Assembly (NCBI RefSeq): GCF_006716815.1
Contig: NZ_VFPS01000005.1
Coordinates: 1-64,000, forward strand
Direction of reading: 5' to 3'
Source: Microbacterium lacticum
Lineage (GTDB): Bacteria > Actinomycetota > Actinomycetes > Actinomycetales > Microbacteriaceae
DNA length: 64,000 nt
Part shown: piece by piece, positions 1 through 64,000 of the stretch
How the letters are laid out: every line of letters begins with the position of its first letter
Position numbering within the stretch: the first letter of the stretch is position 1
Position numbers and translations under genes: made by a program
Notes under the pieces: model-generated
The model's database searches: none
Told to the model about the DNA's origin: nothing
Seen by the model: the letters and a program-made list of their open reading frames with translations, nothing else

Positions 1-1239
1 GGTGGCGCGCAGTCGGAGGCCGAGAGCGCGCACGGCGCCGCGCGCGCCGAGCCGGCGAACGGGCTGCTCGAGCACGCGGTACGACACCGCCGACGCCCCG
101 AGGGTCACCACGAGCGCGGTGACGCCCACGGCGAGTGGAATGGCGGTGTCGACGATCGTTCCCGTGGCGGCGATCGTCAGCAGCACGACCACCGGCCAGT
201 GCCAGAGGTAGATGCCATAGGAGCGCTCGCCGACCCAGCGGAGCGGAGCGACGTCGAGCGCCCGGCCGAGGGGCGAACCGGGCGAGACCGCGGACGCGAT
301 GACGACCGCCGTCAGCGCCGACGCGATGAGCGGAACGGCGGGGTAGACGGACGCGCCGTCCGGCCACGACGACACCACGAGGAGCCCGATCAGCGCCGCA
401 CCGCCGACGAGAGGCATCCCCACCGCGATGCCAGCGCGGCCCGTCGTGGGAGTGGCACCCCCGGCGGTCGCGCTGCCGGCCATCCTGCTGCTCGAACGGT
501 CGAGGGCGAAGGCCAGCGCGACGCCGAGCAGCAGGCCGAACGCGTGCGTGTCGGTGCCGTAGTAAGCGCGCGTGAGGGTCGCGCCCGACGCGAGCGCACC
601 GACCGCCCAGGTCGCCGACCCGGCGGCGAGGACGAGCACCGCTCCCACCCGCATCCAGCGGCGTCGGGCCAGCATCAGCACGGGAAGCATCAGCGGCCAG
701 ACGAGGTAGAACTGCTCCTCGACCGCGAGCGACCACAGGTTTCGGAACAGCTCGGGCTCGCCGGCGCTGAAGTAGGTCGAGCCGCCGGCGATCGCGAGCC
801 AGTTGTACGAGAACGTCGCCGCGCCGAGCACCTGCCGCCCGAGTCCGACGAGCACATCCCCGCCGATCAGCCAGGCGAGACTCGCGCAGACCGTCACGAC
901 CGCGGCGAGGGCGGGGAGCAGCCGCCGCGCGCGGCGTTTCCAGAACGCGGCGAGGGCGATCCGCCCGGTCGCCGCGCGCTCGCGCAGCAGCAGCGAGGTG
1001 ATGAGAAAGCCCGAGATGACGAAGAACACGTCGACGCCGACGAAGCCCGATCGCAGGAACCAGGCCGGGAAGAGGTGGTAGAGCACGACGATCAGCACGG
1101 CGACGGCGCGCAGGCCGTCGAGCCCGGCGTAACGGGGCGCGGTGGGTGTGATCATGATCCAGAGGCGGTGCGAAGCGGGCGGCCGGAAGTCGGCGGGGGC
1201 GCCGCGGCGGGGCGGGGCGGATGCCGACGGCGGAGCCAT
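1..1239 (-). CDS. membrane acyltransferase (acyltransferase_3 / OafA family), 3' end outside window
   Basis: Integral membrane O-acyltransferase; the family moves acetyl or other acyl groups onto surface glycans or secreted compounds. Near the N-terminus YAGLDGLRAVAVLIVV is followed by the YHLFP segment with the conserved His, then GFVGVDVFFVISGFLI. The last codons before the window edge read SYRVLEQPVRR, the usual end of the final membrane segment, so the membrane domain is nearly complete. The frame stays open through base 1, so a C-terminal SGNH domain cannot be excluded. ATG at 1239 is taken; ATG at 1155, just before the conserved block, is equally possible. The acyl acceptor is unknown. 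Confidence 0.85.
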   Translation of the reverse strand, partial: MAPPSASAPPRRGAPADFRPPASHRLWIMITPTAPRYAGLDGLRAVAVLIVVLYHLFPAWFLRSGFVGVDVFFVISGFLITSLLLRERAATGRIALAAFWKRRARRLLPALAAVVTVCASLAWLIGGDVLVGLGRQVLGAATFSYNWLAIAGGSTYFSAGEPELFRNLWSLAVEEQFYLVWPLMLPVLMLARRRWMRVGAVLVLAAGSATWAVGALASGATLTRAYYGTDTHAFGLLLGVALAFALDRSSSRMAGSATAGGATPTTGRAGIAVGMPLVGGAALIGLLVVSSWPDGASVYPAVPLIASALTAVVIASAVSPGSPLGRALDVAPLRWVGERSYGIYLWHWPVVVLLTIAATGTIVDTAIPLAVGVTALVVTLGASAVSYRVLEQPVRRLGARGAVRALGLRLRAT

Positions 1240-1343
1240 CAATTCTACGTCCGCCACCTGTGCGACGCGCGCACGGAGGGCGACGAACACGGGTCCGGAT
1301 GCCGGCGTTCGCGGTGGGCGCCGGAGTCGGGTAGGACTGAGGC

Positions 1344-2249
1344 ATGGATACGGATGTGCTGGTCGTCGGCGAGGCCCTGATCGACATCGTGGCCGGTGAC
1401 GACGGCGCCGATCGTGAGCTCGTCGGCGGCAGCCCTGCGAACGTCGCGGTCGGTCTCGCGCGGCAGGGCCACGCGACGCGGCTGCTCACGCGTATCGGCC
1501 GCGACGAGCGCGGCCGGCGCATCGCGACCCAGATCGAGGAGTCGGGCGCCCGCGTCGACGAGCGCTCGTTCACCGACGCACCGACCTCGACCGCGCGGGC
1601 GCGGCTGCGCCCCGACGGCTCGGCCGAGTACGAGTTCGCGATCGACTGGGCGGTCCCCGCCGCCGACGCCCGCGACCTCGCCGGCGTGCGCGCCGTGCAC
1701 ACCGGATCGATCGCGCTCTTCCTCGAGCCGGGCGGCACGGCCGTGCTCGACACGCTCCGCGCCGCGGCGGCAGCGGGCGCGATCGTGAGCGTCGACCCGA
1801 ACATCCGGCCCGCGCTCGTCGGCGACCACGCCGGCGCGCTCGCGAGGTTCGGCGAGGCCGTGGCATCCGCCGATCTCGTCAAGCTGAGCGATGAAGACGC
1901 GCGCTGGCTGTACCCCGATCTCGACGACGAGGAGGTGCTCACGCGGATCGCGGAGCTGGGGCCCGCTCTCGTCGTGATCACCCGCGGAGGGGAGGGCCTG
2001 CTCGCGCGCGGTGCGCACGGCGTCGTCGCTGCGGCACCGTACGTCGTGACGGTGGCCGACACGATCGGCGCGGGCGACGCCGCCATGGCGAGCCTCGTGT
2101 CGAGCGTGCTGGACGACCCGCGGGTGCTCCCCGAGGCGTACGCGCTCGAGACGGCCCTCCGCCGCGCGGCGGTCATGGCCGGCATCACCGTCTCGCGCGC
2201 GGGCGCCAACCCGCCGACGCGTGCCGAGGTCGACGCCCGGCTAGGCTGA
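1344..2249 (+). CDS. PfkB-family carbohydrate kinase (fructokinase-like)
   Basis: ATP-dependent sugar kinase of the PfkB/ribokinase fold, 301 aa, cytoplasmic. GGSPANVAVGLARQG near residue 30 is PfkB signature 1. DTIGAGDAAMASL near residue 235 is signature 2, with the catalytic Asp of GAGD. The sequence is closest in style to fructokinases, but the substrate cannot be fixed from motifs. A TAGGAC box at 1332-1337 lies 6 nt before the ATG, consistent with a leaderless transcript. truA follows 4 nt after the stop. Confidence 0.85.
   Translation: MDTDVLVVGEALIDIVAGDDGADRELVGGSPANVAVGLARQGHATRLLTRIGRDERGRRIATQIEESGARVDERSFTDAPTSTARARLRPDGSAEYEFAIDWAVPAADARDLAGVRAVHTGSIALFLEPGGTAVLDTLRAAAAAGAIVSVDPNIRPALVGDHAGALARFGEAVASADLVKLSDEDARWLYPDLDDEEVLTRIAELGPALVVITRGGEGLLARGAHGVVAAAPYVVTVADTIGAGDAAMASLVSSVLDDPRVLPEAYALETALRRAAVMAGITVSRAGANPPTRAEVDARLG
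2242..2247 (+). promoter_or_regulatory. -10 box for a leaderless truA transcript
   Basis: TAGGCT lies 6 nt before the GTG of truA, inside the last codons of the PfkB gene. The same box-to-start spacing recurs at many genes here, so truA probably has its own promoter besides read-through. Inferred from sequence only. Confidence 0.5.
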
Positions 2250-2253
2250 CCGG

Positions 2254-3102
2254 GTGCGCCTGCGCCTCGATCTCGCCTACGACGGCACCGGCTTTCGCGG
2301 CTGGGCCCGCCAGCCGGGCCTGCGCACCGTGCAGGGCACGCTCGAGACGGCGATCGCCCGCGTACTCGGCGGCGATCCGCAGCTGGTCGTCGCGGGCCGC
2401 ACCGATGCCGGCGTGCACGCGTCGGGCCAGGTCGCCCATCTCGATCTGAGCGACGCGCAGCGCGCGCGGCTCGAGAAGGGGCGGAACCCGACACCCGCAG
2501 CGCTCGCCGCCCGACTGACGGGGGTGCTCGGTCCCTACCCCGACGTCGCCGTGCACCGCAGTGCCGAGGCGCCCGCGGGGTTCGACGCGCGGTTCTCCGC
2601 CGTCTGGCGGCGCTACGAGTACCGCATCGCCGACCTCGAGACCTCCTACGACCCGCTCGAGCGGGGACGCACGACGACGGTGAAGGCGCGCCTCGATGTC
2701 GAGGCGATGGATGCCGCGGCCCGCTCGCTCATCGGACTGCACGACTTCGCCGCGTACTGCAAATGGCGCGAGGGCGCGACGACGATCCGCACCCTGCTCG
2801 AGTTCGGCTGGCGGCGGGACGAGCACGGGATCCTCGTGGCGAACGTGAAAGCGGATGCCTTCTGCCACAGCATGGTGCGCGCGCTCGTCGGCGCGTGCGC
2901 GGCGGTCGGGGAGGGGCGCATCGACGTGTCGGAAGCCGCGGCGATCCGCGACGTCGGCATCCGCACCAGTGAGACGAAGGTGCTCGCCGCGCGCGGACTC
3001 ACCCTGACCGAGGTCGGCTACCCGGCCGACGACCTGCTCGCGCTGCGTGCCGAGCAGACGCGCGCACGCCGTTCCCCCGCCGGCGACAGCGGTGAGGACT
3101 GA
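2254..3102 (+). CDS. truA: tRNA pseudouridine(38-40) synthase TruA
   Basis: Converts uridines 38-40 of the tRNA anticodon arm to pseudouridine; 282 aa, cytoplasmic. The N-terminus RLDLAYDGTGFRGWARQPG and the catalytic loop GRTDAGVHA, with nucleophile Asp51, are diagnostic. FDARFSAVWRRYEYRI and FCHSMVRALVG follow in the C-terminal half. The GTG start is set by the RLRLDLAYDG block and the TAGGCT box 6 nt upstream. A 20-residue Arg-rich tail follows the conserved end. Confidence 0.95.
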   Translation: MRLRLDLAYDGTGFRGWARQPGLRTVQGTLETAIARVLGGDPQLVVAGRTDAGVHASGQVAHLDLSDAQRARLEKGRNPTPAALAARLTGVLGPYPDVAVHRSAEAPAGFDARFSAVWRRYEYRIADLETSYDPLERGRTTTVKARLDVEAMDAAARSLIGLHDFAAYCKWREGATTIRTLLEFGWRRDEHGILVANVKADAFCHSMVRALVGACAAVGEGRIDVSEAAAIRDVGIRTSETKVLAARGLTLTEVGYPADDLLALRAEQTRARRSPAGDSGED

Positions 3103-3179
3103 CCGGAAAGCGACCGCACGGGGAACACTGTGTCGAGTCGGAGCGCGTTCATGGGTTGCGGCTCTAGGCTGGCGGCACG

Positions 3180-3863
3180 ATGAAGGTGATCTCATACAAC
3201 CTCAACAAGCACAAGGCGATCGGCGAGCTCGACGATCTGGTCGAGGCGACCGGCGCCGACATCCTGTGCCTGCAGGAGGCGGTGTCCGGTGAGCTCGCCC
3301 CCGAGATCGCGGCGCTGCAGCTCGTGGAGGCGACGGCGCGCAACCGTCTGGGGCTCGCGGTCTACCTGCGCCGGAACACCTTCGACGCGCTCGAGGTGCG
3401 CTCGCTCGCGCTGAAGAAGTCGCTGCACGACCGGGTGCTCAAGCCCGCCGAGGAGCGGATGCTCGCGGTGCGGCTCCGTGACATCGACCACGGGCGCGAG
3501 TTCATCGTCGCGAGCTTCCACGCGGCCCCGCTCACCGCGCTGAACTCGCTGCGCCGCAAGCAGATCTCCGCCGCGCTCGGCGAGCTCGCGAGCCTCGGAG
3601 ACAACCTGCCGATCCTCATGGTCGGCGACTACAACTACCCCGTGTTCAAGGAGAACCTCGGCCAGAAGGTGCGCGAGGCGGGATACGAGCTGAGTCTCAG
3701 CGACGCCCGCACCTACACGCGGTACAAGTTCTTCCGCGGGCACTACGACTTCGCGACGAGCGTGGGGTTCGACATCGACACCATCACGACACTGCCGCAG
3801 GGGCGCAGCGACCACCTGCCGATCCTCGTGACGGCGACGCCGAAGACGGCATCCATCGTCTGA
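3180..3863 (+). CDS. endonuclease/exonuclease/phosphatase-fold hydrolase
   Basis: 227-aa protein of the EEP (DNase I / sphingomyelinase) superfamily. Visible active-site blocks: MKVISYNLNKHK (Asn of motif I), ILCLQEA (metal-binding Glu), HAAPLT, MVGDYNYPVF (Asp and Asn) and GRSDHLPIL (Asp-His pair). No signal peptide, so it should act in the cytoplasm on a phosphodiester or phosphoester substrate that cannot be named. TAGGCT at 3165-3170 sits 9 nt before the ATG. It converges on the response regulator at 3925. Confidence 0.75.
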   Translation: MKVISYNLNKHKAIGELDDLVEATGADILCLQEAVSGELAPEIAALQLVEATARNRLGLAVYLRRNTFDALEVRSLALKKSLHDRVLKPAEERMLAVRLRDIDHGREFIVASFHAAPLTALNSLRRKQISAALGELASLGDNLPILMVGDYNYPVFKENLGQKVREAGYELSLSDARTYTRYKFFRGHYDFATSVGFDIDTITTLPQGRSDHLPILVTATPKTASIV

Positions 3864-3924
3864 GCGGTCCGCGTGCGCGCGGCGTCTGGTTGACCCAGTC
3901 TTGAGCGAAAACTGAGTCGGCGAA

Positions 3925-4740
3925 TCAGAGAGTACTGGTGCTCGGCGTGCCGCCCGGCACGATCGCACGGTATCCCACGGCGCGGAGCGTCTCGATGAAG
4001 CGGGGCTCGGCGACGCTGTCGCCCAGCTTGCGGCGCAGGTTCGTCAAGTGCGTCTCGATCGCGCGCTCGTCGGCGTCGGACACCAGGCTGAAACCGCCGC
4101 CGTGCCCCGACCGCAGCGCGCCGGCGAGGTGCGCCTTGCTGCGCACCTCGGGGGCGGCTTCGAGGAGCGTCGCCAGCAGTTCGAACTCGGTGCGGGTGAG
4201 CAGCACGGGGTGGCCGTCGATGGTGACGCTGTGGGTGGCGCGATCGACGACGAGACCGGCGTTGCCGGACAGCCGCGAGGGAGTGGCCGAGGGCAGCACG
4301 GCGACGGGGGCGGGCTGCGGGTCGGCGTCGCGCGCGCTGTCAGCGCCGCCGGGGGCGGAACCGCGCGGTCGGCGTCGCTGGGCCGCCAGCACCCGCGCGC
4401 GCAGCTCACGCGCGCGGAACGGTTTGGTGACGACGTCATCGGCGCCGACGCTGAATCCGAGGACCGCATCGGCCTCTTCGGTGAGGGCGGTGATCAGCAG
4501 GATGTAGGTGTTGCTGTGCTCGCGGATGCGGCGGGCGGTCTCATACCCGTCGATGCCCGGCATGTTCACGTCGAGGGTGGTGATGTCGGGGTCGTGGGCA
4601 CGGACGGCATCCACGCCGTCGAAACCGTTGTCGACCGCGAAGACGTGGAAACCGGCGCTCGTGAGCACCTGGACGAGGAGGTCTCGAACGTCGGCATCAT
4701 CGTCGATGACGACGGCGGTCTGCCGTGCGGCCTCGCCCAT
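3925..4740 (-). CDS. OmpR-family response regulator (paralogue 1)
   Basis: Two-component transcription factor, 271 aa. Receiver domain residues 1-115: acidic pocket in VVIDDDADVRD, phospho-acceptor Asp57 in TTLDVNMPG, Lys106 in TKPF. A Pro/Ala linker of about 45 residues follows, then a winged-helix DNA-binding domain ending ETHLTNLRRKLGD and VGYRAIV. ATG 4740 is preceded by AAGGGGG; the frame stays open upstream, but conserved sequence begins at MGEAARQTAVVI. It closely resembles the regulator at 9703-10683. No intact kinase lies next to it; a decayed kinase is 1.6 kb downstream. Confidence 0.85.
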   Translation of the reverse strand: MGEAARQTAVVIDDDADVRDLLVQVLTSAGFHVFAVDNGFDGVDAVRAHDPDITTLDVNMPGIDGYETARRIREHSNTYILLITALTEEADAVLGFSVGADDVVTKPFRARELRARVLAAQRRRPRGSAPGGADSARDADPQPAPVAVLPSATPSRLSGNAGLVVDRATHSVTIDGHPVLLTRTEFELLATLLEAAPEVRSKAHLAGALRSGHGGGFSLVSDADERAIETHLTNLRRKLGDSVAEPRFIETLRAVGYRAIVPGGTPSTSTL

Positions 4741-4959
4741 CGGCGACCCCCTTGCTGCGTGTGTTGGTCCGATTGTGCCAGACTCCGCGGGCCGCTTCCG
4801 CGTCGCTCGAGGCGCGGATGCCTCCTCGCTCAGCGCCTGCGGCCCTGTGCTCAACGTAGCCTCTGCGCGGCCTCAACGGGCCCCCGGTTCCGCCTCAGCA
4901 GCGCCGCGCACAGGCTCCATCCCCGCCTAGACTTGCGCGCAACGGCGGAAGGAAAATCG

Positions 4960-5598
4960 ATGATCACCGGTAGCTCGACATCGCGCGCGGCGAGAACCAC
5001 GCAACGATCGAAAGCGCTCACGATCGCGACCGTCATGACGGTGCTCACGACCGCGCTGACCCTGTCGGGCTGCGGCGCGGCGCCGTGGGCGCAGGGCACC
5101 GACGGGCCGAGTCCCTCGGCCTCTTCGACCGCGGTGCCCGAGCCGGTGCCGAACGACCTCTCCACCGGGTCGACGCAGCGCACCCTCACCGCGGGCGCGG
5201 TGACGGCGACGGTCGACTACTGGTCGGAGCTGTCGATGGACAAGTGGACGCCCGGCGCGCTGAAGCCGCTGAAGCTCTCGCTCGTGACGACGATCACGCC
5301 CTCCGACGGACAGAAGGTGTACCTGCAGCGCGCCACCATGGTCGCAGTGCCGGGGAACGCCGCCGGCGCGCTCGCCGCCCTCGACCCGCAGATCGATCAG
5401 GCGACCATCCCGCCCGGATACCTGGTGCTGAGCCCCTACAGCTACTCGCAGCAGTTCACGGTCGGCGCGGTGCCCGACGAGGCGACGTTCGTGACGCTCG
5501 AGCTCACCTATGACTTCCTCGTGCAGACGACGCCGACCTCGACCGAGTATGCGAAGCAGACGGCGACCGACACGCTGACCGTCGCGATCGCGCACTGA
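4960..5598 (+). CDS. secreted lipoprotein of unknown function
   Basis: 212-aa exported protein. The N-terminus has Arg/Lys residues, a hydrophobic stretch and lipobox LSGC (Cys at about residue 38), then a Ser/Pro/Thr-rich spacer, so it should be lipid-anchored outside the membrane. The remainder looks like a compact beta-rich domain; no catalytic motif is recognised. GGAAGGA lies 8 nt before the ATG. It is divergent from response regulator 1 and may share its control region. Close relatives in the genus are likely but the function is unknown. Confidence 0.7.
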   Translation: MITGSSTSRAARTTQRSKALTIATVMTVLTTALTLSGCGAAPWAQGTDGPSPSASSTAVPEPVPNDLSTGSTQRTLTAGAVTATVDYWSELSMDKWTPGALKPLKLSLVTTITPSDGQKVYLQRATMVAVPGNAAGALAALDPQIDQATIPPGYLVLSPYSYSQQFTVGAVPDEATFVTLELTYDFLVQTTPTSTEYAKQTATDTLTVAIAH

Positions 5599-5618
5599 CG
5601 GCCCCGCGGCCACGACGC

Positions 5619-6334
5619 TCAGACGACCGCGCGCTCCCACCGGTCGCCGCCGGCGTCGGCTGCTCGTGCCGCGGCGTCGCGGGACGCGGCGAGCAGGGCG
5701 TCGACGTCGTAGCCGAACTCCGCGACGCCCGCTCAGCCGACGGATGCCGAGGTGCCGACCCGCACGCCCACGCCGGTCGCGGCGAACGCGCGCAGCAGCG
5801 TGCGCACCCGTTCGCGCAGCACGGTCGAGGGCTGCGCGACGAGCACTGCGACCCCGGCCGGGGCGAACCAGCCGATGTCGGCCTCGGTCGGGAAGATCTC
5901 GGTGACGTCGTCGCGCAGCCGGTCGGCGATCGCGGCGAAGCCCGCGTCGCCGGTGACGGTGCGGAGGTCTTCGGCGTCGTCGATCTGCGCGTAGACGAGG
6001 GCCCAGGAGCGCTCGCCCGCGCGCTGCGCCCGCGCGAGCCGATCGGCGGCGACCGCGCGGAAGGTCGAGCCGGCGGCGGTGGCCGAGCCGCCGCGCGCGA
6101 TGAACAGCAGCGTCACGAGCGCGCAGACCAGGTAGGCGAGCATGCCCAGGGTGTTGATGGTGCGGATGGCTTCGAGGGACTGGTCCGGGTCACCCGGGGC
6201 GACGAGCCCCGTGACGATGCTGACCGCACCGACCGCGGCGACCACCAGCGAGAACACGGCGAGCGGCATCGACGTGCCGCCGGCCCCCTCCGGGCGGCGC
6301 CAGAGCTCGACGAAGGTCAGCGCCGCGTGACCAT
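5619..6334 (-). pseudogene. membrane protein with degenerate GGDEF-like domain, disrupted
   Basis: Residual protein with two hydrophobic segments (PLAVFSLVVAAVGAVSI and LGMLAYLVCALVTLLFIA), then a cyclase-like domain: YAQIDDAEDL, GDAGFAAIADRL, and APAGVAVLVAQ where GGDEF would lie. The active site therefore looks non-catalytic. Lesion 1: the ATG at 6334 has a good GGAGGGGG ribosome site, but its frame stops after 5 codons; a single-base change near 6317 would join it to the TFVELWRRP frame. Lesion 2: in-frame TGA at 5733-5735 cuts the protein inside the SVG..VAEFGYDVDALL segment, and the remainder stays open to 5619. Without the first lesion the gene would immediately follow the kinase gene (stop at 6337). 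Confidence 0.6.
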
Positions 6335-6336
6335 GG

Positions 6337-7991
6337 TCAGTCCCCCTCCGGCACGGGCCCCGGCCCGGGCTCGTCGTCGGCATCCAACGCCAGCGGCAGC
6401 CGCACCGTCGCGACGGTTCCGGCGCCCGGCTCGCTCGTGAGGGTGAGGGTGCCGCCGTGCTGCTCCACGATGCGGCGCGAGATGCCGAGGCCGAGACCTG
6501 TTCCCGGGAGGCCCGCATCGCGCGCCGTCTCGGCGCGGAAGTAGTCGTCGAAGATGCGCGGCAGGTCGCCCGGCGCGATGCCGATGCCGGAGTCGCGCAC
6601 GGTGATCGTGACGTCGCGCCGGCCGGCCTCGTCCGGGCCCTCGACATCGAGGGCGACGGCGACGCTGCCGGCGCGCGGCGTGTACTTTGACGGCGTTGTT
6701 GACGAGGTTGTCGAACACCTGTCGCAGACGGAACGCGTCGGCGTCGATCGGCGCCTCCGGCCCCGGCCGCAGGGTGAGTGCGACGTCGCCGGCCGTCGCG
6801 GCGGGCAGGAACGACTCGACCGACGCGCCGAGCAGCGCCCGCGCATCTATGCGGCGATGCGGCTCCTCGAGCGGCGCGTCGCGCCCGCCCGCGCGCAGCA
6901 CCTCGGCGATGAGGCGCTCCATCCGTTGGCCGGCGGCCTCGATCAGCTCGAGGCGGTCGCGACTGCGCTCGGGCAGGTCCTCCTCGAGCAGCAGATCGGT
7001 GTAGCCGACGATCGCCGTCAAGCGGGTTGGCGAGCTCGTGCGTGACGGTGGACGCCAGCGTGCGCCGAGCGGCCTCGGCTTCCACGGCCTCGGTGACGTC
7101 GCGGATGACGAGGAGCGTCGTCTCGGGTTCGGCGGGGCCGTGCACGAGTTCGCGGGTCGAGGCCGACAGCACGTGCCAGCGCCCCTCGGCGTCGAACAGC
7201 CACAGCCGCTCGTCGGAGAAGAGCTCCCCGCGGGCGGCGCGGGCGACCGGACGATCGGCTTCGCGGAGGGCGGTGCCGCCGCGCGCGTCGTACTCGACGG
7301 AGGTGCTCGGGCGGGTGGCATCCCGCACGTCCATGCCGTACAGCGCGACGTACGCGTCGTTGATGCCGAGCAGGCGCCCCTCGTTGTCGACGCGGGCGAT
7401 CGCCGAGTCGAGGCCGTTGAGCACCTGGTTCACGCGCCGCTCCTGCGCGCGCACCCGCTCGAGGGTCGACTCGAGCCGGTCGGTCTGGCGACGGAGCAGC
7501 CGCGTGAAGGCGCGTGAGCGGCGGGCGCTGTTGTGGATCGTGATCGAGATGAACGTGAGCGAGAGCAGCACCACGAGGAATCGCAGCGTGCTCGCCGCGC
7601 TGGGGTTGTGTGTCACGGCATCCGCCACGACGATCGCCGCGACGAGCCCGAGCGCGACGACGAGCCAGCGGAGCGGGAAGTGACTGGCGAGCCAGGCGAG
7701 CGGGAACACCCAGAGAAAGCCGAAGCGCAGGTCGTCGCCGTAGGCGATCAGGCCGATTGCGAGGATGTCCGCGAGCGGCAGGACGGCGATGGTGGCGCGG
7801 CCGATGCGGTCCCACGGCAGGATGAGTGCCATCACGGTGAACACCAGGATGAGCGCGATGCCCGCGGCCGTCGTCGGCGCGGCGAGCTGCTCGGGGGCGA
7901 GCACGATGATCGCGAGGGTGAGGATCACGATCACCGCGGCCAGCGACAGCTGCCACAGCCAGATCGATCGGCTGCGCGGGCTCGTGCGCAC
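6337..7991 (-). pseudogene. sensor histidine kinase, disrupted by two frameshifts
   Basis: Membrane histidine kinase: several N-terminal transmembrane segments, a coiled-coil, a PAS-like domain, H-box VTHELANPLT (phospho-His near residue 319), N-box FDNLVNNAV, G1 DSGIGI and G2 GTGLGLGI. Two single-base expansions break it: AA for A at 7020-7021 (frame lost right after ELANPL) and TTT for TT at 6686-6688 (frame lost after NNAVK). Removing one base at each site restores a complete HisKA-HATPase protein. GTG 7991 is the first usual start; an upstream ATC at 8028-8030 sits where a leaderless start is expected. It was probably the partner of one of the two flanking response regulators. Confidence 0.75.
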
Positions 7992-8036
7992 CGACGGCGG
8001 GACCCGCGCGGTCGTCTCCGTCGCGCTGATGAGCCG

Positions 8037-8042
8037 AGCCTA
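8037..8042 (-). promoter_or_regulatory. -10 box of the histidine-kinase gene, followed by ATC instead of ATG
   Basis: On the minus strand TAGGCT is followed by 6 nt and then ATC at 8030-8028, in frame with the kinase. Elsewhere in the window this spacing leads to ATG or GTG. Either the start codon has mutated or translation begins at GTG 7991. Confidence 0.4.
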
Positions 8043-8178
8043 TCGGCGGGCCGCGGGTGCTCGTCGGCGGCGGCGCCGGGCGGGTGGACGGATGCCGGGG
8101 CATTCCTTGCGCAAACCTTGCGGTTCGCTCGCGGGTGCCCGGGGTGTTCGTTGCGGTCGGGCCGACAGAGTGGAGCAC

Positions 8179-9609
8179 ATGAACGACAGCCCCCGCGACC
8201 TGGTCCTCGCCTCCGAGCACCACTTCCCCGACGACTTCGAGTCGGTGCTCGACGACACGTCGACCCACCGTTCGACGATCGGCTGCGTCATCCCCGCGTA
8301 CAACGAGGAGGGGTCGATCGCCGACGTGCTGGCGGGGCTGCTGAACCAGACGCGCGTGCCCGATGTCATCCACGTCGTCGTCAACAACACGACGGATGCC
8401 ACGGTGAAGATCGCCTCGCAGTACGCCGGTCCGCACGAGCTGCACACCGATCTCGGCTCGCAGTTCACCGAGGTGTTCGTGCACGACATCGGCAAGAACC
8501 CCGACAAGAAGGTCGGAGCGCTCAACTACGGCTACTCGCTCGTCGAGGGCTACGAGTACCTGCTCGGCGTCGACGGTGACACGGTCGCGGATCCGCGCGC
8601 GGTGGAGTTCCTCGAGTCCGAGGCGGTGTCCGACACCCGCATCGGCGGCATCTCGGCCGTCTACACGATCGACGACAAGCCGATCCGCGGCACGATCGCG
8701 AAGTTCCTGATCGCCGGTCAGCGTTCGCAGTTCGCGGCGTTCAACATGCAGAACCTGCTGCGCGGCCGCAACATGGCGGTGCTCGGCGGGCAGCTGTCGA
8801 TCTTCTCGACGAAGGCGCTCCGCGACGTGATGCGCGAGAACCACCAGTCCTCGCCGTGGGTGAAGGACAGCGAGGTGGAGGACTCGCTGCTGTCGCTGCA
8901 GATCAAGAGCGCCGGCTACCTCACGAAGATCAACCCACTCGCGCGCGCCGACGTGGGCGGCATGACGACGCTCCGCGGTCTCGACGCGCAGCAGGTGAAG
9001 TGGACGTACGGCGCGATCGAGCTGATGTGGCCCGGTCAGCGCGGCGACACGAAGGGGCAGCCCTTCCACCCGAACCTGCGGTTGCGGTGGCTCGAGAACT
9101 TCTCGATGCTGGTGAACTTTTTCATCCGCGTCGCGTTCCTGACCCTCCTCGCCGGCTCGCTGTCGATCCACGCGTTCGTGTTCTCACCGCTGTGGCTGAT
9201 CCCGCCGGTGGTCGCGGTGGCGCTGAACCTCCGCATCGCGATGTCGATGAAGAACCGCGACACGCGCGACGTGCTGTTCGCGGTGCTGATGCTGCCCGCC
9301 GAGCTGTACATGTGGGTGCGGATCAGTCACTTCCTGCGGTCGTGGACGCGCTTCCTCTCGCGCAAGAAGGTCGACAACTGGGCGCTGCAGGCGAAGGCCG
9401 AGCGCGGCGGCGGCAACGGGCACTGGGTGCCGCTCGCGGTCGTGATCGCGGTCGTCACGGCGGTGGCCGTGGTGTGGACGATGCTGCCGGTCATGGTGCA
9501 GTCGACGATCCTGTGGATCGGGTGGCCGATCGTCGGTGTCGTCACGGTCATCCAGACCCTGTCGATGTTCCTCAAACTCATCCGTCGTCAGCACGGATAC
9601 AAGGTCTGA
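8179..9609 (+). CDS. membrane family-2 glycosyltransferase, processive polysaccharide-synthase type
   Basis: 476-aa inner-membrane protein. A GT-A domain (about residues 30-290) shows TIGCVIPAYNEEGSI, the sugar-nucleotide site GVDGDTVADP, SEVEDSLLSLQ with the catalytic acidic pair, and QQVKW in the place of the QxxRW product-binding motif of cellulose, chitin and hyaluronan synthases. Four hydrophobic segments follow (about 310-365 and 425-470). GTGGAGC precedes the ATG. The polymer is not determined; a GH6 cellulase 1.1 kb downstream on the other strand suggests a beta-1,4-glucan-like product (inference). It lies between the decayed kinase and response regulator 2. Confidence 0.85.
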   Translation: MNDSPRDLVLASEHHFPDDFESVLDDTSTHRSTIGCVIPAYNEEGSIADVLAGLLNQTRVPDVIHVVVNNTTDATVKIASQYAGPHELHTDLGSQFTEVFVHDIGKNPDKKVGALNYGYSLVEGYEYLLGVDGDTVADPRAVEFLESEAVSDTRIGGISAVYTIDDKPIRGTIAKFLIAGQRSQFAAFNMQNLLRGRNMAVLGGQLSIFSTKALRDVMRENHQSSPWVKDSEVEDSLLSLQIKSAGYLTKINPLARADVGGMTTLRGLDAQQVKWTYGAIELMWPGQRGDTKGQPFHPNLRLRWLENFSMLVNFFIRVAFLTLLAGSLSIHAFVFSPLWLIPPVVAVALNLRIAMSMKNRDTRDVLFAVLMLPAELYMWVRISHFLRSWTRFLSRKKVDNWALQAKAERGGGNGHWVPLAVVIAVVTAVAVVWTMLPVMVQSTILWIGWPIVGVVTVIQTLSMFLKLIRRQHGYKV

Positions 9610-9631
9610 CGTCCGCTGGGGGGACGTCAGC

Positions 9632-9674
9632 GGGCGGATGCCGCGAGCAGGGGGTGCTCTCGGGGTATCCGCCC
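9632..9674. terminator. bidirectional hairpin between converging genes
   Basis: GGGCGGAT pairs with ATCCGCCC, with further pairing of CGAGCA with TGCTC around a GGGGG loop; AATTCT follows on the plus strand. Placed between the converging glycosyltransferase and response regulator 2. Confidence 0.6.
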
Positions 9675-9702
9675 AATTCTTCGTGGGCGGCGGGCGGCCG
9701 AA

Positions 9703-10683
9703 CTAGAGCACGGAGGTGAGCGGGTAGCCGACGCCGCGGACGGTCTCGATGTAGCGCGGGTTGGTGGGCTCGTCGCCGAGCTTGCGGCGGAGGTTCGTCA
9801 TATGCGCCTCGATGGCGCGCTTGTCGGCGTCGCCGACGAAGTAGGTGGTGACGTACGACTCGCCGCGCAGCACGAGGGCGAGGTCGGCCTTGCTGCGGAC
9901 GCGCCGCTTCGACTCGAGGAGCGCGGCGAGCAGGTCGAACTCGGTGCGGGTGAGGTCGATTTCGCGGTCGCCGATGCGGGCGATGCGCATGTCGGGCTCG
10001 AGGGCGAGGTCGCGGTGGGTGAGCCACGACTCGGCGAGGGATGCCTCGCGGAGCTGACTGCCCAGCACGATGAGCTCCTCGGCGTCGTCGGCTTCGGCGC
10101 CCGTGCCACGGGCGATGGCGTCGGCCGCGGCGGCGGCGATGGCCACCACGGAGACGGTGCCGGTCTGCGCCCCGGCTCCGGCGCGCGTCGGGAACGACGG
10201 CCCCACGGCATCCTGTTTCGGCGCGGTCGACCCGGTGCCGCCGTAGCCGCCCGCGGTGTCGGATGCTGCTCCCGCGCCGCCGGCGCCGCTGCGCGGCCGG
10301 CGGAGCATCGCCTCGATCCGGGCGCGCAGCTCGCGGGGGCGGAAGGGCTTGGCGATGAAGTCGTCGGCGCCGGCGGCGAGGCCCATGACGACGTCGGTCT
10401 CCTCGGTCTGGCCGGTGAGCATGATGATGTAGGTGCTGCTGCGGGCGCGGATGCGGCGGGCCGCCTCGTAGCCGTCGATGCCCGGCAGGTTGACGTCGAG
10501 GGTGGTGACGAGCGGCTGGTAGGTCTCGACGGCGCGCACGCCGTCGATGCCGTTGCCGACCGAGATGGTCGAGAAGCCGGCCGCCTCGAGCACGTCGGCG
10601 AGCATGTGGCGCACATCGGCGTCGTCTTCGATGACGACCGCGGTCTTCTCGCCGTCCCCCTGAGTCATGCCTTCTCCCGTCAT
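9703..10683 (-). CDS. OmpR-family response regulator (paralogue 2)
   Basis: Two-component transcription factor of about 326 aa. Receiver: VVIEDDADVR, phospho-acceptor Asp in TTLDVNLPG, Lys in AKPF. An unusually long linker of roughly 110 residues rich in Gly, Ala and Thr precedes the winged helix, which ends AHMTNLRRKLGD and VGYPLTSVL. Three in-frame ATG codons (10698, 10683, 10668) sit in a 15-bp tandem repeat; the last two each carry their own GGAGAAGG ribosome site, so 10683 or 10668 is the likely start. The gene lies 1 nt downstream of the cellulase stop and is probably co-transcribed with it. Confidence 0.85.
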   Translation of the reverse strand: MTGEGMTQGDGEKTAVVIEDDADVRHMLADVLEAAGFSTISVGNGIDGVRAVETYQPLVTTLDVNLPGIDGYEAARRIRARSSTYIIMLTGQTEETDVVMGLAAGADDFIAKPFRPRELRARIEAMLRRPRSGAGGAGAASDTAGGYGGTGSTAPKQDAVGPSFPTRAGAGAQTGTVSVVAIAAAAADAIARGTGAEADDAEELIVLGSQLREASLAESWLTHRDLALEPDMRIARIGDREIDLTRTEFDLLAALLESKRRVRSKADLALVLRGESYVTTYFVGDADKRAIEAHMTNLRRKLGDEPTNPRYIETVRGVGYPLTSVL

Positions 10684-10700
10684 GCCTTCTCCCGTCATGC
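10665..10700 (-). repeat. 15-bp tandem repeat carrying Shine-Dalgarno plus start codon
   Basis: Two perfect copies of TCATGCCTTCTCCCG (plus strand) and a partial third. Read on the coding strand, each copy supplies GGAGAAGG, one spacer base and ATG, so the initiation region of response regulator 2 is duplicated in frame (peptide MTGEGMTGEGMTQ). Confidence 0.85.
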
Positions 10701-11806
10701 TACCGACGTGCGGCGCGGGTCAGTTCGACGGCGGCGTCGGGCCACCACTGACCGGCGGCCGGGCCGCCGTTGCACGGGCCGTCGCTCTCGCCGGGAGGCT
10801 TGATCCAGAGGTTCGTGTCGACGACGCCGTCGCCGAGGGTGGCGGATGCCTCGCCGACGAGCCGTCCCGGCGGGTTGCACCACTCGCCGTTCGATCCGGC
10901 CCCGCTGCGGGAGGTGTCGATGAGGGCGTGTGCGTGGTCGGCGCCCGTGCCGCCGGCGACGAGGGCGTCCGCGACGGCGTGGGCGTAGTCGAACTCGTCG
11001 GCGGCGGCGTTGAAGTTCGAGACGTTGGTGCTGAAGCCGCGCACGCCGTCGAGTCCGACGGCGGCGAGCAGCCGTGTCTGCTCGGTGGCGGGGTGCCAGC
11101 TCGAGTGGCCGCCGTCGAGGTAGATCCAGGTGCCGGGGCGCTGGAGGGCGTCGATCGCGCTCCGCAGCTGCGGCACGCGGGCGTCGAGGTTGCCGCATTC
11201 GGTGGCGAGGGCGAGGCTGTCGGGCTCGATCACGATGACGGCGGGAACGTCGGGTGCCGCGGTGAGTGCGGCGGCGATCTCGTCGACCCAGACGGGGTAG
11301 TCGGCGACGTCGAGTCCGCCGGCGGAGTGGTTGCCGCAGTCGCGTTCGGGCAATCCATAGACGACGAGGGCGAGGGTGGCGTGCTGCGCGCGGGCTTCGG
11401 CGGCGAGGGCGGTGACGCGATCGCCGGCCGAGCCGATGGGGTCGCGTTCGGGGGTGAGCCAGTACGCGGTGGGCTGGGCGGCGAGGTAGTCGGCGGCCGC
11501 GAGCGCGGTGCCGGTGGCCGTGGTGGATGCCTGTGCCGCGCCCGACTCGTCGAGCACGTTGAACGTGGTGCCGACGGCGGGCGCGGCGGGCGCGGCGCTG
11601 CCGAAGAGTCCGGCGAGGGCCGCGGCTCCGACGGCGGCTCCGCCGACCACGGCGAGGACGGCGATGGAGGCGACGGTCCAGGTGATGCGGCGCCGACGGC
11701 GCGTGCGTGCCGTCGGCGGCGTCTTCATCTTCGTCGTCGAGGTGGCCGTGCGCGCGCTCTCGCCCTCAGCGCCCATGCGGGCGCCGGGGGAGCGCGGATC
11801 GGTCAC
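10700..11806 (-). CDS. glycoside hydrolase family 6 cellulase, membrane-anchored or secreted
   Basis: 368-aa inverting beta-1,4-glucanase. A basic run (RRRRR) and a hydrophobic segment at about residues 35-63 form a signal anchor. GH6 blocks in order: YWLTPERDP, VVYGLPERDCGN (catalytic acid Asp region), VIVIEPDSLA, YLDGGHSSWHPA, STNVSNF, DTSRSGAG, GEWCNPPGR and WIKPPGESDG (second carboxylate region). GTG 11806 is chosen because a TAGAGT box lies exactly 7 nt upstream; ATG 11776 is the alternative. A GH6 enzyme beside a GT2 synthase recalls polymer-trimming cellulases of exopolysaccharide loci such as cslA/cslZ of Streptomyces (established pattern; link here inferred). Confidence 0.88.
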   Translation of the reverse strand: MTDPRSPGARMGAEGESARTATSTTKMKTPPTARTRRRRRITWTVASIAVLAVVGGAAVGAAALAGLFGSAAPAAPAVGTTFNVLDESGAAQASTTATGTALAAADYLAAQPTAYWLTPERDPIGSAGDRVTALAAEARAQHATLALVVYGLPERDCGNHSAGGLDVADYPVWVDEIAAALTAAPDVPAVIVIEPDSLALATECGNLDARVPQLRSAIDALQRPGTWIYLDGGHSSWHPATEQTRLLAAVGLDGVRGFSTNVSNFNAAADEFDYAHAVADALVAGGTGADHAHALIDTSRSGAGSNGEWCNPPGRLVGEASATLGDGVVDTNLWIKPPGESDGPCNGGPAAGQWWPDAAVELTRAARR

Positions 11807-11813
11807 GCGACCG

Positions 11814-11819
11814 ACTCTA
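11814..11819 (-). promoter_or_regulatory. -10 box for a leaderless GH6 cellulase transcript
   Basis: TAGAGT on the minus strand, 7 nt before GTG 11806. It supports this GTG over the upstream open frame. Confidence 0.5.
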
Positions 11820-11909
11820 TCCGCGGGCACGCGTGGGCGGCACCGCCCGTTAGGTGGTAGCGCGACGCGACAGCGCTCGCCGTCCGTGGAGCGTTCGTGC
11901 GACATTCGG

Positions 11910-12487
11910 CTACGCGGTGAGGGTGTATCGGCGCCGCCCGCCGGGGCGCGGAGTGCGGGATCGATCGATCCAGGGCGGTGGGATGAGCCACACCAGGGCG
12001 TCGACTCCGACCCCGTCGATCGTGATCTCCCACCCCTCGTCGTGGAGGCGATGGTGGCAGGCGGTGCACAGCAGCGCCCCGTTGGTGAGGTCGTGGTTCC
12101 GCCGTGACTCCACCACTCGAGGTGATGGACTTCGGTCCACGCGACCGGTGCACCGCAGCAGGCGCATCCGCCGTCGCGCTCGGCCAGGGCGCGGCGCTGG
12201 GCGCGGGTGCCTCGCGAACCTGCACGAGCCTGATCGCTTCGCCGACGCTCGAGCCGGTGGTCGCCTGGATGAGCGCGACGGGGGAGCGGAACCCCTGCTT
12301 CTTGGCGATCGAGTCTTTGCCGAGTTCGACGCGCGACTGCCGGGCGATCTCGCTCGCGACCGAGGCGAACGCCGCATCGACGTGTCGCTTCAGCGCACCG
12401 AAGGCGGCGTTCACCGCGATGAGCTCACTCGGCGTGAGCGCCGCGGCGGGGCGCTCCGCGACCCGTGCCTCACGGATCGAGCCCGCT
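11910..12487 (-). pseudogene. relic of a DUF222/13E12-type HNH endonuclease
   Basis: Two conserved pieces of the family are fused by a large internal deletion. N-terminal piece: ALTPSELIAVNAAFGALKRH through GEAIRLVQVREAP. C-terminal piece: RAQRRALAERDGGCACCGAP, VHHLEWWSHGG, then LTNGALLCTACHHRLHDEGW. The pieces are out of frame at the deletion point near 12205, and a second frame shift falls near 12100 inside the HNH core. The start is missing: the reading frame runs back into the 3' end of the upstream hydrolase gene. A complete member of the same broad family is at 58931-60364. Confidence 0.75.
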
Positions 12488-13072
12488 CTCTTCGCCGGAG
12501 AGCGCCTCGATGAGCGCCACAGCGCGGGGCCAGTACCGGGCGTAGTGGTCGGGATCCTGGTTGATCTGCGTGCGGTGCGCGACGAGAGTCGGTGCGAGGG
12601 TGTCACGGTCGGGCGCGCGCATGATCATCGCGCGGTAGAAGAGCGTCGCAGATATATAGGGGTCGAGCCGTTCTGCCCGGCTGCCCCAGCCGTCCTGCTG
12701 TTGGAAGAGTCCGATCGAGGTCGTCGGCGTCCCGTCGGGGTTGGTGACTCCGCTCGTCTCCCCGTCGCCATGGTCGATGTTCCGCAGCGACGACTCGCCC
12801 ATCGCGGTCATGATCCCGATCGCCTGGTCGCGCACCGACAGGCCGAGGTCGCGCGCGGCGCGCATGATCGTCGCGGCGTTGTCGCGCTGCTCCTGGTCGT
12901 AGTCGGCGACGACCGGCGGTGAGCTGAGTGGAGCGAGCGAGCGGATGCCCGAGAACGCCCCCAGGGCGGATGCCACGATCAGTCCCGCAGCGAGCAGAGG
13001 CATCCCGGCGATCGCGATGACCGTCCAGACGCGATCGCGTCTCCTGGGTGGCGTGCGCACCATAGAGGGCAT
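12470..13072 (-). CDS. SLT-like peptidoglycan hydrolase, membrane-anchored
   Basis: 200-aa extracytoplasmic protein with one N-terminal membrane segment (WTVIAIAGMPLLAAGLIVAS). The rest matches the lytic-transglycosylase-like family common in Micrococcales: RDQAIGIMTAMGESSLRNID supplies the catalytic Glu in GESSL, then SIGLFQQQDGWGS, LDPYISATLFYRAM and THRTQIN-type sequence as AHRTQIN. It probably cleaves peptidoglycan glycan strands. It overlaps the 5' edge of the HNH relic, and its own 3' end is intact. No clear ribosome site precedes ATG 13072. Confidence 0.7.
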   Translation of the reverse strand: MPSMVRTPPRRRDRVWTVIAIAGMPLLAAGLIVASALGAFSGIRSLAPLSSPPVVADYDQEQRDNAATIMRAARDLGLSVRDQAIGIMTAMGESSLRNIDHGDGETSGVTNPDGTPTTSIGLFQQQDGWGSRAERLDPYISATLFYRAMIMRAPDRDTLAPTLVAHRTQINQDPDHYARYWPRAVALIEALSGEESGLDP

Positions 13073-13135
13073 CGTCGCACGGCGGGCTGAACGGATGCCG
13101 GGGCGCGCGCAGCGATCGGCGGTGACGCGCGGCGG

Positions 13136-13729
13136 TCAGCGTGTGGCGAGTGACACCACTCGGGCGACCTGATCGAGCCCGGGGCTCATCTGAGCTGCGG
13201 ACAACTGATAGGTCGCCCACGGGCGGCGATAGGGGTCGACGACGTCGTCGTCGGCGGGGTCGTCGGGCGGAGCGCTCAGCCCCCGCCTGGCCGCGACGAT
13301 CGCCACCGCCGCCCGCACGCGTGCTGCCGCGTCCGGTCCCGCGGATGCGACAGCGCTGACGATGTCGGCGTCCGGAATTCCGGTCGCGAGTCGGGCGAAC
13401 TCGCGAACGGTGAAGGACGAGCGCAGTCGCGCCGGGGCCAGCTGGGCGACTCGTCCTCGGTGCTCCCGGCTCATCGCGAGGATCAGGTCGGGCGAGTCGA
13501 GGTGGGCCGCCGTGAGGTAGCGGGACCGATGCGCGCTCGCCGCCCCGGCGTCGGCGCCCATGGCCACGACAAGGCGCTGCGCCTCCGGCGTCATCGGCGC
13601 CGCATCCAGTCCCTGGGTGCCCGCGCTGTGCACGCGCCCGCCCAGCTGTTCGAGGGTGCCGCGCAACACCACTTCCGCCAGCGGCGACCGGCAGATGTTT
13701 CCCGTGCACACGACGAGGATCTCGAACAT
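13136..13729 (-). CDS. low-molecular-weight protein tyrosine phosphatase
   Basis: 197-aa cytoplasmic phosphatase. The P-loop [10 protein letters not shown] near the N-terminus has nucleophile Cys8 and Arg14 (CX5R), followed by SAGTQ and LAMSREHR. The C-terminal [10 protein letters not shown] carries the general-acid Asp in a slightly unusual context (family usually DPxxxP). The substrate is unknown; relatives act on tyrosine kinases of polysaccharide export or on arginine phosphate. ATG 13729 is fixed by the P-loop position, and a TACGCT box lies 6 nt upstream, suggesting a leaderless mRNA. Confidence 0.88.
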
Positions 13730-13830
13730 GCCGTCAGCGTATCGAGCGCACCGGGCGTGACCGGCGGCGCGGGCGGAAAACGCGGCGGCGCGGCGATGGC
13801 GGCGCGGAGCGCGACCCGATAGGGTTTGAG

Positions 13831-14022
13831 GTGTTGCGGATCCCGACCGCGACACGCTCGGACCTCGGCCGAAAGGTCGGTGTCGGCACGACGGCTGTGC
13901 CGTCGCGCACGCAGGCCCCCGGCTGTGTCCCCACACAACCGGCTCGGTGTTCGCCGACCCCCGCGTGCGAACACCCGCCGGGAGGCCGAGTCTCGAATCT
14001 CGGCCTCCCGGTCTTTCTCTCT
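13831..14022 (+). ncRNA. candidate structured small RNA with C-rich loops (6C-like)
   Basis: No protein fits this stretch. TAGGGT at 13820-13825 predicts transcription from about 13832. Then come hairpins at 13889-13905 (7-bp stem CGACGGC), 13919-13942 (CCGG stem with CCCC loop), 13947-13974 (8-bp stem GTGTTCGC with CCCCC in the loop) and a perfect 13-bp terminator stem at 13978-14011 followed by TCTTTCTCTCT. The C-rich loops plus a terminator resemble the actinobacterial 6C RNA, but the runs here have five C at most, so the family assignment is tentative. Confidence 0.5.
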
Positions 14023-14057
14023 GCGCCGCACGCCCCATGGGCCCCGACGCGGCCGGT

Positions 14058-14086
14058 TTGGCCGAGGCGTCCACATGGCGTAGACT
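14058..14086 (+). promoter_or_regulatory. promoter of rplM-rpsI
   Basis: TTGGCC (14058-14063), 17 nt, TAGACT (14081-14086). Transcription would start near 14093, leaving a leader of about 137 nt before rplM. No L13-binding structure was identified in that leader. Confidence 0.6.
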
Positions 14087-14229
14087 CGACGTTTGGTGTC
14101 CGTGCTGCCTGCGGCCGGCGCCACGAACGTGAGCCCTCCACTGGCGTGTTCCCTCCGATCACCGGAACGGAACCACCCCGGAGTGGGATTCACGAACCTC
14201 TCCGTTCGAATCAAGAAAGCAGCACTACT

Positions 14230-14676
14230 GTGACGCGCACCTACACCCCCAAGGCCGGTGAAGTGACCCGTGAGTGGGTCGTCATCGACGCGACCGACGT
14301 CGTTCTCGGACGCCTCGCCTCGCACGCCGCCGCGATCCTCCGCGGCAAGAACAAGCCCACCTTCGCCAACCACATCGACACCGGTGACTTCGTCGTCGTC
14401 ATCAACGCCGACAAGGTCGCGCTGACGGGTCAGAAGCTCCAGAAGAAGATGGCCTACCGTCACTCGGGCTACCCGGGCGGCCTCACGGCGACCTCCTACG
14501 CGGAGCTGCTCGAGAAGAACCCGGTCCGCGCCGTCGAGAAGGCGATCCGCGGCATGCTCCCCAAGAACAGCCTGGGTCGCCAGCAGCTGTCGAAGCTGAA
14601 GGTCTACGTCGGTGCCGAGCACCCGCACGCGGCTCAGCAGCCCACTCCCTACACCTTCGACCAGGTCGCCCAGTAA
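14230..14676 (+). CDS. rplM: 50S ribosomal protein L13
   Basis: 148 aa, the standard length. [40 protein letters not shown] and [13 protein letters not shown] are characteristic L13 blocks. Start is GTG, set by the N-terminal TRTYTPKAG sequence; AAGAAAG lies 10 nt upstream. First gene of the rplM-rpsI-glmM run, with rpsI 26 nt downstream. Confidence 0.97.
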
Positions 14677-14702
14677 GCGCCGCCGACCACAAGGAACAGA
14701 TC

Positions 14703-15188
14703 ATGGCGAACATCGCTGACTCCATCGAAGAGACCCCCGAGTCCTACACCACCGAGACCGCGGCTGCTCCGGCCGCCGCCGCCCCGCGCCCCGTCCTCTC
14801 GGTGCCCGGTTCGGCTGTCGGTCGCCGCAAGCAGGCCATCGCCCGCGTGCGCCTCATTCCCGGCTCCGGCACCATCACGGTCAATGGCCGCGAGTTCGAG
14901 GACTACTTCCCGAACAAGCTGCACCAGCAGCTGATCACCGACCCCTTCACCCTGCTCGACCTCACGGGTGCGTACGACGTCATCGTCCGCATCTCGGGCG
15001 GCGGCCCCTCGGGCCAGGCCGGCGCGCTGCGCCTCGGCATCGCCCGCGCCCTCAACGAGATCGATGCCGAGAACAACCGTCCGGCCCTCAAGAAGGCCGG
15101 CTTCCTCTCGCGCGACGCCCGCGTCATCGAGCGCAAGAAGGCTGGTCTCAAGAAGGCCCGCAAGGCTCCGCAGTACTCGAAGCGCTAA
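14703..15188 (+). CDS. rpsI: 30S ribosomal protein S9
   Basis: 161 aa. The S9 core begins at [13 protein letters not shown] and ends RKAPQYSKR, the universally conserved C-terminus that reaches the P-site t[23 protein letters not shown] is the central block. About 40 residues of Ala/Pro-rich, low-complexity sequence precede the core, as often in Actinobacteria. glmM starts 5 nt after the stop. Confidence 0.97.
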
Positions 15189-15193
15189 ATCCT

Positions 15194-16537
15194 ATGGCGC
15201 TGTTCGGGACGGACGGTGTGCGGGGGCTCGCGAACGGCACCCTCACCGCCGACCTGGCACTCACCCTGGCCCAGGCGACCGCTGTCGTCCTGGGCCAGGG
15301 GCGCATCGCCTCGGCCCGCAAGGCCGCCGGCAAACGCCTCACCGCGGTGGTCGCGCGCGACCCGCGCATCTCGGGGCAGTTCCTCTCCGCCGCCGTCGAG
15401 GCGGGCCTCGCCTCGTCGGGCGTCGACGTGCTCGAGGCGGGCACCCTCCCCACTCCGGCGACGGCCTTCCTCATCGACGACATCGACGCCGACTTCGGCG
15501 TGATGATCTCGGCCTCGCACAACCCCGCGCCCGACAACGGCATCAAGATCTTCGCCCGCGGGGGAGTGAAGCTGCCCGACATCGTCGAGCAGCGCATCGA
15601 AGAGGCCATGACCGGCCCCAAGCTCCAGCCCACCGGCGGTGACGTGGGGCGCGTGACGCGATTCTCGGATGCCGAGGACCGCTACGTCATGCATCTTCTG
15701 GCCTCTCTGCCGCACCGCCTCGACGGGCTCCACGTCGTCGTCGACTGCGCGCACGGCGCGGCCTCGGGCGTCTCGCCCGAGACGTTCCGCAACGCCGGCG
15801 CGAAGGTGACCGTGATCGGCGCCGACCCCGACGGCATCAACATCAACGACGGCGTGGGCTCGACCCACCTCGACAAGCTCGCCGCCGAGGTCGTGCGCAC
15901 CGGCGCCGACGTCGGCATCGCGCACGACGGCGACGCCGACCGCTGCCTCGCCGTCGACGCCGACGGCACCATCGTCGACGGCGACCAGATCATGGCGATC
16001 CTCGCCCTCTCGATGAAGGAGCGCGGCGTGCTCCGCGGCGACACGCTCGTCACGACGGTCATGAGCAACCTGGGCCTGCACCGCGCGATGGCCGCGAACG
16101 GCATCCGCGTCGAGACGACCGCGGTCGGCGATCGGTACGTGCTCGAGCGCATGAACGAGGGCGGCTACTCCCTCGGCGGCGAGCAGAGCGGCCACGTGAT
16201 CATGAGCCGCTTCGCCACGACCGGCGACGGCGTGCTCACCGGACTGCACCTGTGCGCCGAGATGGCGCGCACCGGCAAGACGCTCGCGCAGCTGGCATCC
16301 GTCATGACCGTCTTCCCTCAGGTGCTCGTCAACGTCCGCGGCGTGGAGCGCACCCGCGCGGCCGACGCCGACGTCGTCGCCGCCGTCGAGGTGGCCGAGC
16401 GCGCCCTCGGCGACAGCGGACGGGTGCTCCTGCGCCCCTCGGGCACCGAGCAGATGGTGCGCGTGATGGTCGAGGCGGCGTCGGAGGCGGATGCACGGCG
16501 CATCGCCGACGAGCTCGCCGACATCGTGCGCGGCTGA
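15194..16537 (+). CDS. glmM: phosphoglucosamine mutase
   Basis: Interconverts glucosamine-6-phosphate and glucosamine-1-phosphate, the second step towards UDP-GlcNAc for peptidoglycan. 447 aa, standard length. FGTDGVRG at the N-terminus, catalytic phospho-Ser loop [12 protein letters not shown], metal site [11 protein letters not shown], sugar-binding GGEQSGH and phosphate-binding [14 protein letters not shown] are all intact. Lies directly behind rpsI; glmS, the preceding enzyme, is 2.3 kb downstream in its own unit. Confidence 0.97.
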
Positions 16538-16592
16538 CGGATTCGGGTTCGCTTGCGGTCCGCATCCGGCGGGCGGTCCGCTCGGTGCGGCT

Positions 16593-17537
16593 TCAGCCGG
16601 CGGGCTCCGACCAGCTGAGCGACTCGATGTAGCGCAGCAACACGCCTTCGCGAAGCGCCCACGGACTCACTTCGAGCTCCTCGACGCCGAGCGCGGTCAT
16701 GGCGGTGTGCAGCACCACGGCCGCCGCGACGATCTGGAAGGTGCGGTCGGGCGTGATGCCGGGAAGCTCCTGCCGGGCCGAGGCGGGAAGGCGCGCGAGC
16801 CGCGGGATCCACGAGCCGAGCGCCGTGCGCGGCAGCAGCATCCGCTCGCTGCCCGACCACCCCGCCGCCGGGTATCCGGCGAGCTTCGCGAGCGAGCGGG
16901 TCGCCTTCGACGACCCGACGACGTGGTTCGGCTTCGGCTGCGCGGCCATGAGCGCGGCGATCGGGGCGAGCGTGACGGCGGCGTGGGCGCGCAGGCGTTC
17001 GACGGCCTCCTCGCCCGGCGGGTCGTTCGGGAGGAACTCGACGGTCGCGCGGCCGGCGCCCAGCGGCACGGATGCCGCGACCTCGGGCAGCTCGTCGGCG
17101 CCGGCGGCGAGTTCGAGCGATCCACCGCCGATGTCGAACAGCAGGATCTGCCCCGCCGACCACCCGAACCACCGGCGGACGGCGAGGAACGTGAAGCGCG
17201 CCTCGCTCTCGCCCCCGAGCACCTGCAGGTCCTGGCCGAGCGCCTCCTCGATGCGGGCGATCACCTCGGCGCCGTTCGTCGCGTCGCGGACGGCGCTCGT
17301 GGCCGTCGCGAGCAGCTCCGACACGTTCTCACGCTCGGCGACGACGCGCGCTTCGGCGACGGCCGAGACCAGGGCATCCACACCCTCCTCGCTGATCGAG
17401 CCGTCGGGTTCGAGGTAGCGCATGAGGCGGAGCACCGTGCGGGTGCTGCTCGTGGCGAGCGGCCGGCCGCCGGGGTGCACATCGGCGACCAGCAGGTGAA
17501 CCGTGTTCGAGCCGATGTCGAGTACTCCGAGGCGCAT
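16593..17537 (-). CDS. Ppx/GppA-family phosphatase
   Basis: 314-aa ASKHA-fold phosphatase acting on exopolyphosphate and/or pppGpp. VLDIGSNTVHLLV (phosphate 1 loop), ATATSAVRDATNG, LLFDIGGGSLELA (phosphate 2 loop) and SPWALREGVLLRYI at the end identify the family. ATG 17537 is set by the conserved first residues and by a TACGCT box 6 nt upstream. Only the short form is present: no HD domain, so substrate preference cannot be told from sequence. Divergent from coaA across a tandem-repeat region. Confidence 0.88.
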   Translation of the reverse strand: MRLGVLDIGSNTVHLLVADVHPGGRPLATSSTRTVLRLMRYLEPDGSISEEGVDALVSAVAEARVVAERENVSELLATATSAVRDATNGAEVIARIEEALGQDLQVLGGESEARFTFLAVRRWFGWSAGQILLFDIGGGSLELAAGADELPEVAASVPLGAGRATVEFLPNDPPGEEAVERLRAHAAVTLAPIAALMAAQPKPNHVVGSSKATRSLAKLAGYPAAGWSGSERMLLPRTALGSWIPRLARLPASARQELPGITPDRTFQIVAAAVVLHTAMTALGVEELEVSPWALREGVLLRYIESLSWSEPAG

Positions 17538-17616
17538 GCGGCCAGCGTAGCGGCGGGCGGGGTGGGCGCCGCGCGCCTGCCACGTGGGGTGACGGTGCGG
17601 GCGGGGTGCGCGCCGC

Positions 17617-17710
17617 GTGCGCGCCGGTGCGTGCGTGAAGGTGCGCGCCGGTGCGTGACGGTGCGCGCCGGTGCGTGACGGTGCGCGCCGGTGCGTGACG
17701 GTGCGCGCCG
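17617..17710. repeat. 20-bp tandem repeat array in the coaA upstream region
   Basis: Three perfect copies of GTGCGTGACGGTGCGCGCCG at 17651-17710, preceded by a half unit (17641-17650) and a degenerate copy (17617-17640). The array ends 1 nt before the -10 box of coaA and so occupies the whole -35 region. It is perfect and spacer-free, so not CRISPR. Confidence 0.9.
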
Positions 17711-17711
17711 G

Positions 17712-17717
17712 TAGAGT
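17712..17717 (+). promoter_or_regulatory. -10 box for leaderless coaA
   Basis: TAGAGT, 7 nt before the ATG of coaA. The tandem array lies immediately upstream, so copy-number change could alter the promoter. Confidence 0.55.
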
Positions 17718-17724
17718 GGGCGCG

Positions 17725-18672
17725 ATGTCCACCGACGAACAGGCGACCGACGTCGCCTCGCTGTATCGCGAGGTCGACCGCGCGGAGTGGGCGGCGCTCG
17801 CGCCGGGTGTGCCCAACCCCCTCACCGAGACCGAGGTCGTGCAGCTGCGCGGCATCGGCGACCGCCTCGACCTCGCCGAGGTGCGCGAGGTGTACCTGCC
17901 GCTCAGCCGACTGTTGTCGACGTACGCCGAGAACACCAAGCGCCTGGGCGGTCAGGTCTCGTCGTTCCTGCGCGAGCCCGACGCGACGACGCCGTTCGTC
18001 GTCGGTGTCGCCGGCTCGGTCGCGGTCGGGAAGTCGACCATCGCGCGCCTGCTCCGCGAGTTGATGAGCCGCTGGCCCGGCACCCCGCGGGTCGAACTCG
18101 TGACCACCGACGGATTTCTCTACCCGAACGACGAGCTCGAACGCCGCGGCATCATGCACCGCAAGGGCTTTCCCGAGTCGTACGACCGGCGTGCGCTCGT
18201 GCGGTTCCTCACCGACGTGAAGTCCGGCGCCGCGGAGGCGCGGGCACCCTTCTACTCGCACATGCGCTACGACATCATGCCCGACGCGCACGTCACGGTG
18301 CGCCGCCCCGACGTCGTCATCGTCGAGGGGCTGAACGTGCTCTCCCCGCCGCCGACGCCCAACGACGTCGCGGTGAGCGACCTGTTCGACTTCTCGATCT
18401 ACGTCGACGCCGACGCCGACGACATCGCGCAGTGGTACGTGCACCGCTTCCTCGCGCTCCGGCAGGGCGCGTTCAGCAACCCGAGCTCGTTCTTCAAGGT
18501 GTTCGCCGACCTCTCCGATGCCGAGGCCGTCGACACCGCGATGGGCTACTGGAACGACATCAACCTGCCGAACCTCCGCGAGAACGTCGAACCCACCAAG
18601 CACCGCGCGACCCTCGTGCTGAACAAGGCCGCCGACCACACCGTCGAGAGCGTCCTCCTCCGCAAGCTCTGA
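17725..18672 (+). CDS. coaA: type I pantothenate kinase
   Basis: Phosphorylates pantothenate, the committed step of coenzyme A synthesis; 315 aa, cytoplasmic. P-loop GVAGSVAVGKST near residue 95, then TTDGFLYPN, RRGIMHRKGFPESYD, YSHMRYDIMP, VIVEGLNVL and PSSFFKVFADL are typical. The ATG is fixed by the MSTDEQ start and the TAGAGT box 7 nt upstream; no ribosome site is visible, as expected for a leaderless mRNA. Confidence 0.95.
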   Translation: MSTDEQATDVASLYREVDRAEWAALAPGVPNPLTETEVVQLRGIGDRLDLAEVREVYLPLSRLLSTYAENTKRLGGQVSSFLREPDATTPFVVGVAGSVAVGKSTIARLLRELMSRWPGTPRVELVTTDGFLYPNDELERRGIMHRKGFPESYDRRALVRFLTDVKSGAAEARAPFYSHMRYDIMPDAHVTVRRPDVVIVEGLNVLSPPPTPNDVAVSDLFDFSIYVDADADDIAQWYVHRFLALRQGAFSNPSSFFKVFADLSDAEAVDTAMGYWNDINLPNLRENVEPTKHRATLVLNKAADHTVESVLLRKL

Positions 18673-18691
18673 CCCCGGCATCCTCCCCACC

Positions 18692-18774
18692 GCCGAGCCG
18701 CCATGATCTGTGCGAGCCGCCACGATCCGGCCCGCACATCCCGTAGCGGCTCGCATGGGGGATAGCGGCTCGGC
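18692..18774. repeat. nested inverted repeats downstream of coaA
   Basis: Outer arms GCCGAGCCGC (18692-18701) and GCGGCTCGGC (18765-18774) enclose inner arms TGCGAGCCGC (18711-18720) and GCGGCTCGCA (18746-18755). Left-hand arms are also direct repeats of GAGCCGCCAYGATC. It may terminate coaA, but no T-tract follows. Confidence 0.7.
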
Positions 18775-18851
18775 GTGAGGGCCGCGGCATCCCCCGGCGG
18801 CGCGGGGTTTGGTAGGGATCCGCGCAAAAGGGCGCGGCTACCCTAGAGCGC

Positions 18852-20702
<1,851 letters not shown>

Positions 20703-20752
20703 GGGCGGCCGGCCGGGCGGTCGGCGCCGCGGGCGGTGGGTAGGCTGACGGG

Positions 20753-21190
20753 GTGATCGTCGGAATCGGCGTCGACCTCGTCGACATCCCGCGCTTCGAG
20801 CGTTCGCTCGCGCGGACGCCGCGGCTTCTCGACCGGCTGTTCACGCCGGCCGAGCAGACGCTCAAGCGGCACTCGCTCGCCGCGCGCTATGCCGCCAAGG
20901 AGGCCCTGATCAAGGCCCTCGGGGGGTCCGACGGCGTGCACTGGACCGACATCGAGGTCGCCTCCGAGCCGAGCGGCCGCCCCGTGTTCGCCCTCGCCGG
21001 CGAGACCGCCGCGACCGTCGAAGCCCGCGGCATCACCGCCGTGCACCTCTCGCTCAGCCACGACGGCGGCCTCGCGACCGCGTACGTGGTGGCCGAGGCA
21101 CCCGATGCGCCGATGGATGCCTCGGGGGCCGGCGCGTCCGCCGGTGCCGTGGCCGAGGCATCCGTCGACCCGACCGGAGGTGCCCGATGA
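20753..21190 (+). CDS. acpS: holo-[acyl-carrier-protein] synthase
   Basis: Transfers 4'-phosphopantetheine from CoA to acyl carrier protein. IVGIGVDLVDIPRFE carries the metal-binding Asp and RYAAKEALIKALGG the catalytic Glu-Lys region; LSLSHDGGLATAYVV ends the core at about residue 122. The last 23 residues are an Ala/Gly-rich tail outside the domain. GTG start with TAGGCT 6 nt upstream. Overlaps alr by 4 nt, so the two are translationally coupled. Confidence 0.93.
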   Translation: MIVGIGVDLVDIPRFERSLARTPRLLDRLFTPAEQTLKRHSLAARYAAKEALIKALGGSDGVHWTDIEVASEPSGRPVFALAGETAATVEARGITAVHLSLSHDGGLATAYVVAEAPDAPMDASGAGASAGAVAEASVDPTGGAR

Positions 21191-22311
21191 GCCACCTGCC
21201 CGCCGGCGTGATGCGCGAGACGCTCATCGACACCGCCGCGATCACCGAGAACGTGCGGCACCTGCGGCGCCTCACCGACTCGGAGGTGATCGCCGTCGTC
21301 AAGGCCGACGGCTACGGTCACGGCGCCGTGCGCTCCGCGATCGCGGCGCTCGCCGGCGGCGCGACGCGTCTCGGGGTCGCCGACGTGTCCGAGGCGATCG
21401 CCCTCCGCCGTGCGGGGATCGACGCGCCGATCCTCGCCTGGCTGCACGCGCCGGGCGCCTCGTTCGTCGAGGCCGCCGGACTCGGGATCGAGCTCGGCAT
21501 CTCGAGCTTCGATCAGCTCGTCGCCGCGGCGTCCGCCGCCACCGCCGACCGCGCCGTCGGCGTGCACCTCAAGGTCGAGACGGGGCTCGGGCGCAACGGC
21601 ATCGCGCCCCCCGACGCGCCCGTCGTGTTCGCCGAGGCGGCACGACTCGAGCGCATCGGCAAGCTCCGCGTGGTCGGCATCTTCAGCCACCTCTCCAACA
21701 CGAGCGCGGACGACGACCGCGCCGCCCTCTCCCGGTTCCAGGAGGCGCTCGCGCTCGCGGCGCGGCTCGGGCTCACCCCTCCGCTCACGCACATCGCCGC
21801 CTCGCACGCCGCCATCGACCTGCCCGAGGCGAGGCTCGGCTGCGTGCGGATCGGCATCGCGATGTACGGACTGTCGCCCTTCGCCGACCGCAGCTCTGCC
21901 GACCTCGGTCTGCGCCCCGCGATGACCCTCCGTGCGGCGGTCGCCGCCGTGCGCCGGGTGCCGGCCGGGCAGGGCGTCTCGTACGGCTACACGCATCGCA
22001 CCGACGCCGACACGACGCTCGCGCTCGTCCCGCTCGGCTACGCCGACGGGGTGCCCCGCGCGGCATCGGGGTCGGGCGCCGTCCGCATCGGCGGCGAGAC
22101 CTTCCCGGTCGCGGGCCGCATCGCCATGGACCAGTTCGTCGTCGACGTCGGCGATCACCCGATCGCGGTCGGCGACGAGGCGCTGCTCTTCGGCGACCCG
22201 ACGCTCGGCGCCCCGCCGGTGGAGGCGTGGGCCGACGCCGCCAACACGATCAACTACGAGATCGTCACCCGCATCGGGCCGCGCGCGGTGCGCCGCGAGG
22301 GGGCGCGGTGA
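21187..22311 (+). CDS. alr: alanine racemase
   Basis: PLP enzyme that makes D-alanine for peptidoglycan; 374 aa. VIAVVKADGYGHGAV contains the PLP-binding Lys. AASHAAIDLPEARLGCVRIGIAMYG and GVSYGYTHRT (catalytic Tyr region) follow, and GRIAMDQFVVDVG lies in the C-terminal barrel domain. The start overlaps the acpS stop (ATGA). An alr next to tsaE-tsaB-rimI-tsaD is a common actinobacterial order. Confidence 0.95.
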   Translation: MSHLPAGVMRETLIDTAAITENVRHLRRLTDSEVIAVVKADGYGHGAVRSAIAALAGGATRLGVADVSEAIALRRAGIDAPILAWLHAPGASFVEAAGLGIELGISSFDQLVAAASAATADRAVGVHLKVETGLGRNGIAPPDAPVVFAEAARLERIGKLRVVGIFSHLSNTSADDDRAALSRFQEALALAARLGLTPPLTHIAASHAAIDLPEARLGCVRIGIAMYGLSPFADRSSADLGLRPAMTLRAAVAAVRRVPAGQGVSYGYTHRTDADTTLALVPLGYADGVPRAASGSGAVRIGGETFPVAGRIAMDQFVVDVGDHPIAVGDEALLFGDPTLGAPPVEAWADAANTINYEIVTRIGPRAVRREGAR

Positions 22312-22431
22312 TCCCGTTCGCCGTTCGCAATTCCGTCTCCGCGCCGCGGGCCCGGCGCGGCGGCCCCGGGTTTCGGCGGAATGCCCGCGGCGACCGACGC
22401 GTTCGGACTGAACTGTGAACGGGAGGATGCC

Positions 22432-22935
22432 ATGAGCGGGCTCGACGAGTTCGTCGGCGACCGCGAGATCGCGTCGCCCGACGAGATGGAGAACCTCGGC
22501 CGCCGGTTCGGCGCGGCGCTCGGCGCCGGAGACCTCGTCGTGCTCACCGGCCCGCTCGGCGCCGGCAAGACGACCCTCACGCGGGGCATCGCCGCGGCGC
22601 TCGGCGTGCGCGGCCGCGTGCAGAGCCCGACCTTCGTGATCGCGCGCACGCATCGCTCGCTCACCGACGGTCCGCCCCTCGTGCACGTGGACGCCTACCG
22701 TCTCGGCACCGACGGAGAGCTCGACGACCTCGACATCGACTTCGCCCACTCGGTCGTCATCGCCGAGTGGGCCGCGCCCTACGCGGCGGCCGTCGCCGAC
22801 CGCTGGTGGGAGGTCGAGATCGACCGCGGATGGTCGGGCACCGGCGTCGACAACGCGTGCGGCACCGCCGGCCCGCACGTCGCCGACATGGAGGATGCCG
22901 CGCCGCGGCTCGTCCGCATCTCGCGCCGGCCATGA
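22432..22935 (+). CDS. tsaE: tRNA t6A biosynthesis ATPase TsaE
   Basis: ATPase that drives the TsaB-TsaD complex in N6-threonylcarbamoyl-adenosine formation on tRNA. 167 aa. Walker A GPLGAGKTTLTRG near residue 40, RVQSPTFVIAR and LVHVDAYRL are the family blocks; VIAEWA is the late conserved motif. GGGAGGATGCC just before the ATG at 22432 decides the start. About 20 residues near the C-terminus (GVDNACGTAGPHVADMEDA) are extra relative to the core. Confidence 0.92.
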   Translation: MSGLDEFVGDREIASPDEMENLGRRFGAALGAGDLVVLTGPLGAGKTTLTRGIAAALGVRGRVQSPTFVIARTHRSLTDGPPLVHVDAYRLGTDGELDDLDIDFAHSVVIAEWAAPYAAAVADRWWEVEIDRGWSGTGVDNACGTAGPHVADMEDAAPRLVRISRRP

Positions 22936-23049
22936 CCTCGCGACGGTCGACCTCGGCGTAGGGTGCCGCAACCCGCCCCGGTACCGCATCCACCCGGACA
23001 CCCCCACCCGGACACCCCACCCGCACCGGCCCCGACTACCCTGGATGAC

Positions 23050-23730
23050 GTGATCCTCGGCATCGACACCTCCCTCGGCACGGCCGTCGCCGTCGTCGAC
23101 CGCGACGGTGCGGTGCGAGCCGACCGTGCGAGCGAGAATCCTCTCGGGCACGCCGAGGCGATCGGTACGCTCCTGGTCGACGCGCTGACGGACGCCGCCC
23201 GTGGCCCGATCGGGCAGACCGGCGCCGCCGAAGAGGTTGCGCTGACGCATGTCGCCGCCGGCATGGGTCCCGGTCCCTTCACCGGGCTCCGGGTCGGCAT
23301 CGCCGCGGCGCGCGCCTTCGCGCTCGGCCGGGGTATCCCGGTCGTCGCCGTCCCGAGTCACGACGCGGCGGCGCTCGGCGCGCTGCTGTCTGCGGCGCTC
23401 GCCGACCCCTTCGGCGACCCGCCCCGCTTCGCCGTCGTCACCGACGCGCGCCGCCGCGAGTTCGCCTACTCCGTCTACGACGGGCTCGACGACGACGGCA
23501 TCCCCGTGCGCGCGGCCGGCCCTGCCCTCGCACCGCGCGCCGAGATCGACGACGTGCTCGCCGGGCTCGGCGCCGAGCGGCTCGACGTCACCGCCATCCC
23601 GGCGGCGATGGTCGCCACCCTCGCCGCGCGCGCGCTCGCCGCGGGCCGAGAGCTCACGGGCCCCGAGCCGCTGTACCTGCGCGCTCCCGACGTGACCCTG
23701 CCTGCCGCCCCGAAGCGGGTGGGCGCATGA
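23050..23730 (+). CDS. tsaB: tRNA t6A biosynthesis protein TsaB
   Basis: Dimerisation partner of TsaD in t6A synthesis; 226 aa. ILGIDTSLGTAVAVVD is the ASKHA start, and GPGPFTGLRVGIAAARAFALG the hallmark block. GTG start lies 7 nt after a TACCCT box, so the mRNA is probably leaderless, giving the tsaB-rimI-tsaD unit its own promoter. The 115 nt between tsaE and tsaB hold nothing else, but are rich in CACCC repeats. Confidence 0.93.
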   Translation: MILGIDTSLGTAVAVVDRDGAVRADRASENPLGHAEAIGTLLVDALTDAARGPIGQTGAAEEVALTHVAAGMGPGPFTGLRVGIAAARAFALGRGIPVVAVPSHDAAALGALLSAALADPFGDPPRFAVVTDARRREFAYSVYDGLDDDGIPVRAAGPALAPRAEIDDVLAGLGAERLDVTAIPAAMVATLAARALAAGRELTGPEPLYLRAPDVTLPAAPKRVGA

Positions 23731-24233
23731 ACCTGCGCACCGCGACCGCCGACGACCTCGGCGCGATCATGGCCCTCGAGCGGGCGTCGTTCCCGACGGA
23801 TGCCTGGAGCGAGACCCTCATGGCCGCCGAGCTCTCCTCGCCGCACGGCCGCTACGTCGTCGACGTCGAGGCCGGGCGCCTCGCCGGCTACGGGGGAGTG
23901 CGCGCCGTGCAGGGCGCCGCCGACGCGGACATCCAGACGATCGCGATCGCCGAGCACGCCCGCGGAACGGGACGGGGGCGCGCGCTGCTGCACGCGCTGC
24001 TCGCCGCGGCTCGGGAGCGCGGGGCCCGCGAGGTGTTCCTCGAGGTGCGCGCCGACAATCCGGTCGCCGAATCGCTGTACGTCTCCGAGGGCTTCACCGA
24101 GATCGCCCGCCGCCCGCGCTACTACCAGCCCGATGACGTCGACGCCGTCGTCATGAGGCTCGATCTCGTCGGCTGGGCGGTTGCCCAGCGGCCGGCCGAC
24201 TCCGTCGCGTCCGAAGCGGGGGCCTGCTCATGA
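23727..24233 (+). CDS. rimI: GNAT N-acetyltransferase, RimI type
   Basis: Acetylates the N-terminus of a ribosomal protein (S18 in E. coli); 168 aa. [32 protein letters not shown] (acetyl-CoA-binding loop) and [19 protein letters not shown] followed by [17 protein letters not shown] are standard RimI blocks. About 20 residues extend past the domain. It overlaps tsaB and tsaD by 4 nt at each side, so all three are coupled. Confidence 0.9.
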
Positions 24234-25390
24234 ACGCCCTCCCGACCCGAGACCGGCTCCCCGCTCACACCGCCGAGAACCGCGAACCGCTCGTGCTGGG
24301 CATCGAGACGAGCTGCGACGAAACCGGCATCGGCATCGTGCGCGGCTCGACGCTGCTGAGCAACACGATCGCGAGCTCGATGGACGAGCACGCCCGCTAC
24401 GGCGGCGTCGTGCCCGAAGTCGCCGCGCGCGCGCACCTCGAGGCGCTGCAGCCGACGATCGAAGCCGCCGTCGCCGAGGCCGGCATCACGCTCGACGAGA
24501 TCGACGCCGTAGCCGTCACGAGCGGGCCGGGTCTCGCCGGGGCGCTCATGGTCGGCATCGGCGCCGCGAAGGCCCTCGCGGTGAGCCTCGACAAGCCGCT
24601 CTACGCGGTGAACCACCTCGTCGGCCACATCGCCGCCGACCTCCTCACCGGCGAAGATGTCGAGTACCCGACGATCGCGCTCCTCGTGAGCGGCGGTCAC
24701 ACCTCGCTCCTCCTCGTCCGCGACCTCGTCTCCGACGTGGAACTCCTCGGCGAGACCCTCGACGACGCCGCCGGCGAAGCCTTCGACAAGGTCGCCCGCA
24801 TCCTCGGCCTGCCCTATCCCGGCGGCCCCGAGATCGACCGCGCCGCCGCGACCGGCGACCCGGCCGCGATCCGCTTCCCGCGGGGCCTCTCCAAGGCATC
24901 CGACCTCGCGGAGCACCGCTACGACTTCTCCTTCTCGGGGCTGAAGACCGCCGTCGCGCGCTGGGTCGAGCAGGACGCCGCCCGCCAAGCGGAGAGCGGA
25001 GACGCCCCCGCCATCCCGGTGCCCGACGTCGCCGCGTCGTTCCGCGAAGCGGTCGTCGACGTGCTCGTGACGAAAGCCCTGGATGCCTGTGCGCGCTACG
25101 GCGTGCCGCGCCTGCTGCTCGGCGGCGGCGTCATCGCCAACCGGCGCCTGCGCGAGGTCGCGCTCGAGCGGGCGGCCGCGGCCGGCGTCGCGGTGCGGAT
25201 CCCGCCGCTCAGCCTCTGCACCGACAACGGCGCGATGATCGCCGCGCTCGCCGCGCAGCTCATCATGAGCGGCCACCGCCCGTCGACCCTCGCCTTCGGC
25301 GCCGACTCCACGCTGCCGGTCACCGAGATCCAGGTCGACGAGGTCGAAGCAGGCGAACAGACCCGCGACGAGTCGGCGGCAGTCCGATGA
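24230..25390 (+). CDS. tsaD: tRNA N6-adenosine threonylcarbamoyltransferase
   Basis: Catalytic subunit of t6A formation: transfers the threonylcarbamoyl group to A37 of ANN-decoding tRNAs. 386 aa. [28 protein letters not shown] (metal-binding His), [19 protein letters not shown] and [12 protein letters not shown] are intact. The first 20 residues and the last 30 are loosely conserved. The next gene starts in the stop codon (ATGA overlap). Confidence 0.96.
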
Positions 25391-25848
25391 GCGAGCGCGA
25401 CGAACGGATGCCCCGCCCCGCCGGCCCCGCCGAGGCGCCCACCGTCGCGGGCGCCTCCGACGACGTGACGGTCGCCGACTCGGCGGCGCTGCCCGGCGAG
25501 CACCGCGGCGGTTTCCAGAGAGAGTTCACCGAGCCCGTCCCGATCACCGAGACCACCGTGGTCGAGCCCGAGTGGGCGACCGCGCCCGCCCACTCCGCCG
25601 ACAGCGCGCTGCCGCGCAGCGGCGCCTGGGCGCTCGTCTTCGGCATCCTCGGGCTCGCGGTCTCGTTCCTCGTGGGCTGGGGCTTTCTCATCGGCCTCGT
25701 CGGCGCGGGCCTCGCGATCGCCGCACTCCGCCGCCCGTGGGAGTCGCGTCAGCTCGCCGTCTGGGCGCTCTGTCTGAGCCTCGTGTCGGTCGTCTACAGC
25801 GCGGGCTGGCTGTGGTGGGCGTCGACGCAGGGCCCGCTGTTCGGCTGA
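25387..25848 (+). CDS. small membrane protein of unknown function
   Basis: 153 aa. The first 80 residues are hydrophilic, Pro/Ala/Asp-rich and probably disordered and cytoplasmic. Two hydrophobic segments follow: [23 protein letters not shown]-like sequence and [21 protein letters not shown], separated by the Arg-containing loop [10 protein letters not shown], the pattern of DUF4190-like proteins. The start overlaps the tsaD stop by 4 nt, so it is expressed with the t6A genes. No function is assigned. Confidence 0.7.
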
Positions 25849-25856
25849 CGCCCCCC

Positions 25857-27065
25857 TCAGACGCGGTCGGCCAACAGGGTCACGCGACGGTCGCCGACGC
25901 GCGTGACGAACAGCGTCGCCTGCTCCGGACCGCGCAGCTTGAGCTTCGTGCGCAGGCTAGCCGGGTCGACGTCGACCCCGCGCTTCTTGATCTCGAGGGT
26001 GCCGATGCCGCGCTCCCGCAGCGCCTTGCCGAGCGCCTTCGGGTCGTTCGGCAGCTGCTCGCGCACGCGGAAGCTCTGCACGAACGGGCTCGCCGTGCCG
26101 TCCGAGGAGCCTGCGGCCGGGGCATCCGAGGTCAGATACGCGATCTTCGCGTCGATCATCCCGGCATCCAGCGACCGCGCGACCTCGCCGATCAGCCGGG
26201 CGCGGATGACCGCGCCCTCGGGCTCGTGCAGGTACGCGCCGAGCTCCCGCACCGGAGCGTCGTCGGCGTCACCCGCCGCGGTGAGCTCGGCCGCCGAGCC
26301 GCCGCGGATGACGAGCGCCGAGCGACGGATGCCCGGCCGCGCGAGCTTTCCCGTCCAGACGACCAGCTCCACGGTCGAGCCGTCGACCGAGATCCACTGC
26401 GCCTCGGCGTCCTCCGGGATCAGGGTCCGGTCGAACGCCGGACCGAGCTTCACCCCGGCGGGAACGCGGGCGGCGAGATCCCACACCCAGTCGAGCGGCG
26501 GCGACCAGTCGCCCGCGCCCACGCGGGTGGTCTCGGTGTGGCCCGCGGTGCGGCGGGCGGGGTCGAGCCAGACGGCGTCGACGCCCGCGAGGTCGACCTC
26601 CTCGGCGCGCGCGTGCCGCACCTGCGCCTGCTCGCCGAACGGGGCGAGGTTATAGGCGGCGAGGGCCGCGGTGACCTCGTCGGCGTCGACCGCGACGACG
26701 TCGAGACCGATGCCGGCGAACGCGAGCGCGTCGCCGCCGATGCCGCAGCCGAGATCCGCGACGCGGGCGACGCCGGCATCGCGGAACCGGCCGGCGTGAC
26801 GCGCGCCGACCTCGAGTCGAGTCGCCTGCTCGAGGCCCGCCCGCGTGAAGAGCATGCGGTCGGCGAAGGCGCCGAACTTCGCCCGTGCGCGGCTGCGCAG
26901 GCGCGCCTGCCCCACCGCCGCCGCGACGAGATCGGGGGAGAGGCCGGCGGCGCGCAGACGCGACACCGTCGCGGCGACGTCGTCGGTGCCGTCGATCGCC
27001 CCGAGGTCGTCGACCAGGCGCAGGCCCTCCGGGGTGAGGAGCGCGGTCAGCTCGGCGAGTTCCAT
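25857..27065 (-). CDS. SAM-dependent methyltransferase with C-terminal THUMP-like domain
   Basis: 402-aa cytoplasmic protein. Residues about 90-140 give a Rossmann SAM site: VADLGCGIGGDALAFAG, VVAVDADEVTAALAAYN, and VDAVWLDPARR in the motif IV position. The last 80 residues (LGKALRERGIGTLEIKKRG, LRGPEQATLFVTRVGDRRV) match the THUMP-like domain found in this family, suggesting an RNA substrate (inference). ATG 27065 lies 6 nt after a TAGGCT box. It converges on the t6A run and diverges from groES. Confidence 0.75.
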   Translation of the reverse strand: MELAELTALLTPEGLRLVDDLGAIDGTDDVAATVSRLRAAGLSPDLVAAAVGQARLRSRARAKFGAFADRMLFTRAGLEQATRLEVGARHAGRFRDAGVARVADLGCGIGGDALAFAGIGLDVVAVDADEVTAALAAYNLAPFGEQAQVRHARAEEVDLAGVDAVWLDPARRTAGHTETTRVGAGDWSPPLDWVWDLAARVPAGVKLGPAFDRTLIPEDAEAQWISVDGSTVELVVWTGKLARPGIRRSALVIRGGSAAELTAAGDADDAPVRELGAYLHEPEGAVIRARLIGEVARSLDAGMIDAKIAYLTSDAPAAGSSDGTASPFVQSFRVREQLPNDPKALGKALRERGIGTLEIKKRGVDVDPASLRTKLKLRGPEQATLFVTRVGDRRVTLLADRV

Positions 27066-27108
27066 CCGGCCAGCCTAGAAGACCCCGCCGAGGTGGCCGC
27101 GGCCGGGA

Positions 27109-27135
27109 TTGGCACTCGCGTTGCACGAGTGCCAA
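27109..27135. promoter_or_regulatory. CIRCE operator 1 (HrcA binding site)
   Basis: TTGGCACTC, 9 nt, GAGTGCCAA: a perfect inverted repeat with the CIRCE spacing. Lies upstream of the -10 box TAGACT at 27144-27149. Confidence 0.9.
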
Positions 27136-27143
27136 CGGCACCC

Positions 27144-27149
27144 TAGACT
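27144..27149 (+). promoter_or_regulatory. -10 box of groES
   Basis: TAGACT placed between the two CIRCE operators, so HrcA bound at either would block RNA polymerase. Confidence 0.6.
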
Positions 27150-27154
27150 TGGCG

Positions 27155-27181
27155 TTAGCACTCCGACGTGTCGGGTGCTAA
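27155..27181. promoter_or_regulatory. CIRCE operator 2 (HrcA binding site)
   Basis: TTAGCACTC, 9 nt, GGGTGCTAA: eight of nine positions pair. It overlaps the expected transcription start of groES. Confidence 0.88.
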
Positions 27182-27219
27182 TCAGTCTTTTCCGTGCCAA
27201 CGCCAGAAAGAGGTAAACC

Positions 27220-27516
27220 GTGTCGGTTTCCATCAAGCCGCTCGAGGACCGCATCGTCATCAAGCAGGTCGAGGCCGAGCAGGTCACGTCCAGCGGTCTC
27301 GTCATCCCCGACACCGCCAAGGAGAAGCCCCAGGAGGGCGAGGTCGTGGCCGTGGGCCCGGGCCGCATCGACGACAACGGCAACCGCGTTCCGCTCGACG
27401 TCGCCGTCGGCGACCGCGTGATCTACTCGAAGTACGGCGGCACCGAGGTCAAGTTCGGCGCCGACGAGTACCTCGTGCTCTCGGCGCGCGACGTGCTCGC
27501 GGTCGTCGTCCGCTGA
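27220..27516 (+). CDS. groES: co-chaperonin GroES
   Basis: 98 aa, forms the heptameric lid of the GroEL chamber. [41 protein letters not shown] (mobile loop region) and [16 protein letters not shown] are standard. GTG start, with AGAAAGAGG upstream. Two CIRCE operators flank its -10 box, so heat-shock control by HrcA is expected. groEL is not next to it; a strong terminator follows directly, so this is a single-gene unit. Confidence 0.97.
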
Positions 27517-27537
27517 CGCAGCGATCTCTCGCAGAGA

Positions 27538-27571
27538 GGGTCCGGATGCCTGGCATCCGGGCCCTTTCTCG
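27538..27571 (+). terminator. terminator of groES
   Basis: GGGTCCGGATGC pairs with GCATCCGGGCCC around a 3-nt loop, with one G-T pair, then TTTCTC. Confidence 0.85.
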
Positions 27572-27699
27572 TCTCCGTCCGCCGGTGGTGCCCCTCGCAG
27601 GGGCCGACGCTCGATGATGGCGGCCTGACGGCGGTCCGTGGCAGGATGCCGCCGCGAAACGGCGTCCGGCCATGTCACGACCGTTCTAGAGTGAGACTC

Positions 27700-28629
27700 A
27701 TGACACCCGAGACCGCCGCGCAGGAGCGGCTGGGCGGGATCTACGCCTTCGGCGCCTACTTCCTCTGGGGCTTCATGCCCCTCTACTTCATCCTGCTCGC
27801 GCCGATCGGCCCGTGGGAGGTCGTCGTCTGGCGCATCCTCTTCTCCCTCGTCTTCTGCGCGATCCTGCTGACCATCACCCGCACCTGGCCGAAGCTCCTC
27901 GCGATCCTGCGCGACCGGCGCCTGGTGTTCTGGACGATCATCGCGGGCCTGCTGATCTACGTGAACTGGCAGGTCTTCCTCATCGGCATCCTCACCGGGC
28001 ACGTCATCGAGGGGAGCCTCGGCTACTTCATCAACCCGATCGTCACGGTGCTGCTCGGCGTGCTCGTGCTGCACGAGCGGCTGCGGCCGGCGCAGTGGGC
28101 GGCGATCGCGATCGCGGTGGTCGCGGTGGTCGTGATCATCGTCGCGTACGGAACCTTCCCCTGGATCGCGCTGACTCTCGCGGCGTCGTTCGGCGCGTAC
28201 GGCCTCGTGAAGAAGCAGATCGGCCCGAAGGTCGACGCGATCAGCGGCCTCACGCTCGAATCCCTCTGGCTGACGCCGATCGCGCTCGTGCAGCTCATCG
28301 TCGTCGCGAACACCACCGGACTCGTGTTCGGCACCCAGGGCGCCGGGCACACAGTGCTCGTCACCCTCGCCGGGGTCATCACCGCCGTCCCGCTCCTGCT
28401 CTTCGCCGCTGGCGCGCGGCGCGCACCGCTCGTCGTGATCGGCCTCCTGCAGTTCGTCGCCCCGATCATGCAGTTCCTCACCGGATGGTGGATGCTGGGC
28501 GAGCCGATGCCCCTCGAGCGCTGGATCGGATTCGGCCTCGTGTGGGTCGCGCTCATCGTGCTGATGGTCGACTCCATCGCCTCCGCGCGGGGCTCCCGCC
28601 GGGCATCCGCCGTCGTCGACCTCGCCTGA
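27700..28629 (+). CDS. rarD: RarD-type EamA-family transporter
   Basis: 309-aa inner-membrane protein with about ten hydrophobic segments in two EamA repeats. GGIYAFGAYFLWGFMPLYF and VVVWRILFSLVF at the start, YVNWQVFLIGILTGHVIEGSLGYFINPIVTVLLG (in pieces) and QFLTGWWMLGEPM at the end match the RarD subfamily, annotated as permeases but without a proven substrate. The ATG lies 7 nt after TAGAGT (27687-27692), a leaderless pattern; no ribosome site is seen. Confidence 0.88.
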   Translation: MTPETAAQERLGGIYAFGAYFLWGFMPLYFILLAPIGPWEVVVWRILFSLVFCAILLTITRTWPKLLAILRDRRLVFWTIIAGLLIYVNWQVFLIGILTGHVIEGSLGYFINPIVTVLLGVLVLHERLRPAQWAAIAIAVVAVVVIIVAYGTFPWIALTLAASFGAYGLVKKQIGPKVDAISGLTLESLWLTPIALVQLIVVANTTGLVFGTQGAGHTVLVTLAGVITAVPLLLFAAGARRAPLVVIGLLQFVAPIMQFLTGWWMLGEPMPLERWIGFGLVWVALIVLMVDSIASARGSRRASAVVDLA

Positions 28630-28822
28630 CCGGCTCCGCTGCGGCGCGTCTCCCGCACCGGGGCGCCCGCACGGCACGACCGGGAACGGGTCGTTATCGC
28701 ACCGTGACCGTCCTGTATCACACCGTTAACGCATCGCAACAATCAGGGTGCCCCCCGCCTACTAGGTTTATCCACAACCCGGCGGGGGTCCCGTGCCCGC
28801 GCCGCCGACACCAAGGAGCAAA

Positions 28823-30175
28823 ATGGGCGTCTTCACCCGTTCGCGCGCCGCACGGATCCTGGGCGGCATCGCCCTGGTCGGTGCGGGCGCTCTCGTTCTG
28901 GCCGGTTGTTCCGGCTCGTCGAGCCCCGAGTCCTCGGGGTCTGCCGATGCAGGCTTCGAGTTCCCGATCGACTGCAACGCGGCCGAGCCGGCGGCGTACA
29001 CGCCGACCTACAACTCGACCTCGACCGGTCCGGGCACCGACCTGACCTACAAGATCGGCACCGCGCTGCCGGTCACCGGCAACCTCGCCTTCCTCGGCCC
29101 GCCCGAGATCGCGGGCACCGAGTACGCCGCCTCCGAGGTCAACGCCGCGGCCAAGGGCGTCACGGTCGACCTCATCCAGGGCGACTCGGGCGACACCGAC
29201 AACAAGGCGTACGAGACCGAGATCCCGCGTCTGCTGGGCGAGGGTGCCACGGCCATCATCGGCGCCGCGTCGTCGGGCACGTCGCTGCAGTTCATCGACC
29301 AGGTGATCGCGGCGAACGCCATCCAGTTCTCGCCGGCGAACACCTCGGCGGCCTTCACCGGGTACAAGGACAACGGCCTGTACTGGCGCACCGCCCCCTC
29401 GGACGTGCTCCAGGGTGAGGTGCTCGGCAACCAGATCGCCGCCGACGGCAACGAGACGCTCGGCATGATCGTGCTCAACGACTCGTACGGCACGGGCCTC
29501 GCCTGCTTCACCAAGAAGTCGTTCGAGGCGGCCGGCGGCAGCGTCGTCGCCGCGTCGCTCTACAACACGGGTGACACGAACTTCTCGGCCCAGGTCGAGG
29601 ACGTGCTGGCGGCCAAGCCCGACGCGATCGCGCTGATCACCTTCGAAGAGGTCAAGACGATCATCCCCGAGCTGAAGGGCGCCGACTTCCCCGCCGACAA
29701 GATGTACTTCGTCGACGGCAACCTGTCGAACTTCGGCGACGAGTTCGACCCGGGCACGCTGACCGGGGCGAAGGGCACCTATCCGGCCGTCGACCCGGCG
29801 AAGATCTCGACGTTCCGCGACGCGCTGCAGGCGTTCAACACGGCGCAGGGCAACGCGGAGCTGACCGAGTTCACCTACGCGCCGGAGTCGTACGATGCGG
29901 TCATCCTCCTCGCCCTGGCGGCGCTCGAGGCCGGCTCCACCGCCGGGCCCGACGTCGCCGCGCACCTGCAGCAGGTGTCGGGCGGCTCGGGTGACGGCAA
30001 GAAGTGCACCTCGTACGCGGAGTGCGCCGACATCATCATCTCGGGCGCCGTCGCCGACTACGACGGCGTCTCCGGACCGATCACGTTCAACGACGTGGGC
30101 GACCCGACCGAGGCGACGATCGGCATCTTCCAGTACGGCGACGACAACAACTACAAGTTCCTCACCATCGGCTGA
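28823..30175 (+). CDS. Liv-type ABC transporter substrate-binding lipoprotein
   Basis: 450-aa exported protein; lipobox LAGCSG near residue 28, then a Ser/Gly linker and a type I periplasmic-binding fold (ligand-binding receptor, PBP1/LivJ class). It should capture branched-chain amino acids or a related amide for the livHMGF permease encoded convergently downstream. AAGGAG lies 4 nt before the ATG at 28823, which decides the start. The 190-nt leader upstream contains a possible -10 (TACTAGGTT) but no riboswitch I recognise. Confidence 0.88.
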   Translation: MGVFTRSRAARILGGIALVGAGALVLAGCSGSSSPESSGSADAGFEFPIDCNAAEPAAYTPTYNSTSTGPGTDLTYKIGTALPVTGNLAFLGPPEIAGTEYAASEVNAAAKGVTVDLIQGDSGDTDNKAYETEIPRLLGEGATAIIGAASSGTSLQFIDQVIAANAIQFSPANTSAAFTGYKDNGLYWRTAPSDVLQGEVLGNQIAADGNETLGMIVLNDSYGTGLACFTKKSFEAAGGSVVAASLYNTGDTNFSAQVEDVLAAKPDAIALITFEEVKTIIPELKGADFPADKMYFVDGNLSNFGDEFDPGTLTGAKGTYPAVDPAKISTFRDALQAFNTAQGNAELTEFTYAPESYDAVILLALAALEAGSTAGPDVAAHLQQVSGGSGDGKKCTSYAECADIIISGAVADYDGVSGPITFNDVGDPTEATIGIFQYGDDNNYKFLTIG

Positions 30176-30189
30176 GCCGACGAGGTCAG

Positions 30190-30221
30190 GCGGGGCCCCG
30201 GTCTTCGGACCGGGGCCCCGC
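30190..30221. terminator. terminator after the substrate-binding protein
   Basis: Perfect 14-bp stem GCGGGGCCCCGGTC closed by a TTCG tetraloop. No T-run follows; the stem alone is very strong. Confidence 0.8.
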
Positions 30222-30323
30222 TGCTGTGCGCGGAGGAGCGGCGAACGGATGCCTCGCACGCACCGCACCACGGGTGCTTCGCCCGCACGCACCATGGATG
30301 CCTCGCGCGCCCGCACGCGCGCA

Positions 30324-30363
30324 CGAATCAGCCCCGCACCACGGATGGTGCGGGGCTGATTCG
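30324..30363. terminator. terminator of the livHMGF operon
   Basis: Perfect 18-bp stem CGAATCAGCCCCGCACCA with a CGGA loop, 33 nt beyond the stop of the last operon gene. About 100 nt of GATGCCTCGC/CGCACC-rich repeated sequence separates it from the terminator at 30190. Confidence 0.8.
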
Positions 30364-30395
30364 AACTCGCCGGGCGCGGGTGCGGGAAACTCCCG

Positions 30396-31193
30396 TCAGG
30401 CGCCGAGCGTGCCGAGGTAGAGGCCGATCACGTTCGGATCGTTCAGCAGGTCGCGACCGGTGCCGGTGTAGGCGTCGCGGCCCTGATCGAGCACATAGCC
30501 GCGGTCGCAGATCTGCAGGCAGCGCCGGGCGTTCTGCTCGACCATGATCGTGGTGACGCCGGCCTTGTTGATCTCCGAGACCCGCAGGAACGCCTCGTCC
30601 TGACGCGAGGGCGACAGACCGGCCGACGGCTCGTCGAGCAGCAGCACGTGCGGGTCCATCATGAGCGCGCGGCCCATGGCGACCATCTGGCGCTCGCCGC
30701 CCGAGAGCGACCCCGCGCGCTGCTGCAGCCGCTTGCCGAGGTCGGGGAAGATCGACGTCACGAAGTCGACGCGTTCGCGCAGGCCCCGCGGGCGCTGATA
30801 GGCGCCCATCTGCAGGTTCTCGGCGATCGTGAGGCTCGGGAAGACGTTGTTGGTCTGCGGCACGAACCCGACGCCCTTGGCGACGAGCTTGTTGGCGCGC
30901 AGGCCCGTGATGTCTTCGCCGTTGAGGGTCACCGAGCCCGAACGCACCTTCACCTGACCGAATATCGCCTTGAGCATCGTCGACTTGCCGGCGCCGTTCG
31001 GCCCGATGATGCCGATGAGCTCGCCCTTGGCGGCGGTGAGGTTCGCACCGTTCAGGATGTTGACGCCCGGGAGGTACCCGGCGACGACGTCGTCGAGCAC
31101 CACGACGTTCTCCGCGGGGGCCGTGGCCGTCGAGGCGGACATCGACGCCGAGGCGGACGACGCCGGCTGCGGGGCGGGGGCTGAACTGCTCAC
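30396..31193 (-). CDS. livF: branched-chain amino-acid-type ABC transporter ATPase LivF
   Basis: Cytoplasmic ATPase, 265 aa. After an Ala/Ser-rich lead of about 35 residues: Walker A IGPNGAGKSTMLKAIFG, LivF-type FVPQTNNVFPSLTIAENL, signature LSGGERQMVAMGRAL and Walker B LLLDEPSAGLSP. GTG 31193 overlaps the livG stop by 4 nt, deciding the start. Last gene of the livHMGF operon. Confidence 0.93.
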   Translation of the reverse strand: MSSSAPAPQPASSASASMSASTATAPAENVVVLDDVVAGYLPGVNILNGANLTAAKGELIGIIGPNGAGKSTMLKAIFGQVKVRSGSVTLNGEDITGLRANKLVAKGVGFVPQTNNVFPSLTIAENLQMGAYQRPRGLRERVDFVTSIFPDLGKRLQQRAGSLSGGERQMVAMGRALMMDPHVLLLDEPSAGLSPSRQDEAFLRVSEINKAGVTTIMVEQNARRCLQICDRGYVLDQGRDAYTGTGRDLLNDPNVIGLYLGTLGA

Positions 31194-32200
31194 GTGAGGT
31201 CCTCCGTCTGCTCGTCCTTGCGCTCCGCGTCGTCGACGATCGCGCGGTCGATCTCGTGCGTCGCCTCGACGAGCTCCGTGGCGTCCGCCCCCAGCTCGCC
31301 CTCGTACCGGCCCGTGACGACACCGAGGTCGACGTCCTGATGGGCGCCGAGGTAGGCGTCGATCACCGCGGGGTTCTTCATCACCGTGTCGGGCGGGCCC
31401 TCGGCGACGACCTTGCCCTCGGCCATGACCACCACCCAGTCGGCGATGTGGCGCACCATGTGCATGTCGTGCTCGACGAACAGCACGGTCATGCCGAGAT
31501 CCTTGAGATCGAGGATGTGGTCGAGCAGCGACTGGGTGAGCGCCGGGTTCACGCCCGCCATCGGCTCGTCGAGCATGACGAGGATCGGGTCGCTCATGAG
31601 GGCGCGCGCCATCTCGAGGAGCTTCCGCTGGCCGCCCGAGAGCGACGCGGCGAAGTCCTTCTCCTTGGAGTCGAGTGTGAACCGCGTCAGCAGCTCGCGC
31701 GCCTTCGTCTCGTTCTTCTTCTCCTGCGCGTTCCACAGGAACGGGAAGATGCTCGCCCACAGGTGCTCGCCGGTCTGGTGCGTGGCGCCGAGCTTCATGT
31801 TCTCGAGCACGGTCAGCAGACCGAGCGACTTGGTGAGCTGGAAGGTGCGCACCTGACCCATCCGGGCCGCCTTGAAGGCGGGGATGCCGGCGAGGTTCGT
31901 GCCGTCGAACGACCAGGTGCCCGTGTTCGGCTTGTCGAACCCGGTGAGCAGGTTGAACAGCGTCGTCTTGCCGGCGCCGTTCGGGCCGATGAGCGCGGTG
32001 ATGGCGTTCCGCGGGATCTCGAGGTGGTCGACGTCGACGGCGGTGAGACCGCCGAACACGCGCGTCACCCCGTCGATCACGATGATCGGGTCGACCTTGG
32101 CGACGCCCGGGCGGATCTCGCCGCTCGGGTCGGCGGGGTCGACGCGGTGGAGGCCGGTGGACTTGGGGCGCGGCGTCGGGGCCACGGTGTCAGCGGACAA
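31190..32200 (-). CDS. livG: branched-chain amino-acid-type ABC transporter ATPase LivG
   Basis: 336 aa. Walker A IGPNGAGKTTLFNLLTGF, RTFQLTKSLGLLTVLENM, signature LSGGQRKLLEMARAL, Walker B ILVMLDEPMAGVNP and the LivG-type end VAEGPPDTVMKNPAVIDAYLG. Longer than usual: about 45 N-terminal and 45 acidic C-terminal residues flank the domain. TTG start preceded by GGAG; it overlaps the livM stop by 11 nt. Confidence 0.92.
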   Translation of the reverse strand: MSADTVAPTPRPKSTGLHRVDPADPSGEIRPGVAKVDPIIVIDGVTRVFGGLTAVDVDHLEIPRNAITALIGPNGAGKTTLFNLLTGFDKPNTGTWSFDGTNLAGIPAFKAARMGQVRTFQLTKSLGLLTVLENMKLGATHQTGEHLWASIFPFLWNAQEKKNETKARELLTRFTLDSKEKDFAASLSGGQRKLLEMARALMSDPILVMLDEPMAGVNPALTQSLLDHILDLKDLGMTVLFVEHDMHMVRHIADWVVVMAEGKVVAEGPPDTVMKNPAVIDAYLGAHQDVDLGVVTGRYEGELGADATELVEATHEIDRAIVDDAERKDEQTEDLT

Positions 32201-33170
32201 AGGTCAACTCCTTCTTGCTGCCGAGGATGCCCTGCGGGCGGAAGATCACGATCAGCATGAGCGCGATGCCGACGAGCACGAAGACGAGCATCTGGCTCTG
32301 CTCGACGGTGAGGAAGGGGAGGAGCCCCGCCTGCACCATCGCCGGCAGCAGGTTCGACAGGAACGCACGCACCATCCAGAAGAGCACCGCGCCGAGCACG
32401 GGGCCGAAGATCGTCGCCGCACCGCCGAGCAACAGCGCCGTCCACACGAAGAACGTCTGCGAGGTGACGTACACGTTCGGGTTGACGTTCGTGCCCATCG
32501 CCGTGATGATGCCGCCCGCGGCGATGATCATGCCGCCGACGATGAGAGCCTGCATCTTGAAGGCGAAGACGTTCTTGCCGAGCGAGCGCACGGCATCCTC
32601 GTCTTCACGGATGCCTCGGATCACGCGGCCCCACGGGCTGCTCATCAGCAGCCAGACGAACAGCACCACGATCGCGATCGTGATGACGCCGACGACGATC
32701 ACCCACCACTGGTCGGACGGGTAGGTCCACGGCCCGAAGCCCCATTTGCCGGGAGGTAGGGGGTTGCTGGCGCGGAAGGATGCCTGGAAGCCGCTCAGTC
32801 CGTCGGCCGAACCCGTCCACTGACGGAAGCTCGAGGTGAGGAAGAGGAGGCGCAGCACCTCGGCGGCCGCGATCGTGACGATCGCGAGGTAGTCGCCGCG
32901 CAGGCGCAGCGTCGGGATGCCGAGGATGATCGCGAAGACGACCGCGGCCAGCAGGCCGATGAGCGCCGCGACCGGCCACGCCAGGCCGAACGTGAGGATC
33001 GAGATCGCGAAGCCGTATGCGCCGATCGCCATGAATCCCGCGACGCCCATGTTGAGCAGGCCCGCGAAGCCGAAGTGCACCGAGAGGCCGATCGCCGCGA
33101 GGGCGTACCCGAGGGTCGCGGGGGCGAGGATCTGCGCGAACGTGTTGTTGAGAATCTGCAGCCAGTTCAT
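32190..33170 (-). CDS. livM: branched-chain amino-acid-type ABC transporter permease LivM
   Basis: 326-aa inner-membrane permease with about nine hydrophobic segments. GLLNMGVAGFMAIGAYGFAI and the EAA-like loop with RGIREDEDAVRSLGKNVFAFK are typical of LivM. The C-terminus reads PQGILGSKKELTFVR. It lies 7 nt after livH and overlaps livG. Confidence 0.92.
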   Translation of the reverse strand: MNWLQILNNTFAQILAPATLGYALAAIGLSVHFGFAGLLNMGVAGFMAIGAYGFAISILTFGLAWPVAALIGLLAAVVFAIILGIPTLRLRGDYLAIVTIAAAEVLRLLFLTSSFRQWTGSADGLSGFQASFRASNPLPPGKWGFGPWTYPSDQWWVIVVGVITIAIVVLFVWLLMSSPWGRVIRGIREDEDAVRSLGKNVFAFKMQALIVGGMIIAAGGIITAMGTNVNPNVYVTSQTFFVWTALLLGGAATIFGPVLGAVLFWMVRAFLSNLLPAMVQAGLLPFLTVEQSQMLVFVLVGIALMLIVIFRPQGILGSKKELTFVR

Positions 33171-33177
33171 GATGTGC

Positions 33178-34509
33178 CTAACCGATCCGCTCTCGGCGTC
33201 CGAGGATGCCCTGCGGACGGAACAGGAGGATGACGATCAGCACGACCAGCGCGCCGACGTACTTCAGGTCGGACGGGATCCACAGGGTCGACACCTCGAC
33301 GAGCAGGCCCACGATGATCGAGCCGATCAGCGCGCCGAACGCCGTGCCGAGACCGCCGAGGGTCACCGCCGCGAAGATGAGGAGCAGGATGCTCGTGCCC
33401 ATGTCCCACTTGATGCCGGGGCGGAAGTAGGCCCACAGCACACCGGAGAGGCCGGCGAGCCCCGCCGCGACGATCCAGACGATGCGGACGACCCCGTCGA
33501 CGTCGATGCCGCTCGCCGCCGCGAGCGACGGGTTGTCGGAGACGGCGCGGGTCGCGCGGCCGATGCGGGTGCGCATGAGCCACCACGCGAACAGGCCGAT
33601 GACGATCAGCGAGACCGCCATGCTGATCACGTCGGTGACCGTCAGGCGGATGGGGCCGAGGCCGGGGATCGTCTGCGAGACGGCGCCCGGGAGCTGCTCG
33701 GTGCCGCCGCCGACGAACATCTGGTAGAGGTAGCGCAGCGCCAGCGACAGACCGATCGAGACGATCATGAGCTGCACGGTGCCGAGGCCCTTGCGCCTCA
33801 GGGGGCGCCACAACCCGGCATCCATCGCGAATCCGAAACCCGCCGAGAGCACCACGGCGATCGGGATCGCGATCCAGATCGACCAGCCCACCCCCGTCGA
33901 GAAGAGGAGCGCCATCAGCGCCCCGAAGGTGACCATCTCTCCGTGCGCGAAGTTCGACAGGCCGGTCGTGCCGAACACGAGCGACAGGCCGATCGCGGCG
34001 AGGGCGAGCATGAGGCCGAAGTTGAGGCCGTTGACCACGCGCGAGGCCAGTTGGTCGGCGAAGCTCGTCGTCTGGCGCTCGGCCGCCACGAGGGTGAAGT
34101 TCTTCGTGACCGAGCTGCCTGCCCCGAACGTCGCTTCCTGCGTGAAGGCGAACCCGTCGGGGGCCTCGACGCCGCTCGGCAGGCTCGACTTGACGAGCTC
34201 GATCGTCCAGGCCGTCTCCTTGTCGGGCACGCCGATGCGGGCGCGGCCGTCTTCGTCGGTGGTGGCCTCGCCCTCGAAGTCGCCGCCCTTCGCGGTGACG
34301 GTCGCGCCGGCGACGGCCTCGCCGCCGGAGCGCACGTTCACGACGATCGTGTAGGGGAGATCGGTGCTGTCGTCACCCCCGTCGTCGCCCGAGGCGGCGA
34401 AGGATGCCCCCGGCATGCTCAACAACAGGGCGACGGCGGCGAGCATGCCGCCCAGGGTCAGCACCAGCCACCGCAGTGGGCTGCGCGCAGCGACGGTCGT
34501 GGGACTCAA
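33178..34509 (-). CDS. livH: LivH-type ABC permease with an extra secreted N-terminal domain
   Basis: 443 aa instead of the usual 290-300. Residues 1-39 are a signal peptide (LVLTLGGMLAAVALLLSMPG, cleavage after SFA). Residues about 50-135 resemble a carboxypeptidase-regulatory-like beta-sandwich (YTIVVNVRSGGEAVAGATV, GEATTDEDGRARI). The permease proper starts near 155 with VNGLNFGLMLALAAIGLSLV and GLSNFAHGEMVTFGA and ends FRPQGILGRRERIG. TTG start with GGAGG upstream. First gene of the operon; the 224 nt before it also hold the guaB promoter. Confidence 0.88.
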   Translation of the reverse strand: MSPTTVAARSPLRWLVLTLGGMLAAVALLLSMPGASFAASGDDGGDDSTDLPYTIVVNVRSGGEAVAGATVTAKGGDFEGEATTDEDGRARIGVPDKETAWTIELVKSSLPSGVEAPDGFAFTQEATFGAGSSVTKNFTLVAAERQTTSFADQLASRVVNGLNFGLMLALAAIGLSLVFGTTGLSNFAHGEMVTFGALMALLFSTGVGWSIWIAIPIAVVLSAGFGFAMDAGLWRPLRRKGLGTVQLMIVSIGLSLALRYLYQMFVGGGTEQLPGAVSQTIPGLGPIRLTVTDVISMAVSLIVIGLFAWWLMRTRIGRATRAVSDNPSLAAASGIDVDGVVRIVWIVAAGLAGLSGVLWAYFRPGIKWDMGTSILLLIFAAVTLGGLGTAFGALIGSIIVGLLVEVSTLWIPSDLKYVGALVVLIVILLFRPQGILGRRERIG

Positions 34510-34676
34510 AGGTTCCTCCAGTCAGCGCACCCGTCGGGTGGGGCGGTCGCATCGGCAGTGATCAACGACGGTACGAGCGTAATGTGTCCGGATTGTTTCG
34601 ACTACTGACTCGTTATCGGAATGTTCTCGTCGGATCGTCGTGGGGGGTGCCGCCGTGGTCTCGCCGTGCGGAATGA

Positions 34677-36236
<1,560 letters not shown>

Positions 36237-36302
36237 GCCCGGGGGCGGCGCGCCGCGGCGCCCCCCACGACTGCCCACAAGTCGACGCGCGAGCGGGCGC
36301 GT

Positions 36303-36767
36303 TCAGCGCAGCCGGAACGCGGGGTCGGCGCGGGCGGTGGGGTCGAGTGCCAGCTCGGCGAGCGTCGCGCCGACGCCGGGGGCGAACTTGAATCCCTGGC
36401 CGGAGAATCCCGCGCCGACGACCACCCGGCCCACTCGGTCGAGCACGAACGCCTCGTCGGGCGTCGTCGTGTACGTGCACGAGATCGGCACGGCCGAGTC
36501 GGGGTCGAGGCCGGGGAACCACTCGCGCACGTACGCGCGCAGCTCGCGCTGGCGCACGCTCCGGTGCGGGCGCGCATCGGGGTCGACCTCGTCGCCGATG
36601 CCGTGGAACCCGACCTTGACGCCTTCGCCCGGCGTCGGCATGCCGTAGACGTTCGCCGGCTGCGAGCCGGGCGCCACGAAGTGGTTGAACGACGGCCACG
36701 GCACGTCGATCCGGGGCGTGAAATGAGCGGGGGTCTCCTCGGTGACCCGCAGGCGGGGCAGCGGCTG
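36303..36767 (-). pseudogene. FAD-dependent amine oxidase, 3' half (split by insertion)
   Basis: C-terminal half of a monomeric sarcosine oxidase/N-methyltryptophan oxidase-type flavoenzyme: LPRLRVTEETPAHF, PSFNHFVAPGSQPANVYGMP, CTYTTTPDEAFVLDRVG and VVVGAGFSGQGFKFAPGVG (FAD-contacting) to the stop at 36303. Its 5' half is at 43198-43905. Both halves carry CAGCCG (CGGCTG on the plus strand) at the break, and joining them through it gives an uninterrupted frame ..GLGIQPLPRLRV... The gene is inactivated by the 6.4-kb insert. Confidence 0.85.
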
Positions 36768-36936
36768 CCGCCTGCGCAGGGCCCTGGCCGGCGCGCGCGA
36801 GGCGTTCTACGGGGAACTGGACACGGTGAGCATCGCGGAGCTCGTCAATCCGCGGCAGGTGGGTCCGATCGCCGTGCAGCTGGGTCTGCGACCCCCCGAG
36901 CAGCCGGATTCGGGGACGCCCACCTCGGCTATCTAA
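36763..36936 (+). pseudogene. Rrf2/NsrR-like regulator, C-terminal fragment
   Basis: GCRLRRALAGAREAFYGELD then TVSIAELVNPRQVG to the stop: the C-terminal helix of an Rrf2-family iron-sulphur repressor. The preceding part of the protein, ending ETACPLNH, is 6 kb away at 42527-42783; the two would join as CPLNH-GCRLRR, with the third cluster Cys in the right place. It sits directly upstream of hmp, its usual neighbour. Confidence 0.75.
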
Positions 36937-36957
36937 GTGGCATCTGGAATGCTAAAT
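36934..36957. promoter_or_regulatory. candidate NsrR-type operator upstream of hmp
   Basis: AT-rich imperfect palindrome around GCAT-5 nt-ATGC (TAAGTGGCATCTGGAATGC), a sharp dip in GC content, 36 nt before the hmp ATG. Its position and half-site resemble nitric-oxide-responsive NsrR sites; not verified. Confidence 0.45.
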
Positions 36958-36992
36958 TGGCTTCCGTCACATGTCGACGAGAGGAAGCCGCC

Positions 36993-38180
36993 ATGCTGTC
37001 CGAGAAGTCCCGCCCGGTCGTAGAAGCGACCATCGGCATCATCGGCGAACGCATCCCAAACATCACGCCCGTGTTCTACAAGTCGATGTTCGAGGCCCGC
37101 CCGGACCTGCTGGACGGGATGTTCAGCCGAGCGAACCAGAAGAACGGCACGCAGCCACAGGCGCTTGCCGGGTCCATCGCGATGTTCGCGTCCCACCTGC
37201 TCAACCACCCGGACTCGTACCCGGACGAGGTGCTCTCCCGCGTGGCCCACAAGCACGCCTCCCTGGGCCTGCTGCCCGAGGAGTACCCCACCGTGCACGA
37301 GCACCTGTTCGGCGCGATCGCCGCGGACCTGGGGGACGCGGCGACGCCCGAGGTGGTGGCCGCGTGGGACGAGGTCTACTGGCTCATGGCGGACGCCCTC
37401 ATCAAGATCGAGAAGGGGCTCTACTCCCAGCAGGCCAACGACGTCATGTTCGCGCCCTTCCGCCTGATCTCGAAGGAACCGGTGGCCGAGGGCGTGGTGG
37501 CCTTCGAGTTCGAGCCCGCGGACGACACCCCCATGACGCCCTCTGTGGCAGGCCAGTACATCTCCATCCAGGTGGTCGTGATGGACGGCCTGCGCCAGCC
37601 CCGCCAGTTCACCCTGGTGCCGAGCGACCCCGGCCACCGGCGGATCGTGGTGCGCGAGGATCCCGAGGGGGAGGTCTCGCCCATCCTGCACGAGGACATC
37701 GCGGTGGGTGACGTCCTGGAGATCTCCAACCCCTACGGGGACGTGACCCTGGACCCGGACTTCCACGGCCCGCTCGTGCTCGTCTCTGCGGGCATCGGCA
37801 TCACCCCGGTGGTGGCGTTCCTGGACCAGCTCGCGCGGGAGGACCCCGAGCGCGAGGTGCTCGTGCTGCACGCGGACCGCTCCGAGGCTGCGTGGCCCGG
37901 CCGCGAGCTCGTGCGCGACTACGTCTCCCGCATGCCCAACGCGAAGCTCGTCTCATGGCTCGCCGCACCAGGTGAGGGGGACTTCGCGGGACACATGGAC
38001 GTCTCCCAGGCGGAGATCCCCGAGGGTGCCGAGGTCTTCATGTGCGGGCCCCTGGCCTTCATGCAGTCGGTGCGCTCGCAGCTGGTCTCCGGCGGGGTTC
38101 CCGGCCGCTCGATCCACTACGAGATCTTCGGCCCGGACCTGTGGATGCTCCACGACGAGGCGCGCACCGCGAACGCCTGA
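36993..38180 (+). CDS. hmp: flavohemoprotein (nitric oxide dioxygenase)
   Basis: Detoxifies NO to nitrate with O2 and NAD(P)H; 395 aa, full length. Globin domain 1-140 with [15 protein letters not shown] (proximal His), FAD domain with RQFTLV, and NAD-binding [17 protein letters not shown] with the end [18 protein letters not shown] lies 7 nt before ATG 36993. The only intact donor gene in the insert. Ser codon use (mostly TCC) differs from the flanking TCG-rich genes. Its regulator gene is destroyed, so expression may be unrepressed (inference). Confidence 0.95.
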
Positions 38181-38210
38181 GTTTCCCGGGGCCCTGTCAC
38201 CGGTTCCGTA

Positions 38211-38252
38211 CGACGACGCCGCGCAGCCAGATCTGGTTGCGCGGCGTCGTCG
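38211..38252. terminator. terminator of hmp
   Basis: 15-bp stem CGACGACGCCGCGCA enclosing the small palindrome CCAGATCTGG. Also suited to a converging gene on the other strand. Confidence 0.8.
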
Positions 38253-38280
38253 TGCCCGCGGGGCGGTGTGTGCTCGGCTC

Positions 38281-38362
38281 TCAGCCCTCGCGCACAATGC
38301 GCAGGACGGTGTCCCGCACGGTCTCCATGGCGGCGGCGTCTGGGGCCTCGACGTTCAGGCGC
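38281..38362 (-). pseudogene. phosphomannomutase, C-terminal tail
   Basis: [20 protein letters not shown] then LRIVREG and stop: the end of an actinobacterial phosphomannomutase/phosphoglucomutase. The stretch that should precede it (WFNLRPSNT) is at the far right end of the insert on the opposite strand. Joined to pckG sequence near 38363. Confidence 0.6.
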
Positions 38363-39211
38363 AGGTCCACCAACCCGAACGCGATGCACGCGATCGCCCG
38401 CGGCAACACCATCTTCACGAACGTGGCGCTGACCGACGACGGTGGCGTGTGGTGGGAGGGCATGACGGACGACGTCCCCGAGCACCTCACCGACTGGAAG
38501 GGCCGGGACTGGACGCCCGAGTCCGGGCGTCCCGCCGCGCACCCCAACTCCCGTTTCTGCACCCCCATCAAGCAGGTGGAGATTCTGGCGCCGGAGTACG
38601 ACGACCCCGAGGGCGTGCCGCTGTCGGCCATCATCTTCGGTGGCCGCCGCAAGACCACCGTGCCGCTGGTCTCCGAGTCCTTCGGCTGGGAGCACGGGGT
38701 GTTCCAGGGCGCCACGCTATCCTCCGAGACCACCGCCGCCGCGAAGGGCGCGGTGGGTGTGGTGCGCCGCGACCCCATGGCCATGCTCCCGTTCATCGGC
38801 TACAACGCGAACGACTACCTCGAGCACTGGCTGGACACCGGTGCCCGCATGGGCGAGGAGAACATGCCGCGGATCTACTACGTGAACTGGTTCCGCCGCA
38901 CTGCGGACGGCGGCTTCGCGTGGCCGGGCTTCGGCGAGAACTCCCGCGTGGTCAAGTGGATCGTGGAGCGGCTCAAGGGCACCGCCGGTGGGCACGAGAC
39001 ACCCGTCGGCATCCTTCCCGCCAAGGAGGACCTGGATCTCGCCGGTCTGGAGATCTCGGACGAGGAGCTGGACGCCGCCCTGCGGGTGGACCGTGACGAG
39101 TGGTTGAACGAGCTGCCCGGGATCGACGAGTGGTTCGCCCGCCTGAAGGACGTCCCCGAGGTCATCCTCGAGCAGCGCGCCGGTCTGGAGGAGCGGCTGC
39201 GCCAGAGCTGA
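38363..39211 (+). pseudogene. pckG: GTP-type phosphoenolpyruvate carboxykinase, 3' portion
   Basis: Begins abruptly at [20 protein letters not shown] and continues intact to the normal C-terminus: [65 protein letters not shown] and [14 protein letters not shown]. About 280 codons of a protein usually near 600 residues, so more than half, with the Ser-rich P-loop region, is missing. Not expected to be functional. Confidence 0.88.
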
Positions 39212-39272
39212 CCGCGGGCACCGGGCGGGAACTTGCGGGGCGAGACACCGCCCGGTGACCGGGATATGATCG

Positions 39273-39301
39273 CGCCGCGCGGCCAAATGGGCCGCGCGGC
39301 G
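39273..39301. terminator. terminator of the pckG fragment
   Basis: 12-bp stem CGCCGCGCGGCC with loop AAATG; between the pckG end and the start of the Rrf2 gene. Confidence 0.7.
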
Positions 39302-39344
39302 TCGTCGTGCGTGGAAGAGGGCGGCCCGCGAAGAAGGGACAAGT

Positions 39345-39399
39345 GTGCGGCTGACGGCATTTTCGGACATCGCGCTGCGTGTGCTGCTGCTCATGGGGG
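39345..39399 (+). pseudogene. Rrf2/NsrR-like regulator, N-terminal fragment
   Basis: GTG start and RLTAFSDIALRVLLLMG, the canonical first helix of the Rrf2 family. The frame is cut by the IS110-type element inside a run of nine G and resumes at 42527 with GLAPETMLSTQRIADGVGAP. Confidence 0.8.
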
Positions 39400-40572
39400 G
39401 GGGTGTCCCTATGTTCTGAGTCAAGCCGCGAGGGCGGTCGGCTCGGGGTTAGGGACGGTGGTCGGGGGCTGGTAGTAGGTGCCGTCGCGGAGCATCGCGA
39501 AGATGACGTTGCAGCGGCGTCGGGCCAGGCAGATGACGGCGGCGTTGTGGCGCTTGCCCTCGGCGCGTTTGCGGTCGTAGTAGGCCTTGGAGATCGGGTC
39601 GTGGTTCGAGGCGACCCAGGCCGAGTAGAACAGGGCGTTCTTCAGGCGTTTGTTACCTGATCGGGCGGGGAACTCGCCGCGGATCGATGTCCCGGATCTT
39701 CGTGTGACCGGCGCGATCCCGGCGTAGGCCGCGAGGTGGCCCGGGGTCTCGAACGCGGAACCGTCGCCGATGTTCAGGAGGATCTGAGCAGCGGTCTTGA
39801 TGCCGATCCCCGGCATGCTCATCAAGACCGAGGCGAGAGGGAAGTTCTCCAGCATGGCCTCGACCTCCCGCGCGACCGTTGCTCGCTGCTCTTTGAGCTC
39901 TTTGACCTGGCCAGCAACCCGCGGGATCACCAACTCCACGGCTGCGGTCGCAGGAACGACCACGGTCTGTTCACCGAGCGCAGCGAAGATCCGATCAACC
40001 AGTGCTTCCGGATCACGGCGGGAGTGCGAGCGAGCGAAGCGCAGTACCCGTGCCCGACCAGCGGTTATGAGCCCGGTGGGGCCGCCGAACTTGACCAGCA
40101 GGTCCAGCACCAGCGCCGTGGAGAGGCTGCCGCCGGCGAACACCCGCTCGAGTGCGGGATGAATCTGGGTGAGCAACGAGCGGATCCGGTTCAGCGCTCT
40201 GGTCGTCTCGTGGGCGAGGTCCTCGTCGAAGCCGGCCAGGACCTTCAGTGCGGAGAGGACCTCGTTGTCGCGGTCGACTTGCCGCAACGTGTGAGGCATG
40301 GTGCGAGCGGTGTCGGCGATGATGAACGCGTCCCGCGCATCGGTCTTTGACCTGCCGGGATAGAGATCTGCAGCCTTGCGCATCGCGAGCCCGGGGAGGT
40401 AGGCGACGGTGCAGCCCACGTCGCGGGCCACAGCGATGGGAAGGGCCCCGATGGTGTTGGGCTGGTCCACGACCATGAGCACAGAGCCGTGTTGCTGGAG
40501 GTCGGTGAACAGTTCCCGCAGCTGAGCTTCGTCCTGCGGCAGGGGCTTGTCGAAGAGCTTGTTCCCGTCGGG

Positions 40573-40586
40573 CCTGGATCGTGTCA
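40573..40586 (+). repeat. left terminal inverted repeat of the IS1634-like element
   Basis: CCTGGATCGTGTCA, exact inverse of the right end. Confidence 0.95.
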
Positions 40587-40687
40587 CCGTCGGGTGATTT
40601 CGCGGGTTGAGGATCGTTGAGGCTTGATTTTCCGGGGGTGCTGGTGCCTCGTGCGGGGCACTAATGGCGTCGATCTAGACTCGCTCG

Positions 40688-42205
40688 GTGGGGTGGTTCG
40701 TGCGGAAGGTGCGCACCGCGTCGGGTGCGACGGCGGTGCAGATCGCGTCGAAGACCCGTGGTGTGCGGACGATCGTGGAGCACCTCGGCTCCGCGCACGA
40801 CGATGAGCAGCTCGCGGTGCTGGTCGCGATCGCGCGGGAGCGGATCGCGGAGCTGGCCGGGCATGTCCCGTTCGATCTGGACGGGCTGGGCGCGACGCCG
40901 CCGGCCACGACCGCGCCGACGGTGACCGGGTCGAGGTCCAGGTTGTTGTGGGATGTCCTCGAGGACGCCTACGCCCGTCTCGGGTTCGACGCGGTCGGCA
41001 ACGACACATTCATGAAGCTGGTCCTGGCCCGCGTCGTCGAGCCGACCAGCAAGGCGGACACGCTGCGGGTGTGGGACGAGCTCGGTGTCCCGGGTGCGCC
41101 GTCGCTGTCGACCGTGTGGCGGACCCTCGCCCGCAGCGTTGAGCAGGACTGGCGGTCGAAGATCGCCGCCGCAGCCTACGCGCATGCGACCCGATCTGGC
41201 CCGCTCACCGTCGTGCTCTACGACGTCACCACCCTCTACTTCGAGGCGGAGCGTGAAGACAAGCTCCGCAAGGTCGGGATGAGCAAAGAGCGCCGCGTCG
41301 ACCCGCAGATCCTCGTCGGCCTCCTCGTGGACCAGGGCGGGTTCCCCCTCGAAGTCCACGAGTTCGCGGGCAACAGGGGCGAGACCCTCACCCTGCTGCC
41401 CGTCCTCGACCAGTTCCGCGAACGTCACTCCGCGACCGAGGTCGTGGTCGTCGCGGACGCCGGCATGCTGTCCGCAGCGAACCTGAACCGGCTGGAGGAC
41501 GCCGGGTTCGGTTTCATCGTCGGCTCCCGCACCTCCTCCGCGCCATACGATCTCGCCGAGCACTACGCGACCGTCGGGAACATCGTCACCGATGGGGAGA
41601 CGGTCGAGACCACCCGAACCATGGGTGCGGGTGTGAACGCGCGGGAGCGGCGAGTGGTGTGGCAGTACTCCCACAAGCGGAAGATCCGCGACAACATCAC
41701 GTTGAACAAGCAGATCGAACGCGCCGAGCAGATCGCTGCCGGCACCCGCCCGGCGAAGAAGGACCGGTTCGTCACCCTCGGCACGGGGCCCGGCGTGAAC
41801 TGGGCAAGAGTCGAGAAGGCCCGCGAATACATCGGCCTCAAGGGGTACGTCACCAACCTCAGCACCGCGACGGCTTCCGCTGCAGAGATCGTGGCGGCCT
41901 ACCATGACCTGTTCCAGGTCGAGGCGACGTTCCGGATGGCAAAGACCGACCTGCGGGCGAGGCCGATGTTCGCGTCGACCGCGGACTCGATCCACGCGCA
42001 CCTCACCGTCGTGTTCTGCGCTCTCGCGATCAGCCGGCACCTCTACAAGACCACCGGCGTGACGGTCCGCCGTATCGTCCGCGCGCTGCGCCCGCTGCGT
42101 GACGTCACGATCACCATCGACGGACACGAACTCACCGCGACCACCCCGCCAACGGGGGAAGCCGCCGACATCATCGCCGCACTCCGGCCGGGCGTGGGGC
42201 ACTAA
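40688..42205 (+). CDS. IS1634-family transposase
   Basis: 505-aa DDE transposase, complete. YDVTTLYFEAEREDKLRKVG holds the first Asp, QILVGLLVDQGGFPLEVHEF and VVVVADAGMLSAANL the second Asp, and YHDLFQVEATFRMAKTDL the YREK-like region with the Glu. GTG start 102 nt inside the left repeat; the stop lies 3 nt before the right repeat. Intact, so the element could still be mobile. Confidence 0.9.
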   Translation: MGWFVRKVRTASGATAVQIASKTRGVRTIVEHLGSAHDDEQLAVLVAIARERIAELAGHVPFDLDGLGATPPATTAPTVTGSRSRLLWDVLEDAYARLGFDAVGNDTFMKLVLARVVEPTSKADTLRVWDELGVPGAPSLSTVWRTLARSVEQDWRSKIAAAAYAHATRSGPLTVVLYDVTTLYFEAEREDKLRKVGMSKERRVDPQILVGLLVDQGGFPLEVHEFAGNRGETLTLLPVLDQFRERHSATEVVVVADAGMLSAANLNRLEDAGFGFIVGSRTSSAPYDLAEHYATVGNIVTDGETVETTRTMGAGVNARERRVVWQYSHKRKIRDNITLNKQIERAEQIAAGTRPAKKDRFVTLGTGPGVNWARVEKAREYIGLKGYVTNLSTATASAAEIVAAYHDLFQVEATFRMAKTDLRARPMFASTADSIHAHLTVVFCALAISRHLYKTTGVTVRRIVRALRPLRDVTITIDGHELTATTPPTGEAADIIAALRPGVGH

Positions 42206-42207
42206 TC

Positions 42208-42221
42208 TGACACGATCCAGG
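42208..42221 (-). repeat. right terminal inverted repeat of the IS1634-like element
   Basis: TGACACGATCCAGG, exact inverse of the left end. Confidence 0.95.
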
Positions 42222-42298
42222 TCGGGGTCCAGCGCGCAGGCGTGGTGCCCGGTCTTACCGACGTCCAGGCCGATGACGACCGCGTATTCGGAGTTCAT

Positions 42299-42526
42299 GA
42301 TGTCGTCCTCCTTTGACGCATCACTGCTGGTCGCAGTCTTGACACCCGGTGCCGGCACCCACGTTACGAAGAGACCTCAGCAGAGCTGGGCCGTGTCCCT
42401 ATCAGCGGTCAACGCGTGTCTCTCGACCGGGTGGCAACACCCCCCGGACCATGGATGGCAGGGCAACAAAGCCATGCCCGGCCGAGCGACCAGACCCCCG
42501 GCGATCGGGGGTGCTCAAAAGGTAAC
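42299..42526 (-). ncRNA. IS110 non-coding end, candidate bridge-RNA region
   Basis: The 228 nt upstream of the IS110 transposase encode no protein and contain potential hairpins such as CCCCCG-GCGAT-CGGGGG at 42495-42511 and a GGCATG/CATGCC-type pairing around 42470. Known IS110-group elements encode their target-choosing bridge RNA in the end upstream of the transposase, so this is the expected place. Loops were not matched to the target by calculation. Confidence 0.45.
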
Positions 42527-42783
42527 GGGGCTGGCACCGGAGACGATGCTGTCCACCCAGCGGATCGCCGACGGCGTGGGCGCCCCCTTACAACCACGTG
42601 GCCAAGACCGTGGCCAGGCTGCGCGGCATGGGCCTGCTGTGCTCCCAGCGCGGGCGCTCCGGCGGGGTGATGCTCACGGACGAGGGGCGTGAGGCCCGCG
42701 TGGGTCAAGTGCTGCGGGTGCTCGAGGCGGACACCGCCATCGTGGAGTGCGAGGCGGACGAGACCGCCTGCCCCCTGAACCAC
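42527..42783 (+). pseudogene. Rrf2/NsrR-like regulator, middle fragment
   Basis: GLAPETMLSTQRIADGVGAP, then after one extra T near 42590 (CCCTTACAAC for CCCTACAAC) YNHVAKTVARLRGMGLLCSQ, RGRSGGVMLT and VECEADETACPLNH with two of the three cluster Cys. The sequence then breaks off near 42783, and the missing C-terminus is at 36763-36936. Inactivated by an IS, a frameshift and the break. Confidence 0.85.
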
Positions 42784-42989
42784 TGGGCGCGGCCGCTCTC
42801 ACACTGGTGCTCACCGGCTGCGCCATCCCCGGTTCCCCAGGTGCGCCCTCCAGTTCCTCGGGCACGACGGCGCCGTCCCCCGCCTCCCCCACCTCCGGTT
42901 CCTCCGCGAGCGTCGGAGCCACCGGCCACGAGACCGCGGACGACGGGGCACCCGCTGGCGCCACGGCGTCGTCGGGGGACGAACCGCAG
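42784..42989 (+). pseudogene. lipoprotein N-terminal fragment
   Basis: Starts abruptly inside a signal sequence (LTLVLTGCAIPGS, lipobox LTGC), followed by a Ser/Pro/Gly/Thr-rich linker typical just after a lipid-anchored Cys. No start codon or ribosome site belongs to it, and the frame runs on into phosphomannomutase sequence. One of the small donor pieces at the right end of the insert. Confidence 0.45.
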
Positions 42990-43200
42990 GACGCGTCCGT
43001 GCGTGCCACCGGTGCGGCGTTCGTGGACGTCCTGGGCCTCGCGGGCTCGGGCGTGGTGGTCGGCGGGGACATGCGCCCCTCCTCCCCGGAGTTCGTGGCG
43101 GCGTTTGCCGAGGGCGCAACGCGCCGCGGTGCGAACGTGACCGTGATCGGCAGCATCTCCACGGACGAGCTGTGGTTCAACCTGCGTCCCTCCAACACGG
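42990..43200 (+). pseudogene. phosphomannomutase, N-terminal fragment with internal deletion
   Basis: RATGAAFVDVLGLAGSG, VVVGGDMRPSSPEF and ANVTVIGSISTDEL are domain I of a phosphomannomutase. The next codons WFNLRPSNT belong to its far C-terminus, so more than 300 codons are missing at about 43171. Sequence ends at the host junction; the remaining tail is at 38281-38362 on the other strand. Confidence 0.6.
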
Positions 43201-43905
43201 CTGGATGCCGAGGCCACCACCGCGTGTCACGCCACCGCCCGTAGCCGCCGGCCCCGCGTCGCCGCTCGCGCCGAGGAGCTTCTCGGTCCACGCCCCGACT
43301 GTCGCGACCACGACGTCGGCGCGGAGCACACCGGCATCCGTCACGACATCGACTCCGTCGGCGTCGGGGGCGATCGCCGCGACACGCGTGTTCCCGCGCA
43401 CCTCCCCGCCCGCCGCGACGGTGCGGCGTTCGAGTTCGCGCAGCGCCGCCGCGGCGCGCGCGACGCCGGCGTCGCGCGAGTACAGCACCGTGGACTCGAA
43501 GCGCATCCCCGGCCAGCGGCGCGCCGCCTCGGCTCCGTCGAGAAGGTCGGCGGGGATGCCCCGGGCGGTGAGCGCATCGGCGAGCTCGGCCAGCGGAGCA
43601 CGGTTCGCCGCGCCGAGCGCCGGTCCGGGGCCGTGCGAGACGAGGCCGTGTCGGCGCAGCAGCGGCTCGCCGTCGACCTCGCCCAAGGCATCCCATCCCT
43701 CGCGGGCGAGAGCCAGCAGGTCGAGATAGTGCGCGTCGCCATAGGCGTTGTTGTCGTTGCGGGTCTCCCCGTGCGACGCGCCCTCGTGGTGGCCGCGCGC
43801 GAAACGCTCGACCACGATCGGCCGCTCGCCGCGCCGCGTCAGCTGCCACGCCGTGGCGAGGCCCATCACCCCGCCCCCGACCACCACGATCCGCATGCCT
43901 CCCAT
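43198..43905 (-). pseudogene. FAD-dependent amine oxidase, 5' half (split by insertion)
   Basis: N-terminal half of the sarcosine oxidase-like flavoenzyme: Rossmann motif IVVVGGGVMGLATAWQLTRR with Glu ending the second strand, the HHEGASHGETR segment (family FAD region), GAWTEKLLG near the break. ATG 43905 or 43896. Frame continues in the 3' half at 36767 once the insert is removed. Confidence 0.85.
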
Positions 43906-44124
43906 CCTGGCGCGCCGGCCCGCTCGCGCTTCGCGCGCACGACACGGTGCTGCGACACGAACCCCGTCGCACGCGTTCGGTGAGGATGCCTCGCGCCCGG
44001 GAGGTGTGGGCGGTTGTGGTGGGGTGCCGGCGGTGGAGGCCGCCACGACTGCCATCGAGTCGCGAGGGGGCGCTCCCGAGGCGCGGCAGGCGAGGGCGCG
44101 GGGGTGCGCAGGTAGGCTGGGCGT

Positions 44125-45249
44125 GTGAGCATGGAGATCGAGCTCGGCCGCGCCAAGCGCGCCCGCCGCGCGTATGCGTTCGACGACATCGCGGTGGTGC
44201 CTTCGCGCCGCACCCGCAACCCCGAAGACGTCTCGACGTCGTGGTCGATCGACGCGTTCGGGTTCGAGATCCCCGTGCTCGGCGCGCCGATGGACTCGGT
44301 GATGAGCCCGCGCACGGCCATCATGCTCGGCCAGCTCGGCGGCCTCGGCGTGCTCGACCTCGAGGGCGTGTGGACGCGCTACGACGACCCTGAGCCGCTG
44401 CTCGCCGAGATCGCGGGCCTGCCCGCCACCGAGGCGACCCGCCGCCTGCAGGAGCTCTACACCGAGCCGATCAAGCCCGAGCTCGTGCGCGACCGCCTCG
44501 CCGAGATCCGCGCCGGCGGTGTCACCGTCGCCGGGGCGCTCACCCCGCAGCGCACGCAGGAGCTCTACGAGACCGTCGTCGCCGCCGGCGTCGACCTGTT
44601 CGTGATCCGCGGCACCACCGTGTCGGCCGAGCACGTCTCGAGCGATGCCGAACCGCTGAACCTCAAGAAGTTCATCTACGACCTTGATGTGCCGGTGATC
44701 GTCGGCGGCGCCTCCACCTACACCGCCGCCCTGCACCTCATGCGCACCGGCGCCGCCGGCGTGCTCGTCGGCTTCGGCGGGGGAGCGGCGTCGACGACGC
44801 GCGCGACCCTCGGTATCCACGCCCCCATGGCGACGGCCGTCGCCGACGTCGCCGGTGCGCGCCGCGACTACCTCGACGAGTCGGGTGGACGCTACGTGCA
44901 CGTCATCGCCGACGGCGGCGTGGGCACCTCGGGCGACATCGTCAAGGCGCTCGCGATGGGTGCCGACGCGGTGATGCTCGGTGTCGCGCTCGCGCGCGCG
45001 ACCGACGCGCCCGGCAAGGGCTTCCACTGGGGTCCCGAGGCGCACCACTCCAAATTGCCGCGCGGCAAGCGCGTCGAGGTCGGGCAGGTCGGCACTCTCG
45101 AGCAGATCCTCCACGGCCCCGCGCCCGTCGCCGACGGCACCGCGAACCTCATCGGCGCGCTCAAGAAGTCCATGGCGACCACCGGCTACTCGGACCTCAA
45201 GGAGTTCCAGCGCGTCGAGGTCGTCGTCGCGCCGTACTCCGTGAACTGA
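44125..45249 (+). CDS. guaB3: GuaB3-family IMP dehydrogenase-related protein
   Basis: 374-aa TIM-barrel protein of the actinobacterial GuaB3 group. AKRARRAYAFDDIAVVPSRR, LGAPMDSVMSPRTAIMLGQL and HVIADGGVGTSGDIVKALAM are typical. The loop that holds the catalytic Cys in true IMP dehydrogenases reads VGFGGGAASTTRATLG, with no Cys, as in other actinobacterial GuaB3 proteins; no CBS domains. Activity is therefore uncertain. GTG 44125 lies 6 nt after TAGGCT (44113-44118). Confidence 0.9.
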   Translation: MSMEIELGRAKRARRAYAFDDIAVVPSRRTRNPEDVSTSWSIDAFGFEIPVLGAPMDSVMSPRTAIMLGQLGGLGVLDLEGVWTRYDDPEPLLAEIAGLPATEATRRLQELYTEPIKPELVRDRLAEIRAGGVTVAGALTPQRTQELYETVVAAGVDLFVIRGTTVSAEHVSSDAEPLNLKKFIYDLDVPVIVGGASTYTAALHLMRTGAAGVLVGFGGGAASTTRATLGIHAPMATAVADVAGARRDYLDESGGRYVHVIADGGVGTSGDIVKALAMGADAVMLGVALARATDAPGKGFHWGPEAHHSKLPRGKRVEVGQVGTLEQILHGPAPVADGTANLIGALKKSMATTGYSDLKEFQRVEVVVAPYSVN

Positions 45250-46163
45250 TGACCGGCGCTTTACCCGAACGCGCGCCGGCGTCCGACGAGGTCTTCCCGC
45301 CGACCCTGCGCGAGGTCATGCTGCGCCCGTGGTGGATCGGCATGCTCGGCTTCGCGCTGCTCGTCGCAGCCGTGTTCGCGTGGCTCGGTCAGTGGCAGCT
45401 CGGCCGGGCGATCGACACCGATCCGCCGCCGGCCGGCATCACCGAGCAGGTCGAGCCGATCGCCGAGGTCGTAGCCCCCGGTGAGTACCTGCCGGAACCC
45501 CTCGTCGGCCAGCGGGTCGACGTCGCCGGCGCGTTCGTCGCGGGCGACTTCCTCGTCGTCTCGTCGCGCTACAACGGCGGCGAGGAAGGCTACTGGGTGA
45601 CCGGGCAGCTGCGCGTCGACCCGACCGGTTCGGGCGCAGCGGCCGTCGCGGATGCCACGGACGGCCCGACCTCCCTCGCCGTCGCGATCGGGTGGACGGC
45701 TGACCGCGCCGCGGCCGACGCCGCGGCGTCCACCCTCAACGCCGACCCCGGAGCCGCGGTCCAGCTCACGGGGCGCCTGATCTCCGACGAAGGCCCCGCC
45801 CTGCCGCCGCGCGGAGCGCCGGCGACCGAGATGACGCGGATGTCGCCGGCAGCGCTCCTCGGACGATGGCACGACGTGGCGGAGCTGAACGTGTACCGCC
45901 CGTACCTCGTCGCCGAGACCGCCGAGACCGCCGAGACCGCCGGCGCCGGCGAGAGCCTTCCCGCCGGCCTCCAGCCGATCGATTCGCCGGCGCCCGACGA
46001 GGGGTCGAACGTCAACTGGTTGAACATCTTCTACGCCGTCGAATGGGCGATCTTCGCCGGATTCGCCTTCTACATGTGGTACCGCCTGGCGCGGGACGCC
46101 TGGGAGAAGGAGGTCGAGGCGCTCGAGGAGGCGGCCTCGGCTCATCATCCGTCGGATCGCTGA
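45249..46163 (+). CDS. SURF1-family cytochrome c oxidase assembly protein
   Basis: 304-aa membrane protein. An N-terminal membrane helix follows MLRPWWIGMLGFALLVAAVF, with the family's FxWLGQWQLGRA sequence (FAWLGQWQLGRA); a large extracytoplasmic region contains GQRVDVAGAFVAGDFLVV; a second helix lies near the C-terminus (IFYAVEWAIFAGFAFYMWYR). It assists haem delivery to the aa3 oxidase in known members. An ETAETAETA repeat lies before the second helix. The start overlaps the guaB3 stop (TGATG). Confidence 0.9.
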   Translation: MTGALPERAPASDEVFPPTLREVMLRPWWIGMLGFALLVAAVFAWLGQWQLGRAIDTDPPPAGITEQVEPIAEVVAPGEYLPEPLVGQRVDVAGAFVAGDFLVVSSRYNGGEEGYWVTGQLRVDPTGSGAAAVADATDGPTSLAVAIGWTADRAAADAAASTLNADPGAAVQLTGRLISDEGPALPPRGAPATEMTRMSPAALLGRWHDVAELNVYRPYLVAETAETAETAGAGESLPAGLQPIDSPAPDEGSNVNWLNIFYAVEWAIFAGFAFYMWYRLARDAWEKEVEALEEAASAHHPSDR

Positions 46164-46255
46164 GGCTGGAGTCACCTGGTGTGGCGCCGGAGACCACTCC
46201 TGCACCACCGGTCCGACGAAGAGTGAGCCTCCGGCCGCCGACTAGACTGGAACCC

Positions 46256-46729
46256 ATGCCTCAGCCCAAGCTCGCCACCTTCCCGGCGATCCGCGGCGCG
46301 CTGCGCTTCTACCAGATCGCCTCGGTGATCACGGGTGTCATGCTGCTGCTCCTGTGCGCCGAGATGCTCATCAAATACGCGTTCGGCTACGAGCTGTTCC
46401 TCGGCGGATCGGGCGGGTTCCTGTGGTTCGCGCCGGTCGTCGAGACCGCGGCCGGCCACGACTCCACCGGCGACGGGGTGAACCTCAGCCTCGGCATCCT
46501 CATCGCCCACGGCTGGTTCTACGTCGTCTACCTCTTCGCGTGCTTCCGCGTGTGGAGCCTCATGCGCTGGGGCTTCGGCCGGTTCATCACGCTCGCCCTC
46601 GGCGGCATCGTGCCGCTGCTGTCGTTCTTCATGGAGGCTCGCGTCGGCCGCGAGGTCAAGGCCTACCTCGCGCAGCGTGAGGCGTCGGAAGCTGCTCCCA
46701 CCATCCCCGCCACGGAAGGCACCCGGTGA
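46256..46729 (+). CDS. DUF3817 membrane protein
   Basis: 157 aa with three hydrophobic segments: [39 protein letters not shown] and [18 protein letters not shown]. The pattern [21 protein letters not shown] matches DUF3817 proteins that commonly sit beside guaA/guaB in Actinobacteria; function unknown. ATG lies 7 nt after TAGACT (46243-46248). Overlaps guaA by 4 nt. Confidence 0.85.
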
Positions 46730-48309
46730 CCGCTCAGACCGAGACCGCCCAGCGTCCCGTCCTCGTCGTCGACTTCGGCGCGCAGTATGCGCAGCTGATC
46801 GCGCGGCGCGTGCGCGAGGCCGGTGTGTACAGCGAGATCGTGCCCCACACGGTCACGGCCGCGGAGGTCGAGGCGAAGAACCCGGTCGCCCTCATCCTCT
46901 CCGGCGGTCCATCGTCGGTCTACGAGGAGGGCGCGCCGTCGCTCGATCCGGGTGTGCTGCAGCTCGGGGTGCCGACCCTCGGCATCTGCTACGGCTTCCA
47001 GGTGATGGCCCAGCAGCTGGGCGGCGAGGTCGCGAACACGGGGCTCCGCGAGTACGGGGCGACGGATGCCCGTGTCACGGGCGACGGGGGGGTGCTCCTC
47101 GGCGGACAGCCCGACGATCAGATCGTGTGGATGAGCCACGGCGACCAGGTGGCCGCCGCCCCGGAGGGGTTCGAGGTGCTCGCGTCGACGTACGCGACGC
47201 CCGTGGCGGCGTTCGGCAACGCGGAGAAGTGCTTCTACGGGGTGCAGTGGCACCCGGAGGTGAAGCACTCCGAGCAGGGTCAGCAGGTCATCGAGAACTT
47301 CCTGCACGAGGCGGCCGGTCTTCCCGCCGATTGGAACAGCGGCAACGTGATCGCCGAGCAGGTCGCTCGCATCCGCGAGCAGGTCGGCTCCGGGCGTGTG
47401 CTGTCGGCCCTGTCGGGCGGTGTCGACTCGGCGGTCTCCACGGCGCTCGTGCACGAGGCTGTCGGCGACCAGCTCGTCGCCGTGTTCATCGACCACGGGC
47501 TGCTCCGCAAGGGCGAGCGCGAGCAGGTGGAACAGGACTACGTGGCATCCACCGGCGTGCGCCTCATCACGGTCGACGCGCGGGAGACGTTCCTCGCGGC
47601 GCTCGCCGGCGTCAGCGACCCGGAGCAGAAGCGCAAGATCATCGGGCGCGAGTTCATCCGGGCGTTCGAGAAGGTGCAGCAGGAGCTTCTCGCCGAGGCG
47701 GCGGCCGAGGGCGACCCGATCCGCTTCCTCGTGCAGGGCACGCTCTACCCCGACGTCGTCGAGTCGGGCGGCGGCACCGGCACCGCGAACATCAAGAGCC
47801 ACCACAACGTCGGGGGCCTGCCGGAGGACCTGCAGTTCGAGCTCGTCGAGCCGCTGCGGACCCTCTTCAAGGACGAGGTGCGCCAGATCGGGCGCGACCT
47901 CGGCCTGCCCGAGGCGATCGTGGCGCGGCAGCCGTTTCCGGGCCCCGGCCTCGGCATCCGGATCGTGGGTGAGGTCACCGCTGACCGCCTCGAGATTCTG
48001 CGTGATGCCGACGCCATCGCCCGCGAGGAGCTGACGAAGGCCGGGCTCGACGGCGAGATCTGGCAGTGCCCCGTTGTTCTGCTCGCCGACGTGCGCTCGG
48101 TGGGCGTGCAAGGGGACGGGCGCACGTACGGGCATCCGATCGTGCTGCGCCCCGTCTCGTCGGAGGACGCGATGACCGCCGACTGGACGCGCCTGCCCTA
48201 CGACGTGCTCTCGAAGATCTCGAACCGCATCACCAACGAGGTGCGCGAGGTCAACCGGGTCGTGCTCGACGTGACGTCGAAGCCCCCCGGGACCATCGAG
48301 TGGGAGTGA
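46726..48309 (+). CDS. guaA: GMP synthase (glutamine-hydrolysing)
   Basis: Converts XMP to GMP; 527 aa. Class I glutaminase with nucleophile Cys in [17 protein letters not shown] and VQWHPEV; ATP-pyrophosphatase P-loop [12 protein letters not shown]-terminal dimerisation domain ending [12 protein letters not shown] start overlaps the DUF3817 stop. The last step of the guaB pathway, 10 kb from guaB because of the intervening insertion. Confidence 0.97.
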
Positions 48310-48327
48310 CCTCCCCGAGGGGATGAC

Positions 48328-48353
48328 GGATGCCGGGGCGCGCCCCGGCATCC
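48328..48353. terminator. terminator of guaA
   Basis: Perfect 13-bp palindrome GGATGCCGGGGCG/CGCCCCGGCATCC built on the genome-wide GGATGCC word. No U-tract. Confidence 0.7.
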
Positions 48354-48383
48354 GTCGTCCCGGGGACGCTGCGGGGACGGCGA

Positions 48384-48412
48384 AGGCCCGCCCGGCGGAG
48401 CCGGACGGGCCT
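48384..48412. terminator. terminator of the Bax-inhibitor-like gene
   Basis: AGGCCCGCCCGGC, GGA loop, GCCGGACGGGCCT: 13-bp stem with one mismatch, 20 nt past the minus-strand stop. Confidence 0.75.
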
Positions 48413-48431
48413 GGTCGTGGATGCCGGGGCG

Positions 48432-49349
48432 TCAGTCGTTGCCGCGGAGGATGGCGATCATACGCAGGATCTCGACGTAGAGCCAGACGACCGTGACCAT
48501 GATGCCGAAGGCGCCGAGCCAGGCGAAGGGGCGCGGGGCGCCGTTGCGGACGCCCTGCTGGATCGAGTCGAAGTCGAGCACCAGCGAGTACGCCGCCATG
48601 ATGACGACGGCGACGCCGATGATGACGCCGAGCGGGATGCCCATGATCGAGTAGTGCGAGAGCATGCCGAAGGGTCCGCCCGAGCCGGCCGGGAACGCGC
48701 CGAACATCATCATGACGACGTTGATGAGCGAGAAGACGAGGTAGCCGATCATCGCGATCATGAAGACCTTGGTGGCCTTCTTCGACGCGCGCACCTTGCC
48801 GCTGGCGAAGAGGGCCAGGGTCACACCGACGACCGAGAGTGTCGCGAGCGTCGCCTGCACGACGATGCCCGGCCAGATGAACTCGAAGAACGCGGAGATG
48901 CCACCGATGAACAGACCCTCGAACGCGGCGTACGCGAGGATCAGCGCGGGGCGGATCTTCTTGCGCGAGGTGAACGTGACGACCATCGCGAGCACGAATC
49001 CGCCGAGCGCGCCGATGATCCACGGCGCGATGCTGGGGGAGGGGTTGGCTGCGGTGACACCGGCCATCGTCCAGATCCAGCCGACCACGGCAGTGACCAG
49101 CAGCACGCCGAAGAGGGCGACCGTCTTCAGGACGGTGTCCTCGACCGTCATGCGGTCGGTGTCGATGGCGCCGGCGGAGGGGGCGGCGTAGGCGCCCTCC
49201 AGCTGGGCCTGCACGGCGGCGTCGGTGGCCTGCGCGGAGGCGGTGCTGAACTGGGTCTGGGCAGCCGGCGGGGTCAGCCCGGGGCGCTGCGCGGAAGACC
49301 GCTCTTGGAACGCGGGGTGGGCGAATGCGGGGTTGCTGCTCGAGGCCAT
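48432..49349 (-). CDS. Bax inhibitor-1/YccA family membrane protein
   Basis: 305 aa. The N-terminal 75 residues are hydrophilic and Ala/Gln-rich; then about seven hydrophobic segments beginning TVALFGVLLVTAVVGWIW. LAYAAFEGLFIGGISAFFE and the C-terminal DFDSIQQGVRNGAPRPFAW with its acidic pair identify the actinobacterial BaxI_1 group, possibly a calcium-leak or stress-related channel (family knowledge). ATG 49349 with GGAGAGAG upstream; 40 upstream codons in the same frame lack conservation. Confidence 0.88.
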   Translation of the reverse strand: MASSSNPAFAHPAFQERSSAQRPGLTPPAAQTQFSTASAQATDAAVQAQLEGAYAAPSAGAIDTDRMTVEDTVLKTVALFGVLLVTAVVGWIWTMAGVTAANPSPSIAPWIIGALGGFVLAMVVTFTSRKKIRPALILAYAAFEGLFIGGISAFFEFIWPGIVVQATLATLSVVGVTLALFASGKVRASKKATKVFMIAMIGYLVFSLINVVMMMFGAFPAGSGGPFGMLSHYSIMGIPLGVIIGVAVVIMAAYSLVLDFDSIQQGVRNGAPRPFAWLGAFGIMVTVVWLYVEILRMIAILRGND

Positions 49350-49513
49350 GGTGGTCTCTCTCCAATGCGAGGGGTGCCGCAGTGGAATCCTGCGGAATTC
49401 CAGCGTAGCGGCTCCACCTTCGCTGCGGCAGGTCGAGTGCTGTGTGTACGCCGAGAAAACCTGACGCAACTCGACTCAACTTTGCTCGCAGGTCGGGTCG
49501 CTAGCCTGGATCC

Positions 49514-50530
49514 ATGCCTCGTCGTCGTCCTCTCGTCATCGGCCACCGCGGGGCGCCGGGCTATCGCCCCGAACACACGCGCTCCTCCTACGACCTCGCG
49601 CTCGCGCTCGGCGTCGATGCGGTCGAGCCCGACGTGGTCTTCAGCGCCGACGGGGTGGCGGTCGTGCGCCACGAGAACGAGATCGGCTCGACGACCGACG
49701 TCGCGGACCGCCCCGAGTTCGCCGCACGGCGACGGACGAAGACGATCGACGGCGGGGAGATCACCGGCTGGTTCACCGAGGACTTCACCTGGGCCGAGCT
49801 CGCGACGCTCCGCTGCCGGGAGCGGCTGCCGAAGCTCCGCCCGGGAAGCGCCAGCTTCGACGGCACGCAGCCTCCGCTGCGGCTGCGCGACGTGCTCGAT
49901 CTCGTGCGCGAGGCATCCCTCGACCAGGGCCGCGAGATCGGCGTCGTGCTCGAGATCAAGCACGCCACCTATTTCGGGTCGCTCGGCTACGACGTCGCGC
50001 GGGCGATCGCCGACGAGCTGCGCGCCGCCCGCTGGGGCGACGGCGAGCTGCCCCTCGTCGTCGAGTCGTTCGAGTCGACCGTGCTCGGCGAGGTGCGGGA
50101 GCTCGGCATTCGAGGCACATACGTCTATCTGCTCGAGGCTGCGGGTCGCCCCTACGACCTGGTCGCGGCGCGCGGCGCCGCCGCGCCCACCTATGCGGAG
50201 CAGGCGAGCCCGACGAGCCGCGACGGCCTCGATGCCCTCGCCCGGCTGGTCGACGGCATCAGCGTCGACAAGCGCATGATCCTCGCCCCCGACCGGCTCG
50301 GGCGCACCGCCGGCCCCTCGCGGATCGTCGCCGACGCGCACGCACGCGGACTCCGCGTGTTCACGTGGACGTGCCGACCCGAGAACGCCTTCCTGCTCGC
50401 CTCCTTCCGCCGCGGGCGCGACAAGGCCGCGTTCGGCGACTACGAGAGCGAATGGCAGGTGATCGCGGATGCCGGTGTCGACGGCGTCTTCGTCGACCAC
50501 CCCGACCTCGGACTCGGCTTCTTCGGCTGA
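49514..50530 (+). CDS. glycerophosphodiester phosphodiesterase
   Basis: 338-aa TIM-barrel enzyme that releases glycerol-3-phosphate from glycerophosphodiesters. VIGHRGAPGYRPEHT (catalytic His and Arg), DAVEPDVVFSADGVAVVRHE (metal-binding Glu and Asp, then second His), VVLEIKH and VFVDHPDLGLGFF at the end. No signal peptide, so cytoplasmic. ATG lies 6 nt after TAGCCT (49502-49507), a leaderless pattern. Confidence 0.92.
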   Translation: MPRRRPLVIGHRGAPGYRPEHTRSSYDLALALGVDAVEPDVVFSADGVAVVRHENEIGSTTDVADRPEFAARRRTKTIDGGEITGWFTEDFTWAELATLRCRERLPKLRPGSASFDGTQPPLRLRDVLDLVREASLDQGREIGVVLEIKHATYFGSLGYDVARAIADELRAARWGDGELPLVVESFESTVLGEVRELGIRGTYVYLLEAAGRPYDLVAARGAAAPTYAEQASPTSRDGLDALARLVDGISVDKRMILAPDRLGRTAGPSRIVADAHARGLRVFTWTCRPENAFLLASFRRGRDKAAFGDYESEWQVIADAGVDGVFVDHPDLGLGFFG

Positions 50531-50669
50531 CCCGGCGCCGCCCGGAACGGCCGCCGAATGTCACGGGCAGATGACGATCGGAGAAAATTACCGACACACT
50601 GCTGACAACCGGGCATTTATTCCATCTGGTTTCCCTGGGTCGCTCAGACCCCGCACAAGAGGAGACCAC

Positions 50670-50728
50670 ATGAACAAGCGCATCACCTCCGTCGCCGTTC
50701 TCGGCGCCTTCGCGCTCGCTGCCGCAGC
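50670..50728 (+). pseudogene. remnant of a secreted (probably solute-binding) protein
   Basis: MNKRITSVAVLGAFALAAAA is a complete signal-peptide start with AGAGGAG ribosome site and an AT-rich promoter region (50575-50625) before it. Within about 20 codons the sequence changes to RpiR-type regulator sequence in another frame. It is the left edge of a deletion; the downstream portion of the gene is gone. Confidence 0.7.
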
Positions 50729-50760
50729 TGAGCGCCTCCGAGCGGCGCGTCGCCGAAGCG

Positions 50761-51552
50761 GTGCTCGCCGATCCCCGCGTGGTGTGCGAATCGACGATCA
50801 CCGAACTGGCGGGAACGAGCGCGTCCGCGGCATCCACCGTCGCCCGGTTCTGCCAACGGCTGGGGTTCGACGGGTACCGGCAGTTCCGCGCCGCCGTCAT
50901 CGCCGCGCTCGGCTATGACGACGCGCGCCTGGGCGAGTTCGACCTCGGGGAGGGCGAGATCGACGCGGGGGATGCCCCGGAGGAGATCGCCGCGAAGATC
51001 GCGTTCCAGGAGGTGCGGGCGATCCAGGCGACGATGGCCGCCCTCGACCTCGACGCGACCGCGCGCGCGGCCGCGGCGCTCGGCGGGGCGAGGCGGATCG
51101 TGCTCTACGGCGCCGGCTCGTCGTCCCTGACCGCGCAGGACCTCTGCCAGAAGCTCGCCCGCATCGGCCGGCCCGCCGTCGCCGAGACCGACGTGCACCT
51201 CGCACTGTCGCGGGCCGCGCTGCTCGACGCCGATTCCGTGCTCGTCGGCGTCTCGTCTCGCGGGGAGACCCGGGAGACGCTCGACGTCCTGCGCGCCGCC
51301 CGGCGTGCCGGAGCGACCACCGTCTCGATCACGAACGCGACATCGTCGTCGCTCGATGATGTGAGCGATGTGGTGCTGCGCAGTGCCGTGCGCGAGAGTC
51401 GCCTGCGCAGCGGCGCGACCGCGAGCCGCATCGCCCACCTCGCGATCGTCGACGTGCTGTTCGTGCTCGTGCTGCGCCTCGACTTCCCTCAGCTGTCGGA
51501 GAGCCTGCGCGTCACCTACGACGCGGTGCGTTCGCGCCGCGGCGATCACTGA
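50761..51552 (+). CDS. MurR/RpiR-family regulator, N-terminally truncated
   Basis: HTH plus SIS-domain sugar-phosphate-responsive regulator. HTH: ESTITELAGTSASAASTVAR then FCQRLGFDGYRQFR; SIS domain: RRIVLYGAGSSSLTAQDL and LVGVSSRGETRETLDVLRAA. Homologous sequence begins earlier (LPQLSASERRVAEAV from 50719), but that frame has no start codon after the deletion, so translation can begin only at GTG 50761, losing the first helix. No ribosome site is evident. Function may be lost or reduced. Confidence 0.65.
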   Translation: MLADPRVVCESTITELAGTSASAASTVARFCQRLGFDGYRQFRAAVIAALGYDDARLGEFDLGEGEIDAGDAPEEIAAKIAFQEVRAIQATMAALDLDATARAAAALGGARRIVLYGAGSSSLTAQDLCQKLARIGRPAVAETDVHLALSRAALLDADSVLVGVSSRGETRETLDVLRAARRAGATTVSITNATSSSLDDVSDVVLRSAVRESRLRSGATASRIAHLAIVDVLFVLVLRLDFPQLSESLRVTYDAVRSRRGDH

Positions 51553-51605
51553 CCCGCCGCGTGGCGAGCCCCGGCGCGCGCACAGCCAGGCCATAGGGTG
51601 GGGCG

Positions 51606-52534
<929 letters not shown>

Positions 52535-52538
<4 letters not shown>

Positions 52539-53632
52539 CCTTCTCGCGGCTGTGGACGATCGCCCGCCTCGAACTGCTCCAGCGCGTGCGCACCGTGTCG
52601 TGGTACGTGCTGCTCGGCGTGTTCGGTCTCGTGCTGCTCGGCGTGACGGCGCTCGCCTTCCTCGCCTACGGCGGCTGGGGCACGGGTGGCCCCGGCGTCT
52701 ACTCGGTCGTCGTGTATGTGACCCTGCTGCTGATCCTCCTCGTCTCTCCGACCCTCAGCGGCAACAGCATCAACGGCGATCGGGATGCCGCGACGCTCGC
52801 GCCCGTGCAGGTGACGCTCGCGACCACGGGCGAGATCCTCTTCGGCAAGTTCCTGGCGGCGTGGATCACCGGACTCGCCTTCGCCGCGGTCGCGGCGCCC
52901 TTCCTCGTGCTCTCGACGCTCGCCGGTGAGGTCAACCCGTGGGCGGTCGTCACCTCACTCGTGATCCTCGTGGTCGAGACCGGCGTGATCGCCGGCATCG
53001 GCGTCGCGCTCTCGGGCATCCTCTCGCGTCCCCTCTTCTCCGTCGCCGTCACCTATCTCGTCGTCGCCGCGCTCGCCGTGGGAACCGTGATCGGGTTCGG
53101 CCTGATCGGCACCGCGGTCTCGAGCGAAGGGGCCACGCACTCCCGCCAGCTCGCCTACGACCGGTTCGGCAACCCCGAATGCAAGGACGGCTCGAACGAC
53201 TGCTACGGCGAGCCCGAGAACATGATCTGCGGAGAGTGGACGACGAGCACGTACCGCGTGCCGCGGTTCGACTACGTGTGGTGGATGCTGTCGGCGAACC
53301 CGTTCGTCATCCTCGCCGACGCGACGCCGACCCGCTTCGACGCGCAGGGCAACCCCGACGACATGTTCGGCTGGATGAAGTCGAGCGTGCGCACCGCCCA
53401 GATCCCGCCCCAGCTCGAGAGCACCTGGGATGAGTGCGATCCGAAGAACTACGGCTACTACGGGGGCTCGAACGACTATCGCACCCCCGAGGAGACCGTC
53501 GCGCAGACCGTGCCCAGCTGGTTCGTGGGGCTCGCCGTGCAGCTCGCCCTCACGGGCCTGCTGCTGTGGTGGGCGTGGGCGCGCACGCGCACGCCGGTCC
53601 GCTCGCTGCCGCGCGGAACCCGCATCGCCTGA
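52535..53632 (+). CDS. ABC transporter permease
   Basis: 365-aa ABC-2-type membrane subunit with six or seven hydrophobic segments. LLILLVSPTLSGNSINGDRD and the stretch APVQVTLATTGEILFGKFLA are typical of this exporter class. A large extracytoplasmic loop of about 130 residues contains four Cys (NPECKDGSNDCYGEPENMIC and WDECDP), possibly disulphide-bonded. GTG start with GGAGG upstream overlaps the ATPase stop, forming a two-gene unit. Confidence 0.88.
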
Positions 53633-53788
53633 GCGTCCGCACGGCCCGGTGGCCCGCCCGTGAGGATGAGGATCCTCTCATCGGGGACCCGCCGCCCTTC
53701 CGCCCCGTCCAGCTGATGCATAGCCTCCTTTCAGCCGCCTCCTACCCCCGGATCGCGGTCGCACCCCTGCACGAAAGGCGGATTCTCC

Positions 53789-56700
53789 TTGTCCCTGGCC
53801 TTCTTGTCCTCAGGCATTCCGCGACGCACGCTGGCCATCGCCGGCGCGGTCGCGCTCGCTCTTCCCGCCACCGCCGCCTTCGCGGCCGCGCCGGACGACG
53901 ATCCCTCCTCGCGGTTCGCCGCGGCCCCCTCGCACGGCGCGGTCGACTCGTCGTTCACCGCGGCATCCATCGGAGCGGACGGCCGGGTGACGGTCGTCAT
54001 CGAGATGGAGGGCGACCCCGTCGCGGTCGTCGAAGCGGAGAAGGACGGCGACCTCGCGCCGAGCGAGCGCGAGGCCGTCAAGGACGAGCTGAAGTCCGCG
54101 CAGGACGAGATCAGCGGCGAGATCGCCGACAAGGGCGGCGAGATCCAGGCGCAGATGCAGTCCGCGTACAACGGGTTCCAGGCATCCGTGCCCGCCGACC
54201 AGCTCGACGCCGTCGCGGAGCTGCCCGGCGTCGTCGCGGTGCGCCCGGTGCGCACCTATGCGCTCGACAACGCCGTCTCGGTGCCGTTCCTCGGTGTGCC
54301 GCAGGTGTGGGAGAGCACGGGCTACACGGGTGAGGGCGTGAAGGTCGCGATCATCGACACCGGCATCGACTACACGCACGCGACGTTCGGCGGCCCGGGC
54401 ACCACCGCCGCGTACGACGCGGCGCACGCCGCGGGCGCCCAGCCGGCCGATCCGACGCTGTACGGCCCCGACGCCCGGCGCGTGAAGGGCGGCATCGACC
54501 TCGTCGGCGACGACTACAACGCCGACCCGTCGAGCGCGAGCTACCAGCCCGTTCCGCACCCCGATGACAACCCGCTCGACTGCCAGGGCCACGGCTCGCA
54601 CGTCGCGGGCACGGCGGGCGGCTCGGGCGTGCTCGCCGACGGCACCGGCTTCACCGGACCGTACGACACGACGACGCCGTCGAACACGTTCCGCGTCGGC
54701 CCGGGCGTCGCGCCGCAGGCCGACCTCTACGCCGTGCGCGTGTTCGGATGCGAAGGCTCGACCGACATGGTCGTGCCCGCCCTCGACTGGGCGGTCGAGA
54801 ACGGCATGGACGTCGTGAACATGTCGCTCGGCTCGTCTTTCGGGCGCGGTGACGACCCGGATGCCGTCGCCGCGGCCAACGCCGTCGGCGCGGGCGTCGT
54901 GGTCGTCGCCTCGGCCGGCAACTCGGGCCACAACCCGTACCTGACCGGTTCGCCCGGCTCGGGCGATGGTGTCGTCGCGGTCTCGGCCGTCGACAGCGCC
55001 GAGGGCTTCCCGGGTGCCACGGTCACGGTCGACGGTCAGGCCATCGAGGCGATCAACGCCAACGGCGCTTCCCTCGACGGGATCGGCGAGCTGACCGTCG
55101 TGCGACTCGTGGACGACCCCGCGACGCCCGAGAACGAGGCTCTCGGCTGCTCGGCCGCGGCCTACACGAAGGCGGGCGTCACGCCGGGCGGCGGGCAGTT
55201 GGCCGTCTCGACGCGCGGCTCCTGCGCACGCGTCTCCAAGGCGATCTACGCGCAGCAGGCCGGCGCCGCCGCGGCGCTCATGGTCAACTCCACCGACGAC
55301 CTGCCGCCGTACGAGGGTCAGATCACCGAGAACGCCGACACGGGCGAGCCGTACCTGGTAACGATCCCGTTCCTCGGCGTGCGTTCCTCGAGCGGCCCGG
55401 CGTTCGTCTCGGGCGCGAAGGCGACCCTCGCCGCGGCCAGCATCGCCAACCCCGGCTTCCGCGGGTATGCGTCGTTCACCTCGTCGGGCCCCCGCTCGGG
55501 CGACAGCGCGATCAGCCCCGACGTCGCCGCTCCCGGCGTGTCGATCTCGTCGGCGGCCGTCGGCTCTGGCAACGGCGCGGCGATCCTCTCGGGCACCTCG
55601 ATGGCCGCTCCGCACGTCGCGGGCGTCGCGGCGCTGTCGGTGCAGGCGCACCCGAACTGGGCGGCGCCGCAGGTCGCGGCATCCCTCGTCTCCACTTCCG
55701 ACCCCGACCAGGTCGCCGGCCAGCGACTGACGCTCGGCGGCGTGGGGCTCGTGGATGCCGCGCAGGCGGTCGCCACGTCGGTCACCGCGACCGGCGACGC
55801 GTTCCGCACCGAGAGCGGCTGGGCGCGCGAGTCGGCGCTGAGCTTCGGCTTCCAGGAGTCGTGGCTCGGCTTCGGCGGCATCAAGACCGTGACGGTGCGC
55901 AATGACGGCCCGGCCCCGGTGACCTACGCGGTCTCGACGAGTGCGTCTGCCGAGTCGATCCCGGCGCGGGTGAACCTCTCGTCGCGCTCGATCACGGTCC
56001 CGGCGGGCGGCTCGGCCAAGCTGCTGCTGACCGTCGCGGCCGCCGCGAAGGACGTGCCGAGCTCGGTCGGCGGCCCCGACCAGTTCGCGTTCTACGAGGT
56101 CTCCGGCGACATCGTGCTGACCGCCGAGGGCTCGACGCTGCGGGTGCCGTATCTGCTCGTGCCCCGCTCGAACAGCACGGCGTCGAGTTCGACGAGCGCG
56201 CTGTTCACGAAGAAGCAGCAGGTCGCCGACGCGACCAAGAAGATCTCGCTGTGGAACGTGTTCGGTGCTCTTCCCGCCGGCGCCGACGTGTACACGTGGG
56301 GGCTGTCGGACGACAAGGATGCCTCGAAGACGCTCGCCGACACGGGGTACGATCTGCGGGCCGCGGGCGTGCAGTCGACCGGCGCGGGCGATGACCAGCT
56401 GCTGGTGTTCGCGCTGAACATGCACCACCGGTGGTCGAACGCGGCGAGCAACGAGTACGACGTCGTGCTCGACACCGATCGAGACGGTGAAGCCGACTGG
56501 ATCGTGCGGTCGGCCGACTCGGGCGCCGTGCGCGCCGGGTCGAACAACGGGCTCGCGGAGGTGTTCGTCGTCAACGCGAAGACGGGCGCGCGCGGGGCAT
56601 CCGGCTTCCTCACGCAGGCGCCGACCGACTCCAGCACGCTGCTGCTGCCGGTGTCGGCGAGCGACCTGGGCATCACGGGTGCGTTCGACTACACGGTGCA

Positions 56701-56935
56701 GACGGTCGGAGTGAACGGCGGCACCGACGCGGCCTCGGGCTGGGCGACGTACGATCCGTCGGCGCCGGCGATCGGCAACGGCCAGTACGTCGACGTGCCC
56801 AAGCACGGCACCGCGTCGGTCGAGGTGGCCGTCAACGCGGCGCAGGTCGCCGCGCAGAAGCCGCTCGGCGCGATGGTGGTCGTGCTCGACAACCGGTCAG
56901 GGGCGGGGGAGTCGCTGCTGGTCAAGCTGAAGTAG
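53789..56935 (+). CDS. secreted subtilisin-like serine protease (S8)
   Basis: 1048-aa exported protease. Signal peptide (TLAIAGAVALALPATAAFAA); inhibitor_I9-like propeptide to about residue 150; S8 domain with catalytic Asp in VAIIDTGIDYTHATF, His in CQGHGSHVAGTAGG, oxyanion Asn in VASAGNSGHNP and Ser in SGTSMAAPHVAG. A PA-type insert lies between Asn and Ser (AAYTKAGVTPGG to TIPFLGVRSSSG). About 380 residues of beta-rich C-terminal sequence follow; no sortase signal. The TTG start is inferred from AAAGG 11 nt upstream and the signal peptide position. Confidence 0.92.
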   Translation: MSLAFLSSGIPRRTLAIAGAVALALPATAAFAAAPDDDPSSRFAAAPSHGAVDSSFTAASIGADGRVTVVIEMEGDPVAVVEAEKDGDLAPSEREAVKDELKSAQDEISGEIADKGGEIQAQMQSAYNGFQASVPADQLDAVAELPGVVAVRPVRTYALDNAVSVPFLGVPQVWESTGYTGEGVKVAIIDTGIDYTHATFGGPGTTAAYDAAHAAGAQPADPTLYGPDARRVKGGIDLVGDDYNADPSSASYQPVPHPDDNPLDCQGHGSHVAGTAGGSGVLADGTGFTGPYDTTTPSNTFRVGPGVAPQADLYAVRVFGCEGSTDMVVPALDWAVENGMDVVNMSLGSSFGRGDDPDAVAAANAVGAGVVVVASAGNSGHNPYLTGSPGSGDGVVAVSAVDSAEGFPGATVTVDGQAIEAINANGASLDGIGELTVVRLVDDPATPENEALGCSAAAYTKAGVTPGGGQLAVSTRGSCARVSKAIYAQQAGAAAALMVNSTDDLPPYEGQITENADTGEPYLVTIPFLGVRSSSGPAFVSGAKATLAAASIANPGFRGYASFTSSGPRSGDSAISPDVAAPGVSISSAAVGSGNGAAILSGTSMAAPHVAGVAALSVQAHPNWAAPQVAASLVSTSDPDQVAGQRLTLGGVGLVDAAQAVATSVTATGDAFRTESGWARESALSFGFQESWLGFGGIKTVTVRNDGPAPVTYAVSTSASAESIPARVNLSSRSITVPAGGSAKLLLTVAAAAKDVPSSVGGPDQFAFYEVSGDIVLTAEGSTLRVPYLLVPRSNSTASSSTSALFTKKQQVADATKKISLWNVFGALPAGADVYTWGLSDDKDASKTLADTGYDLRAAGVQSTGAGDDQLLVFALNMHHRWSNAASNEYDVVLDTDRDGEADWIVRSADSGAVRAGSNNGLAEVFVVNAKTGARGASGFLTQAPTDSSTLLLPVSASDLGITGAFDYTVQTVGVNGGTDAASGWATYDPSAPAIGNGQYVDVPKHGTASVEVAVNAAQVAAQKPLGAMVVVLDNRSGAGESLLVKLK

Positions 56936-56967
56936 GCGCGGCGGGCCTGCGTCTCGCAGGCGCTGCG

Positions 56968-57006
56968 CGCGAGAGGCGGTCGGGAGTCACCCGGCCGCCT
57001 CTCGCG
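56968..57006. terminator. bidirectional terminator between protease and lipoprotein genes
   Basis: 12-bp perfect stem CGCGAGAGGCGG/CCGCCTCTCGCG, 15-nt loop, between two converging genes. Confidence 0.8.
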
Positions 57007-57078
57007 TGGGGCGGGGGGTGTGGGCGGGCGGGCGCTTCGGGTGCGTGCCGCGCTGGGCGCGCTCGGGGTTCTGAGAGG

Positions 57079-57504
57079 TCAGCGCGTGCAGAGCTTCGGG
57101 GTGTCGTCCGAGCCGAACCGGTAGTCGTAGGTCTGGTCGTCCGCGGTGACGACGACGCGCATGCCGTCGACGAGTGCCTGCGTGTACGACTGGCCCGGGC
57201 TCGCGCAGCCGAGCGACCCGTCGCTGAAGGTGACCGCCTCGGCGCTGACGAGGGTGGGGGTCGAGGTGACTCCGCGTGCCGAGAGATCGGCGACCAGGGC
57301 ATCCCACCGCGCCTGCGGCACGTCGGTGGGGGTGCCCGTCGGCGCGACCGGGCCCGGGGTCGCGGTCTGGAACGGGGGGCGTGTGCTCGAGGAGGCGGAC
57401 GGGGTCGGTTCGGACATGGATCCTCCCGGGGTGCAGGCGGCGAGGGTCGGCGCCAGGGCGAGGGCCGCGACGGCGAGGGTCGCGGCGAGGAGCTGCCGGC
57501 GCAT
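57079..57504 (-). CDS. small secreted lipoprotein
   Basis: 141 aa; signal sequence QLLAATLAVAALALAPTLAA followed by lipobox Cys (LAAC), then a Thr/Ser/Pro linker and a domain of about 85 residues with two Cys (GSLGCASPG, KLCTR) likely to pair. The end of the domain (YDYRFGSDDTPKLCTR) recalls a family of short actinobacterial lipoproteins of unknown role. GGAGGA precedes the ATG. Confidence 0.75.
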   Translation of the reverse strand: MRRQLLAATLAVAALALAPTLAACTPGGSMSEPTPSASSSTRPPFQTATPGPVAPTGTPTDVPQARWDALVADLSARGVTSTPTLVSAEAVTFSDGSLGCASPGQSYTQALVDGMRVVVTADDQTYDYRFGSDDTPKLCTR

Positions 57505-57574
57505 CGGTCCTCCTTCTATCGGAGCGCTGTTGCGTCGAGGCTAGAACCTGTGCCTGCGAAACGGCGGGGAGGGA

Positions 57575-58147
57575 TCAGTCCCAGTCGAGATAGTCCTCGA
57601 TGAACCACGAGGTCTCGCCAGGGTGGGTCGCCGGGAAGAGATGCCCGGCGCCCTCGACGGTCTTGAGGCTCGCGAGGGCGGGGGCCGACGCCACGAGCCG
57701 CTCGCTCTCGGCGAGCGGGGTGACGTCGTCGGCCGTGCCGTGGACGACGAGCACGGGGATGTCGGCGGCGAGCGGGATGTCGGCCGGCTCGGGTGCGAGG
57801 AGGAGCACGCCGTTCACGCGGTCGTGGTGGTCGGCCGGGACGGTGCGTGCGACGGTGCCGCCGAAGCCGTGTCCGCCGATCCAGGCGTGGTCGAGACCCA
57901 CGGCATCCATCACGTCGACGACCGTGCGCGCGAGCGCGTGCACGTCGGCATCGGCGTCGAGGGCGCCCAGGCGCACGACGCGGAAGTCCTCTTCGACGAG
58001 GATCGAGGCGAGGGTGCCGAGTGAGCCGATCTCCTGGCCGGTCTCGGGGATCAGCACGAGCGCCGGGCCCGTCCCCTCGTCGATGTACGAGATGGCGCGG
58101 CCATCGGGCTCGAACGTCTGGAGCGTCGCGGCGGTCATGGCATCCAT
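57575..58147 (-). CDS. alpha/beta-hydrolase-fold protein lacking the nucleophile serine
   Basis: 190 aa, short for the fold. LVLIPETGQEIGSL, the elbow IGGHGFGGTVA, acid HGTADDVTP and final His in GAGHLF are in order, but the nucleophile position of GxSxG is Gly (codon GGC). It may therefore be a non-catalytic or ligand-binding member, or a mutated enzyme. ATG at 58147; a second ATG 9 nt later is possible. Stand-alone gene. Confidence 0.75.
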   Translation of the reverse strand: MDAMTAATLQTFEPDGRAISYIDEGTGPALVLIPETGQEIGSLGTLASILVEEDFRVVRLGALDADADVHALARTVVDVMDAVGLDHAWIGGHGFGGTVARTVPADHHDRVNGVLLLAPEPADIPLAADIPVLVVHGTADDVTPLAESERLVASAPALASLKTVEGAGHLFPATHPGETSWFIEDYLDWD

Positions 58148-58257
58148 TTTCCCCGGGCGGGCGCGGGCGCGCCAATCCGGGGGCGTGTGGGGGTGGTTCG
58201 GGGTCGGTGTGGCCCGCCGCTGCGGTCGACCGTACGGCCGGTCTCTGTGGAGCGCGG

Positions 58258-58749
58258 TCAGTCGTGGATGCGAAGCGGGTCGGCGTCGGCGAGTGCGCGG
58301 AGCTCGCGAGTGATCGACGATCGGAGCCCGTCGTGCCGATCGCCGAGTGCGGTGGTGGGGTCCGTCCAGCTGGCGGTGTCGTAGAGCCAGACGGGTCTCT
58401 GGACGAGGCCGCGCGGCTCCCAGTCGTAGCGCGGCCAGATGTGCGCGTGGACGAAGGCGTCGGTGTTGCCGAGGATGTCGATGTTGACCCGACGGAAGGC
58501 AGGGTCGGCCTCGCGGCAGGCGTTCTCGACGGCGGTGGCGAGGAGATCGGCGTCCGCGAGGAACTGGACGCGGTGCCTGCGAGGCATCTCAGCGAGAGCC
58601 TTCGCGTTCAGATCCTTGGCGAGCAGGACGCAGTAACCGGGGAGGAATTGAACATCGCCGATCACGGCGTAGCCGCCTTCGAGCTCCGCCAGAACGGTCG
58701 GGTTCTCTCCCCGTGCCGCCGCGCCGATGCGGTCATCACGCCAATCCAT
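58258..58749 (-). CDS. HIT-like protein (diadenosine polyphosphate hydrolase type)
   Basis: 163 aa. RRVNIDILGNTDAFVHAHIW has the HIT-type strand and a shortened H-x-H motif (HAHIWPR) in place of HxHxHxx. LPGYCVLLAKDLNAKALAEM and NIDILGN fit the family. A hydrolase on nucleotide phosphates is likely but the substrate is not defined. ATG lies 7 nt after a TAGCGT box on the minus strand (58762-58757), consistent with leaderless translation. Confidence 0.65.
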   Translation of the reverse strand: MDWRDDRIGAAARGENPTVLAELEGGYAVIGDVQFLPGYCVLLAKDLNAKALAEMPRRHRVQFLADADLLATAVENACREADPAFRRVNIDILGNTDAFVHAHIWPRYDWEPRGLVQRPVWLYDTASWTDPTTALGDRHDGLRSSITRELRALADADPLRIHD

Positions 58750-58930
58750 GCGGTCGACGCTACCGGAGGCGTGGGCGGCGGCCCGGTCGCCAGAACCTCC
58801 GGGTGGGGCAGGTCGCGGGTGGGTCGGGTGGGTGGGGTGCTTGGGGTGCTTCAGGTGGGGAGTCGCAGATCAGGGGTGCAATTTGTCGACTCAGCGCCGG
58901 CTGGCGCGGCCCGGAGCAGGGGCCATTCCA

Positions 58931-60364
58931 ATGTCCGACCCCCTCCATACACTCGAAGATATGGACGAGTACTCGGGGTCGATGGGCAGCGACGCAGACG
59001 TCGCCGCTTTGGCGTCGATCGTGGGTGAGGTCGAGGGGGCGGCTGCGGTGGTGCGGGCCGGGCAGGTCGCGGAGGTGCGTGCGCTCGCGGCGGCGGGGCA
59101 ACTCGCCGCGCGGCAGGCCGCCGGATCGCCGGCGGTGGTGCGCGCGCACGATATGGCGTTGCGGTCGGTGGCGGCCGAGCTCGGTGGGGTGTTGCGGGTG
59201 ACGGATCGGACCGTGCAGTCCCGGATCGATGAGGCTCGGGATCTGGTCGAGCATTATGCAGCGACTTTGGCGGCGTGGGAGTCGGGGCGGATCACGCGCG
59301 GACATGTCCGGGTGATCACGGATGCCGGGTCGGTGCTGGTCGACGCGTCGTCGGAGCGGCGGGCCGAGTTCGAGGCTGCGGCGATCAGCCGGTGTGAGCG
59401 GGATACGCCGAATCGGGTGCGGTCGGAGGTGGAGATCCTCGCGGAACGGTTCGCGGAGCGGTCGTTCACCGACCGGCACCGGGATGCGGCGGCGGAGCGG
59501 CGGGTGCGGGTCGTGCCGGGCAGCGCGGGGATGTCGGATCTGATCGCAACGCTGCCGACGGTGATCGCCGATGGGATCCTCGATCGGCTCACCCAGCAGG
59601 CGCAGACGATCGTCGATGCGCGCGAGCCCGGGAACGCGGGCAGTGCGTTCGGCGCACGAGGTGCGGGTGACCTGGCTGGCGTGAGCGGTGCGTTCGGCGA
59701 GAGCGGTATTGGCGATGCCGAGCCGGATCGGCGGGGGATCGATCAGGTCCGCGCCGACGTGTTCTCCGACCTCCTGCTCTCCGGCGCGCCCGCCCTCGAT
59801 CCCACTGCCCACGGTGACGGGCAGGGGTCGCTGGGTGCGATTCGTGCGCAGGTGCAGGTGATCGTCCCCGCTCTCACTCTTCTGGGTGTCGATGACGGTC
59901 CCGCGGACCTCGTCGGCCGTTCCCCGATCGATGCGGACACCGCCCGTTGCCTCGCGGGGAACACGCATTCGTGGGCTCGGGTTCTGACCGACCCGGTGGA
60001 GGGGACGGTGCTCGCGGTGGACCGGTATCGGACGCCGTGGACGCAACGCCGGTTCCTCCGGGCGCGGGATCAGCATTGCCGGTTCCCCGGATGCCGGCGT
60101 GCGGCGATCCGGTGCGAGATCGACCACACCATCGACGCCGCCAAGGGCGGACCCACCGCGCTGTGGAACCTGGCACACCTGTGTCAGCGGCATCATTCGA
60201 TGAAGCAGTTCACCCGCTGGAAGGTGAGGCAACTCCCCGGCGGGGTCCTCGAATGGACCTCACCCACCGGACGGATCTACCGCGAAGACGCCCCCGCCCC
60301 ACCCGTCGCGTTCACCCCGGCATCCATCAGCACCACCGCAACCGACGAACCACCACCGTTCTGA
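58931..60364 (+). CDS. DUF222/13E12-repeat HNH endonuclease
   Basis: 477 aa, complete. DUF222 region (GEVEGAAAVVRAGQVAEVRA to about residue 330) and a C-terminal HNH nuclease: RDQHCRFPGCRRAAIRCEID, HTIDAAKGGPTALWNLAHLC and QRHHSMKQFTRWKV contain the metal and Cys ligands. Multi-copy family in Microbacteriaceae, thought to spread within genomes. Alternative start ATG 58961. A broken relative lies at 11910-12487. Confidence 0.88.
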   Translation: MSDPLHTLEDMDEYSGSMGSDADVAALASIVGEVEGAAAVVRAGQVAEVRALAAAGQLAARQAAGSPAVVRAHDMALRSVAAELGGVLRVTDRTVQSRIDEARDLVEHYAATLAAWESGRITRGHVRVITDAGSVLVDASSERRAEFEAAAISRCERDTPNRVRSEVEILAERFAERSFTDRHRDAAAERRVRVVPGSAGMSDLIATLPTVIADGILDRLTQQAQTIVDAREPGNAGSAFGARGAGDLAGVSGAFGESGIGDAEPDRRGIDQVRADVFSDLLLSGAPALDPTAHGDGQGSLGAIRAQVQVIVPALTLLGVDDGPADLVGRSPIDADTARCLAGNTHSWARVLTDPVEGTVLAVDRYRTPWTQRRFLRARDQHCRFPGCRRAAIRCEIDHTIDAAKGGPTALWNLAHLCQRHHSMKQFTRWKVRQLPGGVLEWTSPTGRIYREDAPAPPVAFTPASISTTATDEPPPF

Positions 60365-60499
60365 GCCGAGCAGTCACACACCGCACCGGCGGTGCGCCCG
60401 CGCCCGGCGCGGGGCCGACCGTGCACCGCGAGGCTCGCGAGCGCCCACGGCGCCATCCGTGCACCACGACGCCCGTGCCGCGCTACCGCCCGGCGCGCG

Positions 60500-60918
60500 T
60501 CAGCGCTCCCAGGCGCTCCGCTCGCGTTCGGTGAACTGGCGGAAGGTCGTCGCGGGCCGACCCGTCAAGCGGCGCACCATCCGGTTGGGCAGCGCCGAGA
60601 CGTTCAGACGATCTGACGGATGCCCGTGTCGAGCGCCGCGTCGATCACCGGGAACAGCTGCCTCTGCACGTCTTCGATGGCCGGCGGCCGCAGCAGGAAC
60701 AGCCGATCGCATCCCGCCAGCGCGGCGCGGTGCGCGGCCACGTCGGGGCCGAAGGCGAACTCCCGCGCCTCGACGCCGTCGAGAAGGCGGGCGGACGACC
60801 CCGGGCGCACGGCGCCGACCACCCGCTGCCCCTTCGCCTGCAGATGCCGCACCACCGCCGAGCCGACGTCACCGGTCGCGCCCGTGACGAAGACCGCGGG
60901 CGCGTCGTCGTTGCTCAT
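60500..60918 (-). pseudogene. NmrA-like NAD(P)-binding protein with internal deletion
   Basis: N-terminal Rossmann part VFVTGATGDVGSAVVRHLQA to ALDTGIRQIV is followed immediately, in another frame, by the family's C-terminal end LPNRMVRRLTGRPATTFRQF and TERERSAWER. About 150-170 codons are missing at the junction near 60606. The 135 nt between the HNH gene stop and this relic hold nothing recognisable. Confidence 0.8.
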
Positions 60919-60972
60919 ACGTCCAGTGTGCGCGCCCGGCCGCGCATCCGCATTGCCAGCGAGTCCGCACCG

Positions 60973-61581
60973 TCAGAGACGGAAGACCTGCCCGGTCTCG
61001 ACGCCGTCCACCGAGCGGATGACGCTCCGGCCCACCTCCGCCGCGGGCACCGGCGTGAAACCGGGAAAGCTCGCGTGGTAGCCGGGCGACTCGATGAGCA
61101 CGTTCGGGCTCACCGCATTGATCCGGATGCCACGGGACAGCCCGGTCGCCGCCGCCATCACGAACGACTCCAGTGCGCCGTTCACCGCCGACGCCGCGGT
61201 GCCCGTCGCGACCGGATGCCGCGAGAGAACCCCGCTCGTGAGCGTGAACGACCCGCCGTCGGCGACCGCCTCGACGCCGCGCACGACGACGGCGATCTGC
61301 CCCAGCGTCTTGTCGGTGAGACCGGCGCGGTAGTCGTCGACGGTCAGCTCGGCGAACGGCTTGAACGGCACGCTGCCCGCGGCGCACACCACGGCATCCA
61401 CCGGTCCGCTCGCGGCGACCTCGGCGAACAGCGCGTCGATCGACGCGGGGTCGGTGAGGTCGACCGCCGGCGTCGTCGATCGAGACGCCGGGATCACGTG
61501 GTGCCCGGCCTCGAGCGCCGCGGCCGCCGCGGCGCCTCCGATCGTGCCGCCCGCGCCGATGATGAGGATTCGCTTGCCCAT
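60973..61581 (-). CDS. short-chain dehydrogenase/reductase
   Basis: About 202 aa. ILIIGAGGTIGGAAAAAALE is the nucleotide-binding motif and VVCAAGSVPF the NNAG equivalent. TSGVLSRHP carries the catalytic-Ser position, but the YxxxK stretch reads TGTAASAVNGAL with neither Tyr nor Lys, as in a group of short atypical SDRs. GIRINAVSPNVL follows. ATG 61581 with GAAGGA upstream. It could be a sensor or a reductase with altered chemistry. Confidence 0.8.
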   Translation of the reverse strand: MGKRILIIGAGGTIGGAAAAAALEAGHHVIPASRSTTPAVDLTDPASIDALFAEVAASGPVDAVVCAAGSVPFKPFAELTVDDYRAGLTDKTLGQIAVVVRGVEAVADGGSFTLTSGVLSRHPVATGTAASAVNGALESFVMAAATGLSRGIRINAVSPNVLIESPGYHASFPGFTPVPAAEVGRSVIRSVDGVETGQVFRL

Positions 61582-61648
61582 TCCCGTTCCTTCTGTCTGT
61601 CTCGGTCGATCGATCACTGGGTGCCAGGGGTCGCGCGTGCGGCGCGTG

Positions 61649-62566
61649 TCAGAGCAGGTCGCGGCGGTGCACGAGCGCCGCGGCGCCGATCAGCGGCGCG
61701 TCGCCGCCGAGCCCCGCGCGCACGACCCGCAGCCGCGCCGCGTAGCCGTTCACCGCCGCCGCGCGCACCGACGCCTCGATCTGCGCGGTGAAGTCCTCCG
61801 CGACGAACGAGAACCCGCCGCCGACGACGGCGAGCTCGAGGTCGAGCAGCGTCGCCGCGTTCGCGAGGCCCACCCCGATCGCGTGCGCCGAGCGCGCGAC
61901 GGCCGCCCGTGCGAGCGCATCGCCCCGGCGGTACGCGTCGGCGAGCTCCTCGCCGGTCGACCCGTCCCAGCCCTCCGCGCGCGCCCACGCGACGATGTGC
62001 GGACCCGACGCGAGCTGCTCGACGGTGGACGCCGAGGCATCCCCCTCGATCTCGGCGACGACGATCTGCCCCAGATGTCCGGCATTCCCCGACGCTCCCG
62101 CCAGCAGCCGCCCGCCGGAGATGATCCCGCCGCCGATGCCCGTCGAGACGACGAACACGATCGCGTCGTCGACGCCCTGCGCCGCACCGAGCCACGCCTC
62201 GGCCAGTGCGATGCACGTGCCGTCGAGGCGGAGGGTCACGTCATCGAGTCCCGACTCCTGCCGCACGAGGTCGACGAGGGCGAGCCCGTGCACCGCGGGG
62301 AGGTTGATCGGGGCGACGGTGCCCGCGGCGAGGTCGATCGGCCCCGCCGAGCCGATGCCCGCGGCCGACACCGACGCCCACTCCGGCAGCGGGCGGCAGC
62401 GCGCGATGACGGATGCCACGGCACGCACGAGCACATCCCGGTCGGCGGCCGCCGCAGCGCCCGTCGCCTCCCGCGTGCGCGAGCCCTCCACGATCCGACC
62501 CGTCTCGTCGACGAGAGCCGCCTCGACCTTGGTGCCGCCGAGATCGATCGCGAGAGCGAGTGTCAT
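61649..62566 (-). CDS. ROK-family sugar kinase
   Basis: 305-aa ASKHA-fold protein. ALAIDLGGTKVEAALVDETG (ATP phosphate loop), VSAAGIGSAGPID, LRLDGTCIALAEAWLG and STGIGGGIISGGRLLAGASG are ROK blocks. The Zn-binding CxCGxxGC motif of classical glucokinases is absent (GNAGHLGQIVV follows instead). No N-terminal HTH, so a kinase rather than repressor. ATG 62566 has GGAAGG upstream. Confidence 0.88.
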   Translation of the reverse strand: MTLALAIDLGGTKVEAALVDETGRIVEGSRTREATGAAAAADRDVLVRAVASVIARCRPLPEWASVSAAGIGSAGPIDLAAGTVAPINLPAVHGLALVDLVRQESGLDDVTLRLDGTCIALAEAWLGAAQGVDDAIVFVVSTGIGGGIISGGRLLAGASGNAGHLGQIVVAEIEGDASASTVEQLASGPHIVAWARAEGWDGSTGEELADAYRRGDALARAAVARSAHAIGVGLANAATLLDLELAVVGGGFSFVAEDFTAQIEASVRAAAVNGYAARLRVVRAGLGGDAPLIGAAALVHRRDLL

Positions 62567-62646
62567 GAGAGCCTTCCGAGGTTGCGGGGCATGCCGGTTG
62601 CGGTATGGCTCACAGCGTAGTGTCGGCCCCAGCGATCGGCATCCGC

Positions 62647-62664
62647 CTTTGGCTTCGTCCAAAG
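62647..62664 (+). promoter_or_regulatory. small hairpin in the desaturase leader
   Basis: CTTTGG, 6-nt loop, CCAAAG, ending 19 nt before the desaturase ATG and just ahead of its GAAGGA ribosome site. Possible translational control element; short stem. Confidence 0.35.
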
Positions 62665-62682
62665 TCGCCGAAGGATCCGCAT

Positions 62683-63810
62683 ATGACCGCCGTCGCTCTC
62701 CGCTCCTCGTCCGCCGCCCCGGCCTCGACGATGGGGCCCATCCGACAGACGTACGCGACGGCCGAGACGTTCCCGCCCGTCGCCCGCGCCTACACCCAGG
62801 TCTCGCAGGTCGCCAAAGAGCTCGGCCTGCTGCGGCGTGCTCCGGTGTTCTACTCGCTCGTCGGCGCCGCCCTGGTGCTGGCGCTCGCGGGCTGCATCGC
62901 GGGGTTCGTGCTGCTCGGCCACAGCTGGTTCCAGCTGCTCATCGCGGCGGCGCTCGGGGTCGTGCTCACGCAGGTCGCGTTCCTCGCCCACGAAGCCGCG
63001 CACCGGCAGATCCTCTCCTCGGGCAGAGCGAACGACCGGCTCGCCCGCATCCTCGCGGCCGGCGTCGTCGGCATCAGCTACGCCTGGTGGGACTCGAAGC
63101 ACTCGCGCCACCACGCCAACCCGAACCGGGTCGGCAAAGACCCCGACATCGAGGTCGACACCGTGTCGTTCCTGACGGAGGATGCCGCGCAGGCACGAGG
63201 CATCCGTCGCCTCATCACCCGGCGTCAGGGATGGCTGTTCTTCCCGCTGCTGACGCTCGAAGGGCTGAACCTGCACGCTCTCGGCCTGCGGCACCTCTTC
63301 TCACGGCAGCCCGTGAAGGGGCGCGGCGTCGAGCTCGCCCTCATCGGCGCGCGTTTCGCGATCGTCGCCGGGGCGCTGTTCGTCTTCCTGCCCGTCGGCA
63401 TGGCGTTCGCGTTCCTCGGCGTGCAGCTCGCCGTCTTCGGTGTCTACATGGGCGCGTCGTTCGCGCCGAACCACAAGGGCATGCCGATCATCGCGGAAGG
63501 CGCGCGACTCGATTTCTTCAGCAAGCAGGTGCGAACGTCGCGGAACATCCGCGGCGGATGGTGGGCGACGGCGCTCCTCGGCGGGCTGAACTACCAGGTG
63601 GAGCACCACCTGTTTCCGAGCATGGCGCGCCCGCACCTGTCGAAGGTGCGCGTCGTCGTGCACGCGTTCTGCGAGACCCACGACGTGCCTTACACCGAGA
63701 CCAGCCTATGGCGGTCGTACGCGATCGTGATCGACTACCTCAACCGCGTCGGCCTCGCGGCGCGCGACCCCTTCGACTGCCCCATGGTGGGGCAGTACCG
63801 CCGCGCCTGA
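62683..63810 (+). CDS. membrane fatty-acid desaturase
   Basis: 375-aa di-iron enzyme introducing a double bond into acyl chains. Three His boxes: HEAAH, HSRHH and QVEHHLFP; hydrophobic segments lie before and between them (ALVLALAGCIAGFVLLG, IVAGALFVFLPVGMAFAFLG). The C-terminus GQYRRA and the order match DesA3-like stearoyl desaturases of Actinobacteria. GAAGGA 7 nt before ATG 62683 decides the start. Divergent from the ROK gene. Confidence 0.92.
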   Translation: MTAVALRSSSAAPASTMGPIRQTYATAETFPPVARAYTQVSQVAKELGLLRRAPVFYSLVGAALVLALAGCIAGFVLLGHSWFQLLIAAALGVVLTQVAFLAHEAAHRQILSSGRANDRLARILAAGVVGISYAWWDSKHSRHHANPNRVGKDPDIEVDTVSFLTEDAAQARGIRRLITRRQGWLFFPLLTLEGLNLHALGLRHLFSRQPVKGRGVELALIGARFAIVAGALFVFLPVGMAFAFLGVQLAVFGVYMGASFAPNHKGMPIIAEGARLDFFSKQVRTSRNIRGGWWATALLGGLNYQVEHHLFPSMARPHLSKVRVVVHAFCETHDVPYTETSLWRSYAIVIDYLNRVGLAARDPFDCPMVGQYRRA

Positions 63811-63852
63811 CGGCCGACATCGGGCCCAGGCGCGGCGGGATCGTCCGTCGGG

Positions 63853-64000
63853 TCAGGCGTTGCGCTTCACAACGCGCATGAGCCACGCGATGATCGCGAT
63901 GATCAGGATCACCAGGCCGATCCACAGCAGGAACTTCGCCGCCTCGACGAAGACGCCGAGAAGGATCAGCACGATGGCGACGACGAGAAGAATGATGGCG
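63853..64000 (-). CDS. small hydrophobic membrane protein, 5' end outside window
   Basis: The visible part reads ILLVVAIVLILLGVFVEAAK, then FLLWIGLVILIIAIIAWLMR and VVKRNA-stop: two membrane helices in a protein likely under 60 residues. Short proteins of this kind are common in Actinobacteria and have no known function. The start lies beyond base 64000. Confidence 0.65.
   Translation of the reverse strand, partial: AIILLVVAIVLILLGVFVEAAKFLLWIGLVILIIAIIAWLMRVVKRNA

Follow-up and report, generated by a model that had tools for sequence, protein, structure and literature searches.

The DNA between a divergent phosphatase gene and rplM in Microbacterium lacticum, within the 64,000-nucleotide stretch analysed here (the window), raises the question of whether it encodes an RNA of its own and, if so, of what kind. 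The original prediction placed an unannotated structured RNA there; the features of the locus are collected in Table 1.

Table 1. Features of the rplM locus in the window (window coordinates).
Feature	Position	Strand	Remarks
Divergent low-molecular-weight phosphotyrosine phosphatase gene	13136-13729	-	PF01451
Candidate small RNA region	13820-14022	+	Between divergent phosphatase gene and rplM
-10 box of candidate small RNA	13820-13825	+	TAGGGT; TANNNT is a loose motif
5' hairpin	13831-13855	+	From fold; loop ATCCCGA, three Cs; similar hairpin seen by eye in nearest relative (L045)
Small RNA transcript (predicted)	13832-14022	+	~190 nt; start placed from the -10 box, to within a few bases
Middle hairpin	13889-13905	+	From fold; loop not C-rich, no C-run
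Core hairpin 1	13919-13942	+	CCCC loop at 13929-13932, putative seed
Core hairpin 2	13946-13975	+	CCCCC in loop at 13958-13962, putative main seed
Intrinsic terminator	13977-14022	+	Stem 13977-14012, then pyrimidine tail to 14022
-10 box of rplM	14081-14086	+	TAGACT; inferred separate promoter
Conserved structured rplM leader	14123-14224	+	Separate element; candidate L13 autoregulatory leader
rplM	14230-14676	+	Ribosomal protein L13; TIGR01066, PF00572

The predicted fold of the candidate RNA has an energy of -107.1 kcal/mol, compared with -81.05 +/- 4.31 kcal/mol in 200 dinucleotide shuffles (z -6.04), and none of the 200 shuffles folded as well. No match to it was found in Rfam 15 at E<=10, and the proposal of an unannotated structured RNA is therefore upheld. 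Three hairpins with C-rich loops had been described, which is accurate for two loops, those of the core hairpins; the first loop has three Cs, and there is a fourth hairpin without a C-run. The terminator and its pyrimidine tail are present as predicted and were the sole site returned by a terminator scan (14 pairs, 11 of them G-C; shuffle mean 0.4, sd 0.7). The predicted -10 box is also present at the start of the region, and a -10 box for rplM lies beyond the terminator. The same scan detected no two-hexamer sigma-70-type promoter before either the small RNA or rplM, and neither the scan nor inspection by eye yielded a -35 hexamer for the candidate small RNA; both promoters therefore rest on their -10 boxes. 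Several frames hold open reading frames that cross the region, and the claim that it lacks coding potential nevertheless holds in substance, as carriers of the element show conserved loops, covarying stems and single-base indels despite these frames. One open frame (13831-14676) spans the whole RNA and the leader and runs in frame into rplM; it was read as an artefact of G+C content.

The distribution of the element was examined within the genus and beyond it. A DNA search matched 146 of 149 genus genomes, in most cases by way of the leader close to rplM, and among 30 fetched loci the element was seen upstream of rplM in five (L007, L008, L016, L021 and L025) besides the window. A first covariance model, built from six sequences, matched 13 of 366 genomes of the genus; 12 were kept as carriers (48-95.5 bits), and G051 (38.7 bits) was rejected as a member when its locus was read by eye. 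A model rebuilt from the 12 carrier sequences recovered the same 12 among 361 genomes of the genus, with members scoring 65-93 bits. Five further genomes at 30.9-36.6 bits (E 0.005-0.05) were rejected, these scores being at chance level over 361 genomes and the sequences unlike the family by eye. The element lies upstream of rplM, in the same direction, in all 12 carriers, and the best score among 36 non-carrier loci searched with filters off was 18.8 bits. An order-wide scan with the model, in which filters lose weak matches, matched one of 396 genomes, and a family-wide pattern scan, in which the sample held only six genomes of the genus, matched one of 299; in each case this was the window's own genome. 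When the named genome collection was scanned with a strict pattern, the seven matches were all Microbacterium, including M. hominis, M. paulum, M. flavum and Microbacterium sp. oral taxon 186.

In an rplM-rpsI tree of 53 loci, a branch supported at 100/99 sets the carriers apart from the other loci, and it was recovered in 200/200 bootstrap trees; the tree was rooted at its midpoint, includes 41 of the 354 non-carriers and lacks L083. In the nearest non-carriers (G008 and G145), the DNA upstream of rplM is different by eye and scores at chance level with filters off. The carrier clade would most simply be explained by a single gain of the element, with losses elsewhere also possible. The spread across Microbacteriaceae that the original prediction led one to expect was not found, the carriers being one clade of one genus. 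Searches for a plasmid match to window positions 13780-14100 and for a phage match to 13905-14022 returned nothing from collections in which records near the window's own genome may be absent, and a mobile origin was rejected on that basis.

Covariation of the stems was one of the checks proposed with the original prediction, and it was found in the carriers. Over 11 distinct, closely related sequences, for which the shuffle control overstates significance, core pairs were formed in 93.3% of cells compared with 88.2 +/- 0.9% after shuffling (0/500 shuffles as high) and with 30-49% in slid controls, which keep the relatedness of the sequences and point the same way. Both sides of a pair had changed in 11 cells (3.1 +/- 1.3 shuffled; 0/500 as high), and double changes occurred at five pairs (2.2 shuffled; 1/500 as high). 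The covariation score of the core was reached by few or none of 500 shuffles; the number of 'further pair types' in the core showed no excess (445/500 as high). In hairpin 1, 89.1% of cells were paired, and one of its pairs failed to form in 6 of the 11 sequences.

The C-runs of both loops and the GCG that follows the second run are kept in the 12 members, and the stems vary by compensation. Loop 1 has four or five Cs and loop 2 has six in the 11 other carriers; the window copy has four and five, and it lacks a 5' C-run found in several relatives. The longer motif GCGUG follows the C-run in 11 of the 12 members. A TANNNT motif lies 36-87 nt before the core in every carrier, in the form TAGNNT in 11, and L048 has what appears by eye to be a better -10 box, CATAAT. 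In all 12, the core is followed immediately by a strong hairpin. By eye, its stem is followed by a run of four or more T in five carriers and of three or more in nine; the tails of L047 and L044 are pyrimidine stretches only, and L048 has no T-rich tail. To judge by these alignments, the element is conserved as an RNA in 12 of 366 genomes of the genus.

The explanation that we consider probable is that the element is a stand-alone, trans-acting small RNA of ~190 nt, transcribed toward rplM from its own promoter and ended by its own terminator, whose C-rich loops would pair with G-tracts. As the upstream neighbour is divergent in the window, a promoter belonging to the element is the simplest reading. 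Three carriers have poor terminator tails, which, together with the negative promoter scan, weakens this explanation.

Alternatively, the element could derive from a galU transcript, its 3' untranslated region being set free by processing, and would then not be an independent gene. In its favour, the gene next upstream is a co-directional galU in three carriers, identified by a family scan in L040 and by eye in L044 and L048, and in L037, L038, L039, L041, L042 and L044 the end of a same-strand open reading frame coincides with the TAG of the -10 box. The latter coincidence weighs little, because a spurious open reading frame ends at the TAG in the window too. Moreover, the RNA and a -10-like box are still present where galU is not the neighbour: the gene upstream is the divergent phosphatase in the window and an amidase gene on the other strand in L043. 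An origin by processing of a galU transcript is therefore unlikely.

The constant position of the element in the 12 carriers could also indicate cis control of L13 synthesis, with the element as an rplM leader or attenuator. However, the terminator ends the element before the rplM -10 box, a TANNNT-type rplM -10 box is also found in the non-carrier loci examined, and rplM already has a conserved leader of its own. In G047, ~1.8 kb separates the small RNA from that leader. For duplexes between the two loops and the rplM mRNA in 11 of the 12 carriers (G047 was left out), 26-170 of 200 shuffles did as well or better, and cis-control of rplM by loop pairing was rejected, as the pairing did not rise above shuffles. 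The change of upstream neighbour between carriers and the gap in G047 also speak against a role in cis, to which we give little chance. The location beside rplM is most likely an inherited position and not a sign of rplM control.

The neighbouring leader is a candidate regulator in its own right. In an alignment of 26 genus sequences, taken from 53 distinct ones, the ~100 nt before rplM are conserved as near-invariant blocks around a variable hairpin. Across 327 genomes of the order, a model of the leader matched 26; these fall into 6 of the 102 genera sampled, all within the window's family, and an L13-like reading frame follows at each of the 17 leader loci read. A wider alignment of 23 rows comprised 15 of the 16 weakest model matches, the window and seven other loci of the genus, leaving out L112 (a poor 5' match) and L088-L096. 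In the outer helix, 15 cells had changed on both sides compared with 4.6 +/- 1.5 after shuffling (0/500 as high), at two covarying pairs, a number of pairs reached by 465/500 shuffles; the inner helix is invariant and thus uninformative on covariation. No Rfam 15 match to the leader was found at E<=10. A survey of ribosomal leaders (PMC7247131) lists E. coli, Firmicutes and Bacteroidia as having L13 leaders, and the region at 14123-14224, a candidate L13 autoregulatory leader, would add one for Actinobacteria if it proves to be such. The small RNA shares with the L13 leaders named in that survey its place upstream of rplM; it differs in ending in a terminator before rplM's own -10 box.

A relationship to 6C RNA (RF01066; B11 in mycobacteria) was suggested by the original prediction, which described the element as similar to 6C but not an exact match. 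This assessment agrees with our results: the element has C-loop hairpins, yet RF01066 gave no match at E<=10 for 13700-14250 and none in the window at its gathering score (47 bits), and the genome carries a 6C-type RNA on another contig (G000:C2:253396-253469, equivalent to L001 1501-1574; 46.2 bits, below the gathering score). The element might still be a divergent copy of 6C RNA itself, as it has the same build of two C-loop hairpins and a terminator, and the element-family model scores weakly on the 6C RNA at 11 6C loci, with 12.1-20.7 bits over it at ten of them and 11.7 bits partly over it at the eleventh. However, another place in the same 6C loci reaches 22.0 bits, so that these matches are near background and far from the scores of members, and the likeness to 6C is one of shape. 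In addition, RF01066 found nothing over the element at E<=10 in L006, L007, L008, L016, L021 and L025, and when 20 genomes were searched none of the 12 matches at E<=0.01 lay at the rplM locus, whereas 9 of the 12 carriers matched elsewhere. In the 6C copies that were read, the second C-loop hairpin appears by eye to be the terminator as well, whereas the terminator of the element is separate. Membership of 6C was rejected because there is no RF01066 match at E<=10 and a 6C-type RNA lies elsewhere in 9 of the 12 carriers; the prospect that the element is nonetheless a divergent 6C copy is slim.

The element and 6C are thus alike as small actinobacterial RNAs with two C-run-loop hairpins and a terminator, the element having its own terminator in the window and a strong hairpin in all 12 carriers, with the T-rich tail missing or poor in three. 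6C RNA has two stem-loops with typically six Cs each (PMC4046766), and the loops of the element have 4-5 and 5-6. The element further differs in its locus, in coexisting with a 6C-type RNA in 9 of 12 carriers and in being found, so far, in one Microbacterium clade. No title or abstract opening among the literature matches listed describes the small RNA. The C-rich-loop RNA appears to represent a small RNA family that escapes detection by Rfam 15 and is confined to one clade of Microbacterium.

In the 20 genus genomes, RF01066 had 11 matches at E<=0.001; nine of them scored below the gathering score of 47, and annotation at that score would miss these 6C-type RNAs.

It is very improbable that the element is merely a strong terminator region with chance hairpins and not a functional RNA: high G+C DNA folds readily, but the fold is at z -6.0 against dinucleotide shuffles, the stems covary, and the C-rich loop columns are conserved in 12/12 carriers.

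A stand-alone small RNA of this kind would be transcribed from its own promoter toward rplM and would end at its own terminator, and its two stable stems would expose the C-rich loops CCCC and ACCCCC(C)G. These loops could then pair with G-tracts at or near the ribosome-binding sites of target mRNAs, as reported for 6C/B11, and the pairing would block translation of the targets or destabilise their mRNAs. C-rich unpaired seed loops aimed at Shine-Dalgarno regions are also a feature of the RsaE-type small RNAs of Gram-positive bacteria, to which the element is similar, by description alone, in its C-rich seeds. By analogy, the element probably acts as 6C/B11 does, through its C-rich loops on G-tracts near ribosome-binding sites. 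For B11, pairing of the C-rich loops with such G-tracts is described as leading to target repression (PMC10470900, PMC12395582), and predictions of targets from G-tracts are called inaccurate in one of these reports (PMC12395582).

More tentatively, the small RNA may have arisen a single time at the root of one Microbacterium clade, have converged on the C-loop architecture of 6C and act beside 6C on overlapping G-tract targets, with GCGUG perhaps giving it targets of its own or a protein partner; we regard this history as possible, if somewhat less likely than not. If true, it would provide a datable origin of a global regulator. Close relatives with and without the element offer a setting for studying how a small RNA arises and how it overlaps with the older 6C.

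At lower coordinates than the phosphatase gene, on the minus strand, a 200-aa open reading frame (12470-13072) has no Pfam or NCBIfam match, and a protein that appears by eye to be similar to it is encoded near the RNA in L047.
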